Translations under genes and position numbers: made by a program
NCBI RefSeq assembly: GCF_000834655.1
Contig: NZ_JXQQ01000008.1
Coordinates: 248,001-312,000, forward strand
Direction: 5' to 3'
DNA length: 64,000 nucleotides
Origin: Variovorax paradoxus
Lineage (GTDB): Bacteria > Pseudomonadota > Gammaproteobacteria > Burkholderiales > Burkholderiaceae_C
Shown here: piece by piece, positions 1-64,000 of the stretch
Layout: each line of letters starts with the position of its first letter
Numbering within the stretch: the stretch's first letter is position 1
The notes under the pieces: generated by a model
Told to the model about the DNA's origin: nothing
The model's input: the letters and a program-made list of their open reading frames with translations, nothing else
Databases searched by the model: none

Positions 1-2
1 GC

Positions 3-95
3 AAGCCGATCCAGTGGCTGGGCGGTCCGGTGCTGCCGCCGGTCATGGACTTCCTCGGGTTGGCGTCAGTCCTGTCCCACAAGGGGGCTCGGTAG
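3..95 (+). CDS. 3' end of an unidentified CDS (partial)
   Basis: An open frame enters from the window edge and stops with TAG at 93-95, giving about 30 C-terminal residues. The tail is hydrophobic and proline/leucine-rich ([20 protein letters not shown]) and ends in SHKGAR, which would fit the end of a membrane-associated protein. I do not recognise the family. The other two forward frames are also open here, so the assignment rests on composition and on the stop falling just before the fba leader. The 64 bases between this stop and fba are pyrimidine-rich and hold no other gene. Confidence 0.3.
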
Positions 96-159
96 AATTG
101 CGGTAGTTTTCTTTCGTCTTTCCGCCTTCTTCTTTCCCTATTTCCCGCGAGGTATTTCC

Positions 160-1224
160 ATGGCACTCGTCTCGATGCGCGAACTGCTGGACCACGCCGC
201 AGCCAACGGCTACGGCATTCCGGCCTTCAACGTCAACAATCTCGAACAGGTCCAGGCCGTGATGGAGGCCGCCAAGGAAACCGGCGCTCCCGTCATCCTG
301 CAAGCCAGCGCAGGTGCCCGCAAATACGCCGGCGAAGCCTTCATCAAGCACCTGATCCAGGCCGCGATCGAGCAGTACCCGAACATCCCGCTGGTCATGC
401 ACCAGGACCACGGCCAGAACCCCGACGTCTGCAAGGGCGCCATCGACCTTGGCTTCAGCTCGGTCATGATGGACGGCTCGCTCGAGGCCGACGGCAAGAC
501 CATCGCCAGCTACGACTACAACGTGGACGTCACCAAGAAGGTGTCCGACATGGCCCACCGCCTGGGCGTGACCGTCGAAGGCGAGCTCGGCTGCCTCGGT
601 TCGCTCGAAACCATGAAGGGCGACAAGGAAGACGGCCACGGCACCGACGACACCATGACGCGCGAGCAGCTGCTCACCGACCCCGAGCAGGCCGCCGACT
701 TCGTCAAGCGCACCCAGATCGACGCACTGGCCATCGCCATCGGCACCAGCCACGGCGCCTACAAGTTCACGCGCGAGCCCACCGGCGACATCCTGGCGAT
801 CGACCGCATCAAGGAAATCCACCGCCGCATTCCCAACACCCACCTGGTGATGCACGGTTCCTCGAGCGTGCCGCAGGAACTGCTGGCGATCATTCGCCAG
901 TACGGCGGCAACATGAAGGAAACCTACGGCGTGCCCGTCAAGGAAATCCAGGAAGCCATCAAGCACGGCGTGCGCAAGATCAACATCGACACCGACATCC
1001 GCCTGGCCATGACCGGCGCGGTGCGCAAGTTCCTGGCAGAGAACCCCGAGAAGTTCGACGCCCGCGAATGGCTCAAGCCCGCGCGCGAGGCCGCCAAGCT
1101 GATCTGCAAGCAGCGCTACATCGAGTTCGGCTGCGAAGGCCAGGGCGCCAAGATCAAGGGCGACACGCTGCAAGTGGTCGCCGCCAGGTACGCCAAGGGC
1201 GAACTGGCGCAGGAAGTCGTCTAA
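160..1224 (+). CDS. fba: Fructose-1,6-bisphosphate aldolase, class II
   Basis: Cytosolic zinc-dependent aldolase that interconverts fructose 1,6-bisphosphate with dihydroxyacetone phosphate and glyceraldehyde 3-phosphate in glycolysis, gluconeogenesis and, in some relatives, the Calvin cycle. The protein is 354 aa, the normal size for the class IIB (Fba/CbbA) branch. HQDHGQ at 81-86 carries the catalytic Asp83 and zinc ligand His84. SHG at 197-199 and MHGSSSVP at 231-238 supply the other zinc histidines (His198, His232). RKINIDTD at 272-279 is the phosphate-binding loop. The ATG has GAGG about 9 nt upstream. A strong intrinsic terminator follows at 1356-1379, so the gene is probably not co-transcribed with purC. 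Confidence 0.97.
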
Positions 1225-1227
1225 CGA

Positions 1228-1320
1228 GGCTTGCCCCCAGGCTGCGCGCACTTCGTGTCGCTTCGCCAACTCCCTGCAGGGGGCGGGCCGGCCGCTTCGG
1301 GCGGCCGTGCGCGGCGGCCC
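1228..1320 (+). repeat. Intergenic palindromic repeat, copy 1
   Basis: It begins CCCCCAGGCTGCGCGCACTT and continues with CGTGTCGCTTCGCC, then a CTCCCTGCAGGGGGC palindrome and a GGCCGGCCGCTTCGGGCGGCC segment. The opening block recurs almost exactly at 18048 and, in reverse complement, near 8655-8617. It lies between fba and its terminator and codes for nothing recognisable. It looks like a REP/BIME-type dispersed element. Confidence 0.6.
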
Positions 1321-1355
1321 TCCCGAACAGTCAGGGGTCTCTTCACGATCTTCGG

Positions 1356-1379
1356 GCCACCGTCAACGGTGGCTTTTTT
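1356..1379 (+). terminator. Rho-independent terminator after fba
   Basis: Perfect 7-bp stem GCCACCG (1356-1362) / CGGTGGC (1367-1373), loop TCAA, then six T (1374-1379). It lies about 130 nt after the fba stop and 50 nt before purC, so it ends fba transcription. Confidence 0.9.
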
Positions 1380-1430
1380 CTGCGCGCACAATCCGAATCC
1401 CGCCATCCCGTTTTTCCATCGCATCTGCCC

Positions 1431-2336
1431 ATGACCACCGTCCACACCTCCTCCATCCAGAGCCTGCCCCTGCTTGCGCGCGGCAAGGTGCGCGACAACT
1501 ACGCCGTCGGCGAAGACCGCATCCTGATGGTCGCGAGCGACCGGCTGAGCGCCTTCGACGTGATCATGGGCGAGCCGATTCCCGGCAAGGGCGAGATCCT
1601 CACGCAGATGGCGCTGTGGTGGTTCGAGCGGCTCGGCCAGCTGTGCCCCAACCACCTGACCGGCGATGCGCCCGAGAGCGTGGTCACCGCCGAAGAAGTG
1701 CCCCAGGTCACCAAGCGCTCGATGCTGGTCAAGCGCCTGAAGCCGATCCCGGTCGAGGCCGTGGTGCGCGGGTACCTCGCCGGCAGCGGCTGGAAGGAGT
1801 ACCAGGAAAGCCGCTCGGTCTGCGGCGTGCCGCTGCCCGAAGGCCTGACCAACGCGAGCAAGCTGCCGCGCCCGATCTTCACGCCCGCCGCCAAGGCCGC
1901 GGCCGGCGAGCACGACGAGAACATCAGCTACGACCGCGTGGTCGAGATCGTCGGCCCCAAGCTGGCGCAGCAGATCCGCGAGACCAGCATCGCCATCTAC
2001 GAAACCGCCGCGCAGATCGCCCTGACCAAGGGAATGATCATTGCCGACACCAAGTTCGAATTCGGCCTGGACGAGGCCGGCACGCTGGTGCTGATGGACG
2101 AGGTGCTCACGCCCGACAGCTCGCGCTACTGGCCCGTCGAAGGCTACGAAGCGGCGCTCGCCGCCGGCACCAATCCGCCGAGCTACGACAAGCAGTTCGT
2201 GCGCGACTGGCTCGAAGCCACCAAGATCAACGGCAAGCCCTGGGACAAGACGCCGCCCGCGCCGCGCCTGCCGGCCGAAGTGATCGAAAAGACCGCCGCC
2301 AAGTACCGCGAAGCGCTCGAGCGCCTCACCGGTTGA
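1431..2336 (+). CDS. purC: Phosphoribosylaminoimidazole-succinocarboxamide synthase
   Basis: SAICAR synthetase: ATP-dependent ligation of aspartate to CAIR in de novo purine synthesis, directly after the PurE/PurK steps encoded at 5.8-7.6 kb. With the ATG at 1431 the protein is 301 aa, the length of the longer purC group of beta-proteobacteria and yeast-like enzymes. The frame stays open upstream, but the family N-terminus (GKVRDNY, 18-24) fits this start. Other signatures are DRLSAFDV (37-44), ADTKFEFG (205-212) and [13 protein letters not shown] (222-234). The gene stands alone between the fba terminator and a repeat. Confidence 0.96.
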
Positions 2337-2343
2337 TCCATAG

Positions 2344-2436
2344 AGCCCCCCGGCTTTTCACTTCGCCTCGCTGCGCGTAATTCGCCACCCCCCAAGGGGG
2401 AGGCGCGGCTCGCCTTGGGGCGGCCCGGCGGCGGCC
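2344..2436 (+). repeat. Intergenic palindromic repeat, copy 2
   Basis: GC-rich element between the convergent ends of purC and the META lipoprotein gene. It has a CCCCCCAAGGGGG palindrome followed by GCCTTGGGGCGGCCCGGCGG. The same second half, in reverse complement, occurs inside hipA at 3708-3772. Its opening (CCCCCCGGCTTTTCACTTCG) is a diverged form of the CCCCCAGGCTKCGCGCACT start of copies 1, 5 and 6. Confidence 0.55.
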
Positions 2437-2440
2437 GCCT

Positions 2441-2881
2441 TCAGCGGTTTCCCGAACTCAGCGTCGCCACGGTCCGCCCGCCGGCGTCCAGCAGCGCGAG
2501 GCGCCCCGGCGCAAGGCTGTAGCTCGTCGTGCTCTGCAGGGCCGACAGGAACTGCGCCTCGTTGGCGCCGCGCACCGGGTCGGCGCAGGCCATGCGCGTG
2601 GCCGCCAGCTGCCCGATCCTCAAGCTGATGCCGCTGCGGGTGTAGGTGCCCGAGACGCGGTTGCAGCCGCCCGAGCCGCTGACGCGGCCGCTGCTGCGGT
2701 CGAACTGGATCTGCGCATCGCCGCCCGGCGTGATGGACTCGTCGCCCAGCTGCGTGAGGCGCCACAGCGGCCCTTCGATCGGTTCGTCCAGGCTGATGCC
2801 GCTCCCGCAGCCGGTCAAGGTGGTCAACAGCGCAGCCGTTGCAAGCACGGGGAGCGCGATGTGGCGGGCGAAGGAACGCAT
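2441..2881 (-). CDS. META-domain (HslJ-like) lipoprotein
   Basis: Predicted small outer-membrane or periplasmic lipoprotein of 146 aa. It has a basic start (MRSFARH), a hydrophobic stretch and a lipobox LTGC with Cys25. The mature part reads LWRLTQLG, then SGRVSGSGGCNRVSGTY and RMACADP, the order seen in META/HslJ domains, a family linked to heat shock and novobiocin resistance in E. coli with no known activity. AAGGAAAG lies just upstream of the ATG. It sits 62 nt downstream of hipA on the same strand and could be read through from hipBA. Confidence 0.85.
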   Translation of the reverse strand: MRSFARHIALPVLATAALLTTLTGCGSGISLDEPIEGPLWRLTQLGDESITPGGDAQIQFDRSSGRVSGSGGCNRVSGTYTRSGISLRIGQLAATRMACADPVRGANEAQFLSALQSTTSYSLAPGRLALLDAGGRTVATLSSGNR

Positions 2882-2943
2882 GGCCAGTCTTTCCTTTTGA
2901 ATCTGCAACAAGATGAATCGGGCGCCATCGTATTCGACGCGGC

Positions 2944-4437
2944 TCAGCTCGCCAATGACGCCAGCGCCACGCCGCCCGCCAGCCGGACCTTCACGCAGCG
3001 CCGCACGCTGGCGGGCGTGCCATCTTGGGCGAGCAGCGCGGGCCATTCGGCTTGCGCCTGGCGCACCGTGTCGCGGGCAATCGCCATGAGCCGCGCGGGG
3101 CGCAGCAGGCCCGCCGAGCGCAGCAGGGCGTCGAGCGCCGGCCAGTCGAAGGCGCGCAGCTTGGCGTCGATCGCCCGGTTGACGCCGTAGTCGCCGGCCG
3201 GTACGTCCTCGAAGAAGGCCGCCACGCACACCGGGTCGTACAGCGGCGCCAGCACCGGTGCCACGCCGTCGGGGTAGCGCAGGGCCCAGTTCTTCAGGTG
3301 CGCGTCGCTGTTGCCCAGCAGGATGAAGGCGACGATGCGCCGCACGCATTCGCGCACGTCGGCCACCGGGTTGGGCGAGAGCCGGTCGAGCACGCGCAGC
3401 ATCGCGGGCCAGTCGACCGCCAGGCCCCGGCCGTATTTCTGCCGGGGCTCGTACTGCAGCACTTGCGCGAACTCCTCCATGTGGATGCGCCCGCCCTCGG
3501 GGGTGCGGTCGAAGCGGCGCACCGCGAGGATGTGCTCGAAGCGCACCTGCTCGGGCAGGTCGGCGTCGGCGCGGCCGATCACGCTGGCTTCGGCGCAGTC
3601 CAGGCCGAGCGCACCGCAGAGGCGATAGCCGGTGAATTCGTTGTCGACCAGGTCGGGATGCCGCGTGCTCGGCAGCTTGAGGATGAAGGAGCCGAGCTCG
3701 CCGCCGGGCCGCCCCAAGGCGGGTGCGCCCCCTTGGGGGGCCGCGAGGCGCAGCCGAGCTTCGGGGCTGTGCAAGCCGTGACGCCGCACCACGTAGCGCC
3801 GGCCGTCCTGCACGGCCGAGAACTTGGTCACGACGCCCGGAATGGCGGCGGCGTCTTCCACCGGCATCTCGACGAAGCCGGGCTCCAGCACATCCAGGCC
3901 GAGCGCGGTGTGCCAGTGGCGCACGGTGTCGGGAATGCCTTCGGCCGTGGGCACCGGCTCGACTTCGAGCGCGCCCATCAGGTCGTGGCCGGCGGCCGCC
4001 AGCAGCTCGAATTCGTCGTCGGCCGCGCAGCCGCGCTGTTGCGCGAGGCGCTCGCGGTTGTGGCCTTCGGGCAGCAGGTTCTGGAAGTAGCTCGGCCAGT
4101 GGCCGTCGCTGCGCGAGACGCGTGTGTCGCGCGCCGAGGCCAGGATCGCGCGGGTCGCGGCCTCGTCGGCGCCGCGGTAGGCGAGCGAAAGCGTCGGCCG
4201 TCCGGGATCGGCGATGTACGCCTCGTCGAACGACACGCGCAGGATGTCGCCGTACTGCGAGAGATAGCCGATGGCGCGCCGCCCGCCGCTGGGCCGCCCC
4301 GGGGCGGGCGAGCCCCCTCGGGGGACAGCGCCCACACCAGGAGCGGAAGCGTGGGGGCTTTGTGCATCGCCACCCGGCGCATGCAGGTACATCCGCAGGT
4401 AGCGGATGCCGGTGTTGAAGGCGGCGCTGGTGCTCAC
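2944..4437 (-). CDS. hipA: HipA-family serine/threonine kinase toxin
   Basis: HipA-type kinase. Characterised members phosphorylate an aminoacyl-tRNA synthetase and induce persistence, with HipB as antitoxin; the target here is unknown. The protein is 497 aa, longer than the usual ~430-440. Visible motifs are FQNLLPEG (118-125), the conserved Lys in VVTKFSA (202-208), ATP-site FILKLP (251-256), catalytic loop GNSDAHLKN (375-383, Asp378) and metal-binding LYDPV (399-403, Asp401). Residues ~24-54 and ~224-248 are Gly/Pro/Ala-rich and coincide with two copies of the dispersed palindromic repeat, which explains the extra length. It overlaps hipB by 4 nt. The kinase core looks intact; whether the insertions leave it active is unknown. 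Confidence 0.88.
   Translation of the reverse strand: MSTSAAFNTGIRYLRMYLHAPGGDAQSPHASAPGVGAVPRGGSPAPGRPSGGRRAIGYLSQYGDILRVSFDEAYIADPGRPTLSLAYRGADEAATRAILASARDTRVSRSDGHWPSYFQNLLPEGHNRERLAQQRGCAADDEFELLAAAGHDLMGALEVEPVPTAEGIPDTVRHWHTALGLDVLEPGFVEMPVEDAAAIPGVVTKFSAVQDGRRYVVRRHGLHSPEARLRLAAPQGGAPALGRPGGELGSFILKLPSTRHPDLVDNEFTGYRLCGALGLDCAEASVIGRADADLPEQVRFEHILAVRRFDRTPEGGRIHMEEFAQVLQYEPRQKYGRGLAVDWPAMLRVLDRLSPNPVADVRECVRRIVAFILLGNSDAHLKNWALRYPDGVAPVLAPLYDPVCVAAFFEDVPAGDYGVNRAIDAKLRAFDWPALDALLRSAGLLRPARLMAIARDTVRQAQAEWPALLAQDGTPASVRRCVKVRLAGGVALASLAS
3708..3772 (-). repeat. Palindromic repeat inside hipA, copy 3
   Basis: Reverse complement of the second half of copy 2: it shares CCCCCCAAGGGGG and GCCTTGGGGCGGCCCGGCGG. 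It lies in frame in hipA and encodes about residues 223-244 (LAAPQGGAPALGRPGG), between the conserved VVTKFSA and FILKLP segments. Confidence 0.6.
4281..4373 (-). repeat. Palindromic repeat inside hipA, copy 4
   Basis: Read on the minus strand it contains CCCCCGAGGGGG and CCCCGGGGCGGCCCAGCGG, a diverged version of copies 2 and 3. It is in frame in the hipA N-terminal region and encodes about residues 22-53, including the low-complexity run GSPAPGRPSGGRR. Confidence 0.5.
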
Positions 4438-4742
4438 CGGCTTTCGTCAGCCAGGCTCTGTGCGATGGACGGCGGTGCGCCGACACCTGCCGGCTGCCCG
4501 AGCAGGCGGCCGCCCGAGCGCACGAAGTCTTCGAGTTGCGGACGCAGGCTGGCGGGCACGGGCATCAGCTCGAGCCCCAGCACGCGCGCCATTTCGAGCA
4601 GCGTCGACAGGCGCGGATCGATCTGGCCGCTTTCGATGCGCTGCACCGTCATGCGCGAGAGCCCCGCCTGGGTGGCCAGCGCCTCCTGGCTGAGGCCACC
4701 GGCCTTCCGGGCTTTTTCGAGTTCTTCAGTGAGTTGGAGCAT
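4434..4742 (-). CDS. hipB: HipB-like XRE antitoxin / repressor
   Basis: Small DNA-binding antitoxin expected to neutralise HipA and repress the hipBA promoter. From the ATG at 4742 it is 102 aa. An XRE helix-turn-helix covers residues 17-40 (LSQEALATQAGLSRMTVQRI), followed by LSTLLEMARVLGLELMPVP, typical of this group. A TTG codon 33 nt further upstream would add 11 residues, but the ATG start matches the family better. The stop overlaps the hipA start (ATGA), so the pair is translationally coupled. A short palindrome at 4770-4780 is a candidate operator. Confidence 0.87.
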   Translation of the reverse strand: MLQLTEELEKARKAGGLSQEALATQAGLSRMTVQRIESGQIDPRLSTLLEMARVLGLELMPVPASLRPQLEDFVRSGGRLLGQPAGVGAPPSIAQSLADESR

Positions 4743-4769
4743 TGGCGTACGCTTTTCTTTCAAATTGAG

Positions 4770-4780
4770 TAGCAATGCTA
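4770..4780. promoter_or_regulatory. Candidate hipBA operator palindrome
   Basis: TAGCAATGCTA has perfect 5-bp arms around a central A and lies 28 nt upstream of the hipB ATG, in the expected leader/promoter. HipB proteins bind short palindromes in their own promoter. A single short match, so tentative. Confidence 0.35.
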
Positions 4781-4804
4781 TCTATCTAAGGCCGAGAAGA
4801 CAAT

Positions 4805-4859
4805 AAAAAAGCGACCCTTGAGTCGCTTTATCAATTCAATGCGCATCAAACTGCGCATT
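4805..4859 (-). terminator. Terminator after the thioredoxin-TPR gene
   Basis: Two hairpins on the minus strand just past the stop at 4868. The first is AATGCGCA (4852-4859) / TGCGCATT (4838-4845). The second is AAAGCGAC (4822-4829) / GTCGCTTT (4808-4815) followed by a T-run (4810-4805). The second has full intrinsic-terminator form and separates this gene from hipBA. Confidence 0.8.
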
Positions 4860-4867
4860 TTGGTTTT

Positions 4868-5788
4868 TCAGCTTAGCACGACGCTGCTCAGGCGGCGGCG
4901 GTACGTGGCCACGACCGGATCGTCCGGCGGAATCTGCCCGTCGGCCACTTTCACTTTCGGCGGCTCGATCACGTCGAGGATCGCGACGTAGGTCTTGCGA
5001 GCGAGCTCCTCGCTCCAGCTCTTGTCGCGCATCAGGATGTCGAGCAGCTCGTCCATCGCATCGGTCCAGCGCTGCCCGGCCATCAGGAGGCGGGCGCGCC
5101 CGAAGCGGGCGTCGAAGTCGCGCTTGTTGGCGGCGATCTTCGCGTCGAACTCGGCGATCGCGGGTGCGGCACCTGCGACCGGCACTGCGAAATCGATGGC
5201 GTCCATCCAGCGCTGCAGCGCATCGAAGCGGCGCACCAGCCCGGTCTTGGCGATCACGGGCGCGAAGGCGACCTTGGCGTCGTCGACGCGGCCTTCCTGC
5301 AGCAGGAGCTTGATGTAGTCGAAGCGGGCGTCGTCGTTGGCGGGGTCAGTGGCCACGGCGTGCTGCAGCTTCTCGAGTGCGCCCTCCGTGTCGCCCTCGG
5401 CCAGCGCTTCCTGCGCGGCGGCTTCTTCCGAGGCGGCTTCGGCCTCGTCGGCGCCCGGCACGTGCTTGTCGAGGAATTCGCGGATCTTCTCGGCCGGGAT
5501 GGCTCCGACGAAGCCGTCGACCGGCTGGCCGTCCTTGAACATCACGCAGAACGGGATGCTGCGAACGCCGAACATCTCGGAGAGTTGCGACGAGATCTGC
5601 GGCACCTTGTCGGCGTCCAGCTTGGCCAGCGTGAAGCGGCCGGCGTATTCGACCTCGAGCTTTTCGAGCACCGGGCCGAGCTGCTTGCAGGGGCCGCACC
5701 ATTCGGCCCAGATGTCCAGCAGCACCGGCGTGGCGACGGAGCCTTCGATCAGTTCGGCCTGGAAATTTTCGAGAGTGATGTCGATCAT
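4868..5788 (-). CDS. Thioredoxin-TPR protein (CnoX/YbbN-like co-chaperedoxin)
   Basis: Cytosolic thioredoxin-fold protein with a C-terminal helical repeat domain. From the ATG at 5788 it is 306 aa, the size of CnoX/YbbN (~280-300) rather than plain thioredoxin (~108). The thioredoxin domain spans 1-~110 with an intact redox site WCGPC (30-34) and SIPFCVMF around residue 75. TPR-like helices follow from ~130 ([37 protein letters not shown]). E. coli CnoX lacks the first active-site Cys, so this form should keep disulphide activity. It is divergent from purE across 36 bp. Confidence 0.9.
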
Positions 5789-5824
5789 CGGAACCAACTG
5801 GGGGTGAAACGTAAAATTGAAACC

Positions 5825-6376
5825 ATGAACGAAACCATTCAGGTCGGTGTAGTGATGGGCTCGAACTCCGATTGGGAGACGATGCGCAACGCGGTCGAGA
5901 TTCTCCAGCAATTCGGAATCGGGCACGAAGCGAAGGTGGTCTCGGCCCACCGGATGCCCGATGCGCTGTTCGCGTACGCCGAAAGCGCCGCCGGGCGCGG
6001 GCTCACCGCGATCATCGCGGGAGCGGGCGGCGCGGCCCACCTGCCGGGCATGCTGGCCTCCAAAACCACGGTGCCGGTGCTCGGCGTGCCGGTGGCCAGC
6101 CGCCACCTGCAGGGCGTCGATTCCCTCTACAGCATCGTGCAGATGCCCAAGGGCGTGCCGGTGGCCACCTTTGCGATCGGCAATGCCGGCGCGGCCAACG
6201 CGGCGCTGTTCGCGGTGGCGATGCTGGCGGTCAACGACCCCGCGCTGCGCGCGAAGCTCGACGCCTTCCGCACGGCCCAGACCGCCGCTGCCGAAGCCAT
6301 GACGCTGCCGCCGGCCCCCGCGGGCGAGGCACCTTCCGTTTCCCCTTTCTCGCCGCAAGGCGGAGGTGCCCTGTGA
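5825..6376 (+). CDS. purE: N5-CAIR mutase (class I PurE)
   Basis: Catalyses rearrangement of N5-CAIR to CAIR in de novo purine synthesis, using the product of PurK. From the ATG at 5825 it is 183 aa. GSNSDW (12-17) is the phosphate-binding loop, SAHRMPD carries the catalytic His, and [11 protein letters not shown] and GNAGAANAA complete the PurE signature. The last ~20 residues ([15 protein letters not shown]) are an extra tail beyond the usual ~160 aa core. The stop overlaps the purK GTG start (GTGA, 6373-6376). Confidence 0.96.
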
Positions 6377-7566
6377 CCAAGAACGGCGATCTGCCCATCC
6401 TCCCGGGCGCCACGCTCGGCGTGCTCGGAGGCGGCCAGCTGGGCCGCATGTTCGCGCACGCTGCCCAGCGAATGGGCTACTTCACCGCAGTGCTCGACCC
6501 CGACGCCGACAGCCCCGCCGGCCGGGTGAGCCATCACCACATCCACACCGACTACGCCGATGTCGACGGCCTCGCCCGCCTGGCCGGCCTGGCCGACGCA
6601 GTCACGACCGAGTTCGAGAACGTGCCCGCGCCCTCGCTGGAGCACCTGGCCGTGGCGCGCCCCGTGGCGCCCGGCGCCTCGGCCATCGCCATCGCGCAGG
6701 ACCGCATTGCCGAGAAGGCCCACTTCACCCGCTGCGGCGTGCCCTGCGCGCCCTATGCGGCCATCGAGACGGCCGCCCAGCTCGCCGCCGTCGAAGACCA
6801 CCTCCTGCCCGGCATCCTGAAGACCGCGCGGTTGGGCTACGACGGCAAGGGCCAGCAACGCGTGAAGACGCGCGCCGAGCTGGTCGAGGCCTGGCAGGCC
6901 ACCGGCTGCGTGCCCTGCGTGCTCGAGAAGCTGCTGCCGCTTGAATTCGAATGCTCGGTGATCCTCGCGCGCGGCCGCGACGGTCAGATCGTGCACTTTC
7001 CGCCCCAGCGCAACCTGCATCGCGACGGCATCCTGGCCGTCACCGAGGTGCATGCGCTGAACATGCCCAAGACGGTGGCGCAGGGCGCGGTCAATTCCGC
7101 GAAAAGCATCGCCAACGGCCTGGGCTACGTCGGCGTGCTGTGCGTCGAGTTCTTCGCGCTGGCCGACGGCTCGCTGGTGGTCAACGAAATGGCGCCGCGC
7201 CCGCACAACAGCGGCCACTACACCATGGAAGCCTGCGACGTGTCGCAGTTCGAGCTGCAGGTGCGCACTCTCGCCGGCCTGCCGCTCTCGCCGCCGCGCC
7301 AGCACAGCCCCGCGATCATGCTGAACCTGCTGGGCGACCTGTGGTTCTCGTCCGGTGAGGAAAAGCCGGTTTCGCCGCGCTGGAGCGACGTGCTCGCGCT
7401 GCCCGGCGTGCACCTGCACCTCTACGGAAAGATCGAGCCGCGGCCCGGCCGCAAGATGGGCCACCTGACCCTCACCGGCGCGACGCTGGAGAGCGTGCGC
7501 GCCAATGCCTCGCAGGCGGCCCTGCTGCTGGGCCTGCCGGCGGTGGACGTGACTGGGCTCGCATGA
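6373..7566 (+). CDS. purK: 5-(carboxyamino)imidazole ribonucleotide synthase
   Basis: ATP-grasp enzyme that carboxylates AIR with bicarbonate to N5-CAIR, the substrate of PurE. From the GTG at 6373 it is 397 aa. It has an N-terminal nucleotide-binding [11 protein letters not shown], central ATP-grasp segments ([25 protein letters not shown]) and the metal-binding end [15 protein letters not shown]. The GTG is chosen because it forms a 4-nt overlap with purE and the family N-terminus follows. It overlaps tsaC by 4 nt downstream. Confidence 0.96.
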
Positions 7567-8564
7567 TCCTGGACGGCCAATCCCCCGAGGCCATCGCCGA
7601 GGCAGTGCGCAGGCTGCGCGCGGGCGGGCTGGTCGCATTCCCGACCGAGACCGTCTACGGCCTGGGCGCCGACGCGAGCAGCGACATGGCCGTGGCCGGG
7701 ATCTTCAAGGCCAAGGGGCGGCCCTCCGACCATCCGCTGATCGTGCACGTCGCGGCCGGCATGAAGGGCACCGAGGCGCTCTCGCGCTTCGCCCAGCCGC
7801 TGCCGCTCTTCGCGCAGAAGCTGGTGCAGGCCTTCTGGCCCGGCCCGCTCACGTTGATCGTCACGCGCCAGCCCGGCGTGGGCGCCGCGGCCGCGGGCGG
7901 GCAGGACACCATCGGCCTGCGCTGCCCCTCGCACCCGGTGGCCCAGGCGCTCCTCGAAGCCTGCGCCGAGCAGGGCGTGCCGGGCGTCGCGGGGCCGAGC
8001 GCCAACCGCTTCGGCCGCGTGAGCCCGACCACGGCCCAGCATGTGTACGACGAGTTCGGCGAGGCGGTGCCGGTGGTCGACGGCGGCGCCTGCGAGGTCG
8101 GCATCGAATCGACCATCGTCGACTGCAGCCGGGGCGCGCCCGTGCTGCTGCGCCCCGGCCTCATCACACGCGCGCAGATCGAAGCGGCCTGCGGCGAGAA
8201 GCTCAGCGATCGCGACGTGCTCGAAACCCCCGACCCGCGCGCCTCGGGCACGCTCGAGGCGCACTACGCGCCGAACGCCAAGGTGCGCCTGATGGATGCG
8301 AAAGCGCTGCAGACGGGCCTCGATGTGCTCGGCGCCAATGCCGCGCACATCGCGGTCTGGTCGCGCAGCAGCCTGCGCTGCCGCTCGCAGCGCGTGCTGC
8401 AGCGGCGCATGCCCGACGACGCGGCGGCCAGCGCGCACCAGCTGTTCGCGGTGCTGCGCGAATTCGACGCGCAGGGCGTCAAGCTGATCTGGGTCGAGAC
8501 GCCGCCCGACACGCCCGAGTGGGAAGGCGTGCGCGACCGCCTTCAGCGAGCGGCCGCAGCCTGA
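7563..8564 (+). CDS. tsaC: L-threonylcarbamoyladenylate synthase, Sua5 type
   Basis: Makes threonylcarbamoyl-AMP from threonine, bicarbonate and ATP, the first step of tRNA t6A37 synthesis; TsaB at 13.4 kb acts in the second step. The 333 aa length marks the two-domain Sua5 form rather than the ~190 aa TsaC/YrdC form. The YrdC domain shows FPTETVYGLG (26-35) and KGRPSDHPL (51-59). The linker GTLEAHYAP joins a C-terminal Sua5 domain that ends in an Ala tail. The ATG overlaps the purK stop (ATGA), so it is translated with purEK. Confidence 0.94.
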   Translation: MILDGQSPEAIAEAVRRLRAGGLVAFPTETVYGLGADASSDMAVAGIFKAKGRPSDHPLIVHVAAGMKGTEALSRFAQPLPLFAQKLVQAFWPGPLTLIVTRQPGVGAAAAGGQDTIGLRCPSHPVAQALLEACAEQGVPGVAGPSANRFGRVSPTTAQHVYDEFGEAVPVVDGGACEVGIESTIVDCSRGAPVLLRPGLITRAQIEAACGEKLSDRDVLETPDPRASGTLEAHYAPNAKVRLMDAKALQTGLDVLGANAAHIAVWSRSSLRCRSQRVLQRRMPDDAAASAHQLFAVLREFDAQGVKLIWVETPPDTPEWEGVRDRLQRAAAA

Positions 8565-8569
8565 TCGGA

Positions 8570-8664
8570 AAACACCGAGGAACCGGCTTCGCCGGGGCTC
8601 AGGTGTTGCCCCCGGTAGGGGGAAGGCGCGCGCCACACGAAGTGCGCGCAGCCTGGGGCGAGAC
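8570..8664 (-). repeat. Intergenic palindromic repeat, copy 5
   Basis: Reverse complement begins CCCCAGGCTGCGCGCACTTC as in copy 1, then a CCCCCTACCGGGGGCAAC palindrome and an ending (CGAAGCCGGTTCCTCGGTGT) that matches the end of copy 6. It fills the space between the convergent ends of tsaC and the hydrolase gene. Confidence 0.6.
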
Positions 8665-10257
8665 CTATCCCCCGGCAGCCAACACACCCTGGAAGAACCC
8701 GCGCGCTGCCGCCAGGCAGAACGGCGGCGCCAGCGTGCCGTGGTAGGCGGCGGTGACGGCACGGGCCTTGTCTGCGTCGCTGCCCGCCGTGCTCTGCGCG
8801 AGCGTGCCCTTGGCCTGAGCGAAGCCGGCGCGGGCGGCCGAGTAGGCGTCGGTCGCGGCCGAATCCTCCAGGTCCACCACCGACAGCGCCGCGGCCGGCA
8901 TGCCCTTCGCGCGGAAGTAGCCCGCCGTGGCGCGGGTGCTGGCGAAGTTGACCGTCGGGTCGTTGGCGCCGCCGCACATCAGCATCGGCCGGGTCGGCAC
9001 CCAGTTGCGCAGGTCGTTGGCGAGCGCCGCCTTGCGAAAGCCCACCGAGGGGCTGCAGTTGAGCGGCGTCGTCGAGCTCAGCGAGGCTGCCGTCGGCGGC
9101 AGCGCGTTGCCCGGGCAGGCGTTCGACTGGATGTCGGTGGCCGCCTGCGTGAGGTAGCTCTGGCGGATCAGGTTGTTGGCGCCATAGAAGATCGACAGGT
9201 CGGGGCTCACCGGTCCCGGCGTCGCATTGGCCGGGAACAGCGCCAGCTGCGGCAGCTTGCCCTGGGCGAAGAGGGTGCTGGTGGGCGTCAGGCTCGGCAG
9301 CAGGGTGTCGATGCCGGTGGCGTACTGCGCTTCGTACACGTCGCTGGTGGCGTTGTAGACGTTGCCGAACTGCTGCTGCCAACTGGTCGAGAGCAGCGGC
9401 ACGAAGATCGTCGAGCCCAGCGCCGGCCAGCCGAGGAAGGTGTAGTCGGTCAGCAGGCTGATGGCCGAAGGCGCCGAAAGCGGCGCCGAGGCCGTGACCG
9501 CCTTGCCCGTGGCCTGCATCTCGCGGTGCGCGGCCATTGCCACATAGCCGCCCTGCGAATAGCCGGTGATGAAGAGCGACCCCGCATCGTTCGCGTCGAT
9601 GTTCGAGAAGGTCTTGCGCGCGGCGGTGAGCGCATCGACCATGTCCTTGCCCTGCTGGTCGCCGTTCAGGTACGGGTGGTAGGGCAGCGTCGACTTGTCG
9701 TAGCCCGCGTAATTCGGCGCGACCACGATGTAGCCCTGCGCCGCGAGCATGGCGGCCACCACCACGCCTTCGCCGGCGGCGGCCTGGTTGATATCGGTCC
9801 ACTTGGCGAAGTTGTAGTCGCGGGCGGTGTTGGTGCCGTGCGCATAGAGCACCACCGGACGCGCGCCGTTGCAGGCCACGTCGGTGCCCGCGGGCACCAT
9901 GATCGCGGCGGTCGCGGTGGTGGCTTCGCCCTTGCCGCCGACGGTGCGGTATTCGAGGTAGCGCGTGTCGATGCCGCACTTGGGCGTGCCCGCGACCTGC
10001 AGCAGCGCGCGGCCCTTGTCGTCGGCCCCCAGCAGCGTCTTGAACTGGTCGACCGACAGCCGCGTGACCTGCTCGGGCGGATTGGTGACCACCGAACCGC
10101 GCCCCGTGTCGGCGACCGGCGGCGGAAAGCCCACGCCGATGCCTCCGCCACCGCCTCCGCCGCCACCCCCGCAGGCTGCCAGGAGCAGCGTGACGCCGGC
10201 AAGGGCCGCCAGCCTGGGCAGCGGGGTGGAAGGTTGTTGTCGTTGCGGCTTGTTCAA
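8665..10257 (-). CDS. Secreted alpha/beta-hydrolase lipoprotein (lipase-like)
   Basis: Probable exported esterase or lipase of 530 aa. A signal peptide ends in lipobox LAAC (Cys29), so the mature protein should be lipid-anchored. Ten consecutive glycines follow the Cys, acting as a flexible linker. The hydrolase domain has VLYAHGT (137-143, oxyanion region), a GYSQGG nucleophile elbow with Ser234, and later CGGANDPTVNF, a plausible acid-residue loop. These features fit the secretory-lipase/extended esterase group; the substrate cannot be read from sequence. It is 155 bp downstream of dacB on the same strand. Confidence 0.82.
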   Translation of the reverse strand: MNKPQRQQPSTPLPRLAALAGVTLLLAACGGGGGGGGGGIGVGFPPPVADTGRGSVVTNPPEQVTRLSVDQFKTLLGADDKGRALLQVAGTPKCGIDTRYLEYRTVGGKGEATTATAAIMVPAGTDVACNGARPVVLYAHGTNTARDYNFAKWTDINQAAAGEGVVVAAMLAAQGYIVVAPNYAGYDKSTLPYHPYLNGDQQGKDMVDALTAARKTFSNIDANDAGSLFITGYSQGGYVAMAAHREMQATGKAVTASAPLSAPSAISLLTDYTFLGWPALGSTIFVPLLSTSWQQQFGNVYNATSDVYEAQYATGIDTLLPSLTPTSTLFAQGKLPQLALFPANATPGPVSPDLSIFYGANNLIRQSYLTQAATDIQSNACPGNALPPTAASLSSTTPLNCSPSVGFRKAALANDLRNWVPTRPMLMCGGANDPTVNFASTRATAGYFRAKGMPAAALSVVDLEDSAATDAYSAARAGFAQAKGTLAQSTAGSDADKARAVTAAYHGTLAPPFCLAAARGFFQGVLAAGG

Positions 10258-10412
10258 GGCGTGTCTCCTGCTGCGTGGCTGTGACGCTGTGTATGGAATC
10301 GAACGAGCGTCCGATTCTGGGCAGCGCCATGCCCGCGCGCAAGCGGCGTCCGCCTACAGAAGTTTTCAGTACACCCCGGTGCGGCCTACCAGGCTGAAGC
10401 AGCCGTTGCGGG

Positions 10413-11837
10413 TCAGTTGTCCTGCGCTGCCCAATCGACCAACGCGTCGAACGCGGCGCGCGTGGCCACCGCGTTCTCGCCGTTGGCGATGGCCACCAGC
10501 ACATAGCGCCGGCCGCTCGCGCCGTGCACGTAGCCGGCCACGCCCGAGGCATCGCGCAGCGTGCCGGTCTTCAGGTGCGCGGCGCCGCCCGAGCGCAGCG
10601 CGCGCTTCTTCAGCGTGCCATCGACGCCCGAGGCGGGGAGCGACGACATCAGCTCCGGCATCACCGGCGAGCGCCACGCCACCTGCAGCATCTTGCCCAT
10701 CGCGGCGGCGCTGATGCGCTCGTCGCGCGAGAGGCCCGAGCCGTTCTCGAACACCGGCTGCGCCTCGCCGGTGCCGATGCGGTCGCGCCACCACTGGCCC
10801 AGCGCGCTGCGCGAGGCCTCGAAGGTGCCTCGGTTCTTCTGCGTGAGGCCGATGGTGAGGAACACTTGCTGCGCCATCACGTTGTTGCTGTACTTGTTGA
10901 TGTCGCGGATCACCTCGGCCAGCGGCGGCGAACTGAACTCGAAGGCCGGCTTCAGGCCCGCGGGCACGCGCCCTTCGCGCATCTGGCCGCCCACGCGTCC
11001 GCCCATCTCGGCCCACATGCCACCGAGCGCGCGCAGGCTGTAGGTGCGCGGATCGCCGTACGCCACGGCCCAGCTCTTCTCGCCGCAGGTGGCCGGAAAA
11101 CCGCCGTTGAAGCGGATGCGGTTGACGTCGCTGAAATCGGTCTTGAGCGCGGTGCGCCAGTCGCCGCATTCGCCGGGCACGAGCGGCACCGTGGCCGGCA
11201 TCGCCACACTCGCGAGCGGCGGCTCGTAGCTCACGCGCGCGATCTGCCCGGCGCGGTCGGGCGCGAAGGTCATGTTGACCGACTTGAAGTTGATCAGGAG
11301 CGCATCGGGCGATGCGTTGTAGGGGCGCAGCGGCTCGCCGTCGAAGGCGCTCGGGTCGTTCTCGACCGTGTTCTCGAAGGCGCTGCGGTCGATGACGATG
11401 TCGCCGCTCACCGTGGTGATGCCCAGGCCCTGCACGTGGCGCAGCATGAGCCACACGCGCTCGAGCACCAGCTTCGGATCGCCCTGGCCCTTGATGTAGA
11501 GGTTGCCGTTGAGCACGCCGTTGCTGACCGGGCCCTCGACGTACACCGGCGTGTTCCAGCTGTAGGCGGGCCCGAGCAGGTCGAGCGCCGCGTAGGTGGT
11601 GACCAGCTTCATCATCGACGCCGGATTCACCGGCACCTGCGTCCTCCATGCCAGGCGCGGCGGACGCACGCCGTCGGCGTCAGCCACCAGCAGCGTCACC
11701 GTGTCGCGCGACACCTTGGCGCGTGCCAGGGCGGTTTCGACTTCGGTGGGGAGGGCCTGCTGGGCCAGGGCGCTGGCCGAGGCCAGTGCGGCCAGGCAGA
11801 TGAAGAGCGGGGGGATCAGGCGAGAGGCGATGGGCAT
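10413..11837 (-). CDS. dacB: D-alanyl-D-alanine carboxypeptidase/endopeptidase PBP4
   Basis: Periplasmic penicillin-binding protein that trims and cleaves peptidoglycan cross-links. It has 474 aa, close to E. coli DacB (477). A signal peptide (LFICLAALASASALAQ) precedes the catalytic domain with SMMK (74-77, Ser74 nucleophile), an SNN motif in NKYSNNVMAQ, and KTG at 423-425. The ~200-residue insert between motifs 1 and 2 is typical of this S13 family. Start codon is 37 nt from the NUDIX gene stop, so the two may share a transcript. Confidence 0.95.
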   Translation of the reverse strand: MPIASRLIPPLFICLAALASASALAQQALPTEVETALARAKVSRDTVTLLVADADGVRPPRLAWRTQVPVNPASMMKLVTTYAALDLLGPAYSWNTPVYVEGPVSNGVLNGNLYIKGQGDPKLVLERVWLMLRHVQGLGITTVSGDIVIDRSAFENTVENDPSAFDGEPLRPYNASPDALLINFKSVNMTFAPDRAGQIARVSYEPPLASVAMPATVPLVPGECGDWRTALKTDFSDVNRIRFNGGFPATCGEKSWAVAYGDPRTYSLRALGGMWAEMGGRVGGQMREGRVPAGLKPAFEFSSPPLAEVIRDINKYSNNVMAQQVFLTIGLTQKNRGTFEASRSALGQWWRDRIGTGEAQPVFENGSGLSRDERISAAAMGKMLQVAWRSPVMPELMSSLPASGVDGTLKKRALRSGGAAHLKTGTLRDASGVAGYVHGASGRRYVLVAIANGENAVATRAAFDALVDWAAQDN

Positions 11838-11874
11838 CCGGCGATTATCCCGGGCGGCCTGCCGCTTCTCGACG

Positions 11875-12462
11875 CTACGCCGGCACGAAGACGTGCAGCT
11901 TCGCGTGGTACAGCAGCATCACCGTCTTGGCATCGACGATGCGGCCGTCCGCCACCATCGCGAGCGCCTCGTCGATGCCCAGTTCGAGCACCTCGATGTC
12001 CTCGCCCTCCTCGGCCAGCCCGCCCCCGCTGCCGATGCGCATCGAGGGCTCGTAGGGCGCGACGAAGAAGTGCAGCTTCTCGGTCACGGAGCCCGGGCTC
12101 ATGAAGGTCTCGAAGATCTTCTGCACCGTGCCGAGCCGGTAGCCCAGTTCTTCCTCGACCTCGGCGCGGATGCGCTCCTCGGGCGCCGCGTTGTCGAGCA
12201 GCCCCGCCGCGGCTTCGATCAGCAGGTCGTCGTGGCCGTTGACGAAGGCCGGGTAGCGGAACTGCCGCGTCAGGAGCACCGTGCGCTGCGCGAGGTTGTA
12301 GGGCAGCAGCGTCGCGCCGTTGCCGCGGTCGTAGGTCTCGCGGTCCATGCGCTGCCACTGGCCGTCGTTGCGCCGCCACTCGAAGCGGGTGGTCTTGAGC
12401 ACGTACCAGTTGTCGGAAAGGAGGGTGGTTTCGTGCACCCGGACGCGGTCTTGGAGGGTCAT
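11875..12462 (-). CDS. NUDIX hydrolase, NudK (GDP-mannose pyrophosphatase)-like
   Basis: Predicted to split a nucleoside-diphosphate-linked substrate. It has 195 aa, like E. coli NudK (191). The NUDIX box reads AGLLDN, then APEERIRAEVEEELGY, and FMSPGSVTEKLHFFVA follows. These GLLDN and MSPG segments are the parts I remember as characteristic of NudK, which hydrolyses GDP-mannose; ADP-ribose is a possible alternative. The box differs slightly from the canonical REXXEE (Ala replaces Arg), as also in NudK-type proteins. The promoter is in the 80-bp gap shared with the divergent DeoR gene. Confidence 0.87.
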   Translation of the reverse strand: MTLQDRVRVHETTLLSDNWYVLKTTRFEWRRNDGQWQRMDRETYDRGNGATLLPYNLAQRTVLLTRQFRYPAFVNGHDDLLIEAAAGLLDNAAPEERIRAEVEEELGYRLGTVQKIFETFMSPGSVTEKLHFFVAPYEPSMRIGSGGGLAEEGEDIEVLELGIDEALAMVADGRIVDAKTVMLLYHAKLHVFVPA

Positions 12463-12484
12463 GGGCGGCGAGCATAGGCGCGAA

Positions 12485-12523
12485 TTCGTGCAATAACAAG
12501 AAATTTCGTGCAGAAAGCGTGCA
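12485..12523. promoter_or_regulatory. Candidate DeoR operator: direct repeats in divergent promoter
   Basis: TTCGTGCA occurs at 12485-12492 and 12505-12512, exactly 20 bp apart, and CGTGCA again at 12518-12523. The repeats lie in the 80-bp gap between the divergent NUDIX and DeoR genes. DeoR/GlpR-type repressors often bind repeated short sites at their own promoter. Confidence 0.45.
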
Positions 12524-12542
12524 GCGCGGCTACCATCGGCCG

Positions 12543-13316
12543 ATGCTCACCCGCCAGCGCAAGCAACACATCCTCTCGGTCCTGCAGCGCGACGGCAACG
12601 TCGTGGCCAAGTCGCTCAGCGAAGAACTCGCGCTCTCCGAAGACACCATCCGCCGCGACCTGCGCGAACTGGCGGCCGAGGGCCTGTTGCAGCGCGTGCA
12701 CGGCGGCGCGCTGCCCATTGCGCCGGCCGACACCGATTTCGCGAGCCGCCAGCAGCTCGCGCCCGACGAGAAGGTGGCCATCGGCCGGGCCGCGGCGCGG
12801 CTGGTCAAGCCGGGGCAGGTGGTCTTCATCGACGGCGGCACCACCGCCGTGCAGCTCGCGCGCCACCTGCCGAAGAAACTGCAGGCGACGGTGGTCACGC
12901 ACAGCCCCTCGGTGGCGATCGAGCTGGTCTCGCACACGCAGCTGGAGGTGGTGCTGATCGGCGGGCGCCTGTTCAAGCATTCGCTGGTGGCGATCGGTGC
13001 CGCGGCCATGGGCGCCATCGCGCGGGTCCATGCCGACACCTTTTTCATGGGCGTCGCGGGCGTGCATGTCGAGGCGGGGCTGACCACCGGCGACATCGAG
13101 GAGGCCGAGATCAAGCGCGCGCTGATGGCGGCATCGGCCGAGACGGTGGTGCTGGCCTCGTCCGAGAAGCTGGGCGTGGCGTCGGCCTGGGTGATCAATC
13201 CGGTCACCGCGGCGACGAGCCTGCTGGTATCGCCCGACGCTCCGCCCAAGGCGCTGGCGCCGCTGCGCAAGGCCGGGCTCGCCATCTTGCGCAGCGACGA
13301 CCCCGGTGCCGGCTGA
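12543..13316 (+). CDS. DeoR/GlpR-family transcriptional regulator
   Basis: Sugar-phosphate-responsive repressor type, 257 aa from the ATG at 12543. A GTG 24 nt upstream is possible, but MLTRQRKQHILSVL is the family start. The N-terminal winged helix is visible as LSEELALSEDTIRRDLRELA with the DeoR signature HGGALP. The C-terminal sensor domain has IDGGTTAVQLARHLP and VVLASSEKLG, the phosphosugar-binding fold. No sugar catabolic gene adjoins it, so its targets may be the divergent NUDIX gene, itself, or distant operons. Confidence 0.92.
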   Translation: MLTRQRKQHILSVLQRDGNVVAKSLSEELALSEDTIRRDLRELAAEGLLQRVHGGALPIAPADTDFASRQQLAPDEKVAIGRAAARLVKPGQVVFIDGGTTAVQLARHLPKKLQATVVTHSPSVAIELVSHTQLEVVLIGGRLFKHSLVAIGAAAMGAIARVHADTFFMGVAGVHVEAGLTTGDIEEAEIKRALMAASAETVVLASSEKLGVASAWVINPVTAATSLLVSPDAPPKALAPLRKAGLAILRSDDPGAG

Positions 13317-13364
13317 TTTGCCCCAGCCTGGGCGTGCCCCCGGAGCGCCCTCGATAATCGGGGG

Positions 13365-14105
13365 ATGCCCATCGCGTCCCGCTTCCTCGCCTTCGACACC
13401 AGCACCGAGCACCTTTCGGTGGCGGTACAGAACGGCGAGCAACTGCTTGCGCACAGCGGCGCGGGCGGCGCACAGGCCTCGACAACGCTGCTGCCGCTGA
13501 TCCAGCAATTGATGGCCGACGCCGGTTTGAAGCTGGCCGATCTCGATGCGATCGTCTTCGGCCGCGGGCCGGGGTCGTTCACGGGCCTTCGCACCGCCTG
13601 CTCGGTGGCGCAGGGCCTGGCCTTCGGCGCCAACGTGCCGCTGCTGCCGGTCGACACGCTGCTGGCCGTGGCCGAGGAGGCGCGCCACGCCTTCGGCGCC
13701 CGGCAGGTCGTGGCGGTGCTCGATGCGCGCATGGACCAGCTCTACGCCGCCCGCTACGACTTCGATGCCGCCGGCCCGCTCGGCGATGGCGGTGAAGGCG
13801 GTGACGGCGAGCCGCTGCTGCTCTCGCCCGAGGCGCTCGAGGTGCCCGCCGGCTGGTCGCTGGCCGGCAATGCCTTTTCTGCCTACGGCCCCCGTCTTGC
13901 GCCCGCCACCGCCCGCCACGAGGTGCTGCCCACCGCCACCGCGATGCTGCGGCTGGCCCCGGCGCTGCTCGCGGCCGGGCGGATCGTTCCGGCGGCGCAG
14001 GCCTGGCCGCTCTATGTTCGCGATAAAGTGGCGCAAACCACCGAGGAGCGCGCTGCCATCAAGGCGGCCGCTGCCGCAGCCGTTACTCCACCCGCCACCG
14101 CATGA
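13365..14105 (+). CDS. tsaB: tRNA t6A biosynthesis protein TsaB
   Basis: ASKHA-fold partner of TsaD in the complex that transfers threonylcarbamoyl to tRNA A37. It has 246 aa. LAFDTSTEHLSVAV (8-21) is the N-terminal signature and VFGRGPGSFTGLR (64-76) the conserved loop. It overlaps rimI by 4 nt, an order (tsaB-rimI) common in proteobacteria. Confidence 0.95.
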   Translation: MPIASRFLAFDTSTEHLSVAVQNGEQLLAHSGAGGAQASTTLLPLIQQLMADAGLKLADLDAIVFGRGPGSFTGLRTACSVAQGLAFGANVPLLPVDTLLAVAEEARHAFGARQVVAVLDARMDQLYAARYDFDAAGPLGDGGEGGDGEPLLLSPEALEVPAGWSLAGNAFSAYGPRLAPATARHEVLPTATAMLRLAPALLAAGRIVPAAQAWPLYVRDKVAQTTEERAAIKAAAAAAVTPPATA

Positions 14106-14644
14106 GCGCCGTCCTCCAGCCCGTCGAAGCCCGCCTCGAGCCGCTCACCGTCGAGCGGATCGACGCCGTCTGTGCGGTCGAGCAGACGGCCTACACCCAC
14201 CCCTGGACGCGCGCGAACTTCACCGATTCGATGGCCGTGGGCTACCACTGCCAGTGCCTGCTGGCGCCCGGGCTGGCGAAGGGCGTGACCTCGCCGGTCA
14301 CGGGCCTGGGCGAAACGCTCATCGGCTACTTCGTCGCCATGAAGGGCGTGGACGAGGTGCACCTGCTCAACATCACCGTGGCGCCGGCTTTCCAGCGCCA
14401 GGGCTGGGCGCCGCTGATGCTGGAGGCGCTCACCGGCTGGTCGCGCGCCGAGGGTGCGCAATGGCTCTGGCTCGAGGTCCGCGAGAGTAACCGGCGCGCG
14501 CTGGAGATCTATGCGCGGCAGGGCTTTCGCAGCGTGGGTGTGCGCAAGGGCTACTACCCGGCGTTCGAAGGCAAGCGCGAAGACGCGGTCGTGATGAGTT
14601 TGCGTTTGAACGAAACAGGCTCCGCCTGGGGAGCCCTGAAGTAA
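14102..14644 (+). CDS. rimI: Ribosomal protein S18-alanine N-acetyltransferase
   Basis: GNAT acetyltransferase expected to acetylate the N-terminal alanine of S18, and possibly other proteins. It has 180 aa against ~150-160 usual. The extra residues are a loop after the QCLLAPG segment (KGVTSPVTGLGE). Acetyl-CoA motif region is seen as NITVAPAFQRQGWAPLML, followed by WLEVRESNRRALEIYARQGF and VRKGYY, the RimI C-terminal signature. The stop overlaps the next ATG (TAATG). Confidence 0.93.
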   Translation: MSAVLQPVEARLEPLTVERIDAVCAVEQTAYTHPWTRANFTDSMAVGYHCQCLLAPGLAKGVTSPVTGLGETLIGYFVAMKGVDEVHLLNITVAPAFQRQGWAPLMLEALTGWSRAEGAQWLWLEVRESNRRALEIYARQGFRSVGVRKGYYPAFEGKREDAVVMSLRLNETGSAWGALK

Positions 14645-15441
14645 TGAATGCGGTGCAGACACTGAAGCTCGATGCGCGCCAGCGCGCGATGCTCGACGAG
14701 ATGCGGGTCAAGGTCTGGTGGCCGGTGCCCGAGGCCGCCGAGGTGGCCGAGGTCGTCGAGGCTGCGCCCGTGGCGGAGCGGGCGGTCGACGTGGCGCCGG
14801 AACCGGTCGCCGAGCGCCATGTGCCGCGAGCGCCGGTCGCTGCGCCTTTGCCGGTCGCAAGGCCGGTGGCCGCACCCGCGCCGGCCGCACGCCCGACCGC
14901 GCCCGCCGCACAGGGCGCCGCCGTGCTCGTCGAAGCGCCCTGCCGCCTCTATGCCGATGCCGCCGGAGCTCCGGCTTCTCCGCAAGGCGGCTGGCTCGTC
15001 GTGGCCGACATGCCCCCCGAGGCCGACGGCCGCCACGGCGAGCCGTTCTCGGGCGACGCCGGCCGCCTGCTCGACAACATGCTGCGCGCCCTGAAGCTGC
15101 ACGACGGCAAGACGCCGGTGCACCTCATGCGCACGCATCGCGGCGTGGCCGCCGGCCATCCCGGCAGCCCGCGCCAGATGGCCGAAGCCTTCGGCGAACA
15201 CGCCGCCACGCTCGCGCCGAGCGTCGTGCTGGCGATGGGCCCGCTGGCTGCTCAGGGCCTGATGCAGAGCGGCGATCCGCTGGGCAAGCTGCGCGGCCGC
15301 GCGGTGCCGCTGGCATCGGCCAATGGCGTGCCGGTGGTGGCGACCTACCACCCGGCGTACCTGCTGCGAAACCCCGCCGACAAGGCGCGCGCCTGGGCCG
15401 ATCTCTGCCTCGCGGCCGAACAGCAAGCGCCGTCGACCTGA
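14644..15441 (+). CDS. Uracil-DNA glycosylase family-4-like protein, iron-sulphur ligands missing
   Basis: The C-terminal ~150 residues follow the family 4/5 uracil-DNA glycosylase order: WLVVADMPP, GEPFSGDAGRLLDNML (~139-154) and near the end TYHPAYLLRNPADK. Residues ~25-90 are an Ala/Pro/Val-rich linker. The family normally carries four cysteines for a [4Fe-4S] cluster; this 265 aa protein has only two (in APCRLY and DLCLAA), and the GEAPG catalytic motif is replaced by ADMPPEADG. It may be a degenerate or repurposed glycosylase. It is translationally coupled to rimI, the usual context of this gene in beta-proteobacteria. Confidence 0.78.
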   Translation: MNAVQTLKLDARQRAMLDEMRVKVWWPVPEAAEVAEVVEAAPVAERAVDVAPEPVAERHVPRAPVAAPLPVARPVAAPAPAARPTAPAAQGAAVLVEAPCRLYADAAGAPASPQGGWLVVADMPPEADGRHGEPFSGDAGRLLDNMLRALKLHDGKTPVHLMRTHRGVAAGHPGSPRQMAEAFGEHAATLAPSVVLAMGPLAAQGLMQSGDPLGKLRGRAVPLASANGVPVVATYHPAYLLRNPADKARAWADLCLAAEQQAPST

Positions 15442-15474
15442 GACTGCCCGATGGGGTCCTTAAAATCGGCCCCC

Positions 15475-16299
15475 ATGACTTTTCTCGACAAGCTGGCCGC
15501 CGCACAGCAAAAAAACGGTTCGTTGCTCTGCGTGGGGCTCGATCCCGAGCCGGCCAGGTTCCCCGGGGGATACAAGGGCGACGCCGCCAGCATCTATGAC
15601 TTCTGCGCGCGCATCGTCGACGCGACGGCCGACCTGGTCATCGCCTTCAAGCCGCAGATCGCCTACTTTGCCGCACACCGCGCCGAAGCCCAGCTCGAAA
15701 AGCTCATGGAGCACATGCGCCGCAACGCGCCCCATGTGCCCGTGATCCTGGACGCCAAGCGCGGCGACATCGGCTCCACCGCCGAGCAGTACGCCATCGA
15801 AGCCTTCGAGCGCTACGGCGCCGACGCGGTGACGCTCTCGCCCTTCATGGGCTTCGACTCGGTGGCGCCGTACCTCAAGCACGAAGGCAAGGGCGCCTTC
15901 CTGCTGTGCCGCACCAGCAATCCGGGCGGCGCCGACCTGCAGGGCCAGCGCCTGGCCGATATCGAAGGCCAGCCTTTCCTCTACGAGCACGTCGCCAAGC
16001 TGGCGCAGGGCCCGTGGAACCTCAACGGCCAACTCGGCCTCGTGGTGGGCGCGACCTACCCGGCGGAAATCGAGCGGGTGCGCGCACTTGCGCCGACGGT
16101 GCCGCTGCTGATTCCGGGCGTCGGCGCCCAGGGCGGCGATGCGGTCGCCACCGTGCGCGCCGGCTGGCGGCCCGACGCGCCGATCATCGTGAACTCGTCG
16201 CGGGCGATCATCTACGCCTCGTCGGGCGAAGACTTCGCGGATGCGGCCAAGAATGCGGCCCGCGCGACCCGCGACGCCCTCGAAGCGGCCAAGCCCTGA
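15475..16299 (+). CDS. pyrF: Orotidine-5'-phosphate decarboxylase
   Basis: Decarboxylates OMP to UMP, last step of de novo pyrimidine synthesis. From the ATG at 15475 it is 274 aa, the longer 'type 2' PyrF (~270) rather than the ~230 aa enterobacterial form. The catalytic motif [14 protein letters not shown] starts at Asp93 with Lys95 and Asp98. [10 protein letters not shown] (17-26) is the N-terminal substrate loop. The gene ends 4 nt from the convergent regulator gene. Confidence 0.95.
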
Positions 16300-16303
16300 A
16301 CCG

Positions 16304-17038
16304 TCAGGCTCTCCGGAGCCGGGTGAAGAGCTCGAACTCCCAGTTGCGCATGCCCAGGAGCAGCGTGTAGCCCTCGCGGTCCTTGGCCGACAGCTTCTGG
16401 TCGGTCTGGTGCTGCTGCGCGAAGTCCTGCGCCACGCGCTGCAGGCGCTCCAGGAACGCCGGCGCCAGCGAGCGGCTGATCGAGCCGTGCACCAGCAGCA
16501 GGCCTTCGGCCGGGCCGTCGAACCCGCCGCGGTAGTAGTCCAGCACCACGTTCTCGCGGAAGAACTCCATCACAGGGCCGTGCGGCCGCCAGCGGAAGGT
16601 CTTGGCGAGCTTCAGGCGATACCGGTTGAGCGGGCGCAGCTCGATGATGCCGATGCGGTCCAGCTGCGCGAGGCAGCCGATGCACTCGGCCTCGCTGATC
16701 CGGTAGGCGGTCACGATCTGTTCCAGCGTCCACTGGCTCAGCACGCTGATGGCCACCAGCAGCAGCTTCTTGTCCTTGACCACCGCTTTCTCTTGCTCGT
16801 GCGTCAGTTCCTTTAGGAGCGGCTGGGCGTCGGCCACGCGGCGGGCCAGTTCGGCGAAATCGATCTTCAGGGCCCGGCAGATGGCGTCCACGCGCGACAG
16901 CGGCATGTCGCTCTTGGCCAGCATCCGCTTGACGCTGGATTCGGCCATGTCGAGCGACCGAGCCAAGTCGGCGTAGGTCATGCGGGCGCTTTTGAGTTCG
17001 TTCTTGAGGGCGAGTACGAGGTCGACGGTGGTGCTCAT
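16304..17038 (-). CDS. Helix-turn-helix regulator with C-terminal effector-like domain
   Basis: Probable cytosolic regulator, 244 aa from the ATG at 17038. An XRE-like HTH at ~20-60 (MTYADLARSLDMAESSVKRML, then LSRVDAICRALKI) is followed by ~180 residues without a recognised domain. That region has a second winged-helix-like stretch (LEQIVTAYRISEAECIGCLA; LDRIGIIELRPLNRYRL). Targets are unknown. It is divergent from the ceramidase-like gene across 139 bp that carry inverted repeats. Confidence 0.75.
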   Translation of the reverse strand: MSTTVDLVLALKNELKSARMTYADLARSLDMAESSVKRMLAKSDMPLSRVDAICRALKIDFAELARRVADAQPLLKELTHEQEKAVVKDKKLLLVAISVLSQWTLEQIVTAYRISEAECIGCLAQLDRIGIIELRPLNRYRLKLAKTFRWRPHGPVMEFFRENVVLDYYRGGFDGPAEGLLLVHGSISRSLAPAFLERLQRVAQDFAQQHQTDQKLSAKDREGYTLLLGMRNWEFELFTRLRRA

Positions 17039-17054
17039 GAAGGGTGCGTGGCGC

Positions 17055-17164
17055 TGGGTGGGTATTAGAAAAAGATACCGTTGGGTGTGAAATAGTGCCT
17101 CGTATCGATTCTCGATGCCTCCAGAGCGACTGGCAACTAAATTCCGCGGCTCGTTACCCACCCA
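17055..17164. promoter_or_regulatory. Inverted repeats in divergent promoter region
   Basis: TGGGTGGGTA (17055-17064) and its exact complement TACCCACCCA (17155-17164) lie 100 bp apart, each next to one of the divergent genes. Inside is GGTAT (17061-17065) / ATACC (17075-17079). They could be paired operators for the HTH regulator. Confidence 0.35.
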
Positions 17165-17177
17165 ACCGAGGTCCGCC

Positions 17178-18035
17178 ATGCTCTTGCCCGCTCTCAGCCG
17201 CCGTGAACGCGCCCTGCTCGTCACCTTCGCGCTGCTCACGCTCGTCGCCTTCTTCGGCCCCGCGTTGCCGGCGGCCGACGTGGCGTTCGCCTCGGTGTTC
17301 GCCGATGACCGTGGCTGGCACGGCCTGCCGAACGCGATGGACGTGCTGAGCAACCTGCCGTTCGTGGTGATCGGCTTCCTCGGGCTCTATCGCCTCAACC
17401 GCATCGACCGCTCGCACCAGGAGGCGCTCTCCGAGTACCCGCTGGCGCCGCCCGCCAGCGATCCGCCGGACAACACCCTGGACTGCGCCTGGCTCTTCTT
17501 CGCCGGCCTGATCGCCACCGCTGCCGGCTCGGCCTTCTATCACCTGATGCCCGACGCCCCCCGGCTCGCGGCGGACCGCGCCGGCATGGCGGTGGCCTTC
17601 GCGGGGCTCATCGGTATCGCGGTGTGCGAGCGGGTGAGCCAGCGCACCGGCTGGCCGGCGGCGTGGTTCGTTCTCACGGCGGGCCTGCTGGCGGCCGAGG
17701 TGGCACAGGAAACCGGCAACGTCATGCCCTGGGCGCTGGTGCAGTTCGGTGGCATGGCGCTGGTGCTCACCCTGGCGCTGGCCGCACCGATGCGCGGCGC
17801 GGTCGGGCTCAAGCTGGGCTGGGTGATCTTTTTCTACGCGCTGGCCAAGGCCTTCGAGCTGGGCGACCGCCAGATCTACGAGGCGACGCATCACCTGGTC
17901 TCCGGCCACACGCTCAAGCACCTGACGGCGGCGCTCGCGGGCCTGCCGGTGCTGCTGGCGCTCAGGACGATGGAGAAGGGCTGGCAAGCCGATTTGCTGC
18001 GGCACAATCCCGACGCAGCCGCTGTGACGGCGTGA
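17178..18035 (+). CDS. Ceramidase-like (CREST superfamily) membrane protein
   Basis: Predicted polytopic inner-membrane protein of 285 aa, with about seven hydrophobic segments. GSAFYHLMPD puts Ser118 and His122 in one helix, with Asp133 shortly after, and a late THHLVSGHTLKHLTAALAG segment carries further histidines. This Ser/Asp/three-His pattern is that of the CREST superfamily of metal-dependent amide hydrolases (alkaline ceramidases, PGAP3, adiponectin receptor-like). Bacterial members usually have unknown substrates. The ATG at 17178 was preferred over one at 17115 because it begins at the first helix and follows GAGG. The neighbour downstream is also a lipid enzyme. Confidence 0.8.
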   Translation: MLLPALSRRERALLVTFALLTLVAFFGPALPAADVAFASVFADDRGWHGLPNAMDVLSNLPFVVIGFLGLYRLNRIDRSHQEALSEYPLAPPASDPPDNTLDCAWLFFAGLIATAAGSAFYHLMPDAPRLAADRAGMAVAFAGLIGIAVCERVSQRTGWPAAWFVLTAGLLAAEVAQETGNVMPWALVQFGGMALVLTLALAAPMRGAVGLKLGWVIFFYALAKAFELGDRQIYEATHHLVSGHTLKHLTAALAGLPVLLALRTMEKGWQADLLRHNPDAAAVTA

Positions 18036-18044
18036 ACTGGAACG

Positions 18045-18140
18045 ACCCCCAGGCTTCGCGCACTGCGTGTCGCTGTGCCGACCCCCTGGAGGGGGCAACG
18101 CCGGCGGCCCGGCAAGGCCGGTTCCGCGGCGTTTTCCGAA
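18045..18140 (+). repeat. Intergenic palindromic repeat, copy 6
   Basis: Opens CCCCCAGGCTTCGCGCACTG and CGTGTCGCT as in copy 1, then a CCCCCTGGAGGGGGC palindrome and a long imperfect stem AACGCCGGCGGCC ... GGTTCCGCGGCGTT, whose end matches copy 5. It lies between two genes on the same strand. Confidence 0.6.
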
Positions 18141-18174
18141 GGTGCAGTAGAAAACCAAGAGGAGAATTCTTCGA

Positions 18175-20130
18175 ATGACGACCCCCGCTGCTGCCGCCAC
18201 CCCCATGGCGCCTCACGAAGCGAACGCCCACGCCAACCAGTTCGCCTTGCTCAAGCAGCGGCGTTTCGCGCCTTTCTTCTGGACCCAGTTCGCGGGCGCG
18301 GCGAACGACAACCTCTTCAAGTTCGCCTTTACCGTCATGGTGACCTACCAGCTGCAGCTGAGCTGGATGCCGCCGGCCATGGCGGGCCTGGCGATCGGGG
18401 CGCTGTTCATCCTGCCCTTCCTGCTGTTCTCGGCCACGGCCGGGCAGCTCACCGACAAGTTCGACAAGACGAAGATGATCCGCTTCGTCAAGAACCTGGA
18501 GATCGCGATCATGCTGATCGCCGCCTGGGGCTTCGTCACGGCCAATGCGGTGGTGTTGCTGGGTTGCGTGTTCCTCATGGGGCTGCACTCCACGCTGTTC
18601 GGCCCCGTCAAGTTCGCCTACCTGCCGCAGGTGCTCGATTCGCGCGAACTCACCGGCGGCAACGGCATGGTCGAGATGGGCACCTTCGTCGCGATTCTTC
18701 TCGGCCAGGTCGCGGGCGGCCTCCTGGTGGCGGTGCCGCAGATCGGCCACACGAGCGTGGCCGTGGCCTGCGTGCTGCTCGCGCTGGTCGGGCGGGCCGT
18801 GGCGCAGGCCATTCCGCAGGCGCCGGCCACCGACCCGGGGCTGGTCATCAACTGGAATCCCTTCAGCGAAACCTGGCGCAACCTGAAGCTCGCGCACGGC
18901 AACGTGGTGGTGTTCCGGTCGCTGCTGGGCATTTCGTGGATGTGGTTCTTCGGCGCGGTGTTCCTGAGCCAATTCCCGAACTTCGCCAAGGAAGTGCTGC
19001 ACGGCGACGAGCAGGTGGCCTCGCTGCTGCTGGTGGTGTTTTCCGTCGGCATCGGCGTCGGCTCGCTCCTGTGCGAGACGCTCAGCCGCCGGCAGGTGGA
19101 AATCGGCCTCGTGCCGCTGGGCGCGATCGGCATGAGCGTGTTCGCGATCGACCTGTACTTCGCCTCGCGCGCGCTGCCGAAGGTGGCCGAGATGGGCCTG
19201 GGCGCCTTCGTGCACCAGCCCGCGCACTGGCGCGTGATGGCCGACCTCGCGCTGCTCTCGCTCTTCGCGGGGCTCTACAGCGTGCCGATGTACGCGCTCA
19301 TCCAGCTGCGCAGCCAGCCCACGCACCGGGCGCGGATCATCGCGGCGAACAACATCCTCAATGCGCTCTTCATGATCGGCAGCTCGGTCATCGCGGGTGC
19401 GCTGCTGGGCGCGGGCTTCACGATTCCGCAGATCTTTCTCTTCACCGGCATCGCCAACGCGGTGGTGGCGTTCTACATCTTCATGCTGGTGCCCGAGTAT
19501 TTGCTGCGCTTCGTGGCCTGGGTGCTGTCGCGTTTCGTCTACCGCTTCGAGATCAAGGGCGACGAGCACATTCCCACCGAGGGCGCGGCGGTGCTGGTGT
19601 GCAACCACGTGAGCTTCATCGACGCGGTGCTGCTGATGGCGGCGAGCCCGCGGCCCATCCGCTTCATCATGGACCACCGCATCTTCAAGGTGCCGGTGCT
19701 CGGGTGGCTCTTCAAGCTGGCCAAGGCCATCCCCATCGCGCCGCAGAAGGAAGACCCCGCCGCGTACGAAGCGGCCTTCGCCAAGGCGCTGGCCGTGCTG
19801 CGAGAGGGCGACCTGCTCGCGATCTTCCCCGAGGGCGCGATCACCCGCGACGGCACGCTGCAGCCCTTCAAGGGCGGCGTGATGAAGATCGTCGAAAGCG
19901 CGCGCGCCGAAGGCATCGAGCCGCCGGTGATCCCGATGGCGCTGACCAACCTCTGGGGCTCGTACTTCAGCCGCATCGAGCTGCGTGGCGGCCAACAGGT
20001 CGCCATGGCCAAGCCCTTCCGCCGCGGCTTCTACAGCCGCGTGGGCCTCAATGTCGGGCAGGCCGTGCCGCCGCAGGAGGTGCGGCCCGAGGCGCTGCAG
20101 CAGCGCGTGAGCGGGTTGCTGGCGGCCTGA
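18175..20130 (+). CDS. MFS lysophospholipid transporter fused to acyltransferase (LplT-PlsC type)
   Basis: 651 aa fusion. Residues ~1-430 form a 12-helix MFS domain whose FAGAANDNLFKFA start is typical of the lysophospholipid flippase LplT. Residues ~450-651 are a PlsC-type acyltransferase with NHVSFID (~478, HX4D catalytic motif) and IFPEGAI. Together they should bring lysophospholipid to the inner leaflet and reacylate it. The acyl-ACP synthetase domain found in Aas of enterobacteria is absent, so the acyl donor must come from elsewhere. A repeat and a possible ribosome site (AAGAGGAG) precede the ATG. Confidence 0.92.
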   Translation: MTTPAAAATPMAPHEANAHANQFALLKQRRFAPFFWTQFAGAANDNLFKFAFTVMVTYQLQLSWMPPAMAGLAIGALFILPFLLFSATAGQLTDKFDKTKMIRFVKNLEIAIMLIAAWGFVTANAVVLLGCVFLMGLHSTLFGPVKFAYLPQVLDSRELTGGNGMVEMGTFVAILLGQVAGGLLVAVPQIGHTSVAVACVLLALVGRAVAQAIPQAPATDPGLVINWNPFSETWRNLKLAHGNVVVFRSLLGISWMWFFGAVFLSQFPNFAKEVLHGDEQVASLLLVVFSVGIGVGSLLCETLSRRQVEIGLVPLGAIGMSVFAIDLYFASRALPKVAEMGLGAFVHQPAHWRVMADLALLSLFAGLYSVPMYALIQLRSQPTHRARIIAANNILNALFMIGSSVIAGALLGAGFTIPQIFLFTGIANAVVAFYIFMLVPEYLLRFVAWVLSRFVYRFEIKGDEHIPTEGAAVLVCNHVSFIDAVLLMAASPRPIRFIMDHRIFKVPVLGWLFKLAKAIPIAPQKEDPAAYEAAFAKALAVLREGDLLAIFPEGAITRDGTLQPFKGGVMKIVESARAEGIEPPVIPMALTNLWGSYFSRIELRGGQQVAMAKPFRRGFYSRVGLNVGQAVPPQEVRPEALQQRVSGLLAA

Positions 20131-20247
20131 AAAGTATCCCTTCGAGATACCAGTAGCGGCTCAAACCGGAACTGGTCGAAGCATTCGAGTCCCGCGGTGC
20201 GGTGGCGAACCATCATTCGCCCACCTTCACAACGCCGCGAGGCACTC

Positions 20248-20745
20248 ATGCAAACCTTCTCATCCACCTCCGTTTCGATCCAGCGCGACACGCGGGCCTG
20301 GCAGTTCCAGGTCTGGGCTTCCTTCGCAGTCGCCGTCTTCCTCTGCGCCACCGGCTTGAGCTGGCTGCCGGGCGAGGCGCTGGACCGGGCGTTCATGGTG
20401 ATGGGCTACGTGTTCTGCCTGAGCACCGCTTTCATGCTGGCCAAGTTCATTCGCGACAGCCAGCAAGCCGAAGGCACTGCCGGCCGCGATGTGCCGATGT
20501 GGCGGCTGGTGGTCTGGGGCAGCTTCTTCACCGCGATGGGCCTCACCGGCTGGGGCCTGGTCCGCATGGAGATCAACGACGCCTACAAGGCCTTCCTGGG
20601 CGTGAGCTGGCTGTTTCTCATCAGCTCGGCCTTCACGCTGGCCAAGACGCTGCGCGACCGCCATGAAGCCGACCTGATCGATGCCCGCCTGCAAGGCCGC
20701 CGCGCCGCCCGCCAGGAAGCCGCCGCTTCCGCCGCTGCCGAATGA
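20248..20745 (+). CDS. YiaA/YiaB-family inner membrane protein
   Basis: 165 aa protein with two copies of the two-helix YiaAB unit. The repeats are visible as GYVFCLSTAFMLAKFIRD and GVSWLFLISSAFTLAKTLRD. It ends in a basic/Ala-rich cytosolic tail. No function is established for this family. The ATG at 20248 has GAGG 7 nt upstream. It heads a tightly packed set of four genes up to 23119. Confidence 0.85.
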   Translation: MQTFSSTSVSIQRDTRAWQFQVWASFAVAVFLCATGLSWLPGEALDRAFMVMGYVFCLSTAFMLAKFIRDSQQAEGTAGRDVPMWRLVVWGSFFTAMGLTGWGLVRMEINDAYKAFLGVSWLFLISSAFTLAKTLRDRHEADLIDARLQGRRAARQEAAASAAAE

Positions 20746-20789
20746 ACGCGGCCGTTTCTTCAACCATTGCCAACGAACGAAAGACCGCC

Positions 20790-21248
20790 ATGAAAAAGTC
20801 GATTGCCACGCTCGCTCTCGCCATCTGCTGCGCGTTCGCCGGTGTCGCGGCTCCGCTTCATGCACAGGCCCAGAGCGACGCTTCGGCAGCGCTCTCGATG
20901 CTGCCCGTCGCCTCGGTGATCGGCGCGGCCTCCGTCGTCGGCGCCTCCGCCACCGCGGTGGTCGCGGTGCCCGCGGCGCTGTCGGTGGGCGGCTCGACGC
21001 TCGCCGTGGTTGCCGTCGAGGCGTCGGCCGACGGCACCGTCTATGTGCTGGAACGTGCGTCGGACGGCGCACGTGCCAGCGTCAAGGTGATGGGTCGTGC
21101 CGCCAACGGCGCGGCCGCGTCGGTCGGCACGGCTGTCGTGGTCAGCGTGATCGGCAGCGGCGTCGTGCTGTCGGCCGCGGGCGAGGTGCTGGCCTTCGTG
21201 CCGAACGCCATCGGCCGCGCGCTGCTGCACAACGAGAGGCTGTCATGA
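20790..21248 (+). CDS. Small exported Val/Ala-rich protein, unknown function
   Basis: 152 aa. A clear signal peptide (MKKSIATLALAICCAFAG, cut near HAQAQ) is followed by a mature protein rich in Ala, Val, Gly and Ser with long hydrophobic stretches (VIGAASVVGASATAVVAVPA; GTAVVVSVIGSGVVLSAAGE), so it may embed in or associate with a membrane. An ATG at 20742, overlapping the previous stop, would add 16 residues before the signal peptide and is less likely. It overlaps the DUF2145 gene by 4 nt. I do not recognise a family. Confidence 0.75.
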   Translation: MKKSIATLALAICCAFAGVAAPLHAQAQSDASAALSMLPVASVIGAASVVGASATAVVAVPAALSVGGSTLAVVAVEASADGTVYVLERASDGARASVKVMGRAANGAAASVGTAVVVSVIGSGVVLSAAGEVLAFVPNAIGRALLHNERLS

Positions 21249-22030
21249 GGCGCGCGCTCGCGGTGTGCCTGCTCGCGCTCGTGGCACTGCAGGCGCAGGC
21301 CGGGCGCTCGTGCGAGCAGGTCAAGCCGACCCCGGCGCTCATCGTCAAGGGCATGCAGCTGGCCGAACGCACCTCGCAGCAGCTCGATGCGAGCGGCGCG
21401 CGCGTCGTGCTGCTGGCGCGTGCCGGGCAAGACCTCGGCAAGTACGGCCTGCGCTACTCGCACCTGGGCATTGCCTACAAGACCGACGAAGGCCCGTGGC
21501 GCGTGGTGCACAAGCTCAACCAGTGCGGCACCGCGGTGGCTGCGGTCTACCGCCAGGGGCTGGGCGAATTCTTCCTCGACGACCTGTGGCGCTACGAAGC
21601 CGCCTGGGTCGTGCCCACGCCGCAGGTGCAAGCGCAGTTGCTCGCCGCGCTCAACGAGTCGCCCTCGCGCATCGTGCGGCTGAACGTGGCGCCCTACAGC
21701 ATCGTGAGCTATGCCTGGGGCCAGAAGTACCAGCAGTCGAACCAGTGGGCCATCGAGACGCTGGCCGCCGCGATGGAGCCCGCCACCATCGGCAACCGCG
21801 CGCAGGCGCAGGCGTGGATGCAGTTCAAGGGCTACGAGCCGACCACGCTGAAGCTCGGCCCGCTCACGCGGCTTGGCGGCCGCGTGGGCTCGGCCAACAT
21901 CGCCTTCGACGACCATCCGAACGAGAAGCGGTTTTCGGACCGCATCGAGACGGTGACGGTCGACTCGGTCTTCGCGTGGATGCCGCGCGCGGGCCTGGGT
22001 GGGGCGCCGGTGGCGTTCAAGCTGCAATAA
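21245..22030 (+). CDS. DUF2145-family exported protein
   Basis: 261 aa with a signal peptide (RALAVCLLALVALQAQAG). The mature part includes GLRYSHLGIAYK (His73) and YAWGQKYQQSNQWAIETL (~156-172). SHLGI resembles the His motif of permuted NlpC/P60-type papain folds, but the position where such folds carry Cys reads QSNQW here. Assignment to DUF2145 is from memory of this pattern. Function unknown; envelope localisation is inferred from the signal peptide. Start overlaps the previous gene (ATGA), so the two are co-translated. Confidence 0.75.
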   Translation: MRRALAVCLLALVALQAQAGRSCEQVKPTPALIVKGMQLAERTSQQLDASGARVVLLARAGQDLGKYGLRYSHLGIAYKTDEGPWRVVHKLNQCGTAVAAVYRQGLGEFFLDDLWRYEAAWVVPTPQVQAQLLAALNESPSRIVRLNVAPYSIVSYAWGQKYQQSNQWAIETLAAAMEPATIGNRAQAQAWMQFKGYEPTTLKLGPLTRLGGRVGSANIAFDDHPNEKRFSDRIETVTVDSVFAWMPRAGLGGAPVAFKLQ

Positions 22031-22054
22031 GAAATCCCCTGGAGAAGAAACCAA

Positions 22055-23119
22055 ATGAGCAAGTCATTGCGCCTGTCCGAAAAATGGTTTCGCCGCGGCC
22101 TCTGGCTCGTGGCGCTGGTGTTCGCGAGCTTCCTGATCGGCCTGGGCAGCACGGTCGTCGGCGACCTGCCGCAGGTCGAGCGCGTGCGCGGCATCGACGA
22201 CTTCATCGACCTGCGCGCGGCCGAGCCGCTGCGGGGCACCATCAAGGCGTCCGAAGCCACGGAGCTGCAGGCCGCGCGCGACCTCGACCAGATCCGCCTG
22301 CAGCTCGTCGCCGCACAGCAGGCCAGCGCCAATGCGCGCGAGACCTTCGGCAACTGGATCGCGACCCGCCGCGCCACCGCGCAGCCCGACCAGGACACCG
22401 AGCTCATCGCGCGCACCAAGGCGCTCGATGCGTTCAAGCAGAAGGAAGACGCCGTCCAGCGCCAGGTCAACGCGCAGCAGAAGATCATGCTCGACGCGCG
22501 CCAGGCCGAGCAGCGCGCCCGCTCGGCGCTCGCCGAGCTGGAGCGCGATGCGCAGGTGAAGCTCGATGCCGAGTACCGCCGCATCGAGCTGCGCGTGTTC
22601 GCCTACCGCCTGGCGCTCACGCTGCCGCTCCTGGTGGTGGCCGGCTGGCTCTTCGCGAAGAAGCGCAAGAGCACCTACTGGCCGTTCGTCTGGGGCTTCA
22701 TCTTCTTCGCGTTGTTCGCCTTCTTCGTGGAGCTGGTGCCCTACCTGCCGAGCTATGGCGGCTATGTGCGCTACGTCGTGGGCATCGTGCTCACGGTGCT
22801 CGTCGGGCGCTACGCGATCGTCGCGCTCAACGCGTACCTCGCGCGCCAGAAGCTCGCCGAGCAGCAGCCCGACCAGGTGCGCCGCGAAGAGCTGAGCTAC
22901 GACACCGCGCTCGTGCGGCTCGGCAAGGGTGTGTGCCCCGGCTGCGAACGGCCGGTGGACCTGAAGAACGCCGAGATCGATTTCTGCCCGCACTGCGGCA
23001 TCGGCCTGTTCGATCATTGCGGCGTGTGCGAGGCGCGCAAGAGCGCGTTCTCCAGGTTCTGCCATGCCTGCGGCACCTCGGCCCATGCGGAGCACGCTGG
23101 CGGCACCGCGCCGGCTTGA
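22055..23119 (+). CDS. Membrane protein with coiled coil and double zinc ribbon
   Basis: 354 aa, unrecognised family. One N-terminal membrane helix (~15-37) leads to a helical, Ala/Gln/Arg-rich probable coiled coil (~70-185). Three or four membrane helices follow (~197-275). The C-terminal cytosolic end has four CxxC pairs (CPGC, CPHC, CGVC, CHAC), which can form two zinc-ribbon sites. It begins 24 nt after the DUF2145 gene and is likely the last member of that operon. Confidence 0.8.
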   Translation: MSKSLRLSEKWFRRGLWLVALVFASFLIGLGSTVVGDLPQVERVRGIDDFIDLRAAEPLRGTIKASEATELQAARDLDQIRLQLVAAQQASANARETFGNWIATRRATAQPDQDTELIARTKALDAFKQKEDAVQRQVNAQQKIMLDARQAEQRARSALAELERDAQVKLDAEYRRIELRVFAYRLALTLPLLVVAGWLFAKKRKSTYWPFVWGFIFFALFAFFVELVPYLPSYGGYVRYVVGIVLTVLVGRYAIVALNAYLARQKLAEQQPDQVRREELSYDTALVRLGKGVCPGCERPVDLKNAEIDFCPHCGIGLFDHCGVCEARKSAFSRFCHACGTSAHAEHAGGTAPA

Positions 23120-23300
23120 GGGCGCGAAGGCGCTTTATCTTTGCAGCGCAGGCGGGTATTCCGCACGCGCGGGGGCCGAATTTGGCGAGCCTGTCGCCGC
23201 AAGGTGTTAGAACCTGGGCCTGCGCTGCATTTCGCACGCAGCCGGCGTTCGCTTTCATGCGTCGCCCGGCCCCTGCCACGCACGACGAGGACATCCTTCC

Positions 23301-23678
23301 ATGAGCTTTTTCGGCAAGATTTTTTCCAAGATTTTTCCGTCGGCCAACGCCGCTGAAGTCGTCGCCGCACCGCCGGCGCCGGCACCGGGCGCACCGGCCG
23401 TTGCGGCACCGCCGCCTTCGATCCCGCTGGGTGACGTGCCTGCCATCCTGGACGCGATGCCTGGTGCCGCCGGCCTGAACTGGCGCACCTCGATCGTGGA
23501 CCTGCTCAAGCTGCTGGGCCTGGACAGCAGCCTTGCCGCGCGCAAGGAGCTGGCCAGCGAAATCCTCTACAGCGACGGCGAGCCGGGTTCGGCCGAATGG
23601 AACATCGGCCTGCACAAGCAGGTGATGAGCCGCATCGCAGCCAATGGCGGCACGCTGCCCGCCGAACTGCGCGACTGA
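23301..23678 (+). CDS. DUF3597-domain protein
   Basis: 125 aa, cytosolic by appearance. MSFFGKIFSKIF is an amphipathic start, a Pro/Ala linker follows (~22-45), and LNWRTSIVDLLKLLGLDSS to the C-terminus forms the DUF3597 core. No function is known; the fold resembles peptidoglycan-associated LysM-neighbour proteins only in context, so none is assigned. The 181 bp upstream hold nothing I can identify. A strong terminator follows. Confidence 0.82.
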   Translation: MSFFGKIFSKIFPSANAAEVVAAPPAPAPGAPAVAAPPPSIPLGDVPAILDAMPGAAGLNWRTSIVDLLKLLGLDSSLAARKELASEILYSDGEPGSAEWNIGLHKQVMSRIAANGGTLPAELRD

Positions 23679-23703
23679 TCCGGCCCCCGGACCACGCCAA
23701 CGC

Positions 23704-23730
23704 AAAAGCCCGGCCATGCCGGGCTTTTTT
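23704..23730 (+). terminator. Rho-independent terminator after DUF3597 gene
   Basis: Stem GCCCGGC (23708-23714) / GCCGGGC (23718-23724), loop CAT, flanked by AAAA and six T. The A-run lets it act in the other direction for the convergent SDR gene. Confidence 0.9.
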
Positions 23731-23789
23731 GCGTCCTGCCTCGTTCCTTTTTCCTGCCTCGACGAAGAGGAGAAAGGAAGCCGAAGGCT

Positions 23790-24590
23790 TCAGGTCCAGC
23801 CGGCATCCACCACGTAGTCCTGTGCGGTGCACATCTTCGAGTCGTCGGCCGCCAGGAAGAGCGCCATGGCCGCGATGTCCTCGGCCATCACGCGCCCCGG
23901 CAGGCACTGGGCCGCATCGATCTCGGCGGCGGACTCGGGCTTGACCCACAGCTTGATCTGCCGCTCGGTCATCACCCAGCCCGGCATGATCGTGTTGACG
24001 CGGATGTTCTGTTTGCCCAGGTCCCGAGCCAGCGAGCGTGTGAGACCCCGCACCCCCGCCTTGCAGGCCTGGTAGACCGGGTAGCCGCGGCCTTTCATCA
24101 TCCAGCTGATCGAGCCGAAGTTGACGATCGAGCCACCGCCCAGGGCGCGCATGTCTTCGGCCACCGCCTGTGCGGCAAAGAACTGGTGCTTGATATTGAC
24201 GGCCACGAGGCGATCGAAGTCGTCGCTGGTCACATCGGCCATCTCGTGGCGCCGGTCGTTGGCGGCGTTGTTCAACAGCACGCCGATGGGGCCGAAGCGC
24301 GCGCGCACCGCAGCGATGGTGGCCGAGAGCGCGGCCGTGTCGGTCACGTCGCAGGCGGCGAACAGCGCGGGCGCATCGCCCTGCAGCTGGGCGGCGAGCG
24401 CCGTGCCGGCGGCCGTGTCGAGGTCGCAGAAGCCGACCTTCGCGCCCTGCGCATGGAAGGCCCGCACGAGCGCTTCGCCGATGCCGCTGGCACCGCCAGA
24501 GATGAAGACGGTGCGCCCGGCCAGCGACGGATAGCGGGCGGTGTAGGGGGAGGCGGGTGAAGCGGGGGAAGCGGGAGTGGCTGTGGTCAT
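23790..24590 (-). CDS. Short-chain dehydrogenase/reductase (SDR)
   Basis: Classical NAD(P)-dependent oxidoreductase, 266 aa. An N-terminal low-complexity Ala/Ser/Pro tag precedes the Rossmann motif SGGASGIG (31-38), NNAA (107-110), Ser160 and YQACK (Tyr173, Lys177). DLD at ~56-58 after the second strand suggests preference for NAD. Substrate unknown; the sequence resembles sugar (xylose/arabinose/galactose) dehydrogenases of this class, which is weak evidence. It stands alone between a terminator and a divergent small gene. Confidence 0.88.
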   Translation of the reverse strand: MTTATPASPASPASPYTARYPSLAGRTVFISGGASGIGEALVRAFHAQGAKVGFCDLDTAAGTALAAQLQGDAPALFAACDVTDTAALSATIAAVRARFGPIGVLLNNAANDRRHEMADVTSDDFDRLVAVNIKHQFFAAQAVAEDMRALGGGSIVNFGSISWMMKGRGYPVYQACKAGVRGLTRSLARDLGKQNIRVNTIMPGWVMTERQIKLWVKPESAAEIDAAQCLPGRVMAEDIAAMALFLAADDSKMCTAQDYVVDAGWT

Positions 24591-24727
24591 GGGAGTGAAG
24601 ACGACGGCGGTGGAAACAGGCCACGAGCGTACCGGATGCGGCCGCCATGGTGGAAACGCGGCCTTCCGCCCGGCGTATGGCTTCCGGCCTGTGGGCAGGA
24701 GGGCGTTGCATGGATAGGCTTGCGGCC

Positions 24728-25099
24728 ATGAACTCGTTCAATCGCCGCGCCCTGTGCAGCTTTGCGCTTCTCCCTGCCCTCATCGTGACGCGCCAGGTAC
24801 GCGCCCAGGCCGCGGCGCCCATCCTGCTGTTCAAGATGGTTTCACCGCGCGACGACGTCGTGGTCGGCATCGAGGCGGCTCAGCTCGGCGCCGGCGCCAC
24901 GCCGGCCGTCCAGCGCCTGGCCGCGATGCTGGCCGACAAGGGCCAGCTCACGCTCTGGCAATACGCCTCGCAGCACGGCGAGGGCGGCGCGCTGGTGCAG
25001 GCGCCGCTGCGGCAGATCGTGGTGTTCAAGAACGACCTGCTGCGCATCGAGCCGTACACCACGCCGCTCGCGATCAAGGCGCCAAGCGCCGCCAAGTAG
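24728..25099 (+). CDS. Small exported protein, unknown
   Basis: 123 aa from the ATG at 24728. A basic N-terminus with a double arginine (NRRALCSFALLPAL) and a hydrophobic core indicate export, possibly by Tat. The mature part (VSPRDDVVVGIEAAQLG; LTLWQYASQHGEGGALVQ) matches nothing I know. Codon pattern and a sensible start support a real gene. It ends 20 nt from the convergent tgt. Confidence 0.7.
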   Translation: MNSFNRRALCSFALLPALIVTRQVRAQAAAPILLFKMVSPRDDVVVGIEAAQLGAGATPAVQRLAAMLADKGQLTLWQYASQHGEGGALVQAPLRQIVVFKNDLLRIEPYTTPLAIKAPSAAK

Positions 25100-25119
25100 G
25101 GCGCGCGGCGAGCTGCCGG

Positions 25120-27344
<2,225 letters not shown>

Positions 27345-27471
27345 GGTGCTTGAGGGCCGGACGGGCCCGTGCCAAGGAGGCATGGAAAGGGAAGAAACCG
27401 CGGGAAGGCGGCGATTGTCCCATGCCCGGAATCAGGGGGCCGGCGCGGGGTTGCCGAGGCAGAATCGACGG

Positions 27472-28143
27472 ATGGTCGATTCATCCGTCGCGCGCGTTCC
27501 GCTGGCGCCTCCTCCCTCCGAAGGCGAACTCTTCAAGAAGATCCTCGGACGCGCCTGGCAGGGCCTGCACCCGGACATCCGCCGGCGCTTCGACAGGAAC
27601 CCGTCGCCCGGCAAGGCGCTGCATTACCTGGGCGCGTTGAGCGAGCTGCGCTGCTCGCGCTTCGGCAAGCTGCTGGGGCACCTGACGCAGCCGTTGATCC
27701 AGGGCGCGTTGATCCCCTACAGCGACAGCCACTTCCCGGTCGAGATCCAGGTCTACGCCAGGCCCGACGACCCGGCCATCTACAAGCAGCGCATCTACCG
27801 CCTGCACGGGCGCAAGCCCATCCAGTTCACCAGCTTCATGCGCGAGAGCGAACGCGGCGAGGTGCTGGAGTACGTGGGCATGGGCCTGGGCATGAAGCTG
27901 GTGCTGAGCGTGGAAAACGGCAGCCTGCATTTCCAGAGCGACGGCTATTTCTGGGACGTGCTCGGCTGGCGCATTCCGCTGCCCGGCGTGTTCACGCCCG
28001 GCAAGACCTTTCTCTGGCACCACAACGAAACGCCCGAGCGCTTCAACATCCGCATCGAGATCCGGCACTGGCTCATGGGCACGACCTTCACCCAGGTCGG
28101 CGTGTTCGAGGAAGTGGCCGATCCGGGGGGCGCCGCCGCATGA
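27472..28143 (+). CDS. DUF4166-domain protein
   Basis: 223 aa, soluble. LFKKILGRAWQGLHPDIRRRF at the start and the run IRIEIRHWLMGTTFTQVG near the end are the pattern I associate with DUF4166, a family often found fused or next to saccharopine-dehydrogenase-like or SDR membrane proteins. Biochemical function unknown. Its stop overlaps the next start (ATGA), tying it to the SDR39U1-like gene. Confidence 0.8.
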   Translation: MVDSSVARVPLAPPPSEGELFKKILGRAWQGLHPDIRRRFDRNPSPGKALHYLGALSELRCSRFGKLLGHLTQPLIQGALIPYSDSHFPVEIQVYARPDDPAIYKQRIYRLHGRKPIQFTSFMRESERGEVLEYVGMGLGMKLVLSVENGSLHFQSDGYFWDVLGWRIPLPGVFTPGKTFLWHHNETPERFNIRIEIRHWLMGTTFTQVGVFEEVADPGGAAA

Positions 28144-29636
28144 TCGACACGCACCTTCTGGCGTTGCAGCTCATGGCAGCGCAGGGGCTGATGGGCGCGT
28201 TCGACACGCTCTATCACCACGAAGGCACCGAGGCGCTCGCGCAGCGCAACACGGCGCGGCGCGAGCTGGCGATCCATGCGGTGCGCTCGTCGATCTACTG
28301 CGCGATGTTCATCGGGCTGTCGTCATGGGCCTGGCATGGCGCGTGGGCCTGGGTGCTGCTGGCCGTGTTCGGCGTGGAGATCGTGCTCACGCTGTGGGAC
28401 TTCGTGGTCGAAGACGGCAGCCGCCTCCTGCCGCCGACCGAGCGCGTCACGCACACGGTGCTGGCCATCAACGCCGGCGCGTTCATCGCGCTGCTGGCGA
28501 TGAATGCAGTGGACTGGGCCGCGCAGCCGACGGCGCTGGTGTGGCAGCCGCAAGGCTGGCTGGGTGCATTTCTCGCGCTGTGCGGCGCAGGTGTCGGCAT
28601 CTCGGGGCTGCGCGACGGGCTCGCGGCACGCGCATTGTTCCGGCGCACGGCGCAGGAAGAGGCGCGCGCCGCCGAGGCGCCGGTGCATTTCGGCACGCGG
28701 CCGCAACGCGTGCTGGTGACCGGCGGCACCGGCTTCATCGGCCAGACCCTGGTGCGCCACCTGCTGGCCGATGGCCATGCCGTGACCGTGTGGACGCGCG
28801 ACGCGCGTTCGGCCGCATGGAACTTCGGCGGCGCTGTGCGCTGCGTGCAGCGGCTCGACCAGATCCCCGAGACCGACCCGTGCGACGTGGTCGTCAACCT
28901 CGCAGGCGCGCGCATCCTCGGCCAGCGTTGGAGCGAGCGGCGCCAGCGGCAACTGCTGCAAAGCCGCGAGGGGCTCACCCGCACGCTGGTCGAATGGATC
29001 GCCACGCGTCCGCGCAAGCCCTGGCTGCTGCTGTCGGGCTCGGCCATCGGCTACTACGGGGTGCAGCCGCAAGGCGATGCCACCGAACTGGCCGAAGACG
29101 CGCCGCCGCAGGACATCTTCATGTCGACGCTGTGCCAGCGGTGGGAGCAGGCGGCGCAGGCCGCGACGGCGCACGGCGTGCACGTGGCCTGCATGCGCTT
29201 CGGATTCGTGCTCGGCCACCAGGGCTCGTTGCCTCAACTGCTGCTGCCCGTGGCGCTGGGCATGGGCGGCCGGCTGGGGAGCGGGCGGCAGTGGCTGTCG
29301 TGGGTTCATGTGCACGACGTCATCCGCGCCATGGCCCATGTGTGGAGTGCTGCCGAGCATGCGAGAACCGACAGGCCCGCGACCGCGCAGGCCTTCAACT
29401 TCACCGCACCCGGCGCACTCAGCCAGGAGGAATTCACCCGCGTCGCCGCGAGCGTCATGCACCGGCCCTTCTGGATGCCGACGCCCGCAGCGCCGGTCAA
29501 GCTCTTGCTGGGCGAACAGGCCGACCTCCTGCTCGAAGGCCAGCGCGTGGTGCCGGCCCAGTTGCTGCAGACGGGATTTCGTTTCGCGTTCCCCGATGCC
29601 CGCAGCGCCTTGACGGACCTTTGCCGGCCGCGATAG
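28140..29636 (+). CDS. Membrane-anchored SDR39U1/YfcH-type epimerase-like protein
   Basis: 498 aa, two domains. Residues ~1-165 form about five membrane helices. Residues ~185-498 are an extended SDR of the TIGR01777/YfcH group with VLVTGGTGFIGQTLV, VVNLAGARILGQRW and the family segment SGSAIGYYG. The usual cytosolic YfcH is ~300 aa; the N-terminal membrane domain is an addition. Substrate unknown. It is co-translated with the DUF4166 protein, so the pair probably acts together. Confidence 0.85.
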   Translation: MIDTHLLALQLMAAQGLMGAFDTLYHHEGTEALAQRNTARRELAIHAVRSSIYCAMFIGLSSWAWHGAWAWVLLAVFGVEIVLTLWDFVVEDGSRLLPPTERVTHTVLAINAGAFIALLAMNAVDWAAQPTALVWQPQGWLGAFLALCGAGVGISGLRDGLAARALFRRTAQEEARAAEAPVHFGTRPQRVLVTGGTGFIGQTLVRHLLADGHAVTVWTRDARSAAWNFGGAVRCVQRLDQIPETDPCDVVVNLAGARILGQRWSERRQRQLLQSREGLTRTLVEWIATRPRKPWLLLSGSAIGYYGVQPQGDATELAEDAPPQDIFMSTLCQRWEQAAQAATAHGVHVACMRFGFVLGHQGSLPQLLLPVALGMGGRLGSGRQWLSWVHVHDVIRAMAHVWSAAEHARTDRPATAQAFNFTAPGALSQEEFTRVAASVMHRPFWMPTPAAPVKLLLGEQADLLLEGQRVVPAQLLQTGFRFAFPDARSALTDLCRPR

Positions 29637-29647
29637 AAGCCTTGCCC

Positions 29648-31774
29648 GTGCCCGCCAAGAAAGCTCCCTCCACGCCGGTAGACGCCGCCACCGCGCCGTC
29701 GCCGCCGCAGCCACCCGGCTCGGGCCTGAGCCTCGTGCAGCGCGCCCTGCGCAAGCTGGGCCTCGTGCGCGACATCGACTTCGCGCTCTACCTGCCGATG
29801 CGCTACGAGGACGAGACGCGCATCGTCAAGCTCGCCGACACGCGCGACGGCGACATGGCGCAGGTGGAGGGCGTGGTCACCGAGTGCGAGGTGGTGTACC
29901 GCCCGCGCCGCCAGCTGATCGCCACCATCGACGACGGCAGCGACACCTGTCAGCTGCGCTTCTTCAACTTCTACCCCTCGCAGCAAAAGCAGCTCGCGAT
30001 CGGCGCGCGGGTGCGCGTGCGCGGCGAGATGCGCGGCGGCTTCGTGGGGCGGCAGATCATGCATCCCACCGTCAAGGCCGCGGGCACTTCGCTCCCGGAG
30101 GCGCTCACGCCTGTCTATTCGACCGTCGCCGGCCTGGCGCAACCGGTGCTGCGGCGCGAGGTGCGCTCGGGCCTCGCACGCGCGGTGCTCGACGAGACGA
30201 TTCCGGTGCAGATCGGCCTGCGCGGCGCGTGGGACCTGCGCAGCTCGCTGACCTTCCTGCACTACCCCACGCCCGATGTGGCGATGGCGACGCTCGAAGA
30301 CCACAGCCATCCGGCCTGGCAGCGCATCAAGGCCGAGGAATTGCTCGCGCAGCAGCTCTCGCAATTGCAGGCCCGGCTGGAGCGTGCGGCGCAGCGTGCG
30401 CCGGTGCTGCCTTCGTCGCCGCAGCCCGTGGCGACTTCGCTGCATGCGCAGTTGCTCGCGGTGCTGCCTTTCGGCCTGACCGGCGCGCAGCAGCGCGTGG
30501 GCGAGGAGATCACGCGCGACCTCGGCCGCGAGATTCCGATGCACCGGCTGCTGCAGGGCGATGTCGGCTCGGGCAAGACCGTGGTGGCGGCGCTCGCGGC
30601 GGCGCGCGCCATCGACGCGGGTTTCCAGTGCGCGCTGATGGCGCCGACCGAAATCCTCGCGGCCCAGCACTTCGGCAAGCTCGTGGGCTGGCTCGATCCG
30701 CTCCTGGCCGCGCGCGGCCTGCGCGTGGCCTGGCTCACCGGCAGCCAGAAGAAGAAGGAGCGCGACGCGATGTCGGCCGCGGTGGAGAGCGGCGAGGCCG
30801 CGCTGGTCATCGGCACGCATGCGGTCATTTCGGAGAAGGTGCGCTTCAGGAACCTCGCGCTCGCGATCATCGACGAGCAGCACCGCTTCGGCGTCGCGCA
30901 GCGCCTTGCCTTGCGCGGCAAGGCCGTGGGCCACCTCGAGCCGCACCTCTTGATGATGAGCGCCACGCCCATCCCGCGCACGCTCGCGATGAGCTACTAC
31001 GCCGACCTGGACGTCTCCACGCTCGACGAGCTGCCGCCGGGCCGCACGCCCATCGTCACCAAGCTGGTGGCCGACCACCGGCGCGACGAGGTGATCGACC
31101 GCATCCAGGCGCAGATCGCGCAGGGCCGGCAGGTCTACTGGGTGTGCCCGCTGATCGAGGAGAGCGAGGCGGTCGACCTGCGCAACGCCACCGAGACGCG
31201 CGACGAGCTGGCCGAAACGCTCGGGGACGCCATCCACGTCGGCCTGCTGCATTCGCGCATGCCGACGGCCGAGAAGCAGGCGGTGATGGCGGCCTTCACT
31301 GCCAACGAGATCCAGGTGCTGGTGAGCACCACGGTGATCGAGGTGGGCGTCGATGTGCCCAATGCGTCGCTGATGGTGATCGAGCATGCCGAGCGCTTCG
31401 GGCTCTCGCAACTGCACCAGCTGCGAGGCCGCGTGGGGCGCGGTGCCGCGGCCTCGGCCTGCGTGCTGCTCTACGCACCGGGCGACAGCGGCCGCGTGGG
31501 CGAGGCCGCGCGCGCACGGCTCAAGGCGATGGCCGAGACGGGCGACGGCTTCGAGATCGCGCGCCGCGACCTGGAGATCCGCGGCCCCGGCGAATTCCTG
31601 GGCGCGCGCCAGTCGGGCGCGCCGCTGCTGCGCTTTGCCGACCTGACCACCGACACGCTGCTGCTCGACTGGGCCCGCGAACTCGCGCCGGTGATGCTCG
31701 AGAGGCACGCCGAGCTGGCCCAGCGGCACATCGATCGCTGGCTCGGCACCAAGGCCGAATACCTGAAGGCCTGA
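29648..31774 (+). CDS. recG: ATP-dependent DNA helicase RecG
   Basis: Branch-migrating helicase that remodels stalled forks and Holliday junctions. 708 aa from the GTG at 29648 (E. coli 693). The N-terminal wedge/OB domain covers ~20-210 (VRDIDFALYLPMRYEDET). Helicase motifs: GDVGSGKT (~302-309), IIDEQHRFGV (~405-414), MMSATPIPRT, STTVIEVGVDVP and QLRGRVGRG. A TTG two codons upstream is an alternative start. Only 11 nt separate it from the SDR-like gene, so it may be read from the same transcript. Confidence 0.95.
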   Translation: MPAKKAPSTPVDAATAPSPPQPPGSGLSLVQRALRKLGLVRDIDFALYLPMRYEDETRIVKLADTRDGDMAQVEGVVTECEVVYRPRRQLIATIDDGSDTCQLRFFNFYPSQQKQLAIGARVRVRGEMRGGFVGRQIMHPTVKAAGTSLPEALTPVYSTVAGLAQPVLRREVRSGLARAVLDETIPVQIGLRGAWDLRSSLTFLHYPTPDVAMATLEDHSHPAWQRIKAEELLAQQLSQLQARLERAAQRAPVLPSSPQPVATSLHAQLLAVLPFGLTGAQQRVGEEITRDLGREIPMHRLLQGDVGSGKTVVAALAAARAIDAGFQCALMAPTEILAAQHFGKLVGWLDPLLAARGLRVAWLTGSQKKKERDAMSAAVESGEAALVIGTHAVISEKVRFRNLALAIIDEQHRFGVAQRLALRGKAVGHLEPHLLMMSATPIPRTLAMSYYADLDVSTLDELPPGRTPIVTKLVADHRRDEVIDRIQAQIAQGRQVYWVCPLIEESEAVDLRNATETRDELAETLGDAIHVGLLHSRMPTAEKQAVMAAFTANEIQVLVSTTVIEVGVDVPNASLMVIEHAERFGLSQLHQLRGRVGRGAAASACVLLYAPGDSGRVGEAARARLKAMAETGDGFEIARRDLEIRGPGEFLGARQSGAPLLRFADLTTDTLLLDWARELAPVMLERHAELAQRHIDRWLGTKAEYLKA

Positions 31775-31789
31775 GCGACCGCGCGGTGT

Positions 31790-32422
31790 CTACGCCGCGG
31801 GGCGGCGGGTGAAGGCGAGGATCAGCCCGAAGCCGACCATCATGCTGCCGCTCACCTTGTTGAACCAGCGCATCGCGCGGCTGCCGTTGGCCAGCCGGCG
31901 CATGCGCGCGCCGAGCATCGCGTAGAGCGCGATCGCGACCAGCTCGAACACCAGGAAGGTCGCGCCCAGCAGCACGTAGCTGGAGGCGTAGGCGCCGGGC
32001 ACCACGAACTGCGGGAAGAACGCGGTGAACACCAGGATGGCCTTCGGGTTGCCGGCCGCCACGGTGAACTCCTGCCGCGCCAGTGCGCGCAGCGAAGGCG
32101 GCGCGGCCGCATCCCGTGCCTGCACCTCGGCTGTCGGCGCCGGTGCGCGCAGGAGGCGTATGCCGATCCACACCAGGTAGGCCGCACCGAGGTACTTGAT
32201 GACATCGAAGGCCAGCTCCGAGGCCACCAGCACCGCGCCCATGCCCAGGCCCGCCACCGCAATCATGAGCGCGAAGGCCACGAGGCGCCCGCTGGCCGCG
32301 ATCACCGCGGGCGACACGCCGTGCTTCGCACCGTTGGTGACCGACAGCAGGTTGTTGGGGCCGAATGCCATGTTGATGGCGAAGCAGGCCGGCAGGAAGA
32401 GCAGGTAGGCAGACAGGGTCAT
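31790..32422 (-). CDS. LysE/RhtB-family amino-acid exporter
   Basis: 210 aa inner-membrane protein with about six helices. The N-terminal FAINMAFGPNNLLSVTNGAKHG is the LysE/RhtB signature and AAGNPKAILVFTAFFPQFV the second conserved segment. Such proteins export homoserine, threonine or other amino acids; the substrate cannot be told. It converges with recG (15 nt gap) and precedes nothing in an operon. Confidence 0.9.
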   Translation of the reverse strand: MTLSAYLLFLPACFAINMAFGPNNLLSVTNGAKHGVSPAVIAASGRLVAFALMIAVAGLGMGAVLVASELAFDVIKYLGAAYLVWIGIRLLRAPAPTAEVQARDAAAPPSLRALARQEFTVAAGNPKAILVFTAFFPQFVVPGAYASSYVLLGATFLVFELVAIALYAMLGARMRRLANGSRAMRWFNKVSGSMMVGFGLILAFTRRPAA

Positions 32423-32497
32423 GGCGTATCCGTCAGCGGGAGTTGCGGGGTCTTGCGGGAAGGGCGCATTATTGGCATGAAGCTCGCGCCGTCCTGA

Positions 32498-33202
32498 TCA
32501 GTTGTCGATGCCGCCCTCGGGCATCTGCCGCGCGTAGACCGCGAGCACGATGCGCTCGGAGTGGATCAGGTAGTCGTTCAGCGAGGCCGAGCCTTCGGCG
32601 AACTTGCCCGCCTCGATGAGCTCCAGCAGCTTGGTGTTCATGTCCACGTAGGGCGCGTGCAGGAACTCCGGGTCCTTCAGCAGCCCGAAGGCCAGCCGCA
32701 GCTCGACCAGGATGTGCGCGAACAGCACGTTGAGCCGCTCGCTGTCCGCCAGCTCCACGATGCCCTTGTGGAACTCCATGTTCGCCGTGCCCACGCCCAG
32801 CCAGTCGCCCGCGTCGCGGCACTTCAGCGCGACTTCGACCGCCTCGCGCATGTGCTTCTTGGCCGGGTGGCGCGGGTAGGCCTGGGCCAGCGCCTGGCAC
32901 TCGATGAGCCGGCGCACCCGGTAGATGTCGATGATCGAGGCGATGCTCGGCACCGCCACGAACACGCCGCGGTTGGGCGCGTGCTTGAGCAGCCCCTCCT
33001 TGGTCAGCGTGCGGAACACCTCGCGCAGGGTGTTGCGCGAAATCTCGAAGCTGTCGGCCAGCGCGGCCTCCGACAGCCGCTGCCCTGGCGAGAACTCGCC
33101 CTTCACGATCTTCTGGCGGATGAGCTCGGCGACCCGGTCGTTGAGCGTCTGCGCGCCGGGCGAGGACGAGGCGGGGGAAGTCGGTGAAGCCAGGGAATTC
33201 AT
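32498..33202 (-). CDS. GntR-family (FadR/FCD) regulator, likely of the 5-oxoproline operon
   Basis: 234 aa from the ATG at 33202. A low-complexity Ser/Ala/Pro start leads to a GntR winged helix (LNDRVAELIRQKIVKGEF; LSEAALADSFEISRNTLREVF) and an all-helical FCD effector domain from ~100. FCD regulators usually bind carboxylic acids, so 5-oxoproline is a reasonable inducer. It is divergent from the oxoproline operon across 310 bp with a matching operator. Confidence 0.9.
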   Translation of the reverse strand: MNSLASPTSPASSSPGAQTLNDRVAELIRQKIVKGEFSPGQRLSEAALADSFEISRNTLREVFRTLTKEGLLKHAPNRGVFVAVPSIASIIDIYRVRRLIECQALAQAYPRHPAKKHMREAVEVALKCRDAGDWLGVGTANMEFHKGIVELADSERLNVLFAHILVELRLAFGLLKDPEFLHAPYVDMNTKLLELIEAGKFAEGSASLNDYLIHSERIVLAVYARQMPEGGIDN

Positions 33203-33512
33203 GCCGGAGGTGAGTGGAAGGACGAGCGAAAAAAGGCAGATGAGCGGGGAACCGCGAGTTTGCAGCAGTTTCGCGCCGTCCCTCCGCAGGTTTCGGGCCA
33301 CGTCGCGGATGCACCAAATGGGTCGGCCTCAGGGTTTTCATGGGGACTTTCGGGCACTGTTGTTGGGCACACTCACCATGATTGTTCAACAATTGCTAAT
33401 TAATGAGTGATGCAAGTGAAATCAATTGCTCATTCATTGGCACGAGGTTTGCGTCAAGCGAAGGCCGGCGCTCCCGCGCAAGGTGTCTCTGAATCCATAA
33501 CGAAAGACCAAC
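33203..33512. promoter_or_regulatory. 310-bp divergent control region
   Basis: No ORF worth calling. It is much more AT-rich near 33380-33450 than the flanking genes. It contains the palindrome at 33382-33394, the 8-bp direct repeats CAATTGCT at 33391-33398 and 33423-33430 (32 bp apart), and an AATGAG ... CTCATT inverted pair between them. I see no convincing -35/-10 pair. Confidence 0.55.
33382..33394. promoter_or_regulatory. Candidate FadR-type GntR operator
   Basis: ATTGTTCAACAAT is a perfect 13-bp palindrome. Its core TTGTTCAACAA fits the TNGTNNNACNA pattern described for FadR-subfamily GntR regulators. It lies between the FCD regulator gene and the oxoproline operon. Confidence 0.6.
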
Positions 33513-34256
33513 ATGACTCCTGACATCCCTCATCTGTGGCCCTTGATCGGCGTGGCCGTGATCATTGCGGGCTTCATCCTGCGCTTCAATCCGATGCTGG
33601 TGGTGATCGTCACGGCCATCGTGACGGCGGTCGCCGCGGGCTTCGGGCCGATGGCCATCCTCACGGCCATCGGCAGCGGGTTCGTCAAGACGCGCAACCT
33701 GCCGCTGATCATTCTTCTGCCGCTGGCCGTCATCGGCCTGCTCGAGCGCCACGGCCTGCGCCAGCACGCGCAGAACTGGATCAGCCGCATCAAGTCGGCC
33801 ACCGCCGGGCGCCTGCTGATCGTGTACCTGGCCGCGCGCGAGCTCACCGCCGCCGTCGGCCTCACCAGCCTGGGCGGCCACCCGCAGATGGTTCGCCCGC
33901 TGCTCGCGCCCATGGCCGAAGGCGCCACCGAAACCCGCTACGGCAAGCTGCCCGAGCGCATCCGCCACAAGTTGCGCGCCTACGCCGCGGCCACCGACAA
34001 CGTGGGCCTGTTCTTCGGCGAGGACATCTTCGTGGCATTCGGCGCCATCGTGCTGATGAGCACCTTCCTGCACGAGGCCGGCATCGACGTGGAGCCGCTG
34101 CACATCGCGCTGTGGGGCATTCCGACGGCCATTGCCGCGTTCATCATCCATTCGTGGCGCCTGCGCCGGCTCGACCAGTCGATCGCGCGCGAGATGGCGG
34201 GCGAGACGGCGCACGACGCTGTCGTTGCACCTGTTGCCACCCCGGAAGGCCGCTGA
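33513..34256 (+). CDS. DUF969 membrane protein, probable 5-oxoproline permease subunit
   Basis: 247 aa with about five to six membrane helices. LWPLIGVAVIIAGFILRFNPMLVVIVTA and VKTRNLPLIILLPLAVIGLLERHG are typical of DUF969. DUF969 and DUF979 occur together beside pcp and pxpABC in many bacteria and have been proposed as a two-part transporter; the activity is inferred from context only. It is the first gene of the operon and lies 2 nt from DUF979. Confidence 0.85.
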   Translation: MTPDIPHLWPLIGVAVIIAGFILRFNPMLVVIVTAIVTAVAAGFGPMAILTAIGSGFVKTRNLPLIILLPLAVIGLLERHGLRQHAQNWISRIKSATAGRLLIVYLAARELTAAVGLTSLGGHPQMVRPLLAPMAEGATETRYGKLPERIRHKLRAYAAATDNVGLFFGEDIFVAFGAIVLMSTFLHEAGIDVEPLHIALWGIPTAIAAFIIHSWRLRRLDQSIAREMAGETAHDAVVAPVATPEGR

Positions 34257-34258
34257 TC

Positions 34259-35215
34259 ATGATCCTCTCGATCCAGCACCTCTACATCCTGGTCGGCCTG
34301 ATCCTCGCGGTCACGGCCATCATGACGCTGACCGACAGGCAGCACCCCAAGCGCTACACCAGCGGCCTTTTCTGGGCGCTGTATTCGCTCGTGTTCCTCA
34401 TCGGCGACCAGCTGCCGCCGGCCTGGGTCGGCGTGGGCGCCATCGCCATGGCGGTCATTGCCGGCATGCGCGGCGTGGGCGCGGGCAAGCACCGCGAGCC
34501 GACCGCCGCCCAATACGAAACCAGCGCCAGGCGCCTGGGCAACAAGCTCTTCATGCCGGCACTGGCGATCCCGCTGGTCACCGTGATCGGCACCGTGCTC
34601 ATGAGCAAGGTGAAGATCGGCGACGCCTTCCTGCTGGACCCCAAGAACACCACGCTGGTGAGCCTGGGCGTGGGCTGCGTCATCGCATTGGCGCTGGCCT
34701 GCTGGCTGACGCGCGAGACGCCCATGCAGGGCCTGCGCGAGTCCAGGCGCCTGACCGACGCGCTGGGCTGGGCCGTGGTGCTGCCGCAGATGCTGGGCAT
34801 GCTGGGGCTGGTGTTCTCGGACGCGGGCGTGGGCAAGGCGGTGGCGTACATCACCACCAGCTACATCAACATGGACATCCGCTTCGTGGCGGTGGCCGTG
34901 TACGTGGTGGGCATGGCGCTTTTCACCATCATCATGGGCAACGGCTTCGCGGCCTTCCCGGTGATGACGGGCGGCGTGGGCGTGCCGGTGCTGGTGGGCG
35001 TGTACCACGGCGATCCGGCCGTGATGGCGGCCATCGGCATGTTCTCGGGCTACTGCGGCACGCTGATGACGCCGATGGCGGCCAACTTCAACATCGTGCC
35101 GGCGGCGCTGCTGGAGCTGCCCGACAAGAACGCGGTGATCAAGGTGCAGGTGCCGACCGCCGCCGCCTTGCTGGTGGTCAACATCTTCCTGCTGTACTTT
35201 TTGATGTTCCGCTGA
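34259..35215 (+). CDS. DUF979 membrane protein, probable 5-oxoproline permease subunit
   Basis: 318 aa, about nine membrane helices. [20 protein letters not shown] at the start and [22 protein letters not shown] near the end are DUF979 features. Partner of the DUF969 protein and followed after 10 nt by pcp. Likely takes up 5-oxoproline or pyroglutamyl peptides. Confidence 0.85.
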
Positions 35216-35225
35216 GGCACTGCGC

Positions 35226-35912
35226 ATGACCTCCGATGCCAAGGCACCCCGGGTGCTGCTCGCGGGCTTCGAGCCCTTCGAGAACGATCCCGTCAACCCC
35301 GCGTGGGAGATCGCGCGCGCGCTCGACGGCTGGACCTGCGAGGGCGCATCGGTGCATGCACTGCAGTTGCCCTGCGTGTTCGGCCGCGCCATCGACACGC
35401 TCGACGCGGCGCTGGCGGACATCCTCGGCGGGCAGGCGCCGCTGCCGCTGGTGCTGTGCGTGGGCGCCGCAGGCGGGCGCACCGAGATCTCGATGGAGCG
35501 CGCCGCGCTGAACGTGGACGACGCGCGCATTCCCGACAACGCGGGCCATCAGCCGATCGACGTGGAAGTGGTGGCCGGCGGCCCGGCCGCGTATTTCTCG
35601 AGCCTGCCCATCAAGGCCATGGTGCGCGACGTGCGCGCCGCGGGGCTGCCCGCGGCCGTGTCGAACAGCGCCGGCACCTTCGTATGCAACCACATCTTCT
35701 ATGCGCTGATGCATCGCCTGGCCACGCAGCCCGTGCTGGCACGCACGCGCGGCGGCTTCGTGCACGTGCCCTACCTGCCCGAGCAGGCGGCCTCCAGGCC
35801 GGGCGTCGCGAGCATGGCGCTGGCCGCGCAAGTGGAAGCCTTGCGCGTGGCGATCCGAACCGCGCTCACGGTGCGCGAAGACGTGCGCGAAACAGCCGGC
35901 CGCCTGCATTGA
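35226..35912 (+). CDS. pcp: Pyroglutamyl-peptidase I
   Basis: Cytosolic cysteine peptidase that removes N-terminal pyroglutamate from peptides, releasing 5-oxoproline for the enzymes downstream. 228 aa (family ~215). [15 protein letters not shown] (14-28) is the N-terminal signature. The triad is Glu91 (ISMERAALN), Cys154 ([12 protein letters not shown]) and His180 (GFVHVPYLP). Confidence 0.95.
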
Positions 35913-35964
35913 GCTTGCATTGATATCCATGGCGCGCACCCCCCGCGCGCCGGAAAGACGAACG

Positions 35965-36744
35965 ATGAACATCGACTTGAACAGCGACTTGGGAGAGAGC
36001 CTGGGCGTGTGGCGCATGGGCGACGACGCGGCCATGCTGTCGCTGGTGAGCAGCGCCAACGTGGCCTGCGGCTTCCACGCGGGAGACCCGGCCGGCATCC
36101 TGCGCACGCTGCGCCAGGCGAAGGAGCGCGGCGTGGCGATCGGCGCGCACGTGTCCTACTGCGACCTCGTGGGGTTCGGGCGCCGCAACATGGACGTGGA
36201 AAGCGCCGACCTGCGCGCCGACGTGATCTACCAGATCGGCGCGCTGAAAGGCCTGGCCGCCGCGGTCGGCACCACGGTGCGCTACGTGAAACCCCACGGC
36301 GCGCTCTACAACACCATCGCCCACGACGAGCGCCAGGCGCGCGACGTGATCGCGGCCATCGGCGCGGTCGACTCCACGCTGTGCCTGGTCGCGCTGGCAG
36401 GCTCGCCACTGCTGGGCTGGGCGCGCGCCGAAGGCTTGCGCGCCGTGGCCGAGGCCTTCGCCGACCGCGCCTACACGCCCCAGGGCGCGCTGGTGTCGCG
36501 CCGCGAACCCGGCGCGGTGCTGCACGATGCCGAAGAGGTGGCCGAGCGCATGCTGCGCCTGGCCGCCGATGGCGTGCTCACGGCGATCGACGGCAGCACG
36601 GTGCGCATCGAGGCCGAATCGGTCTGCGTGCACGGCGACAGCCCGGGCGCGGTCGAGATGGCGCGCCAGGTGCGCGTGCGGCTCGAGCAGGCGGGCGTTT
36701 CGATCCGGCCCTTCGTGGACTCCCTTGTGGACGCCGCCGCATGA
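35965..36744 (+). CDS. pxpA: 5-oxoprolinase subunit A (LamB/YcsF family)
   Basis: Part of the ATP-dependent 5-oxoprolinase that opens 5-oxoproline to glutamate. 259 aa from the ATG at 35965 (family ~245-255). [11 protein letters not shown] (4-14), [13 protein letters not shown] and [12 protein letters not shown] are the LamB/YcsF signatures. It overlaps the pxpBC gene by 4 nt. Confidence 0.95.
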
Positions 36745-38348
36745 CGATGCGCTTTCTGCCGGTCAACCTGAACGCGCTGCTGGTCGAGCTCGACGACCTG
36801 CCGCAGACGCTGGCGCTGCTGGCCTCGCTGCGCGCCGAGCCCATCGCGGGCATCGAGGAGCTGGTGCCGGCGGCGCGCACGCTGCTGGTCACGTTCCGCC
36901 CGGCCGCCATCGGCGCGGACGAGCTCGTGCGCCGCATCGGGCAGCGCAGCCTGGGCGCACGCGAGGCGCGCGTCGACAAGCGCATCGAGATTGCGGTGCG
37001 CTACGACGGCGAAGACCTGGCCGAAGTGGCCGGGCTGCTGGGCATCGCACCCGAGGAAGTGGTGCGCCGCCACACGGGCAGCGACTACACGGTGGCCTTC
37101 ACCGGCTTTGCGCCCGGCTTCGCCTACCTCTCGGGCGGCGACGCGAGCCTGAACGTGCCGCGCCGCAAGGTGCCGCGCACGCGCATCCCGGCGGGCGCCG
37201 TGGGCCTGGCGGGCAGTTTCAGCGGCGTCTATCCGCAGGCCAGCCCGGGCGGCTGGCAGATCATCGGCATCACCGATGCGCCGATGTGGGACCTGTCGCG
37301 CGAGACGCCCGCGCTGCTGCAGCCGGGCGACACGGTGCGCTTCGTGGATGTCACGGCGCAGCCGCAGGCGGTGCCCGCACCCGCAGCCGTCGCGGTTGTC
37401 CAGCCCGTCGCCGCCAAGGCCGGCAGCGCCTTCGAGGTCCGCGCCGCCGGACTGCAGGCGCTGCTGCAGGACGGCGGCCGCCATGGCCAGGCGAAGCAGG
37501 GCGTGTCCGTCTCGGGCGCGATGGACCGGCGCTCGCTGCAGGCGGCCAACCGGCTGGTCGGCAACGCATCGGACATGGCCTGCCTCGAGATCGCCTACGG
37601 CGGCTTCCAATTCGCCTGCCGTGGCGATGCGGTGGTGGCGATCACCGGTGCCGATGCGCCCCTGACGCTCACCCGCGCCGATGGCACTTCATGGCCGCTG
37701 CCGCGCTACCAGGCGATCGCGCTGGGCGACGGCGACGTGCTCGCGCTCGGCGAACCGCAGGCCGGCATCCGCAGCTACCTGGCGGTGCGCGGCGGCTTCG
37801 ACATGGCGCCGGTGCTCGGCAGCCTTTCGACCGACACGCTCGCGCGCATCGGCCCGCCCGCCCTGGCCACGGGCGATGTGCTGCCCTTGCGCGCGGTTGC
37901 CACCGGCGCGCTGGTCGGCGCGCCCGAAACGCCGCCGGCCGACCTGCCCACGGTGCGCGAGGAAGTCGTGCTCGACATCGTGCTCGGCCCGCGCACCGAC
38001 TGGTTCACGCCCGACGCGCTCGCGCTGCTGTGCAGCCAGTCGTGGGCGGTCACGCCGCAGTCGAACCGCGTGGGCATCCGGCTCGCGGGCGAGGTGCCCC
38101 TGGCGCGCGCCATCCACGCCGAACTGCCGAGCGAAGGCACCGCGCATGGTGCGCTCCAGGTGCCGCCCAGCGGCCAGCCCGTGCTGTTCCTGGCCGACCA
38201 TCCGCTGACCGGCGGCTACCCCGTGGTCGCGTCCGTCGCCACCCATCACCTGGACCGCGCGGGGCAGATTCCCGTGAACGCGCGCGTGCGGTTCAACCCG
38301 ATCCCGGCGCCCGGGCCCGTCGCCCCAAGTGCCTCCAGCATCTCGTGA
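36741..38348 (+). CDS. 5-oxoprolinase subunits B and C fused (KipI-KipA type)
   Basis: 535 aa fusion. Residues 1-~215 are the PxpB/KipI (AHS1) domain with [11 protein letters not shown] and [16 protein letters not shown] Pro/Ala/Val linker (~212-230) joins the PxpC/KipA (AHS2) domain with [30 protein letters not shown] and RGGF. E. coli and Bacillus encode these as two proteins. With PxpA it should form the oxoprolinase. The AHS1-AHS2 pair also occurs in urea carboxylase, of interest because a biotin carboxylase follows after 10 nt. Confidence 0.93.
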
Positions 38349-38358
38349 AAGCCCTCCG

Positions 38359-40086
38359 ATGAAAAAACTCCTGATCGCCAACCGCGGCGAAATCGCCGTT
38401 CGCATCGCGCGCGCCTGCGCCGACCACGGTGTGCAGTCGGTCGCCGTCTACGCCGACGCCGACCTGAACGCGCTGCACGCGCGCATGGCCGACGAGGCCT
38501 ACGGGCTCGAAGGCGACAGGCCCGCCGACACCTACCTGAACATCGCCAAGCTGCTTGCCGTGGCCAAGCGCAGCGGAGCCGACGCGGTGCACCCGGGCTA
38601 TGGCTTCCTTTCCGAAAGCGCCGCGTTCGCGCAGGCCGTGATCGACGCCGGGCTTACCTGGGTCGGCCCCTCGCCCGCGGCCATCGCGATGCTGGGCGAC
38701 AAGGTGCAGGCACGCAAGCTCGCGCTGAAGGTGGGTGCGCCGCTGGTGGCGGGCACGGCCGATCCGGTGAAGAACGCGGGCGAGGTGCTCGCATTCGCCG
38801 AGGCGCACGGCCTGCCGGTCGCGATCAAGGCGGCCTTCGGCGGCGGCGGTCGCGGCATCAAGGTGGCGTGGCGGCTCGACGAGGTCGAGGGGCTGTACGA
38901 ATCGGCGGTGCGCGAGGCCGTCACGGCCTTCGGGCGCGGCGAGTGCTATGTGGAGCAGTTCCTCGACCGGCCGCGCCACGTCGAGGCCCAGGTGCTGGCC
39001 GACACGCACGGCAACGTGGTGGTGCTCGGCACGCGCGACTGCTCGCTGCAGCGTCGCAACCAGAAGCTGGTCGAAGAAGCGCCCGCACCCTTCCTCAGTG
39101 ACGAACAGCGCGCGCGCATCCACCAGTCGGCGCGCGACATCTGCGCCGAGGCCGGCTACACCGGCGCGGGCACGGTCGAATTCATGCTGAGCGCGAGCGG
39201 CGCCATCTCCTTCCTCGAGGTCAACACGCGCCTGCAGGTGGAGCACCCGGTGACCGAGGAAACCACGGGCATCGACCTGGTGATCGAGCAGTTGCGCATC
39301 GCCGAGGGGTTGCCGCTGTCGATCACGCAGACGCCGGTGCCGCGCGGCCATGCCTTCGAGTTCCGCATCAACGCCGAGGACGTGGGACGCGGCTTCCTGC
39401 CCGCGCCGGGGCCGGTGAAGGTGTTCGAGGCGCCCTCGGGCCCGGGCGTGCGCGTGGACACGGGCGTGGACGCGGGCTCGCAGGTGCCGGGCACCTTCGA
39501 TTCGCTGATGGCCAAGCTCATCGTCACCGGCGCCACGCGCGCGCAGGCCATCGCGCGCGCGCGCCGTGCGCTGAAGGAATTCCGCATCGAGGGCCTGCCC
39601 ACGGTGCTGCCATTCCACCGCGCCGTGATGACGCACCCGGACTTCGTCTCGGGCGATGCCTTCAAGGTGCACACGCGCTGGATCGAGACGGACTTTGCCA
39701 ACGGCGAGGCGCCCGCCATGCGGCCAGACCCGGCGCCCGACACCGCGCTGCTGCGCACCGCGATCGAAGTGGACGGCAAGCGCATGGCGCTGGGCCTGCC
39801 TGCGGTGCTGCTGGGTGGGTTGTCGGCTGCCGCAGGAACGCCGGGCATCGCGGCGGCCGAAGCGCCTGCGGCCGATGCCGCGGCGGTTGCCGCGCCCGTG
39901 TCGGGCACGCTGCAGGGCTGGAAGGTGGCCGACGGCGACGAGGTGGCGCAGGGCGCCGTCGTCGCCGTGATGGAGGCCATGAAGATGGAGATGCAGGTCG
40001 TCGCGCACCGCGCGGGGCGCATCGCCTTCTCGGTGGCGACGGGCGGCTATGTGGCGGCGGGCGCCACGCTCGCGACCATCGGCTGA
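38359..40086 (+). CDS. Biotin carboxylase fused to biotin carrier domain
   Basis: 575 aa. Residues 1-~450 form a complete biotin carboxylase: [29 protein letters not shown]-grasp [22 protein letters not shown]. After an Ala-rich linker the end is a biotinyl domain with EAMKMEM, biotinyl-Lys542. No carboxyltransferase of the usual acyl-CoA kind adjoins it; the only possible partner is the AHS1-AHS2 protein upstream. So its role may be in oxoproline or a urea-like amide rather than fatty acid synthesis. The ATG at 38359 fits the family start; one 30 nt upstream overlaps pxpBC. Confidence 0.9.
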
Positions 40087-40090
40087 TGCC

Positions 40091-41098
40091 ATGGAGCACC
40101 TCGCCCTGACGCGTCGGTCCTTCCACATGCTGGCGTGCGGTGCGGGGAGTTTGTGCGCGCTGCCGCCCGCCTGGGCCGCGCCCGGCGCCGTCGTGTGGCG
40201 GCTGGCCACCGGCTATCCGGCGGAGAACTTCCACACCGTCAACCTCGTGGCGATGGCGCGCGAGGTCGAGCAGGCCACCCAGGGGCAGCTGCGCGTCGAG
40301 GTCCATCCGAAAAACACGCTGTTCGCGATGAACGCCATCCGCGCGGCGGTGCAGGACGGCAAGGCCGAGGCCGGCGAAGCCATCATGAGCAGCCTGGTCG
40401 CCGAGGTGCCGCTCGCGGGCGCCGACTCGGTGCCGTTCATCACGCACGGCTACGCCGACGCGATGCGGCTGTGGCGCATCCAGCGCCCGCTGATCGAGCG
40501 CGAGTTCACGCAGCGCGGCCTGCGCGTGCTCTATGCCGTGGCCTGGCCGCCGCAGGGCCTGTACGCGAACCGCCCGCTGGCCGGCATGGGCGATGTGCGC
40601 GGCCTGCGCATGCGCGCCTACAACGCCACCACTGCGCGCATCGCCACGCTGATGGGTGCGGTGCCGGTCGACGTGCCGGCCGCCGAACTCGACAAGGCGC
40701 TGGCCGACGGCCGCATCGACTGCATGCTGACCTCGGCCGTTACGGGGGTGGAAAGCCGGGTGTGGCAGTCGATGCGCTTCTTCTACGACATCGACGCCTG
40801 GTTTCCGAAGAACCTGGTGTTCGCCAACGGCAAGGCCTGGGACGCGCTGGCCGCGCCCTCGCGCGACGCGCTGCAGACCGCCTGCGCGGCCGCCGAGCGG
40901 CGCGGCTGGGCGGACAGCGCCGCCGCCGCGGCCCGCTCGATGGACGAACTGCGCCGCAACGGGGTGAAGACCGAGCCGGTGTCCTATCTGTTCAACCGCG
41001 ACCTGCGGCGCCTGGGCGAGCACTTTTCGCTGGACTGGGTCAGGCAGGTGGGGGTGGGGGCGAACGACATCTTCATTCCGTATTTCGACGGGCGCTGA
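40091..41098 (+). CDS. TRAP-transporter-type (DctP) substrate-binding protein
   Basis: 335 aa, exported. LTRRSFHMLACGAG at the N-terminus is a Tat-like signal cut near PAWAAP. The mature part has VWRLATGYPAENFHT, DVRGLRMRAYN and RIDCMLTSAVTG, the DctP fold pattern. No DctQ/DctM membrane subunits are nearby. It starts 4 nt after the carboxylase gene and looks like the last gene of the oxoproline operon, so it may deliver 5-oxoproline or a related acid. Confidence 0.85.
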   Translation: MEHLALTRRSFHMLACGAGSLCALPPAWAAPGAVVWRLATGYPAENFHTVNLVAMAREVEQATQGQLRVEVHPKNTLFAMNAIRAAVQDGKAEAGEAIMSSLVAEVPLAGADSVPFITHGYADAMRLWRIQRPLIEREFTQRGLRVLYAVAWPPQGLYANRPLAGMGDVRGLRMRAYNATTARIATLMGAVPVDVPAAELDKALADGRIDCMLTSAVTGVESRVWQSMRFFYDIDAWFPKNLVFANGKAWDALAAPSRDALQTACAAAERRGWADSAAAAARSMDELRRNGVKTEPVSYLFNRDLRRLGEHFSLDWVRQVGVGANDIFIPYFDGR

Positions 41099-41155
41099 GG
41101 GACGCGGGGCGCGGCGCAAGGCCCGCTTAGACCCCAGGGCGCTCCTGTCACGCCC

Positions 41156-41178
41156 GCTTGCGCATAATTGACGCAAGC
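41156..41178. promoter_or_regulatory. Palindrome over the oxyR promoter
   Basis: GCTTGCG (41156-41162) and CGCAAGC (41172-41178) are perfect 7-bp arms around CATAATTGA. CATAAT (41163-41168) is a good -10 element. The right arm ends just before the oxyR ATG at 41180. LysR-type regulators commonly repress themselves from such a site. Confidence 0.45.
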
Positions 41179-41179
41179 T

Positions 41180-42145
41180 ATGACTCTCACCGAACTCAAA
41201 TACATCGTCGCAGTAGCCCGCGAACGGCACTTCGGCAAGGCGGCCGAGGCCTGCTACGTCTCCCAACCGACCCTCTCGGTGGCCATCAAGAAGCTCGAGG
41301 ATGAGCTGGAGGTCAAGCTCTTCGAGCGCAGCGCCGGCGAAGTGACCGTCACGCCGCTGGGCGAGCAGATCGTGCAGCAGGCGCAAAGCGTGCTCGACCA
41401 GGCCGCCAGCATCAAGGAAATCGCCAAGCGCGGCAAAGACCCGCTTGCCGGACCGCTCAACCTGGGCGTGATCTACACCATCGGCCCGTATCTCCTGCCC
41501 GACCTGGTGCGCCAGGTGATCGCACGCACGCCGCAGATGCCGCTGGTGCTGCAGGAGAACTTCACCGCCAAGCTGCTGGAGATGCTGCGTGCCGGCGAAA
41601 TCGACTGCGCGATCATGGCCGAGCCCTTTCCCGATACGGGCCTGGCGATGGCGCCGCTGTACGACGAGCCTTTCATGGCCGCGCTGCCGGTCAATCACAA
41701 GTTTGCCGGCCGCGAATCGATCACCTCCGACGAGCTGCAGAACGAGACCATGCTGCTGCTGGGCACCGGCCACTGCTTTCGCGACCACGTGCTCGAGGTG
41801 TGCCCCGAGTTCGCGCGCTTCTCCAGCAATGCCGAAGGCATCCGCAAGAGCTTCGAGGGCTCGTCGCTGGAGACCATCAAGCACATGGTGGCCTCGGGCA
41901 TGGGCGTGACGCTGGTGCCGCGGTTGTCGGTGCCGGCCGAGGCGCTCAAGCCCAAGCCCAAGGGCAAGAAAGACGCCGAGCAGATGCTGCGCTACCTGCC
42001 GGTGCGCGACGCGCACGACCGCGAGCCGCCCACGCGCCGCGTGGTGCTGGCGTGGCGGCGCACCTTCACGCGCTACGAGGCGATCGCCGCGCTGCGCAAT
42101 GCCATCTATGCCTGCGAGTTGCCGGGCGTCAAACGTTTGTCCTGA
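41180..42145 (+). CDS. oxyR: Hydrogen-peroxide sensor OxyR
   Basis: LysR-family activator of peroxide defence genes. 321 aa from the ATG at 41180. The HTH is at ~18-37 (FGKAAEACYVSQPTLSVAIK). The redox pair is Cys199 and Cys208 in GHCFRDHVLEVC, the same numbers as in E. coli OxyR. A TTG 12 nt upstream is less likely. dps, a classical OxyR target, is the next gene on the same strand. Confidence 0.95.
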   Translation: MTLTELKYIVAVARERHFGKAAEACYVSQPTLSVAIKKLEDELEVKLFERSAGEVTVTPLGEQIVQQAQSVLDQAASIKEIAKRGKDPLAGPLNLGVIYTIGPYLLPDLVRQVIARTPQMPLVLQENFTAKLLEMLRAGEIDCAIMAEPFPDTGLAMAPLYDEPFMAALPVNHKFAGRESITSDELQNETMLLLGTGHCFRDHVLEVCPEFARFSSNAEGIRKSFEGSSLETIKHMVASGMGVTLVPRLSVPAEALKPKPKGKKDAEQMLRYLPVRDAHDREPPTRRVVLAWRRTFTRYEAIAALRNAIYACELPGVKRLS

Positions 42146-42279
42146 CGATTTGCGAAGTCGGCCTACGTGCCGGCCGTTTTGAATCGTTGATCGCTGGGAT
42201 AGAGTGACGCTGTTGCGAAGCCGCGTGCCGGCTTCGAGAATCGACATGTTCATCTCAACTTGAAGAAAGACCACTCGCC

Positions 42280-42861
42280 ATGGCCAAAGCTCCAAAGAAA
42301 ACCAAGCCAGCGTCCACCCCCTCCTCGGGCAAGGTGCCCAAAAAGGGCGGCGCCATCGTCGCGCAGGAGTCCGGCAGCCGCAACGCGCCGATCATCAACA
42401 TCGGCATCGAGCGCCAGGACCGCGCGGCCATCGCCGAAGGCCTGAGCCGCGTGCTGGCCGACACCTACACGCTGTATCTCACGACGCACAACTTCCACTG
42501 GAACGTGACCGGCCCGCACTTCAACTCGCTGCATGCGATGTTCATGGGCCAGTACACCGAGCTGTGGGGCGCGACCGACGTGCTCGCCGAACGCATTCGC
42601 GCCCTCGGCCACTACGCGCCGGGCTCGTACGCCGAGTTCAGCAAGATCGCCACCGTGCCCGACGTGCCCCAGAACCCGCCCAAGGCGATGGAGATGGTGC
42701 GCATCCTGGTGAAGGGCCACGAAACGGTCTCCCGCATCGCGCGCGAATTCATCCCCGTGGCCGAAGAGGCCGGCGACGATCCGACCGCCGACATGCTGAC
42801 CGCGCGCTGCACGGTGCACGATCAGACCGCCTGGATGCTGCGTTCGCTGCTCGAGGATTGA
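42280..42861 (+). CDS. dps: Dps-family DNA-protecting ferritin
   Basis: 193 aa; oxidises iron with hydrogen peroxide and stores it, often binding DNA. A Lys/Pro-rich N-terminal tail ([17 protein letters not shown]) could contact DNA. Ferroxidase residues lie in [13 protein letters not shown] and [19 protein letters not shown]. It is 134 bp downstream of oxyR with its own leader, so separate transcription is likely. A terminator follows. Confidence 0.95.
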
Positions 42862-42898
42862 GTTGACGGGCATCCCGGAATCCGGGAAGCGAAAACAG

Positions 42899-42925
42899 AG
42901 AGCGGCACAATGGCCGCTCTTTTTT
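42899..42925 (+). terminator. Rho-independent terminator after dps
   Basis: Stem AGAGCGGC (42899-42906) / GCCGCTCT (42913-42920), loop ACAATG, then T-run 42920-42925. It lies between dps and ubiA. Confidence 0.88.
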
Positions 42926-42955
42926 CGTCCGTCGTTTTCGTCCTTCTGCCGCCGC

Positions 42956-43816
42956 ATGCTTGCCCGTCGTCTCGCGCTCTACCTCGACCTGATCCGCTGG
43001 AACCGCCCTGCCGGCTGGCTGTTGCTGCTCTGGCCCACGCTGGGCGCGCTCTGGTTCGCGGCCGACGGCTGGCCGGGCTGGCAGCTGGTCGTGGTGTTCA
43101 CGCTCGGCACCTTCCTCATGCGCAGCGCGGGCTGCTGCGTCAACGACGTGGCCGACCGCGACTTCGACCGGCACGTCAAGCGCACCGCCCAGCGGCCCGT
43201 GACGAGCGGCGCCATCTCGGTCAGGGAAGCGCTCGCGCTCGGCGCCGTGCTCGCACTCATGGCCTTCGGGCTGGTGCTCACCACCAACCGGGTGACGGTG
43301 CTGTGGTCGTTCGCTGCGCTGGCCATCACGCTGATCTATCCGTTCGCCAAGCGCTTCGTGTCGATCCCGCAGGCGGTGCTGGGCATTGCCTTCAGCTTCG
43401 GCATCCCGATGGCCTTCGCGGCGGTGCAGTCCACAGTGCCGGTGTTCGCCGCGTGGCTCTTGGCCGGCAACCTCTTCTGGGTGCTTGCCTACGACACCGA
43501 GTACGCGATGGTCGACCGCGACGACGACCTCAAGATCGGCATGAAGACCTCGGCCATCACCTTCGGCCGCTTGGACGTGGCGGCCGTGATGATGAGCTAC
43601 GCGATCTTCCTGGCGGTCTGGGCGTGGGCCGGTGCCAGCCGGTCATTGGGCGTGCTGTTCTTCGCGGGGATCGCCATCGCTGCAGGGCAGGCGCTCTGGC
43701 ACTGGCGGTTGATTCGCGATCGGACCCGCGACGGCTGCTTCAAGGCCTTCCGGCTGAATCATTGGCTGGGCTTCACGGTGTTCGCCGGCGTTGTCGCCGG
43801 CTACGCCATCCGTTGA
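42956..43816 (+). CDS. ubiA: 4-hydroxybenzoate polyprenyltransferase
   Basis: Membrane prenyltransferase of ubiquinone synthesis. 286 aa from the ATG at 42956 (E. coli 290). Prenyl-diphosphate-binding motifs NDVADRDFD (63-71) and [12 protein letters not shown] (~182-193) are intact. About nine membrane helices. Upstream in-frame codons overlap the terminator and are not family-like. Confidence 0.95.
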
Positions 43817-43826
43817 AGGAGCGCGC

Positions 43827-44294
43827 ATGCTCGACCGCCTGACGCAGAAGATCGGCCAGGAAGGCCTGTCCGAGTGGCATGCCATCACGCAGCAGATGGT
43901 CGACCAGTACGCGGTGCTTTCGGGCGATGGCGAAGGCGAATGGATCCACCTCGACCCGGAGCGCGCGGCCTGCGAGGCGAGCTACGGCGGCACGATCGTG
44001 CCGGGCTTCTTCCAGGTCTCGCACCTGATCCGGCTGACTGGCGAGGCCATGCGCACGCTGCTGCAGTTCGATTCGAACCACGCGCTGAACTATGGATTCG
44101 ACCGCCTGCGCTTCGTCAGGCCGATGCCGGTGGGCGCACGCTTCCGGGCGCGTGTGCGCATCCTGGGCGCGACGCCCAAGGGAGAAGATGGCTTTCTGCT
44201 GAAGGAAGAGGTGCTGCTCGAACTCGAGGACGGCACCGTCACGCTGGCGGCCGAGTGGCTGTTTTTCCTCGGGCCGCGCGCGCTTGCCGGCTGA
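43827..44294 (+). CDS. MaoC-like hot-dog-fold dehydratase
   Basis: 155 aa. WHAITQQMVDQYAVLSGDG, YGGTIVPGFFQVSHL and NYGFDRLRFVRPMPVGARFRA follow the MaoC/R-specific enoyl-CoA hydratase pattern, including the hydratase-2 Asp/His region around residue 38-58. GAAGGAG precedes the ATG. It is 10 nt after ubiA and ends 6 nt from convergent proC. Confidence 0.87.
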   Translation: MLDRLTQKIGQEGLSEWHAITQQMVDQYAVLSGDGEGEWIHLDPERAACEASYGGTIVPGFFQVSHLIRLTGEAMRTLLQFDSNHALNYGFDRLRFVRPMPVGARFRARVRILGATPKGEDGFLLKEEVLLELEDGTVTLAAEWLFFLGPRALAG

Positions 44295-44300
44295 TCGGGC

Positions 44301-45158
44301 TCAGCCGCGCCCGAATTCGTCGCCCAGCTCGGCCGCCCGCTTCTGCGCGGCGCGAATGGCGGTCTTGAACTGCGCCTTGACGTCCGCGCCTTCCAGCGAA
44401 GTGATCGCCGCGTAGGTCGTGCCGCCCTTGGAGGTCACGCGCTCGCGCAGCACCGAAGGTGGCTCGGTCGCGCTGTGCGCCAGCGCCGAGGCGCCGGTGA
44501 AGGTGCCGATGGCCAGCCGCTGGGCCTGGTCGGGCGTGAGGCCCATCTCGACGCCGGCTTCGGTCATCGCCTCGATGAAATAGAACACGTAGGCCGGGCC
44601 CGAGCCGGACATGGCGGTGACCGCGTCGAGTGCGGGTTCGGCATCGACCCAAAGCAACTCGCCAGTGGGTGTGAGCAACTGGCTGACGAGCGCCCGATCG
44701 GCGCCGGTGACGTCCGGCCGCGCGAAGAGGCCCGTCATGCCCTGGCCGACCAGTGCGGGCGTGTTGGGCATGGCGCGCACCACGCGTTCGGTGCCGACCC
44801 AGCGGGCGATGCTGTCCGACGGAATGCCTGCGGCCACGCTCAGGTGGAGTGCGTCCCCGGCGAATGCGCGCACCTGCTTGGCAGCTTCGGCGAAGGTCTG
44901 CGGCTTCACGGCCCACACCACGACGGCGCAGCGCGAAAGACCCTCGCCGGCCTCGGTCTCTGCCGTGATGCCGAAGGACTGCGCGAGCTTCGTGCGCGCC
45001 GCCTCGAAGGGCTCGACCACCTCGAACGCGTCGGCCGGCGTGCCTTGCTGGATCAGGCCGCCGATGATGGCGCTGGCCATGTTGCCGCCGCCGATGAAGG
45101 CGATGGGCGGCAGGGGTGCGGGGGCGGTACGGGGCAGGAAGGTTACGGCGATGGTCAT
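44301..45158 (-). CDS. proC: Pyrroline-5-carboxylate reductase
   Basis: Last step of proline synthesis, NAD(P)H-dependent. 285 aa from the ATG at 45158 (family ~270). FIGGGNMASAIIGGL is the Rossmann motif and MSGSGPAYVFYFIEAM the P5CR signature. The start overlaps the stop of the upstream phytase-like gene. Confidence 0.95.
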   Translation of the reverse strand: MTIAVTFLPRTAPAPLPPIAFIGGGNMASAIIGGLIQQGTPADAFEVVEPFEAARTKLAQSFGITAETEAGEGLSRCAVVVWAVKPQTFAEAAKQVRAFAGDALHLSVAAGIPSDSIARWVGTERVVRAMPNTPALVGQGMTGLFARPDVTGADRALVSQLLTPTGELLWVDAEPALDAVTAMSGSGPAYVFYFIEAMTEAGVEMGLTPDQAQRLAIGTFTGASALAHSATEPPSVLRERVTSKGGTTYAAITSLEGADVKAQFKTAIRAAQKRAAELGDEFGRG

Positions 45159-46324
45159 GGTCGGTCGATGTATTCGAAGGCGGCGAACTGGGTCACTTGC
45201 AGCGGGTTGAAATTGTCGTCGCTCACGACCACCAGCAGGCGGTTGCCGTTGGCCAGCGGCGGTCCCCAGCACATGCCCTCGGTGTTGTCGAGGCGGGACA
45301 GGCCGAGTGCGGCGAAGTCGGCCACCAGGGTCTTGGCAACGGGCTGGTGGTTGCCTGGGGCGAGCGCATCGACGGCGAGCACGTCGCTGGCGGCGCGGGT
45401 GTCGACTTCGTAGAGGCGCAGCGAGTTGCCGGCGCCGGTGGCATAGGCGCGCTCGAGCACCAGCATGCGGTGCGCATCGAGCATCAGCACCTCGCTCACG
45501 CCGTTGTCGGCGTAGCTGCCGGGGATCAGGGGCCGAAGGGGGATGGCGTCGGGAACGTAGGCGATCTGGCGGGTGGTTTTGCCGGTATCCAGGTCGACCT
45601 GGGTGAAGCGGCAGGGGCCACCGGGCGCACGGACGCTAGGGATGGGCCCGTCCTGTATCAGGGCGTTTTCCATCGAGAGCCAGGCGAAGCGGCCGTCGGG
45701 CGTGAGGGCGATGCCTTCGAAGGTCAGGTTGTCGCGCGGACCGCGGCGCTGGGCCGGGTCGGGCGTGAACATGGCGGGCAGGGCGAATTCGCGCAGAAAA
45801 CGGCCGTCGCGCGCCGATTCATACAGCGCGGGGCCGAAACCCCGGGCGATGTCGCCTTCGCTGGTCCAGAGCAGGGTGCCGGTGGATGAGCGCAAGCGGA
45901 TGGCTTCGGGGTCGGGAACCGGGAGCCCGGCGATCGCGTGCCGCCGGTCGGGCCAAGGTCCGCCGCCCGGGCGTTGCAGCTCAACAACGCCGGTCGGCTC
46001 TGGCTGGGCGGCTTGCGGGAGGGGCCAGCGCGCCGTATAGCAGCGGACGGGTGCAAGGTCTGACCGGTCGTCGCTGATAAGCAGGTACTCACCTCGGGCG
46101 GCGTCGTAGTCGATGCCGGAGAGGCCGCCGGCCGTGGTGTCTTCTATATGCAGCCGGTGCGCCCAGCGCGCCTCGGCGATGCACCGCAAGCGTCCGGTGG
46201 CTGGAACTGGCGCTGCGCTGCCGCATCCGGCAAGGCCCAGCGCCAGCGCGGCAGCTGCACTTCCAAGAAGGCTGCGGCGGGTAGGGAGCGGTGGTGAAAG
46301 ATGGGTTCGGGCAGTGGCGCGCAC
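45155..46324 (-). CDS. Phytase/esterase-like lipoprotein
   Basis: 389 aa from a GTG at 46324. A Tat-type signal (PTRRSLLGSAAAALAL) ends in lipobox LAGC (Cys34). The rest has GGLSGIDYDAARGEYLLISDDRS, PDPEAIRL, NLTFEGIALTPDGRFAW and LDNTEGMCWGP, matching the 'esterase-like activity of phytase' beta-propeller domain. Substrate unknown. An ATG at 46414 would give a longer form reaching into the rplN promoter, hence the GTG choice; this start is uncertain. It overlaps proC by 4 nt. Confidence 0.8.
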   Translation of the reverse strand: MRATARTHLSPPLPTRRSLLGSAAAALALGLAGCGSAAPVPATGRLRCIAEARWAHRLHIEDTTAGGLSGIDYDAARGEYLLISDDRSDLAPVRCYTARWPLPQAAQPEPTGVVELQRPGGGPWPDRRHAIAGLPVPDPEAIRLRSSTGTLLWTSEGDIARGFGPALYESARDGRFLREFALPAMFTPDPAQRRGPRDNLTFEGIALTPDGRFAWLSMENALIQDGPIPSVRAPGGPCRFTQVDLDTGKTTRQIAYVPDAIPLRPLIPGSYADNGVSEVLMLDAHRMLVLERAYATGAGNSLRLYEVDTRAASDVLAVDALAPGNHQPVAKTLVADFAALGLSRLDNTEGMCWGPPLANGNRLLVVVSDDNFNPLQVTQFAAFEYIDRP

Positions 46325-46367
46325 GCCTTGGAGTCTAGTGCCAGCACGTGGTGGTGTAATGAGTCGG

Positions 46368-46396
46368 TTGACATCGGCAGAAGTGCCTGCAATAAT
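46368..46396 (+). promoter_or_regulatory. Sigma-70 promoter of the spc operon
   Basis: TTGACA (46368-46373), 17-nt spacer, AATAAT (46391-46396): a full -35 match and a 5/6 -10 match. It is 144 nt upstream of rplN and on its strand. Confidence 0.8.
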
Positions 46397-46401
46397 CGCG
46401 G

Positions 46402-46539
46402 GCTTCGCTTCCAAAAGGCGAAGCTTTCAGCCCAAAGCGGAAGTGCCTCGAGTGGTTCGAGGCGCCAACGACGGGCCCAAGACTGACCGCGGTGTCTCCC
46501 TCCTGGAGGCTCATCGGTACAAGTTGGGAATATCAAGAA
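46402..46539 (+). promoter_or_regulatory. Structured leader of the spc operon mRNA
   Basis: Holds hairpins GCTTCGC (46402-46408) / GCGAAGC (46418-46424) and GCCTCGA (46445-46451) / TCGAGGC (46457-46463), then the palindromic TCCCTCCTGGAGGC near the rplN start. It may stabilise the mRNA or bind a ribosomal protein; no known motif is recognised. Confidence 0.5.
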
Positions 46540-46908
46540 ATGATCCAAACTGAATCCCGGCTCGAAGTGGCCGACAACACGGGCGCGAAATCCGTCCTGT
46601 GTATCAAGGTGCTCGGTGGCTCCAAGCGGCGTTATGCCAGCGTGGGCGACGTCATCAAGGTCAGCATCAAGGAAGCCGCTCCGCGTGGTCGCGTCAAGAA
46701 GGGCGAGATCTACAGCGCAGTGGTGGTCCGCACCGCCAAGGGCATCCGTCGCGCCGACGGCTCGCTCGTCAAGTTCGACGGCAACGCAGCAGTGTTGCTC
46801 AACGCCAAGCTGGAGCCTATCGGCACCCGCATCTTCGGACCGGTGACGCGCGAGCTGCGCACCGAAAAGTTCATGAAGATCGTGTCGCTGGCACCCGAAG
46901 TTCTGTAA
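46540..46908 (+). CDS. rplN: Ribosomal protein L14
   Basis: Large-subunit protein at the subunit interface; 122 aa, the standard length. [17 protein letters not shown] is the L14 start and [15 protein letters not shown] the conserved middle. It is the first gene of the spc operon here; the S10-operon genes rplP-rpmC-rpsQ do not precede it. Confidence 0.98.
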
Positions 46909-46921
46909 GGACAACAACGCC

Positions 46922-47254
46922 ATGAACAAGATTCGCAAAGGCGACCAGGTCATCGTGTTGGCCGGTCGTGACAAGGGCAAGCGCGGTACCGTGTCGCTCC
47001 GCAAGGACGACTCGCACATCGTCATCGAAGGCCTGAACCTCGTGAAGAAGCACACCAAGCCGAACCCGCTCAAGGGTACGACCGGTGGCATCGTCGAGAA
47101 GTCCATGCCCATTCACCAATCCAACGTGGCGATCTTCAATGCCGCGACCGGCAAGGCCGATCGCGTGGGCATCAAGATCACCCAGGGTGCTGACGGCAAG
47201 CGCGTGGCTGTTCGCGTCTTCAAGTCCAGCGGCGACGAAATCAAGTTCGCCTAA
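46922..47254 (+). CDS. rplX: Ribosomal protein L24
   Basis: Assembly-initiating 50S protein, 110 aa. The KOW motif is seen in [38 protein letters not shown] follows. 13 nt after rplN with an AAGGA ribosome site. Confidence 0.98.
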
Positions 47255-47265
47255 GAGGTACTCAC

Positions 47266-47805
47266 ATGGCACGTCTCCAACAACACTATCGCGAAAAGAT
47301 CGCGAAAGACCTGACGGAAAAGTTCGGCTACAAGTCGCCGATGCAGGTCCCCCGCCTCACCAAGATCACCCTGAACATGGGTGTGGGTGAAGCAGTCGCC
47401 GACAAGAAGGTTCTCGACAACGCTGTCGCCGACCTGACCAAGATCGCCGGCCAGAAGCCCGTGGTCACCAAGTCGAAGAAGGCTATCGCCGGTTTCAAGA
47501 TCCGCGAAAACCAGCCCATCGGCTGCATGGTCACGCTGCGTGGCGTGCAGATGTATGAGTTCCTGGACCGTTTCGTGACCATCGCGCTGCCGCGTGTTCG
47601 CGACTTCCGCGGCATCTCCGGCCGTGCGTTCGACGGCCGTGGCAACTACAACATCGGCGTCAAGGAACAGATCATTTTCCCCGAGATCGAGTACGACAAG
47701 GTCGATGCCCTGCGCGGTCTCAATATCAGCATCACGACGACGGCCAAGACCGACGAAGAAGCCAAGGCGCTTCTCGCTGGTTTCCGTTTCCCGTTCAAGA
47801 ACTGA
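47266..47805 (+). CDS. rplE: Ribosomal protein L5
   Basis: Binds 5S rRNA in the central protuberance; 179 aa as in E. coli. [16 protein letters not shown] and [16 protein letters not shown] are conserved L5 segments. In E. coli the spc operon is controlled by S8 at this gene; I did not verify such a fold here. Confidence 0.98.
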
Positions 47806-47813
47806 GGTGATCT

Positions 47814-48119
47814 GTGGCTAAAGCATCTTTGATCCAGCGCGAACTCAAGCGCGACAAGCTGGTTGCCAAGTTCGCTGCGAAGCACGCGGAACTGAAGGCA
47901 ATTTCCAACGACGTGAAGAAGAGCGACGAAGAGCGCGCTGCTGCCCGCCTGGGCCTGCAGAAGCTCCCGCGCAACGCGAACCCCACGCGTCAGCGCAACC
48001 GCTGCGAAATTACCGGTCGCCCCCGTGGCACCTTCCGTCAATTCGGTCTGGCCCGCGCCAAGATCCGCGAACTGGCTTTCAATGGCGACATCCCCGGTGT
48101 CACCAAGGCCAGCTGGTAA
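47814..48119 (+). CDS. rpsN: Ribosomal protein S14
   Basis: 101 aa, the long zinc-free form. Starts at GTG (47814). The end [25 protein letters not shown] has a single Cys, not the CxxC pairs of the zinc form. 8 nt after rplE. Confidence 0.97.
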
Positions 48120-48139
48120 GCCAGGCAGGAGCAAACAAC

Positions 48140-48535
48140 ATGAGCATGAGTGATCCCATTGCCGACCTGCTGACGCGTATCCGTAACGCGCAGATGGTGG
48201 CGAAGCCCACCGTGTCGGTCCCGTCTTCCAAGGTGAAGGTCGCGATCGCACAAGTCCTGAAGGACGAGGGCTACATCGACGGCTTCCAGGTCAAGACCGA
48301 AGCCGGCAAGAGCGAACTTGAAATCGTCCTGAAGTACTACGCTGGCCGTCCGGTCATCGAGCGCATCGAGCGCGTGAGCCGTCCTGGCCTGCGTGTCTAC
48401 AAGGCCAGTGCTTCCATTCCGCAAGTCCAGAACGGCCTCGGCGTTGCGATCGTCACGACCCCCCAGGGTGTGATGACCGACCGCAAGGCGCGCGCCACCG
48501 GTGTCGGCGGCGAAGTTCTGTGCTACGTCGCCTAA
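48140..48535 (+). CDS. rpsH: Ribosomal protein S8
   Basis: Central-domain 16S rRNA binder and, in E. coli, translational repressor of the spc operon. 131 aa. [16 protein letters not shown] start and [13 protein letters not shown] end are typical. Confidence 0.98.
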
Positions 48536-48559
48536 CCGAGACATCGAGGAGTCACTGAA

Positions 48560-49093
48560 ATGTCCCGAGTAGGAAAAATGCCGATCACCATCCCCGCAGG
48601 CGTGGATGTGTCGATCAAGGAAGACCAGATCAGCGTCAAGGGCACGGGCGGCACGCTCAACCTTGCACGCAACCCCCTGGTGAAGGTCGTCAGCAACGAC
48701 GGCAAGCTGAACTTCGAACCGGCCAACGAATCGCGTGAAGCGAATGCGATGAGCGGCACGATCCGTCAGCTGGTGAACAACATGGTGGTTGGCGTGACCA
48801 AGGGCTTCGAGAAGAAGCTCAACCTGGTCGGCGTCGGCTACAAGGCCGCAGCGTCCAACAACAAGTTGAACCTGCAAGTCGGTTACTCGCACCCGGTCAA
48901 CATCGACATGCCGCAAGGCATCACGGTGGCCACTGCGACCCCGACCGAAATCGTGATCAAGGGTGCTGACCGTCAGCGCGTTGGTCAAATCGCCGCTGAG
49001 ATCCGCGCTGTTCGTCCGCCTGAGCCTTACAAGGGCAAGGGCATCCGTTATTCGGACGAGAAGATCGTGATCAAAGAGACCAAGAAGAAGTAA
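48560..49093 (+). CDS. rplF: Ribosomal protein L6
   Basis: 177 aa. [15 protein letters not shown] start and [15 protein letters not shown] near the end are L6 signatures. Confidence 0.98.
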
Positions 49094-49104
49094 GGGGCAG
49101 CAAA

Positions 49105-49473
49105 ATGATGTTGACCAAAAAAGCACAGCGTCTTCGCCGCTCGCGCCAGACCCGCATTCGCATCGCGACGCAGGGCGTGGCCCGTCTGACGGTGAACCGC
49201 ACCAACCTGCACATCTATGCCACCGTCATTTCCGACGACGGCACCAAGGTGATCGCAAGCGCATCGACGGCCGAAGCCGAAGTGCGCACCTCGCTCGGCG
49301 GTTCGGGCAAGGGCGGCAATGCCGCTGCAGCCACCGCCGTCGGCAAGCGCATCGCTGAAAAGGCGAAGGCCGCCGGCGTCGAGAAGGTCGCCTTCGACCG
49401 CGCAGGTTTTGCGTACCACGGCCGCGTCAAGGCGCTGGCCGAGGCGGCTCGCGAAGCCGGTCTGCAGTTCTAA
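49105..49473 (+). CDS. rplR: Ribosomal protein L18
   Basis: 5S rRNA-binding protein, 121-122 aa. Two consecutive ATG codons (49105, 49108) can start it; AAGGGG upstream fits either. [16 protein letters not shown] and [16 protein letters not shown] are conserved. Confidence 0.97.
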
Positions 49474-49491
49474 CCGGACACGAGATTCAAA

Positions 49492-50010
49492 ATGGCAAAG
49501 ATTCAAGCAAGAACGCAGAACGAAGGCCCTGAAGACGGTTTGCGCGAAAAGATGATCGCGATCAACCGCGTCACCAAGGTGGTGAAGGGTGGTCGTATCC
49601 TCGGTTTCGCAGCGCTGACCGTCGTGGGCGACGGCGAAGGCCGCGTCGGCATGGGCAAGGGCAAGTCGAAGGAAGTGCCTGCTGCCGTGCAGAAGGCGAT
49701 GGAAGAAGCTCGCCGCAACCTGGCCAAGATCTCGATCAAGAACGGCACGCTGCATCACCGCGTGACGGGTCACCATGGCGCCGCTTCGGTCGTCATGATC
49801 CCCGCCCCGAAGGGTACCGGCATCATCGCCGGCGGCCCGATGCGCGCCGTGTTCGAAGTCATGGGCATCACCGACATCGTGGCCAAGAGCCATGGTTCGT
49901 CGAACCCCTACAACATGGTTCGCGCCACGCTCGACGGGTTGAAGAACTCGACGACCGCGTCGGAAGTGGCTGCCAAGCGCGGCCTGACCGTCGAAGAAAT
50001 CTTCGCTTAA
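49492..50010 (+). CDS. rpsE: Ribosomal protein S5
   Basis: 172 aa decoding-fidelity protein. [32 protein letters not shown] and [20 protein letters not shown] are the S5 motifs. Confidence 0.98.
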
Positions 50011-50035
50011 GCGTAAGCCTGAAGGAAGCATTCAA

Positions 50036-50221
50036 ATGACGACGCAACAACAAACCCTCAAGGTGCAATTGGTCAAGAGCCCGATTGGCACCAAGGAATC
50101 GCATCGCGCGACCGTGCGTGGCCTCGGCCTGCGCAAGCTCAACAGCGTGAGCGAGCTGCAGGACACCCCGGCGGTGCGCGGCATGATCAACAAGATCAGT
50201 TATCTGGTCAAAGTTCTGTAA
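50036..50221 (+). CDS. rpmD: Ribosomal protein L30
   Basis: 61 aa, usual length. [19 protein letters not shown] and GLGLRKLNS identify it. Confidence 0.97.
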
Positions 50222-50232
50222 GAGAGACTGAT

Positions 50233-50664
50233 ATGGAACTCAATGGCATCAAGCCGGCAGCCGGCGCCAAGCACGCCAAGCGCCGCGTCGGCCGCGGTAT
50301 CGGCTCGGGCATCGGCAAGACCGCAGGTCGCGGTCACAAGGGCCAGAAGTCGCGCGCTGGCGGCTTCCACAAGGTTGGTTTCGAAGGCGGCCAGATGCCG
50401 CTGCAGCGTCGCCTGCCCAAGCGTGGTTTCAAGTCGCACCTGCTGAAGTTCAACGCTGAAGTCACGCTGACTGCCCTCGAGCAGCTCGGCCTGGCCGAAG
50501 TGGATGTCCTGGCGCTGAAGCAAGCCGGCCTCGTGGGCCAACTTGCCAAGGTCGTCAAGATCGTCAAGACCGGTGAACTCACCAAGGCCGTCAAGCTGAC
50601 GGGCGTGGGTGCAACCGCTGGCGCCAAGGCTGCAATCGAAGCAGCCGGCGGCAGCGTCGCCTGA
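50233..50664 (+). CDS. rplO: Ribosomal protein L15
   Basis: 143 aa. Gly/Lys-rich [20 protein letters not shown] and [15 protein letters not shown] are L15 signatures. 11 nt after rpmD. Confidence 0.98.
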
Positions 50665-50691
50665 TCACCATCGGACTGAAAGAAGTTCTTC

Positions 50692-52005
50692 GTGGCAACT
50701 AACGCGGCAACGATCGCAAAAACAGGCAAGTTCGGCGACCTTCGTCGTCGGCTCGTCTTTTTGCTGCTCGCGCTCGTGGTCTACCGGATTGGCGCGCACA
50801 TTCCTGTGCCGGGTATCAACCCGGACCAGCTGGCGGCGCTCTTCCAGGGCCAGCAGGGCGGCATTCTGAGCCTGTTCAACATGTTCTCGGGCGGGGCGCT
50901 GTCGCGCTTCACCGTGTTCGCGTTGGGGATCATGCCGTACATCTCGGCGTCGATCATCATGCAGCTGATGACCTACGTGCTTCCGACCTTCGAGCAATTG
51001 AAGAAGGAAGGCGAGGCCGGCCGCCGCAAGATCACGCAGTACACGCGCTATGGCGCGCTCGGTCTGGCCCTGTTCCAGTCGTTCAGCATCGCAGTGGCCC
51101 TCGAATCGTCGGCCGGTCTGGTTATCGCCCCCGGTTTCGGCTTCCGCCTGACCGCCATGGTGAGCCTGACGGCAGGTTCGATGTTCCTGATGTGGCTCGG
51201 CGAGCAGATCACCGAACGCGGCTTGGGCAACGGCATCTCGATCCTGATCTTTGCAGGCATCGCAGCAGGTCTGCCGAGTGCCGTGGCAGGTCTCGGTTCG
51301 CTGGTGACCACCGGTGCGATGAACCCGATCGTTGCGCTCTTCATTATCGCGGTCGTGGTCCTGGTGACTTACTTCGTGGTGTTCGTCGAACGCGGCCAGC
51401 GCAAGATCCTCGTGAACTATGCGCGGCGCCAGGTCGGCAACAAGGTCTATGGCGGCCAGTCGTCGCACCTGCCCTTGAAGCTGAACATGGCTGGCGTGAT
51501 TCCTCCGATCTTCGCCTCGTCGATCATCCTGCTGCCTGCAACGGTGGTCGGCTGGTTCAGTACCGGTGAGGGTGGTTTCCGCTGGATCAAGGACATCGCC
51601 GGCGCGCTGCGTCCGGGCGAGCCGATCTACGTGCTGCTGTACGCTGCCGCGATCGTTTTCTTCTGCTTCTTCTACACGGCTCTCGTGTTCAACAGCAAGG
51701 AAACGGCCGACAACCTGAAGAAGAGTGGTGCATTCATACCTGGCATTCGCCCGGGTGACCAGACCGCTCGCTATATCGACAAGATTCTGGTTCGCCTGAC
51801 GTTGGCCGGCGCGGTGTACATCACCTTCGTCTGCCTGCTGCCCGAGTTCCTGATCCTGAAGTACAACGTGCCGTTCTACTTCGGTGGTACCTCCCTGCTG
51901 ATCATCGTGGTCGTCACGATGGACTTCATGGCCCAGGTGCAAAACTACATGATGTCCCAGCAGTACGAATCGCTGCTGAAGAAGGCGAACTTCAAGACAT
52001 CGTAG
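50692..52005 (+). CDS. secY: Preprotein translocase subunit SecY
   Basis: Channel-forming inner-membrane subunit of SecYEG, 437 aa, ten membrane helices. Starts at GTG. Conserved [29 protein letters not shown] (plug/TM2 region) and the cytosolic loop [19 protein letters not shown] are present. The next gene is rpmJ; infA, expected here in many beta-proteobacteria, is absent from the 77-bp gap, which has a GGCGGT/ACCGCC hairpin (52043-52056). Confidence 0.98.
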
Positions 52006-52082
52006 GGCTGTGAGTTTCAGTATTGAGAATATTGGGTAAGTGGGCGGTGTACCGCCACGTTAAACAGTTTTAGGAGAATGAA

Positions 52083-52196
52083 ATGAGAGTTTCGGCTTCG
52101 GTCAAAACCATCTGCCGTAATTGCAAGGTCATCCGCCGTAAAGGTGTGGTGCGTGTGATTTGCACCGACCCGCGCCACAAGCAGCGCCAGGGTTGA
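52083..52196 (+). CDS. rpmJ: Ribosomal protein L36 (zinc form)
   Basis: 37 aa, ATG at 52083, TGA at 52194-52196, with TAGGAG upstream. Cys11, Cys14, Cys27 and His32 (CRNC ... CTDPRH) form the zinc site, so this is the C+ paralogue. 23 nt before rpsM. Confidence 0.96.
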
Positions 52197-52219
52197 TTGA
52201 AGAGTATTAGAGGACGCAC

Positions 52220-52585
52220 ATGGCACGTATTGCTGGCATCAACATTCCGCCGCACAAGCACGCTGAAATCGGCCTGACCGCCATTTTCGGTATCGGTCGC
52301 ACCCGCGCCCGTCAAATCTGCGAAGCGAGCGGCATCGAATATTCGAAGAAGATCAAGGATCTGACCGACGCCGATCTCGAGAAGATCCGCGATCAGATCG
52401 CTCTGTTCACGATCGAAGGCGATCTGCGTCGCGAGACGACGATGAACATCAAGCGTTTGATGGACATCGGCTGCTATCGCGGCTTCCGTCACCGTCGCGG
52501 CCTGCCGATGCGCGGCCAGCGCACGCGCACCAATGCCCGCACCCGCAAGGGTCCGCGCAAGGCTGCGCAGTCCCTGAAGAAATAA
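52220..52585 (+). CDS. rpsM: Ribosomal protein S13
   Basis: 121 aa. [20 protein letters not shown] start and [17 protein letters not shown] end are diagnostic. Confidence 0.98.
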
Positions 52586-52597
52586 GGATAGACCAGC

Positions 52598-53002
52598 ATG
52601 GCTAAAGCACCTGCAAACAACGCCGCACAGCGCGTTCGCAAGAAGGTTCGCAAGAACGTTGCGGACGGTATCGCCCACGTGCATGCCTCGTTCAACAACA
52701 CCATCATCACGATCACCGATCGCCAGGGCAACGCCCTGTCGTGGGCTTCGTCGGGTGGCCAGGGCTTCAAGGGCTCGCGCAAGTCGACCCCGTTCGCTGC
52801 GCAGGTCGCTTCCGAAGTGGCCGGCCGTGCTGCTGTCGAACAAGGTATCAAGAACCTCGACGTCGAGATCAAGGGCCCGGGCCCCGGTCGCGAATCGTCG
52901 GTGCGCGCACTGGCTGCGCTCGGCATCCGGATCAATTCCATTGCCGACGTGACGCCCGTTCCGCACAACGGCTGCCGTCCCCAGAAGCGTCGCCGCATCT
53001 GA
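52598..53002 (+). CDS. rpsK: Ribosomal protein S11
   Basis: 134 aa. [19 protein letters not shown] and [16 protein letters not shown] identify it. A terminator-like hairpin follows 16 nt after the stop. Confidence 0.98.
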
Positions 53003-53018
53003 TCGTCAGTCCGCAAGG

Positions 53019-53055
53019 CGCAGCCAGCTTTCGAGCGGCTGCGCATTTGTTTTTT
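53019..53055 (+). terminator. Terminator or attenuator between rpsK and rpsD
   Basis: Stem CGCAGCC (53019-53025) / GGCTGCG (53037-53043) extended by GCT/AGC around a TTCG tetraloop (53030-53033), then CATTTG and six T (53050-53055). A second hairpin CCGCAG-GCAA-CTGCGG lies at about 53096-53111, just before rpsD. Genes on both sides are normally co-transcribed, so partial termination or S4-linked control is possible. Confidence 0.65.
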
Positions 53056-53131
53056 AACTAAGCCCACCGCCATCCGCGTCCCGCTGATGGCTCCCGCAGG
53101 CAACTGCGGCAGATGACACAAAGGAATACTC

Positions 53132-53755
53132 GTGGCACGCTACCTCGGCCCCAAGGCCAAACTTTCCCGCCGTGAAGGCACCGACCTGTTCCTGAAGAGC
53201 GCCCGTCGTTCGATTCAAGACAAGGCCAAGTTCGATTCCAAGCCCGGCCAGCACGGTCGCACTTCGGGTCAGCGCACGTCGGACTACGGTCTGCAACTGC
53301 GTGAAAAGCAGAAGGTCAAGCGCATGTACGGCGTGCTGGAAAAGCAATTCCGCCGCTACTTCGAAGAAGCCGATCGCCGCCGTGGCAACACTGGCGCCAA
53401 CCTGCTGTTCATTCTTGAATCGCGCTTGGACAACGTCGTTTACCGCATGGGCTTCGGCTCGACCCGCGCTGAAGCACGTCAGCTCGTGTCGCACAAGGCG
53501 ATCACGGTGAACGGCCAATCGGTCAACATCCCGTCGTACCTGGTCAAGACCGGCGACGTGATCGCTGTGCGCGACAAGTCGAAGAAGCAGAACCGCATTG
53601 TTGAAGCGCTTCAACTCGCCCAGCAAGTCGGCATTCCGGCTTGGGTCGATGTGAACGCCGACAAGGCCGAAGGCACCTTCAAGAAGGTGCCCGATCGCGA
53701 CGAATTCGCAGCCGACATCAACGAATCGCTGATCGTCGAACTCTATTCGCGTTGA
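53132..53755 (+). CDS. rpsD: Ribosomal protein S4
   Basis: 16S rRNA assembly protein and, in E. coli, repressor of the alpha operon; 207 aa. Starts at [19 protein letters not shown], the RNA-binding S4 domain ([21 protein letters not shown] region; [18 protein letters not shown]) are clear. The non-zinc form. Confidence 0.98.
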
Positions 53756-53894
53756 TATTTTTGTTCCCGCACGCCTCGCGCGTATGGGAGACAAGTTTTT
53801 GTTGTTCACGTTCCTGCCCCGTGCTTTGTTGCGGGTCAGGTGCTTCACCAGCCTTACCGGTGTAACGAGCCGGGGGTATTGAGAGGAAGTCTGC

Positions 53895-54884
53895 ATGCAA
53901 ACCACCCTGCTGAAACCCAAGACCATTCAGGTCGAGCAACTTGCCGCCAACAAGGCCAAGGTGACGCTTGAGCCTTTCGAGCGCGGCTACGGCCACACGC
54001 TCGGCAACGCGCTGCGTCGCGTCCTGCTGTCGTCCATGGTCGGTTACTCGGCCACCGAAGTCACGATCGCTGGCGTTCTGCATGAGTACTCGTCGATCGA
54101 CGGCGTGCAGGAAGATGTCGTCAACATCCTTCTGAATCTCAAGGGTGTGGTGTTCAAGCTCCACAACCGCGACGAAGTCACGCTGAGCCTGCGCAAGGAC
54201 GGCGAAGGCCCGGTCCTGGCATCGGACATCCAGACCCCGCACGACGTCGAGATCATCAATCCCGACCACGTGATCGCGCACCTGTCGCAAGGCGGCAAGC
54301 TCGACATGCAGATCAAGGTCGAGAAGGGTCGCGGCTACGTGCCCGGCACGATGCGCCGCTATGCCGACGAGCCGACCAAGTCGATTGGCCGCATCGTTCT
54401 CGACGCGTCGTTCTCGCCCGTCAAGCGCGTGAGCTACACCGTCGAAAGCGCCCGCGTCGAACAGCGTACCGACCTGGACAAGCTCCTGGTCGAGATCGAA
54501 ACCAACGGTGCCATCACCGCTGAAGATGCGGTCCGCGCCTCGGCTAAAATCCTGGTCGAGCAGCTCGCAGTGTTCGCACAGCTCGAAGGCGGCGAACTGG
54601 CTGCATTCGATGCACCGGCACCGCGCAGCGCACAGCAATTCGATCCGATCCTGCTGCGCCCTGTCGACGAGCTCGAGCTCACCGTGCGTTCGGCCAACTG
54701 CCTGAAGGCCGAAAACATCTACTACATCGGTGACCTGATCCAGCGCACCGAGAACGAGTTGCTCAAGACCCCGAACTTGGGTCGCAAGTCGCTCAACGAA
54801 ATCAAGGAAGTCCTCGCTTCGCGCGGCCTCACCTTGGGTATGAAGCTTGAAAGCTGGCCGCCGGCCGGTCTCGACAAGCGTTGA
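53895..54884 (+). CDS. rpoA: RNA polymerase alpha subunit
   Basis: 329 aa. N-terminal dimerisation domain has [20 protein letters not shown]-terminal domain (from ~250) has [19 protein letters not shown] and [13 protein letters not shown], which contact UP elements and activators. The 139 bp before it and the 87 bp after it (with a GAGCCC/GGGCTC hairpin at 54900-54915) hold no gene. Confidence 0.98.
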
Positions 54885-54971
54885 TTTTTGTTTTGAATTG
54901 AGCCCATGAGGGCTCGTGCCCGGGCAGTACCTGACACGGCTGCCTGTTTAATAAAGTAAAGGAAAAGCACC

Positions 54972-55370
54972 ATGCGTCACGGACACGGACTTCGCAAACT
55001 CAACCGCACCAGCTCGCACCGCCTTGCGATGCTGCAGAACATGATGAATTCGCTCATCGAGCACGAAGTCATCAAGACCACGGTCCCCAAGGCCAAGGAA
55101 CTGCGCCGCGTCATCGAACCGATGATCACGCTCGCCAAGAAGCCCACGCTCGCCAACAAGCGCCTGGCTTTCGACCGCCTGCGCGACCGCGACAGCGTCG
55201 TCAAGCTCTTCGCCGATCTGGGCCCGCGTTTCGCGGCACGTCCGGGCGGTTACACGCGCATCCTGAAGATGGGTTTCCGCGTGGGCGACAACGCGCCGAT
55301 GGCTCTGGTCGAACTGGTCGACCGTCCTGAAATTAAAGAAGCAGATGCCGAGCAAGGCGCTGCAGAATAA
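54972..55370 (+). CDS. rplQ: Ribosomal protein L17
   Basis: 132 aa. [20 protein letters not shown] start and [20 protein letters not shown] end are the L17 signatures. Last gene of the alpha operon; a tRNA promoter begins right after its stop. Confidence 0.98.
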
Positions 55371-55372
55371 GC

Positions 55373-55378
55373 TATAAT
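55373..55378 (+). promoter_or_regulatory. -10 element for the initiator tRNA gene
   Basis: A perfect TATAAT two bases after the rplQ stop and 11 nt before the tRNA. The -35 position would fall in rplQ codons and is a poor match (GAGCAA), so the tRNA may be made both from here and by read-through. Confidence 0.55.
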
Positions 55379-55388
55379 TCGATCTTGC

Positions 55389-55465
<77 letters not shown>

Positions 55466-55470
55466 ATTTA

Positions 55471-55503
55471 AAAGGCCCTTTGAATTTTCAAAGGGCCTTT
55501 TTT
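55471..55503 (+). terminator. Strong rho-independent terminator
   Basis: Perfect 13-bp stem AAAGGCCCTTTGA (55471-55483) / TCAAAGGGCCTTT (55488-55500), loop ATTT, T-run to 55503, starting six bases after the tRNA. A-rich on the other side, so it can act in both directions. Confidence 0.93.
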
Positions 55504-55527
55504 CTTGGGTCGGAAATTGAATGAATG

Positions 55528-55551
55528 AAGCCCTCGCAATGAGGGCTTTTT
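55528..55551 (+). terminator. Second rho-independent terminator
   Basis: Stem AAGCCCTC (55528-55535) / GAGGGCTT (55541-55548), loop GCAAT, T-run 55547-55551. It backs up the first terminator before the convergent HD-domain gene. Confidence 0.85.
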
Positions 55552-55575
55552 AATTTTCCAGATCTCCTGGATTTT

Positions 55576-56220
55576 TCAGCCGTGCCAGGCCGAGCAGCGA
55601 ATCACGCTGCAGAAATTCCCGCGATGGAAATGCGGCTCCTTGTCCGCGATCACGTCGGCTTTCACATTGCCAAAGGTGGTGTCCGGCTTGTGTTTGATGC
55701 CGTCGTAGAAGGCCTGGATGATGTCTTCCTTGAAGTGTTCGGTACGCGGATGTGCATGGACGACCTGCGTGCGCTCGGCTTCGCTGTACTCCGGGTAGGA
55801 CAGCCCGAGCACGTCCATCTCAACCCCTGCCGTCACCAGCGCCACGACCGGATGCATGTGCTTCGGGATGCCCGGCGTCGTGTGCAGCGCGATTGCCGTC
55901 CAGACCAGGTCGACGTCCTGCTGCGAGATCCCGCGGCCGCGCAGGAAATCGCGCGCCACATTGGCCCCGTCGACCTCGAAGCGCTCGGTCGTGCTGCTGT
56001 GCGCCTTCACCAGCCCCATGTCGTGGAACATCGCGCCCGCGTAGAGCAACTCCGGGTCGAATGTGAGCCCGCGGCGCTTGCCGGCCAATGCGCCGAAGTA
56101 ATAGACCCGGCTGGAGTGGTGGAACAGCAGCGAGGGCACCGTGTCCCGGACCACTTCGGTGATCTCGCGCGCAAGCTTGCTGTCGGGGATGCGGACCCCG
56201 TCGATCGTCGTCAAAGCCAT
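55576..56220 (-). CDS. HD-domain hydrolase, cyanamide hydratase-like
   Basis: 214 aa. Metal ligands of an HD domain are visible: His35 in HHSSRVY, His66-Asp67 in MFHDMGL and His113 in ALHTTPG. The HSSRVYYFG arrangement is that of the cyanamide hydratase (urea-forming) group rather than of nucleotide phosphohydrolases. Substrate is inferred and uncertain. It is divergent from a GlxA-type regulator with a palindrome between them, suggesting that regulator controls it. Confidence 0.8.
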   Translation of the reverse strand: MALTTIDGVRIPDSKLAREITEVVRDTVPSLLFHHSSRVYYFGALAGKRRGLTFDPELLYAGAMFHDMGLVKAHSSTTERFEVDGANVARDFLRGRGISQQDVDLVWTAIALHTTPGIPKHMHPVVALVTAGVEMDVLGLSYPEYSEAERTQVVHAHPRTEHFKEDIIQAFYDGIKHKPDTTFGNVKADVIADKEPHFHRGNFCSVIRCSAWHG

Positions 56221-56287
56221 GTGGATTTCTCCTGTGAGTGTGGGAACAACTTTAGGAGTCGGCTAGAGTGTCTTCAATAGACGTGTT

Positions 56288-56304
56288 ATGGCAAATCCTG
56301 CCAT
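56288..56304. promoter_or_regulatory. Candidate operator between HD and GlxA-type genes
   Basis: ATGGCA (56288-56293) and TGCCAT (56299-56304) are perfect arms around AATCC, 31 nt before the regulator ATG in a 114-bp divergent gap. Confidence 0.45.
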
Positions 56305-56334
56305 TGCGCCTGTGAAAGAGACACGAGAACAACC

Positions 56335-57309
56335 ATGCGCACCACGAAGACCATCGCGATCCTTGCCATGCCCGGCGTCCAATTGCTGGACGTCTCTGGC
56401 CCGCTCGACGTGTTCGCCGAGGCGAACGTGCAGGCGCGTACCGAGGCCTACCGGCTGCGCGTCATCGCGAGCCAGCCCGGCGCCATCCGCAGTTCATCGG
56501 GCGTGCGGCTCATGCCCGACGCCGTCATCGGCGAGGACATCGACGAGGCGATCCACACGCTCCTGGTGGCCGGCACGCCGCATGCCGCGAGCGCGGCGAC
56601 CCACCTTGACGTCACCGCGTGGCTGCGCAAGGTCACGCCCAAGGTGCGCCGTTTCGGCTCAGTCTGCAGCGGCGCTTTCGTGCTGGCGCAGGCGGGGGTG
56701 CTCAATGGGAAGCGAGTCACGACGCACTGGGCAGTGGCCGATCAGTTGGCGCAGGCCTTCCCCGCGGTGCAAGTCGACGTCGATGCCATCCACGTGCGAG
56801 ACGGGCGCCTTCGCACCGCTGCCGGCGTGACCGCGGGCCTCGATCTGGCGCTGGCGCTGGTGGAGGAAGACCTTGGCCGCGAGATCGCCATGAAGGTCGC
56901 CGCCCAGCTCGTGATGTTCTTCAAGCGTCCGGGCGGCCAGATGCAGTTCAGCCGGAAGGGCGAGGCTGCGCCCACCGGCCGATCGGCCCTGCAGGAGGTC
57001 CAGCGCTGGATCGCGGCGAACCCCGCGGAGGACCACAGCGTCGCCCACCTGGCCGGACGCATGAGCCTGAGCCCTCGCCACTTCGCACGGCTGTTCACGC
57101 AAGAGGTCGGAGCCACGCCCGCAGCCTGGGTGGAAGGCATTCGTGTCTCCGCCGCACGCCGACTGCTCGAGTCCGGCGATGCTGCGCCGAAGCAGGTGGC
57201 CGCCCAATGCGGATTTGCCGATGCCGACACCTTGCGGCGCGCATTCCAGCGCCAGGTCGGCATCACGCCGGCGGAGTACCGCAAGCGTTACGCGCATGCC
57301 GTCGGCTGA
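56335..57309 (+). CDS. GlxA-family AraC regulator with DJ-1/PfpI domain
   Basis: 324 aa. Residues 1-~195 form a DJ-1/PfpI-like domain with PGVQLLDVSGPLDVF and a nucleophile-elbow Cys111 (GSVCSGAF), which in regulators senses ligand rather than catalyses. Residues ~225-324 carry the two AraC helix-turn-helices (VAHLAGRMSLSPRHFARLF; AAQCGFADADTLRRAFQRQ, GITPAEYR). Probably activates the divergent HD gene. Confidence 0.92.
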   Translation: MRTTKTIAILAMPGVQLLDVSGPLDVFAEANVQARTEAYRLRVIASQPGAIRSSSGVRLMPDAVIGEDIDEAIHTLLVAGTPHAASAATHLDVTAWLRKVTPKVRRFGSVCSGAFVLAQAGVLNGKRVTTHWAVADQLAQAFPAVQVDVDAIHVRDGRLRTAAGVTAGLDLALALVEEDLGREIAMKVAAQLVMFFKRPGGQMQFSRKGEAAPTGRSALQEVQRWIAANPAEDHSVAHLAGRMSLSPRHFARLFTQEVGATPAAWVEGIRVSAARRLLESGDAAPKQVAAQCGFADADTLRRAFQRQVGITPAEYRKRYAHAVG

Positions 57310-57329
57310 CGGCATGGCGAAATAAATGG

Positions 57330-57728
57330 TCAGTCCGGAATAACCGCCGTGACCTCGATCTCGACCTTCGCCCGGTGCTCGACCAGCGCCGCTACCTGCA
57401 CGCAGGTCATTGCCGGGAAGTTGCGTCCCATCGCATCGCGATAGACCGGGCCCAGCTCGGCCAGCCGGCGGCTGTATTCGTCGCGGTCCGTTACATACCA
57501 GGTCATGCGGACCATGTGCTCGGGGCCCGCGCCGCCCGCACGCAGCACCTCGGCGATGTTGCGCAGCGCGAGGCCGCACTGCTCGATGAAGTCGTCCGAC
57601 TCGAATTGCTGCTGCGCATTCCAGCCGATCTGGCCACCGACGAACAGCATGGTGCCGCGCGCTGCGACGCCGTTCGCATAGCCCTTGGGAGGCAGCCAGC
57701 CCTCGGGCTGCAGGAGTTTGTTGATCAT
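57330..57728 (-). CDS. RidA-family enamine/imine deaminase
   Basis: 132 aa from the ATG at 57728. RidA/YjgF proteins hydrolyse reactive enamines and imines to ketones and ammonia. GTMLFVGGQIGWN, GLALRNIAEVLRAGG and MTCVQVAALVEHRAKVEIEVTAV follow the family pattern, including the late Arg/Glu region. It overlaps the CoA-ligase gene by 4 nt. In this pathway it could hydrolyse the imine/enamine left after anthraniloyl-CoA is dearomatised, releasing ammonia. Confidence 0.88.
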   Translation of the reverse strand: MINKLLQPEGWLPPKGYANGVAARGTMLFVGGQIGWNAQQQFESDDFIEQCGLALRNIAEVLRAGGAGPEHMVRMTWYVTDRDEYSRRLAELGPVYRDAMGRNFPAMTCVQVAALVEHRAKVEIEVTAVIPD

Positions 57729-59347
57729 GGTGTGCTGTTGAGTTGTCTCAGTTTGAATCGCTGGAGCTTGCCGGTCTCGGTGCGCGGAAGCACCGTCACG
57801 AACTCGATCTCCCGCGGGTATTTGAAGGGTGCGATCGTGGCCTTCACATGGTCTTGCAACGCCTTCACCAGGGTCGCGTCGCCTTCGTTGCCGGGCTTGA
57901 GCACGCAGAAGGCCTTCACGATCATGCCGCGGTCCGCATCGGGCTTGCCGATCACGCCGCACTCGGCCACCGCGGGGTGCTTGAGCAGCGCGTCTTCGAC
58001 CTCCGGACCGCCGACGTTGTAGCCGGCGGTGATGATCATGTCGTCGGCGCGCGCCTGGTAGAAGAAGTAGCCGTCGTCGTCCTGCACGAACGAATCGCCG
58101 GGGTAGTTCCAGCCGTTCTTCACGTAATCGGCCTGGCGCGGATCGTCCAGGTAGCGGCAGCCGACCGGCCCTTGCAGCGCCAACTTGCCGACGGTGCCGT
58201 GCGGCACCTCGTTGCCCTTGTCGTCAACCACCTTCGCGGTGAAGCCGGGCACCGCCTTGCCAACCGCGCCCTTGCGCACGTCGTTGCCCGCGGCGGAGAT
58301 GTAGATGTGGAACACCTCGGTGCCGCCGATGCCGTCAAGCATCTCGATGCCGGTGGCTTCCTTCCACAGCTGGCGCGTCGCATCGGGCAGGGCCTCGCCC
58401 GCGCTCACGCTGATGCGCAGACTCGGCATGCCGTGCTGCTTCACGAACGGCGCCATCTGGCGATAGAACGTGGGCGCGGTGTAGCAGATGGTCGCGCCGA
58501 CCTCGTTGATGAGCTTCACCAGTCCTTCAGGCGTGAACGGTGCATCGGCAAAGTACACCGAGGCGCCGGCCCACATCGGGAACACGAGCAAACCGCCGAG
58601 CCCGAAGGTGAACGCCAGCGGCGGCGAGCCCACGACGATGTCGTCGCTGCGCGCCTTGAGGACGTGGCGCGGCCAGGTCTCGCACATCGCGAGCACGTCG
58701 CGGTGCGTGGTGACGGGCGCCTTGGGCTTGCCCGTGGTGCCCGACGTGAACGCGAGCAACGCGATGTCGTCCGCCGCTGTGGGGCACGCGGTGAATACGC
58801 CGCTCTTGCCCGCGGCGCGTGCGGAAAGCGAGTCCGCCGCATCGGGCTTGTTGAATGCGATCACCGTTGCGAGCACCGGATGCTCCTTCTGCGCAGTCGC
58901 CAGTTCGTCGAGCAGGCGACCGTCGCACAGCGCGGCAACAGGGCGGGCCTTCTCGATGATCTCGCCGAGTTCCTTCGCACGCAGCAACGGCATCGTCGCC
59001 ACCGCGATCAAGCCGGCCTTCACCACTGCAAGCCACGCGAGCGCCATCGCCACCGAGTTGCCGCCGCGCAGCAGCACGCGGTTGCCGGGCACGAGCCGGA
59101 GGTCTTCGGTCAGTACCTGCGCGATGCGGTTGACCTCGACGGCAGCCTGCCTGTACGTGAGCGTGCCGGCCGGCGAGCGCAGCATCGGCTTGTCGCCGAA
59201 GCCCTTGGCATCGGCCTTGTCCAGCAGCTCCTCCACGAGGTTCAACTGGTCGGGCAACTGCAGCTCGGGCAGGTCATAGCGAAAGACCGGCAACTGCGCG
59301 GCGGGCGGCAGGCGGTCGTGAACGAAGCGGTCGACTTGGGCAGACAC
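57725..59347 (-). CDS. Aryl-CoA ligase, probably 2-aminobenzoate-CoA ligase
   Basis: 540 aa adenylate-forming enzyme: activates a carboxylic acid with ATP and CoA. FTSGTTGKPKAPVTTH is the phosphate loop, GYNVGGPEVEDALL the hinge region and PRTETGKLQRF the end with the adenylation Lys. Overall it resembles benzoate/2-aminobenzoate-CoA ligases. Anthranilate is inferred from the bifunctional monooxygenase/reductase and RidA in the same operon; salicylate or benzoate are alternatives. Confidence 0.88.
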   Translation of the reverse strand: MSAQVDRFVHDRLPPAAQLPVFRYDLPELQLPDQLNLVEELLDKADAKGFGDKPMLRSPAGTLTYRQAAVEVNRIAQVLTEDLRLVPGNRVLLRGGNSVAMALAWLAVVKAGLIAVATMPLLRAKELGEIIEKARPVAALCDGRLLDELATAQKEHPVLATVIAFNKPDAADSLSARAAGKSGVFTACPTAADDIALLAFTSGTTGKPKAPVTTHRDVLAMCETWPRHVLKARSDDIVVGSPPLAFTFGLGGLLVFPMWAGASVYFADAPFTPEGLVKLINEVGATICYTAPTFYRQMAPFVKQHGMPSLRISVSAGEALPDATRQLWKEATGIEMLDGIGGTEVFHIYISAAGNDVRKGAVGKAVPGFTAKVVDDKGNEVPHGTVGKLALQGPVGCRYLDDPRQADYVKNGWNYPGDSFVQDDDGYFFYQARADDMIITAGYNVGGPEVEDALLKHPAVAECGVIGKPDADRGMIVKAFCVLKPGNEGDATLVKALQDHVKATIAPFKYPREIEFVTVLPRTETGKLQRFKLRQLNSTP

Positions 59348-59352
59348 GGTAT

Positions 59353-60546
59353 TTATCCCCGCAGAACGGATTTGCCAATGATCAGTTGTTGGACTTCCGT
59401 CGCGCCTTCGTAGATGCGCAGCGAGCGGATGTCGCGGTAGAGGCTTTCAATCTTCGTGCCAACCTTCACGCCGAGACCACCGTGCATCTGCAGTGCCATG
59501 TCGATCACGCGGCTCGCGTTCTCGGTGGCGCACATCTTGGCCATCGCTGCTGCGGCGGACACATCGCCCACCGCCACTGCACCGCGTTGTTCGGCGTCGT
59601 CGCGCATCCATGCGGCGCGGTAGGTGAGCAGTGCGGCGCTGTCGATCAGCGCGGCCATCTCGCCGAGCTTGGCTTGCGTGAGCTGGAAGTCGGCGAGCGT
59701 CTGGCCGAACATGCGGCGGCTCTTTGCGTGCGCGATGGCCTCGGCCAGCGCGCGGCGGCCCATGCCGAGCGCAGCGGCCGCGACCGATGCGCGGAAGATG
59801 TCCAGCGTGCGCATCGCGAGCTTGAAGCCACCGTTGAGTTCACCGAGCTGCGCGGTGCGCGGCACGACGCAGTTCTCGAAACGCAACGTGGCAAGCGGGT
59901 GCGGTGCCATCACGTCGATGTGCTCGGAGGTGTCGAGGCCGGGCGTCTTCGCATCGACGATGAACACGGTGATGCCTCGGGTGCCGCCGGTCGGATCGGT
60001 CTTGGCGAACATGCAATAGAAATCGGCGATGCCGCCGTTGCTGATCCAGGTCTTCGTGCCGTTCAGCAGCCAGCCATCGGCCGTCGGCTCGGCACGCATG
60101 GCCATTGCGGCCACGTCCGAGCCCGCATCGGGCTCGCTCAATGCGAAGGCCGCGATCTTCTCGCCCTTGCCGACCGCAGCCAGATATTGCGATTGCTGTT
60201 CCTGCGTGCCCGCGAGCGTGATCGCGCCGCTGCCCAGTCCCTGCATCGCAAAGGCGAAGTCGGCCAGCGGCGAGTGATAGCCGAGGGTCTCGCGCAGCAG
60301 CACGAGCGCGCGCGAATCGAGGCGCTCCAGCGCGCCGCCCGCACTGCCGGGCACGGCGTAGCGCAGCCAGCCGCCATCGCCGAGGCGGCGCACCCATTCC
60401 CGGCAAGCCGCGCGGTCGTCGCGCTCGTCGATTTCCTGCGCTGCGCACCAGGGCAGCAGGTCGCGTGCGAGCGAGCGATGGGCTTCATCGAAGAAGGGCA
60501 GCGCGAGGTGCGCCGTCGAAGGTGGTGCGGGGATTTTCGTCATCAT
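59353..60546 (-). CDS. Acyl-CoA dehydrogenase
   Basis: 397 aa flavoenzyme. FALSEPDAGSDVAAMA and WISNGGIADFYCMFAK are FAD/substrate signatures and RIYEGATEVQQLIIG near the end carries the catalytic-base Glu position of this family. Two adjacent ATGs (60546, 60543) can start it. It should oxidise the CoA ester after ring reduction. 5 nt before the ligase gene. Confidence 0.93.
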   Translation of the reverse strand: MMTKIPAPPSTAHLALPFFDEAHRSLARDLLPWCAAQEIDERDDRAACREWVRRLGDGGWLRYAVPGSAGGALERLDSRALVLLRETLGYHSPLADFAFAMQGLGSGAITLAGTQEQQSQYLAAVGKGEKIAAFALSEPDAGSDVAAMAMRAEPTADGWLLNGTKTWISNGGIADFYCMFAKTDPTGGTRGITVFIVDAKTPGLDTSEHIDVMAPHPLATLRFENCVVPRTAQLGELNGGFKLAMRTLDIFRASVAAAALGMGRRALAEAIAHAKSRRMFGQTLADFQLTQAKLGEMAALIDSAALLTYRAAWMRDDAEQRGAVAVGDVSAAAAMAKMCATENASRVIDMALQMHGGLGVKVGTKIESLYRDIRSLRIYEGATEVQQLIIGKSVLRG

Positions 60547-60549
60547 GGC

Positions 60550-61404
60550 TCAGTCCCCACCGAACACCGGCTTGCGCTTCGCCGCGAAGGCTTCGTACGC
60601 ACGCTTGAAGTCTTCGGTCTGCATGCAGATCGCCTGCGCCTGCGCTTCGGCCTCGATGGCCTGGTCGATGGTCATCGACCATTCCTGCGCCAGCATCGTC
60701 TTGGTCATGCCGTGCGCGAAGCTCGGGCCTTCGGCCAGTTCACGCGCCATCTTGGTGGCAGCCTCGAGCAGTGCATCGCTTTCGTGCAGCGCGTTGAAGA
60801 AGCCCCAGGCGTGGCCTTCCTGCGCCGTCATCGCACGGCCGGTGAAAAGCAGCTCCGACGCGCGGCCCTGGCCGATCACGCGCGGCAGCAATGCGCACGC
60901 ACCCATGTCCGCGCCCGCGAGGCCCACGCGGGTGAAGAGGAACGCGGTGCGCGTGGCCGGCGAGCCATAGCGCAGGTCGCAGGCCAGCGCGATCATCGCG
61001 CCAGCGCCGGCGCACACGCCGTCGATGGCGCCCACGATCGGTTGCGGACAGGCGCGGATCGCCTTCACCAGGTCGCCGGTCATGCGCGTGAACTCGAGCA
61101 GCTCGGGCATGCGCATGCCCGTGAGCGGCCCGATGATCTCGTGCACGTCGCCGCCCGAGCAGAAGTTGCCGCCCGCGCCGGTGATGACGATGGCCTTCAC
61201 GTCGGTCGCGTAGTTCAATGCGCGGAACAGGTCGCGCAGCTCGGCGTACGAATCGAAAGTCAGCGGGTTCTTGCGCTCGGGGCGATTCAGCGTGACGGTG
61301 CCGACGCCGGCCTCGTAGCTCCATGCGAAGTGCTCGGCCTTGTAGGCGGCCTTGGCTTCGAATTGCGCGCGCATGGGATTGCTCGCGCCGATGTAATGCT
61401 TCAT
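60550..61404 (-). CDS. Enoyl-CoA hydratase/isomerase
   Basis: 284 aa crotonase-fold protein. The oxyanion-hole segments [14 protein letters not shown] and [18 protein letters not shown] are intact. The N-terminus has ~25 residues before the fold. Role: hydration or ring hydrolysis of the dearomatised CoA ester. It overlaps the marR gene by 4 nt. Confidence 0.93.
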
Positions 61405-61877
61405 GGGGTCTCCGCCAATTGGCTGTGTGAGTGTTGCTTGACCTTGCCGAGCAGCTTGTGCAGCTGCGCGATCTCCTTGCTGCTGAGGCCCGCGAAGGCC
61501 TCGACGATCCAGTCCTCGTGCTGCTGCGCCATCTCGTTGAAGAGCTTGCGGCCGCGCGCGGTGAGCCGCACGCGCCAGGCGCGGCGGTCCCCTTCGACGT
61601 TGATGCGCTCGACCACGCCTTCGGTCACGAGCTGGTCGGTGATGCCGGTGACATTGCCGCCTGTCACCATCATCCGGCGCGAGAGCTCGTTCATCTTCAG
61701 GCCTTCGGGCGAGCGCTCCAGTTGCGACATCAGGTCGAAGCGCGGCAGCGTGGTGGCGAACTGGGAGCGCAACTCGTTGCGTACCTGCTTCTCGATCAGC
61801 TGGGTGCAGGTGAGCAACCGCAGCCAGAGCCGCAAGGCTTCGGGATGTTCGCTGTGCGCGCGCGCTTCGAGGTCCAT
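61401..61877 (-). CDS. MarR-family regulator
   Basis: 158 aa winged-helix protein. [22 protein letters not shown] and [21 protein letters not shown] form the recognition region and [20 protein letters not shown] the wing. MarR repressors of aromatic pathways usually bind the aryl-CoA or aryl acid. It sits within the operon (1 nt after the monooxygenase gene), so it would repress its own transcript. Confidence 0.92.
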
Positions 61878-61878
61878 G

Positions 61879-64000
61879 TCAGTGCGTCTCCTCGGGGTTC
61901 GGCGCGGCGGCCGTCGCTGCGTTGGCCGCGGCGATCTGCTGCTGCTTGGCGATCTCGCGGTACATCTGGTCGCGGCCGCTCAGGTATTGCCTGGGCCATT
62001 CGACATCGCGGCTCTGCAGCTTGGCGGCCTCGTGCAGCGTCCATGCGGGGTCTGCCAGGTGCGGGCGCGCGATGGCGCAGAGGTCGGCACGGCCGGCCGC
62101 GATGATGCTGTTGGCCTGGTCCGCTTCGGTGATCGCGCCCACGGCGATGGTCGCGATGCCGACCTCGTTGCGGATGCGGTCGGAAAACGGCGTCTGGTAC
62201 ATGCGGCCGTACACCGGCTTGGCGGCACGCGTGGTCTGCCCAGACGACACGTCGATGAAATCGGCGCCGGCGTCCTTGAAGAGGCGCGCGACGATCACGG
62301 CCTCAGCGTCGGTGTTGCCGCCCGGCGCCCAGTCGTGCGCGGAGATGCGCACGCTCATCGGCTTGTCCTCGGGCCACACGGCACGCATCGCGCGGAACAC
62401 GTCGAGCGGGTAGCGGCAGCGCGCCTCGATGTCGCCGCCGTATTCGTCGGTGCGCTGGTTGGTGAGCGGGCTGATGAAGGCCGACAGCAGGTAGCCGTGC
62501 GCGCAGTGCAGCTCGAGCCAGTCGAAGCCGCACTCGACGGCGCGGCGGGTCGAGTCGACGAACTGGTCGCGCAGCGTGTCCATCTCGGTGCGCGTGATGG
62601 CGGCAGGCAACTGGTTCTGCTCGCCATAGGGCAGCGCGCTGGCGCCGAGCACCGGCCAGTTGCCGTCTTCCAGCGGTTCGTCGGTGCCTTCCCAGCCCAC
62701 GCGCGTCGAGCCCTTCGGGCCGCTGTGGCCCAGCTGCATCGCGATCTTCGCGCTCGACTGCGTATGCACGAAATCGACGATGCGCTTGAATGCGGCCTGC
62801 TGCGTGTCGTTGTAAAGGCCGGTGCACGCCGGAGTGATACGGCCTTCGGGCGTCGGACTCGTCATCTCGACGAACACCATCGCGGCGCCGCCGAGCGCGC
62901 GTGCGCCCAGGTGCACCAGCAGGAAGTCCTGCGGCACGCCGTCGACCGCGCTGTAGGTGGCCATCGGCGAGACCAGGATGCGGTTCTTGAGGGTGAGCCC
63001 GCGAACCTTGTAGGGCATGAGCATGGGCGCCATCGCCTTGCCGCCCGCGAGCCACTGCTCGTAGCCGCTGAGCCATTGCGTGTCGCGCACGCGCAGGTTC
63101 TCGTGGGAGATGCGCTGCGAGCGCGTGAGCAGCGAATAGGCGAACTGCTCGATCTGCATGCCGGTGTAGCGCGGCACGTTCTCGAACCACTCGGTGGAGT
63201 TGCGTGCGGCGTTCTGGATCTTCAGCACCTCGACGCTGCGGCGCGCCTCGTAGCCTTCGAGCACGTGGTCGAGCGTGCCGCCCTGTTCGAACTCGTTCGC
63301 GAGGTCGATCGCATCCTCGAGCGCGAGCTTGGTGCCCGAGCCGATCGAGAAGTGCGCCGTGTGCGCCGCATCGCCCATCAAAACCACTGGCACCGAGCGG
63401 CCCTCGACGTCGATGCGGTGCGTCCAGCGTTCGCACACCACGCGCGGAAAGCGGATCCAGTTGGCCGAGCCGCGCAGGTGCGTGGCATTGCTGATCAGCG
63501 AGTGACCGCCCAGGTACTTGGCGAACAGCTTCTCGCAGAAGGCGATGGCCTCGGGTTGCTCCATCTGGTCGAGGCCGTGGGCCTTCCACACGGCTTCGGG
63601 CGTCTCGACGATGAAGGTGGAGGTCTTGTCATCGAACTGGTAGGCATGCGCCTGGAACCAGCCGTGCTCGGTTTCCTCGAAGGCGAAGGTGAAGGCGTCG
63701 AAGGTCTGGTGCGTGCCCAGCCACACGAAGCGGCAATTGCGCAGGTCGACATCGGGCTTGAACACGTCGGCGTAGCGCTGGCGGATGCGGCTGTTCAGGC
63801 CGTCGCTCGCAATCACGAGGTCGGCCTTGTACTGGGCGGCGATCGCCTGGTCGTCGGTGGCGTCGGTTTCGAACACGAGGTCCACGCCCAACGCGAGGCA
63901 GCGCTCCTGAAGGATGTTGAGCAGGCGCTTGCGCCCGATGCCGCAGAAGCCGTGGCCGCCCGAGCGCACCTGGCGGCCCTTGAAGAACACCTGGATGTCG
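61879..64000 (-). CDS. Bifunctional aryl-CoA monooxygenase/reductase (2-aminobenzoyl-CoA or salicylyl-CoA type), 5' partial
   Basis: About 707 residues are in the window; the N-terminal ~70-90, including the first FAD-binding motif, lie beyond it. The first half is a salicylate-hydroxylase-type flavin monooxygenase ([36 protein letters not shown]). From ~residue 320 a complete Old Yellow Enzyme domain follows ([44 protein letters not shown]). This fusion is that of 2-aminobenzoyl-CoA monooxygenase/reductase, which hydroxylates and then reduces the ring; databases also name it salicylyl-CoA 5-hydroxylase. It heads the visible operon. Confidence 0.92.

Follow-up and report, generated by a model that had tools for sequence, protein, structure and literature searches.

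5-Oxoproline is a dead-end cyclic form of glutamate. Growth of C. glutamicum on this compound requires pxpTABC (PMC13274462), and according to PMC11033972 no dependency on bicarbonate had been reported for one bacterial 5-oxoprolinase. In urea carboxylase, Lys1605 is the general base of the carboxyltransferase (PMC5770610), while in mycobacteria a single subunit fusing biotin carboxylase and biotin carrier (BC-BCCP), AccA3, serves several carboxyltransferases (PMC11001197). The function of PA0493/PA0494 is called unknown in PMC6249292. The component sizes of 64 and 51 kDa quoted in PMC8453981 for component A of the old P. putida 5-oxoprolinase make its identification with BC-BCCP plus PxpBC attractive, but sizes of 75 and 63 kDa are given in PMC6061476 and, bearing in mind also the bicarbonate statement above, the idea was not used as evidence. 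Bicarbonate-dependent ATP cleavage by 5-oxoprolinase, attributed to a paper from the Meister laboratory, is not used as evidence, the reference in question bearing another title. A search of the literature outside subscription papers and preprints yielded no paper linking biotin carboxylase to Pxp function.

The operon analysed here, encoding DUF969, DUF979, pyroglutamyl peptidase, PxpA, a PxpB-PxpC fusion and a BC-BCCP fusion, lies in a 64,000-nt stretch of Variovorax paradoxus NZ_JXQQ01000008.1 (hereafter the window, on which all positions are counted). The features of the locus are as follows.

32498..33301, minus strand: GntR/FCD regulator, divergent (PF00392 and PF07729)
33513..34256, plus strand: DUF969 membrane protein, possible transporter part (PF06149, 299 bits)
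34250..35215, plus strand: DUF979 membrane protein, possible transporter part (PF06166, 412 bits; start codon uncertain)
35226..35912, plus strand: Pcp, pyroglutamyl-peptidase I, freeing 5-oxoproline from peptides (PF01470, 244.5 bits; above the NCBIfam cut-off)
35965..36744, plus strand: PxpA (LamB/YcsF), proposed ring-opening hydrolase (PF03746, 334 bits; start codon inferred)
36741..38348, plus strand: PxpB-PxpC fusion, proposed carboxyltransferase, 535 aa (Pfam and NCBIfam)
about 36747-37319, plus strand: CT_C_D (AHS1/PxpB) domain, residues 3-193 (210 bits)
about 37500-38300, plus strand: CT_A_B (AHS2/PxpC) domain, residues 254-520 (291 bits)
38359..40086, plus strand: BC-BCCP fusion, biotin carboxylase and biotin carrier, 575 aa (Pfam)
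about 39889-40080, plus strand: biotin carrier part of BC-BCCP (Biotin_lipoyl, residues 511-574; attachment lysine at about residue 542)
40091..41098, plus strand: DctP solute-binding protein (PF03480, 83.7 bits; open frame from 40049, start inferred)

The 3' end of the PxpA gene overlaps the start of the PxpB-PxpC (PxpBC) gene by 4 bases, and a gap of 10 bases separates the latter from the BC-BCCP gene, this last pair spanning positions 36741-40086. The Pfam domains and coordinates bear out the observation, made in a preliminary description, that the four domains of urea carboxylase are here split over two adjacent genes, and the 5-oxoproline context that it described is likewise correct. PxpA, PxpB and PxpC domains are encoded together, PF03746, PF02682 and PF02626 all scoring above cut-off. 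A second, ordinary pxpABC set is found elsewhere in the Variovorax genome, and a Pcp gene adjoins both Pxp sets, which points to 5-oxoproline.

The BC-BCCP protein comprises the Pfam domains Biotin_carb_N, CPSase_L_D2, Biotin_carb_C and Biotin_lipoyl. When the protein is aligned with the AccC-like BC of this genome, one urea carboxylase and three further BCs, the conserved BC blocks prove to be present, and the carrier domain contains the biotin-attachment motif MEAMKMEMQ; judged by these motifs, the BC domain and a biotinylatable BCCP are intact and are predicted to be active. The best match in the PDB is AccA3 (728 bits over residues 2-574), with 719 bits for 5mlk_A and 451 for the next PDB chain. 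Identity reaches 58-65% with one group of actinobacterial copies and is no more than 53% with all other listed matches. This full-length match, closer than that to other BC families, places the protein in the AccA3 type. On the tree the window BC occupies a clade of its own (marked 100*), apart from the AccC-like BC of the same genome.

The Variovorax genome contains six BC genes, that of the window included. Four share a stretch with a PF01039 gene (C106, C123, C79 and C128), and for another, an AccC-sized frame of 477 residues on C48, the partial accA/accD-like matches on C45 and C75 may supply the partner. This leaves the window BC as the sole member of the six to which no PF01039 partner can be assigned. 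As had been stated in the preliminary description, acyl-CoA carboxyltransferase (PF01039) is absent from the locus, all six matches in the genome lying on other contigs, and PYC_OADA has no match in this genome. The only candidate carboxyltransferase partner near BC-BCCP is the CT_A_B/CT_C_D pair, a homologue of which accompanies AccA3 in PDB entry 9YX5.

Close relatives of the locus were collected by scanning with six exact peptide patterns and hence represent a sample of close kin rather than a census. In all 65 of them (L015-L079), which span Alpha-, Beta- and Gammaproteobacteria, BC adjoins PxpBC. This linkage, obtained in the co-occurrence check that had been suggested earlier, is far above chance in the clade and rules out a chance neighbourhood. 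BCCP is present in 63 of the loci, the two misses (L034 and L070) stopping at a contig end, PxpA in 59, and a GntR gene at 54. Conservation among these relatives is generally higher for BC than for PxpB or PxpC. BC was not seen at the three remaining matches of the peptide scan (L080-L082; best-segment identity 41, 38 and 34%). The DctP gene lies directly 3' of BC-BCCP in five of the 65 loci, all from Variovorax, and is probably outside the core set.

PxpA passes the NCBIfam subfamily model NF003814 (379.8 against a cut-off of 226) and keeps nearly every residue conserved in ordinary PxpA, so the hydrolysis step looks unchanged. PxpBC falls below the NCBIfam equivalog cut-off of NF045499 (182.6 against 500) and narrowly misses TIGR00370 (141.9 against 145.55). 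By alignment it has R141, F160, L367, H487, P488 and V495, four of these (F160, L367, P488 and V495) standing where most canonical PxpBC rows have Q160, R/K367, Q488 and K/R495. The aromatic residue at 160, the hydrophobic residue at 367 and the non-basic residue at 495 are urea-carboxylase-like. Arg141 corresponds to Lys1605 of urea carboxylase, a position located by hand count on the alignment: Lys is found there in 12 of 12 urea carboxylases, and Arg in 18 of 18 window-clade rows, as in ordinary PxpB. With this replacement, transfer cannot run exactly as in urea carboxylase. An AlphaFold model of the fusion (pLDDT 86.4) gave VIA-align Z values of 39 with TTHA0988, 38 with Msmeg0435 and 33 with K. 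lactis urea amidolyase, the PxpC domain dominating this fold list. The tree places PxpBC outside the urea carboxylase clade. The earlier wording 'split urea-carboxylase-like' thus stands as regards the domain set and several PxpBC residues, but not as regards nearest kinship or the catalytic lysine.

We think it fairly probable that the locus encodes a 5-oxoproline carboxylase that depends on biotin, is split over two genes and works together with a hydrolase. Formation of a complex by BC-BCCP and PxpBC is likely, and we infer that the two act as one enzyme here, through a carboxylated intermediate, with 5-oxo-L-proline as the presumed substrate and its nitrogen as the presumed acceptor. BC would carboxylate biotin on the fused carrier using ATP and bicarbonate, after which the carrier would swing to the PxpB-PxpC pair. 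This pair, acting as a carboxyltransferase of the urea carboxylase type, would hand CO2 to the 5-oxoproline lactam, most likely to the nitrogen. The weakened ring would then be hydrolysed by PxpA and the carbamate would decay to glutamate and CO2, making CO2 catalytic overall and placing the expenditure of ATP in BC, not in PxpBC. In favour of this reading stand the constant linkage of BC and PxpBC, the Pseudomonadota survey below, the BC left without a PF01039 partner, the nearly ordinary PxpA, Pcp beside both Pxp sets, the genomes in which such a set is the sole CT_A_B match, the window-type BC-BCCP encoded elsewhere in eight actinobacterial genomes, and PDB 9YX5, where AccA3 and a PxpBC of this type occur together; against it stand Arg141, the hold-out result and the exceptions described below, and the statement on bicarbonate in PMC11033972. 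Carboxylation had been suggested to operate in addition to, or in place of, PxpABC hydrolysis; for the activation step 'in place of' fits better, since PxpBC lacks residues that its ordinary counterparts conserve while PxpA is nearly ordinary. As a whole, the earlier interpretation is partly supported.

The association between residue pattern and adjacent BC was assessed more widely. In a random survey of Pseudomonadota, BC was found at 9 of 9 loci with an aromatic residue at 160 (window included) and at 3 of 23 others, the pattern having been chosen on these same rows. The three BC-bearing loci lacking aromatic 160 carry an AccC-type BC. An interpretation of the window BC as housekeeping AccC/AccB was rejected in view of its separate clade; it does fit L083, L093 and L098, Pseudomonadota loci with Q160, a canonical PxpBC and a nearby BC that groups with the Variovorax AccC-like BC. 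In the hold-out, BC was adjacent at none of nine aromatic-160 loci (six actinobacterial and three from Pseudomonadota, one of these three being urea-carboxylase-type), and the positive link from the survey was therefore not repeated. A BC acting in trans explains this only partly: among 12 examined actinobacterial genomes with window-type PxpBC and no adjacent BC, eight encode a window-type BC-BCCP elsewhere (58-64% identical), while in the other four (G284, G326, G306 and G344) the best BC is just 48-51% identical; in the genomes of the hold-out loci L229 and L239 it is just 45-47% identical. Q160 together with a nearby BC occurs at four actinobacterial loci (L178, L181, L183 and L187). A phylogeny-corrected independent-pairs test provided seven pairs, most showing no difference. 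On a tree built without the pattern columns the grouping needs two changes, and a single origin of the group is not rejected (AU p 0.235). In view of the two changes, the seven-pair test and the unrepeated link, the residue pattern was not accepted as proof.

The samples were composed as follows. One partial match (G004) was dropped from the survey match list before counting, and 10 of 14 urea-carboxylase-length frames on it were taken. The 31 actinobacterial matches contributed 20, with six more in the hold-out and one being L080; those passed over were two G315 pieces and a pair of urea-carboxylase frames. From 54 Bacillota matches 40 were taken, then 10 more, one being L081; G144 and G217 were left out, and G129 has a further piece that was not handled separately. 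The hold-out list provided 14 of its 34 rows, those left out being 15 urea-carboxylase-length frames, two window-genome rows, G007 (already met) and a split G420 match. Trees for the AU and independent-pairs tests exclude L109, L112, L151 and L161, and the survey table excludes urea carboxylase rows, the ten close relatives that had been chosen and any locus whose PxpB could not be read.

The same BC-BCCP/PxpBC carboxylase might use another acceptor (5-oxo-D-proline, hydantoin, a substituted pyroglutamate or another lactam or amide), leaving 5-oxo-L-proline to the canonical pxpABC. Such an arrangement, which we consider unlikely, would suit a genome that already has a canonical set with its own Pcp. 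DUF1445, which we take to be a relative of D-glutamate cyclase, is also found in 21 of the 65 related loci. However, Pcp occurs in the window and in 25 of the 65 loci, the canonical residues of PxpA are nearly all kept and, in a search confined to CT_A_B among kinds of 5-oxoprolinase, the window-type set is the sole match in three surveyed genomes (G046, G038 and G082).

Distinctly less probable is the reading that PxpABC works alone by the ordinary ATP route. BC-BCCP would then belong to a different carboxylase, one formed for instance in trans with acyl-CoA carboxyltransferases, or would tie the recycling of nitrogen to the making of fatty acids. This reading draws on the title of 9YX5, an acyl-CoA carboxylase complex in which the role of PxpBC could be regulatory or that of a mere passenger, on the sharing of AccA3 among mycobacterial carboxyltransferases and on the loci which have the residue pattern but no nearby BC; it has difficulty with the constant adjacency of BC and PxpBC in close relatives, with the ability of the genome's other BCs to pair with carboxyltransferases of their own, and with the alteration of PxpBC at residues conserved in its ordinary counterparts. 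The locus might also encode a true urea or guanidine carboxylase, split in two and neighbouring 5-oxoproline genes by accident. All four domains of that enzyme are present, yet PxpBC and BC-BCCP score just 173.3 and 490.6 against the TIGR02712 cut-off of 1303.85, Arg replaces Lys1605, the tree keeps PxpBC apart from the urea carboxylase clade and PxpA is adjacent. The scores and the Arg led us to reject this reading, which appears extremely improbable.

Were the locus indeed a split 5-oxoproline carboxylase, an amide or lactam substrate would be added to the biotin-dependent carboxylases, a possible forerunner for urea carboxylase would be at hand, a residue test might tell two Pxp types apart, and a hint would be gained of the role of MSMEG_0435-0436 in the mycobacterial acyl-CoA carboxylase complex. 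Such genes are likely to be annotated as a spare acetyl-CoA carboxylase subunit beside a 5-oxoprolinase (compare PMC12427679), hiding what is likely a single enzyme. A broader proposal, which we advance tentatively and with slightly more doubt than belief, is that two mechanisms share the PxpA, PxpB and PxpC parts. In the ordinary one PxpBC would spend ATP; in the biotin type it would be the carboxyltransferase of an unrecognised biotin-dependent class that N-carboxylates 5-oxoproline. The latter would include mycobacterial PxpBC borrowing AccA3, the window having its own copy of an AccA3-type subunit beside an ordinary Pxp set.

Among known systems, the PxpABC 5-oxoprolinases (E. coli YbgJK, Thermus TTHA0988, B. 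subtilis KipI) resemble the window in fold (YbgJK and TTHA0988 give Z 34.5-39, the PxpC domain dominating the list), in protein families, in 5-oxoproline gene context and in conserved PxpA residues; the window differs in its dedicated BC-BCCP, its changed PxpBC residues and its PxpB/PxpC equivalog scores below cut-off. The Pseudomonas aeruginosa PA0492-PA0496 type, whose gene content we take to be that of the loci representing it here (L084 and L086), likewise clusters PxpA, BCCP, BC, PxpB and PxpC. In contrast to the window, BC and BCCP are separate genes there and, including five actinobacterial loci, the urea carboxylase lysine is kept in 7 of 7 rows and PxpA R180 is replaced by T in 7 of 7. 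These seven form the sister group of urea carboxylase on the tree, and the window proteins are not its nearest kin. Urea carboxylase itself (K. lactis UC/UA, PDB 3VA7 and 5I8I; TIGR02712) shares BC, BCCP and the CT_A_B plus CT_C_D pair, but the window distributes them over two chains, CT_C_D-CT_A_B then BC-BCCP, has Arg at the Lys1605 position and has PxpA as hydrolase partner instead of allophanate hydrolase. In Mycobacterium smegmatis, AccA3 and MSMEG_0435-0436, a BC-BCCP and a PxpB/PxpC of the same types as in the window, occur in one deposited assembly, considered here from its title and chain sequences (PDB 9YX5, 'Structure of the long chain acyl-CoA carboxylase complex from Mycobacterium smegmatis with MSMEG_0435-MSMEG_0436 bound', released 2025-11-26). 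The mycobacterial PxpB and PxpC are separate chains and AccA3 also serves acyl-CoA carboxyltransferases (PMC11001197), whereas the window has a dedicated BC-BCCP copy; the residues of MSMEG_0435-0436 (R141, F160, M367, H487, P488 and V495) reproduce the window pattern except for M in place of L at 367.

The window comes from contig C117, in a genome of 6.9 Mb (G000; C-numbers denote its contigs, G-numbers surveyed genomes and L-numbers the Pxp loci compared). In a scan of the species-genome collection the closest named relatives by PxpBC are Variovorax, with identities of up to 92%. The genes concerned are as follows.

32498-33301, minus strand: divergent GntR/FCD regulator
33513-34256, plus strand: DUF969
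about 34250-35215, plus strand: DUF979
35226-35912, plus strand: Pcp
35965-36744, plus strand: PxpA
36741-38348, plus strand: PxpB-PxpC fusion (PxpBC)
38359-40086, plus strand: fusion of biotin carboxylase and biotin carrier (BC-BCCP)
40091-41098: DctP protein, 3' of BC-BCCP

PxpA shares its last 4 bases with the start of PxpBC, and 10 bases separate PxpBC from BC-BCCP. The preliminary description of four domains split over two adjacent genes within a 5-oxoproline operon is borne out. DctP lies directly 3' of BC-BCCP in five of 65 related loci, every one from Variovorax. The DUF969/DUF979 pair (33513-35215 here; also L127-L130 and L156) accompanies both biotin-type and ordinary pxp sets and may therefore be a 5-oxoproline transporter.

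A single species-genome scan with PxpBC, employing six exact peptide patterns, yielded 68 loci. In 65 of these (L015-L079, from Comamonadaceae, Cupriavidus, a Rhodocyclaceae bacterium, Photorhabdus, Xenorhabdus, Pseudomonas, Aureimonas, Rhizobium and other Proteobacteria) BC adjoins PxpBC in every case. With six BC genes per 6.9 Mb, chance alone is estimated to place one no more than 10 kb from a given gene roughly 2% of the time; within this clade the co-occurrence that had been proposed as a check is thus upheld. No BC was seen at the other three loci (L080-L082). BCCP is present in 63 of the 65, L034 and L070 stopping at contig ends, and PxpA in 59, L044 and L077 starting within PxpB and L036, L037, L039 and L043 being without it. 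Other neighbours are GntR (54), DUF969 (27), DUF979 (27), Pcp (25) and DUF1445 (21). Within the window clade the BC-BCCP/Pxp set is real, conserved and functionally linked.

The four loci without a full PxpA in the stretches examined are all from Cupriavidus, and each genome has PxpA elsewhere; with a 29-residue PxpA match adjoining DUF1445 and PxpB in the L036 genome, this looks like loss of the local gene. A DUF1445 gene lies immediately upstream of PxpBC at L029, L036, L038, L059, L101 and others; DUF1445 is related to D-glutamate cyclase, which would supply 5-oxo-D-proline.

CT_A_B (PF02626) matches twice in the window genome, in the window and on C42, where Pcp, PxpA, PxpC and PxpB are separate genes; all six BC matches of the genome lie on contigs other than C42. 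There is no urea carboxylase, which would have given a further CT_A_B match. The genome has six BC genes and six matches to acyl-CoA carboxyltransferase (PF01039): the two occur together on C106, C123, C79 and C128, and the BC on C48, a 477-residue frame of AccC size, would pair with partial PF01039 matches on C45 and C75 (accA/accD type). None of the six can be assigned to the window BC, and PYC_OADA has no match in the genome. At the locus itself the acyl-CoA carboxyltransferase reported as lacking is indeed absent. A single Hydantoinase_B gene of HyuB/OplB type (C78, 7135-8715) is a possible further lactamase.

A quick PxpC tree spreads the BC-linked loci over four or more positions: group I, the window clade (support 99); group II, the sister of urea carboxylase (98), made up of L084/L086 and five loci from actinobacteria; group III, L083 and L098, with L093 separate from both; and group IV, L178, L181 and L183. 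In a quick BC tree the window BC has its own clade (100), which includes L187, groups II and IV form separate clades, and group III joins the genome's AccC-like BC (100). This scatter means that BC was joined to Pxp repeatedly, the alternative being a large number of losses.

Group II (L084, L086, L179, L182, L184, L185, L190) is a second kind of BC-linked set, although at L185 BCCP and no BC was seen in the stretch examined. Its BCCPs carry VMKS or VMKT where AMKM stands otherwise, and would therefore escape a motif search such as that with EAMKME (PMC9894557). The catalytic lysine of urea carboxylase is kept in 7/7 but PxpA R180 is lost in 7/7, with Thr there, and group II may consequently act on something else.

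Four PxpBC positions, chosen on the same rows they describe (window numbering), were read in group I (n=18), group II (n=7), urea carboxylase (n=12) and actinobacterial relatives of group I (n=9, eight without adjacent BC). Residue 160 is Phe or Tyr in 45 of the 46 (L187 has Gln); in 46/46, 367 is Leu, Ile or Met, 488 is Pro or Val and 495 is never basic. Canonical rows have Q160 (58/61), Q488 (55/62), R/K367 (49/62) and K/R495 (51/62). The second pxp set of the window genome reads Q, K, R, and groups III and IV have Q160 with basic residues at 367 and 495. Group IV, where BC and BCCP adjoin a PxpBC of canonical pattern, does not fit a division into ordinary Pxp, with PxpBC spending ATP, and biotin-type Pxp, with PxpBC as carboxyltransferase.

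In a random survey, CT_A_B was also sought in 120 Pseudomonadota genomes (34 with a match), 149 of the phylum of Tepidibacillus G125 (50) and 100 of the phylum of Corynebacterium G124 (26); 100 regions were extracted and annotated by means of HMMs derived from these loci. Urea carboxylases excluded, BC is nearby at 12/32 Pseudomonadota loci (both sets of the window genome are among the 32), 0/40 Bacillota loci with readable PxpB and 9/19 Actinomycetota loci. In Pseudomonadota it accompanies 9/9 loci with aromatic 160 versus 3/23 others (Fisher p 8e-6, uncorrected for kinship); corrected for kinship, the comparison comes down to 7 pairs and is uninformative. As far as adjacency goes, Actinomycetota do not follow the rule, BC being nearby at 5/15 aromatic-160 and 4/4 Q160 loci.

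Among 30 hold-out loci unused earlier, BC is found at none of 17 with Q160 and adjacent to none of nine with aromatic 160; the survey's link between aromatic 160 and BC thus failed to recur. The nine comprise L241, six actinobacterial loci (L242-L247), L229 and L239. Genomes of L243, L244 and L245 encode BC-BCCP elsewhere (61-64% identical); the best BC match is 48% for L247 (G344). L229 and L239 stand out as exceptions, their genomes giving matches of only 45-47%. L242 and L246 (G327, 50%; G339, no BC match) keep K495. The remaining four loci are L230, which has A160, keeps the lysine of urea carboxylase and is flanked by BC and BCCP; L231, where residue 160 is Arg and BC is absent; and L240 and L250, at which PxpB was not readable. 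L241 (G487), L180 and L188 are urea-carboxylase-type transferases in PxpC-PxpB order (frames of 668-793 residues, catalytic lysine kept) with no BC in the stretch examined; the single BC match of G487 is of AccC size, and this type is possibly a urea carboxylase borrowing the housekeeping BC.

PxpBC of the window's type without adjacent BC also occurs in first-set genomes G371, G313, G298, G124 and G325, with BC-BCCP elsewhere (58-62%), and G284, G326 and G306 (best match 49-51%). With hold-out G349, G337 and G360 (61-64%) and G344 (48%), 8/12 actinobacterial genomes of this kind have a window-type BC-BCCP in trans. G283 encodes two, one of them dedicated (65%) and the other not (61%).

Passages of three papers come near these genes, calling PA0493/PA0494 function unknown (PMC6249292), listing pxpB/pxpC among L. 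pentosus special genes and, with no connection drawn, an additional BCCP and BC (PMC12427679) and remarking paired UCT-like genes as unstudied (PMC3199775); none of these passages links BC with Pxp.

BC-BCCP and PxpBC are probably one enzyme, whose reaction is putative. In the simplest account, activation would have shifted from PxpBC to BC-BCCP, carboxybiotin replacing direct ATP use; the basic residues shared by most ordinary PxpC are absent from the window clade. Of PxpA columns at least 90% conserved in canonical rows, the clade (17 rows) differs at M46 (I), P64 (V), E83 (often D) and A185 (S in 4), departures few enough that ring hydrolysis looks unchanged. Urea carboxylase is the chemical precedent for carboxybiotin-driven activation, and, according to a passage of PMC8453981, bicarbonate takes an active part when caprolactamase, an unrelated enzyme, opens a lactam. 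The weak point is Arg141, which, hand-counted on the alignment, takes the place of Lys1605, described as catalytic in urea carboxylase (PMC5770610, in part).

PxpBC matches TTHA0988, Msmeg0435-0436, YbgJK and urea carboxylase in sequence and, as a predicted model (pLDDT 86.4), in fold (Z 39, 38, 34.5 and 33, respectively). The top PDB match of BC-BCCP is mycobacterial AccA3 (728 bits; 5mlk_A 719; next chain 451). By title and chain sequences, PDB 9YX5 ('Structure of the long chain acyl-CoA carboxylase complex from Mycobacterium smegmatis with MSMEG_0435-MSMEG_0436 bound') includes AccA3 and both MSMEG_0435-0436 subunits, which a passage of PMC4617892 gives as raised about two-fold under nitrogen limitation. 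In our alignments MSMEG_0435-0436 reads R141, F160, M367, H487, P488 and V495, unlike YbgJ, TTHA0988, PH0987 and KipI, which have Gln at 160.
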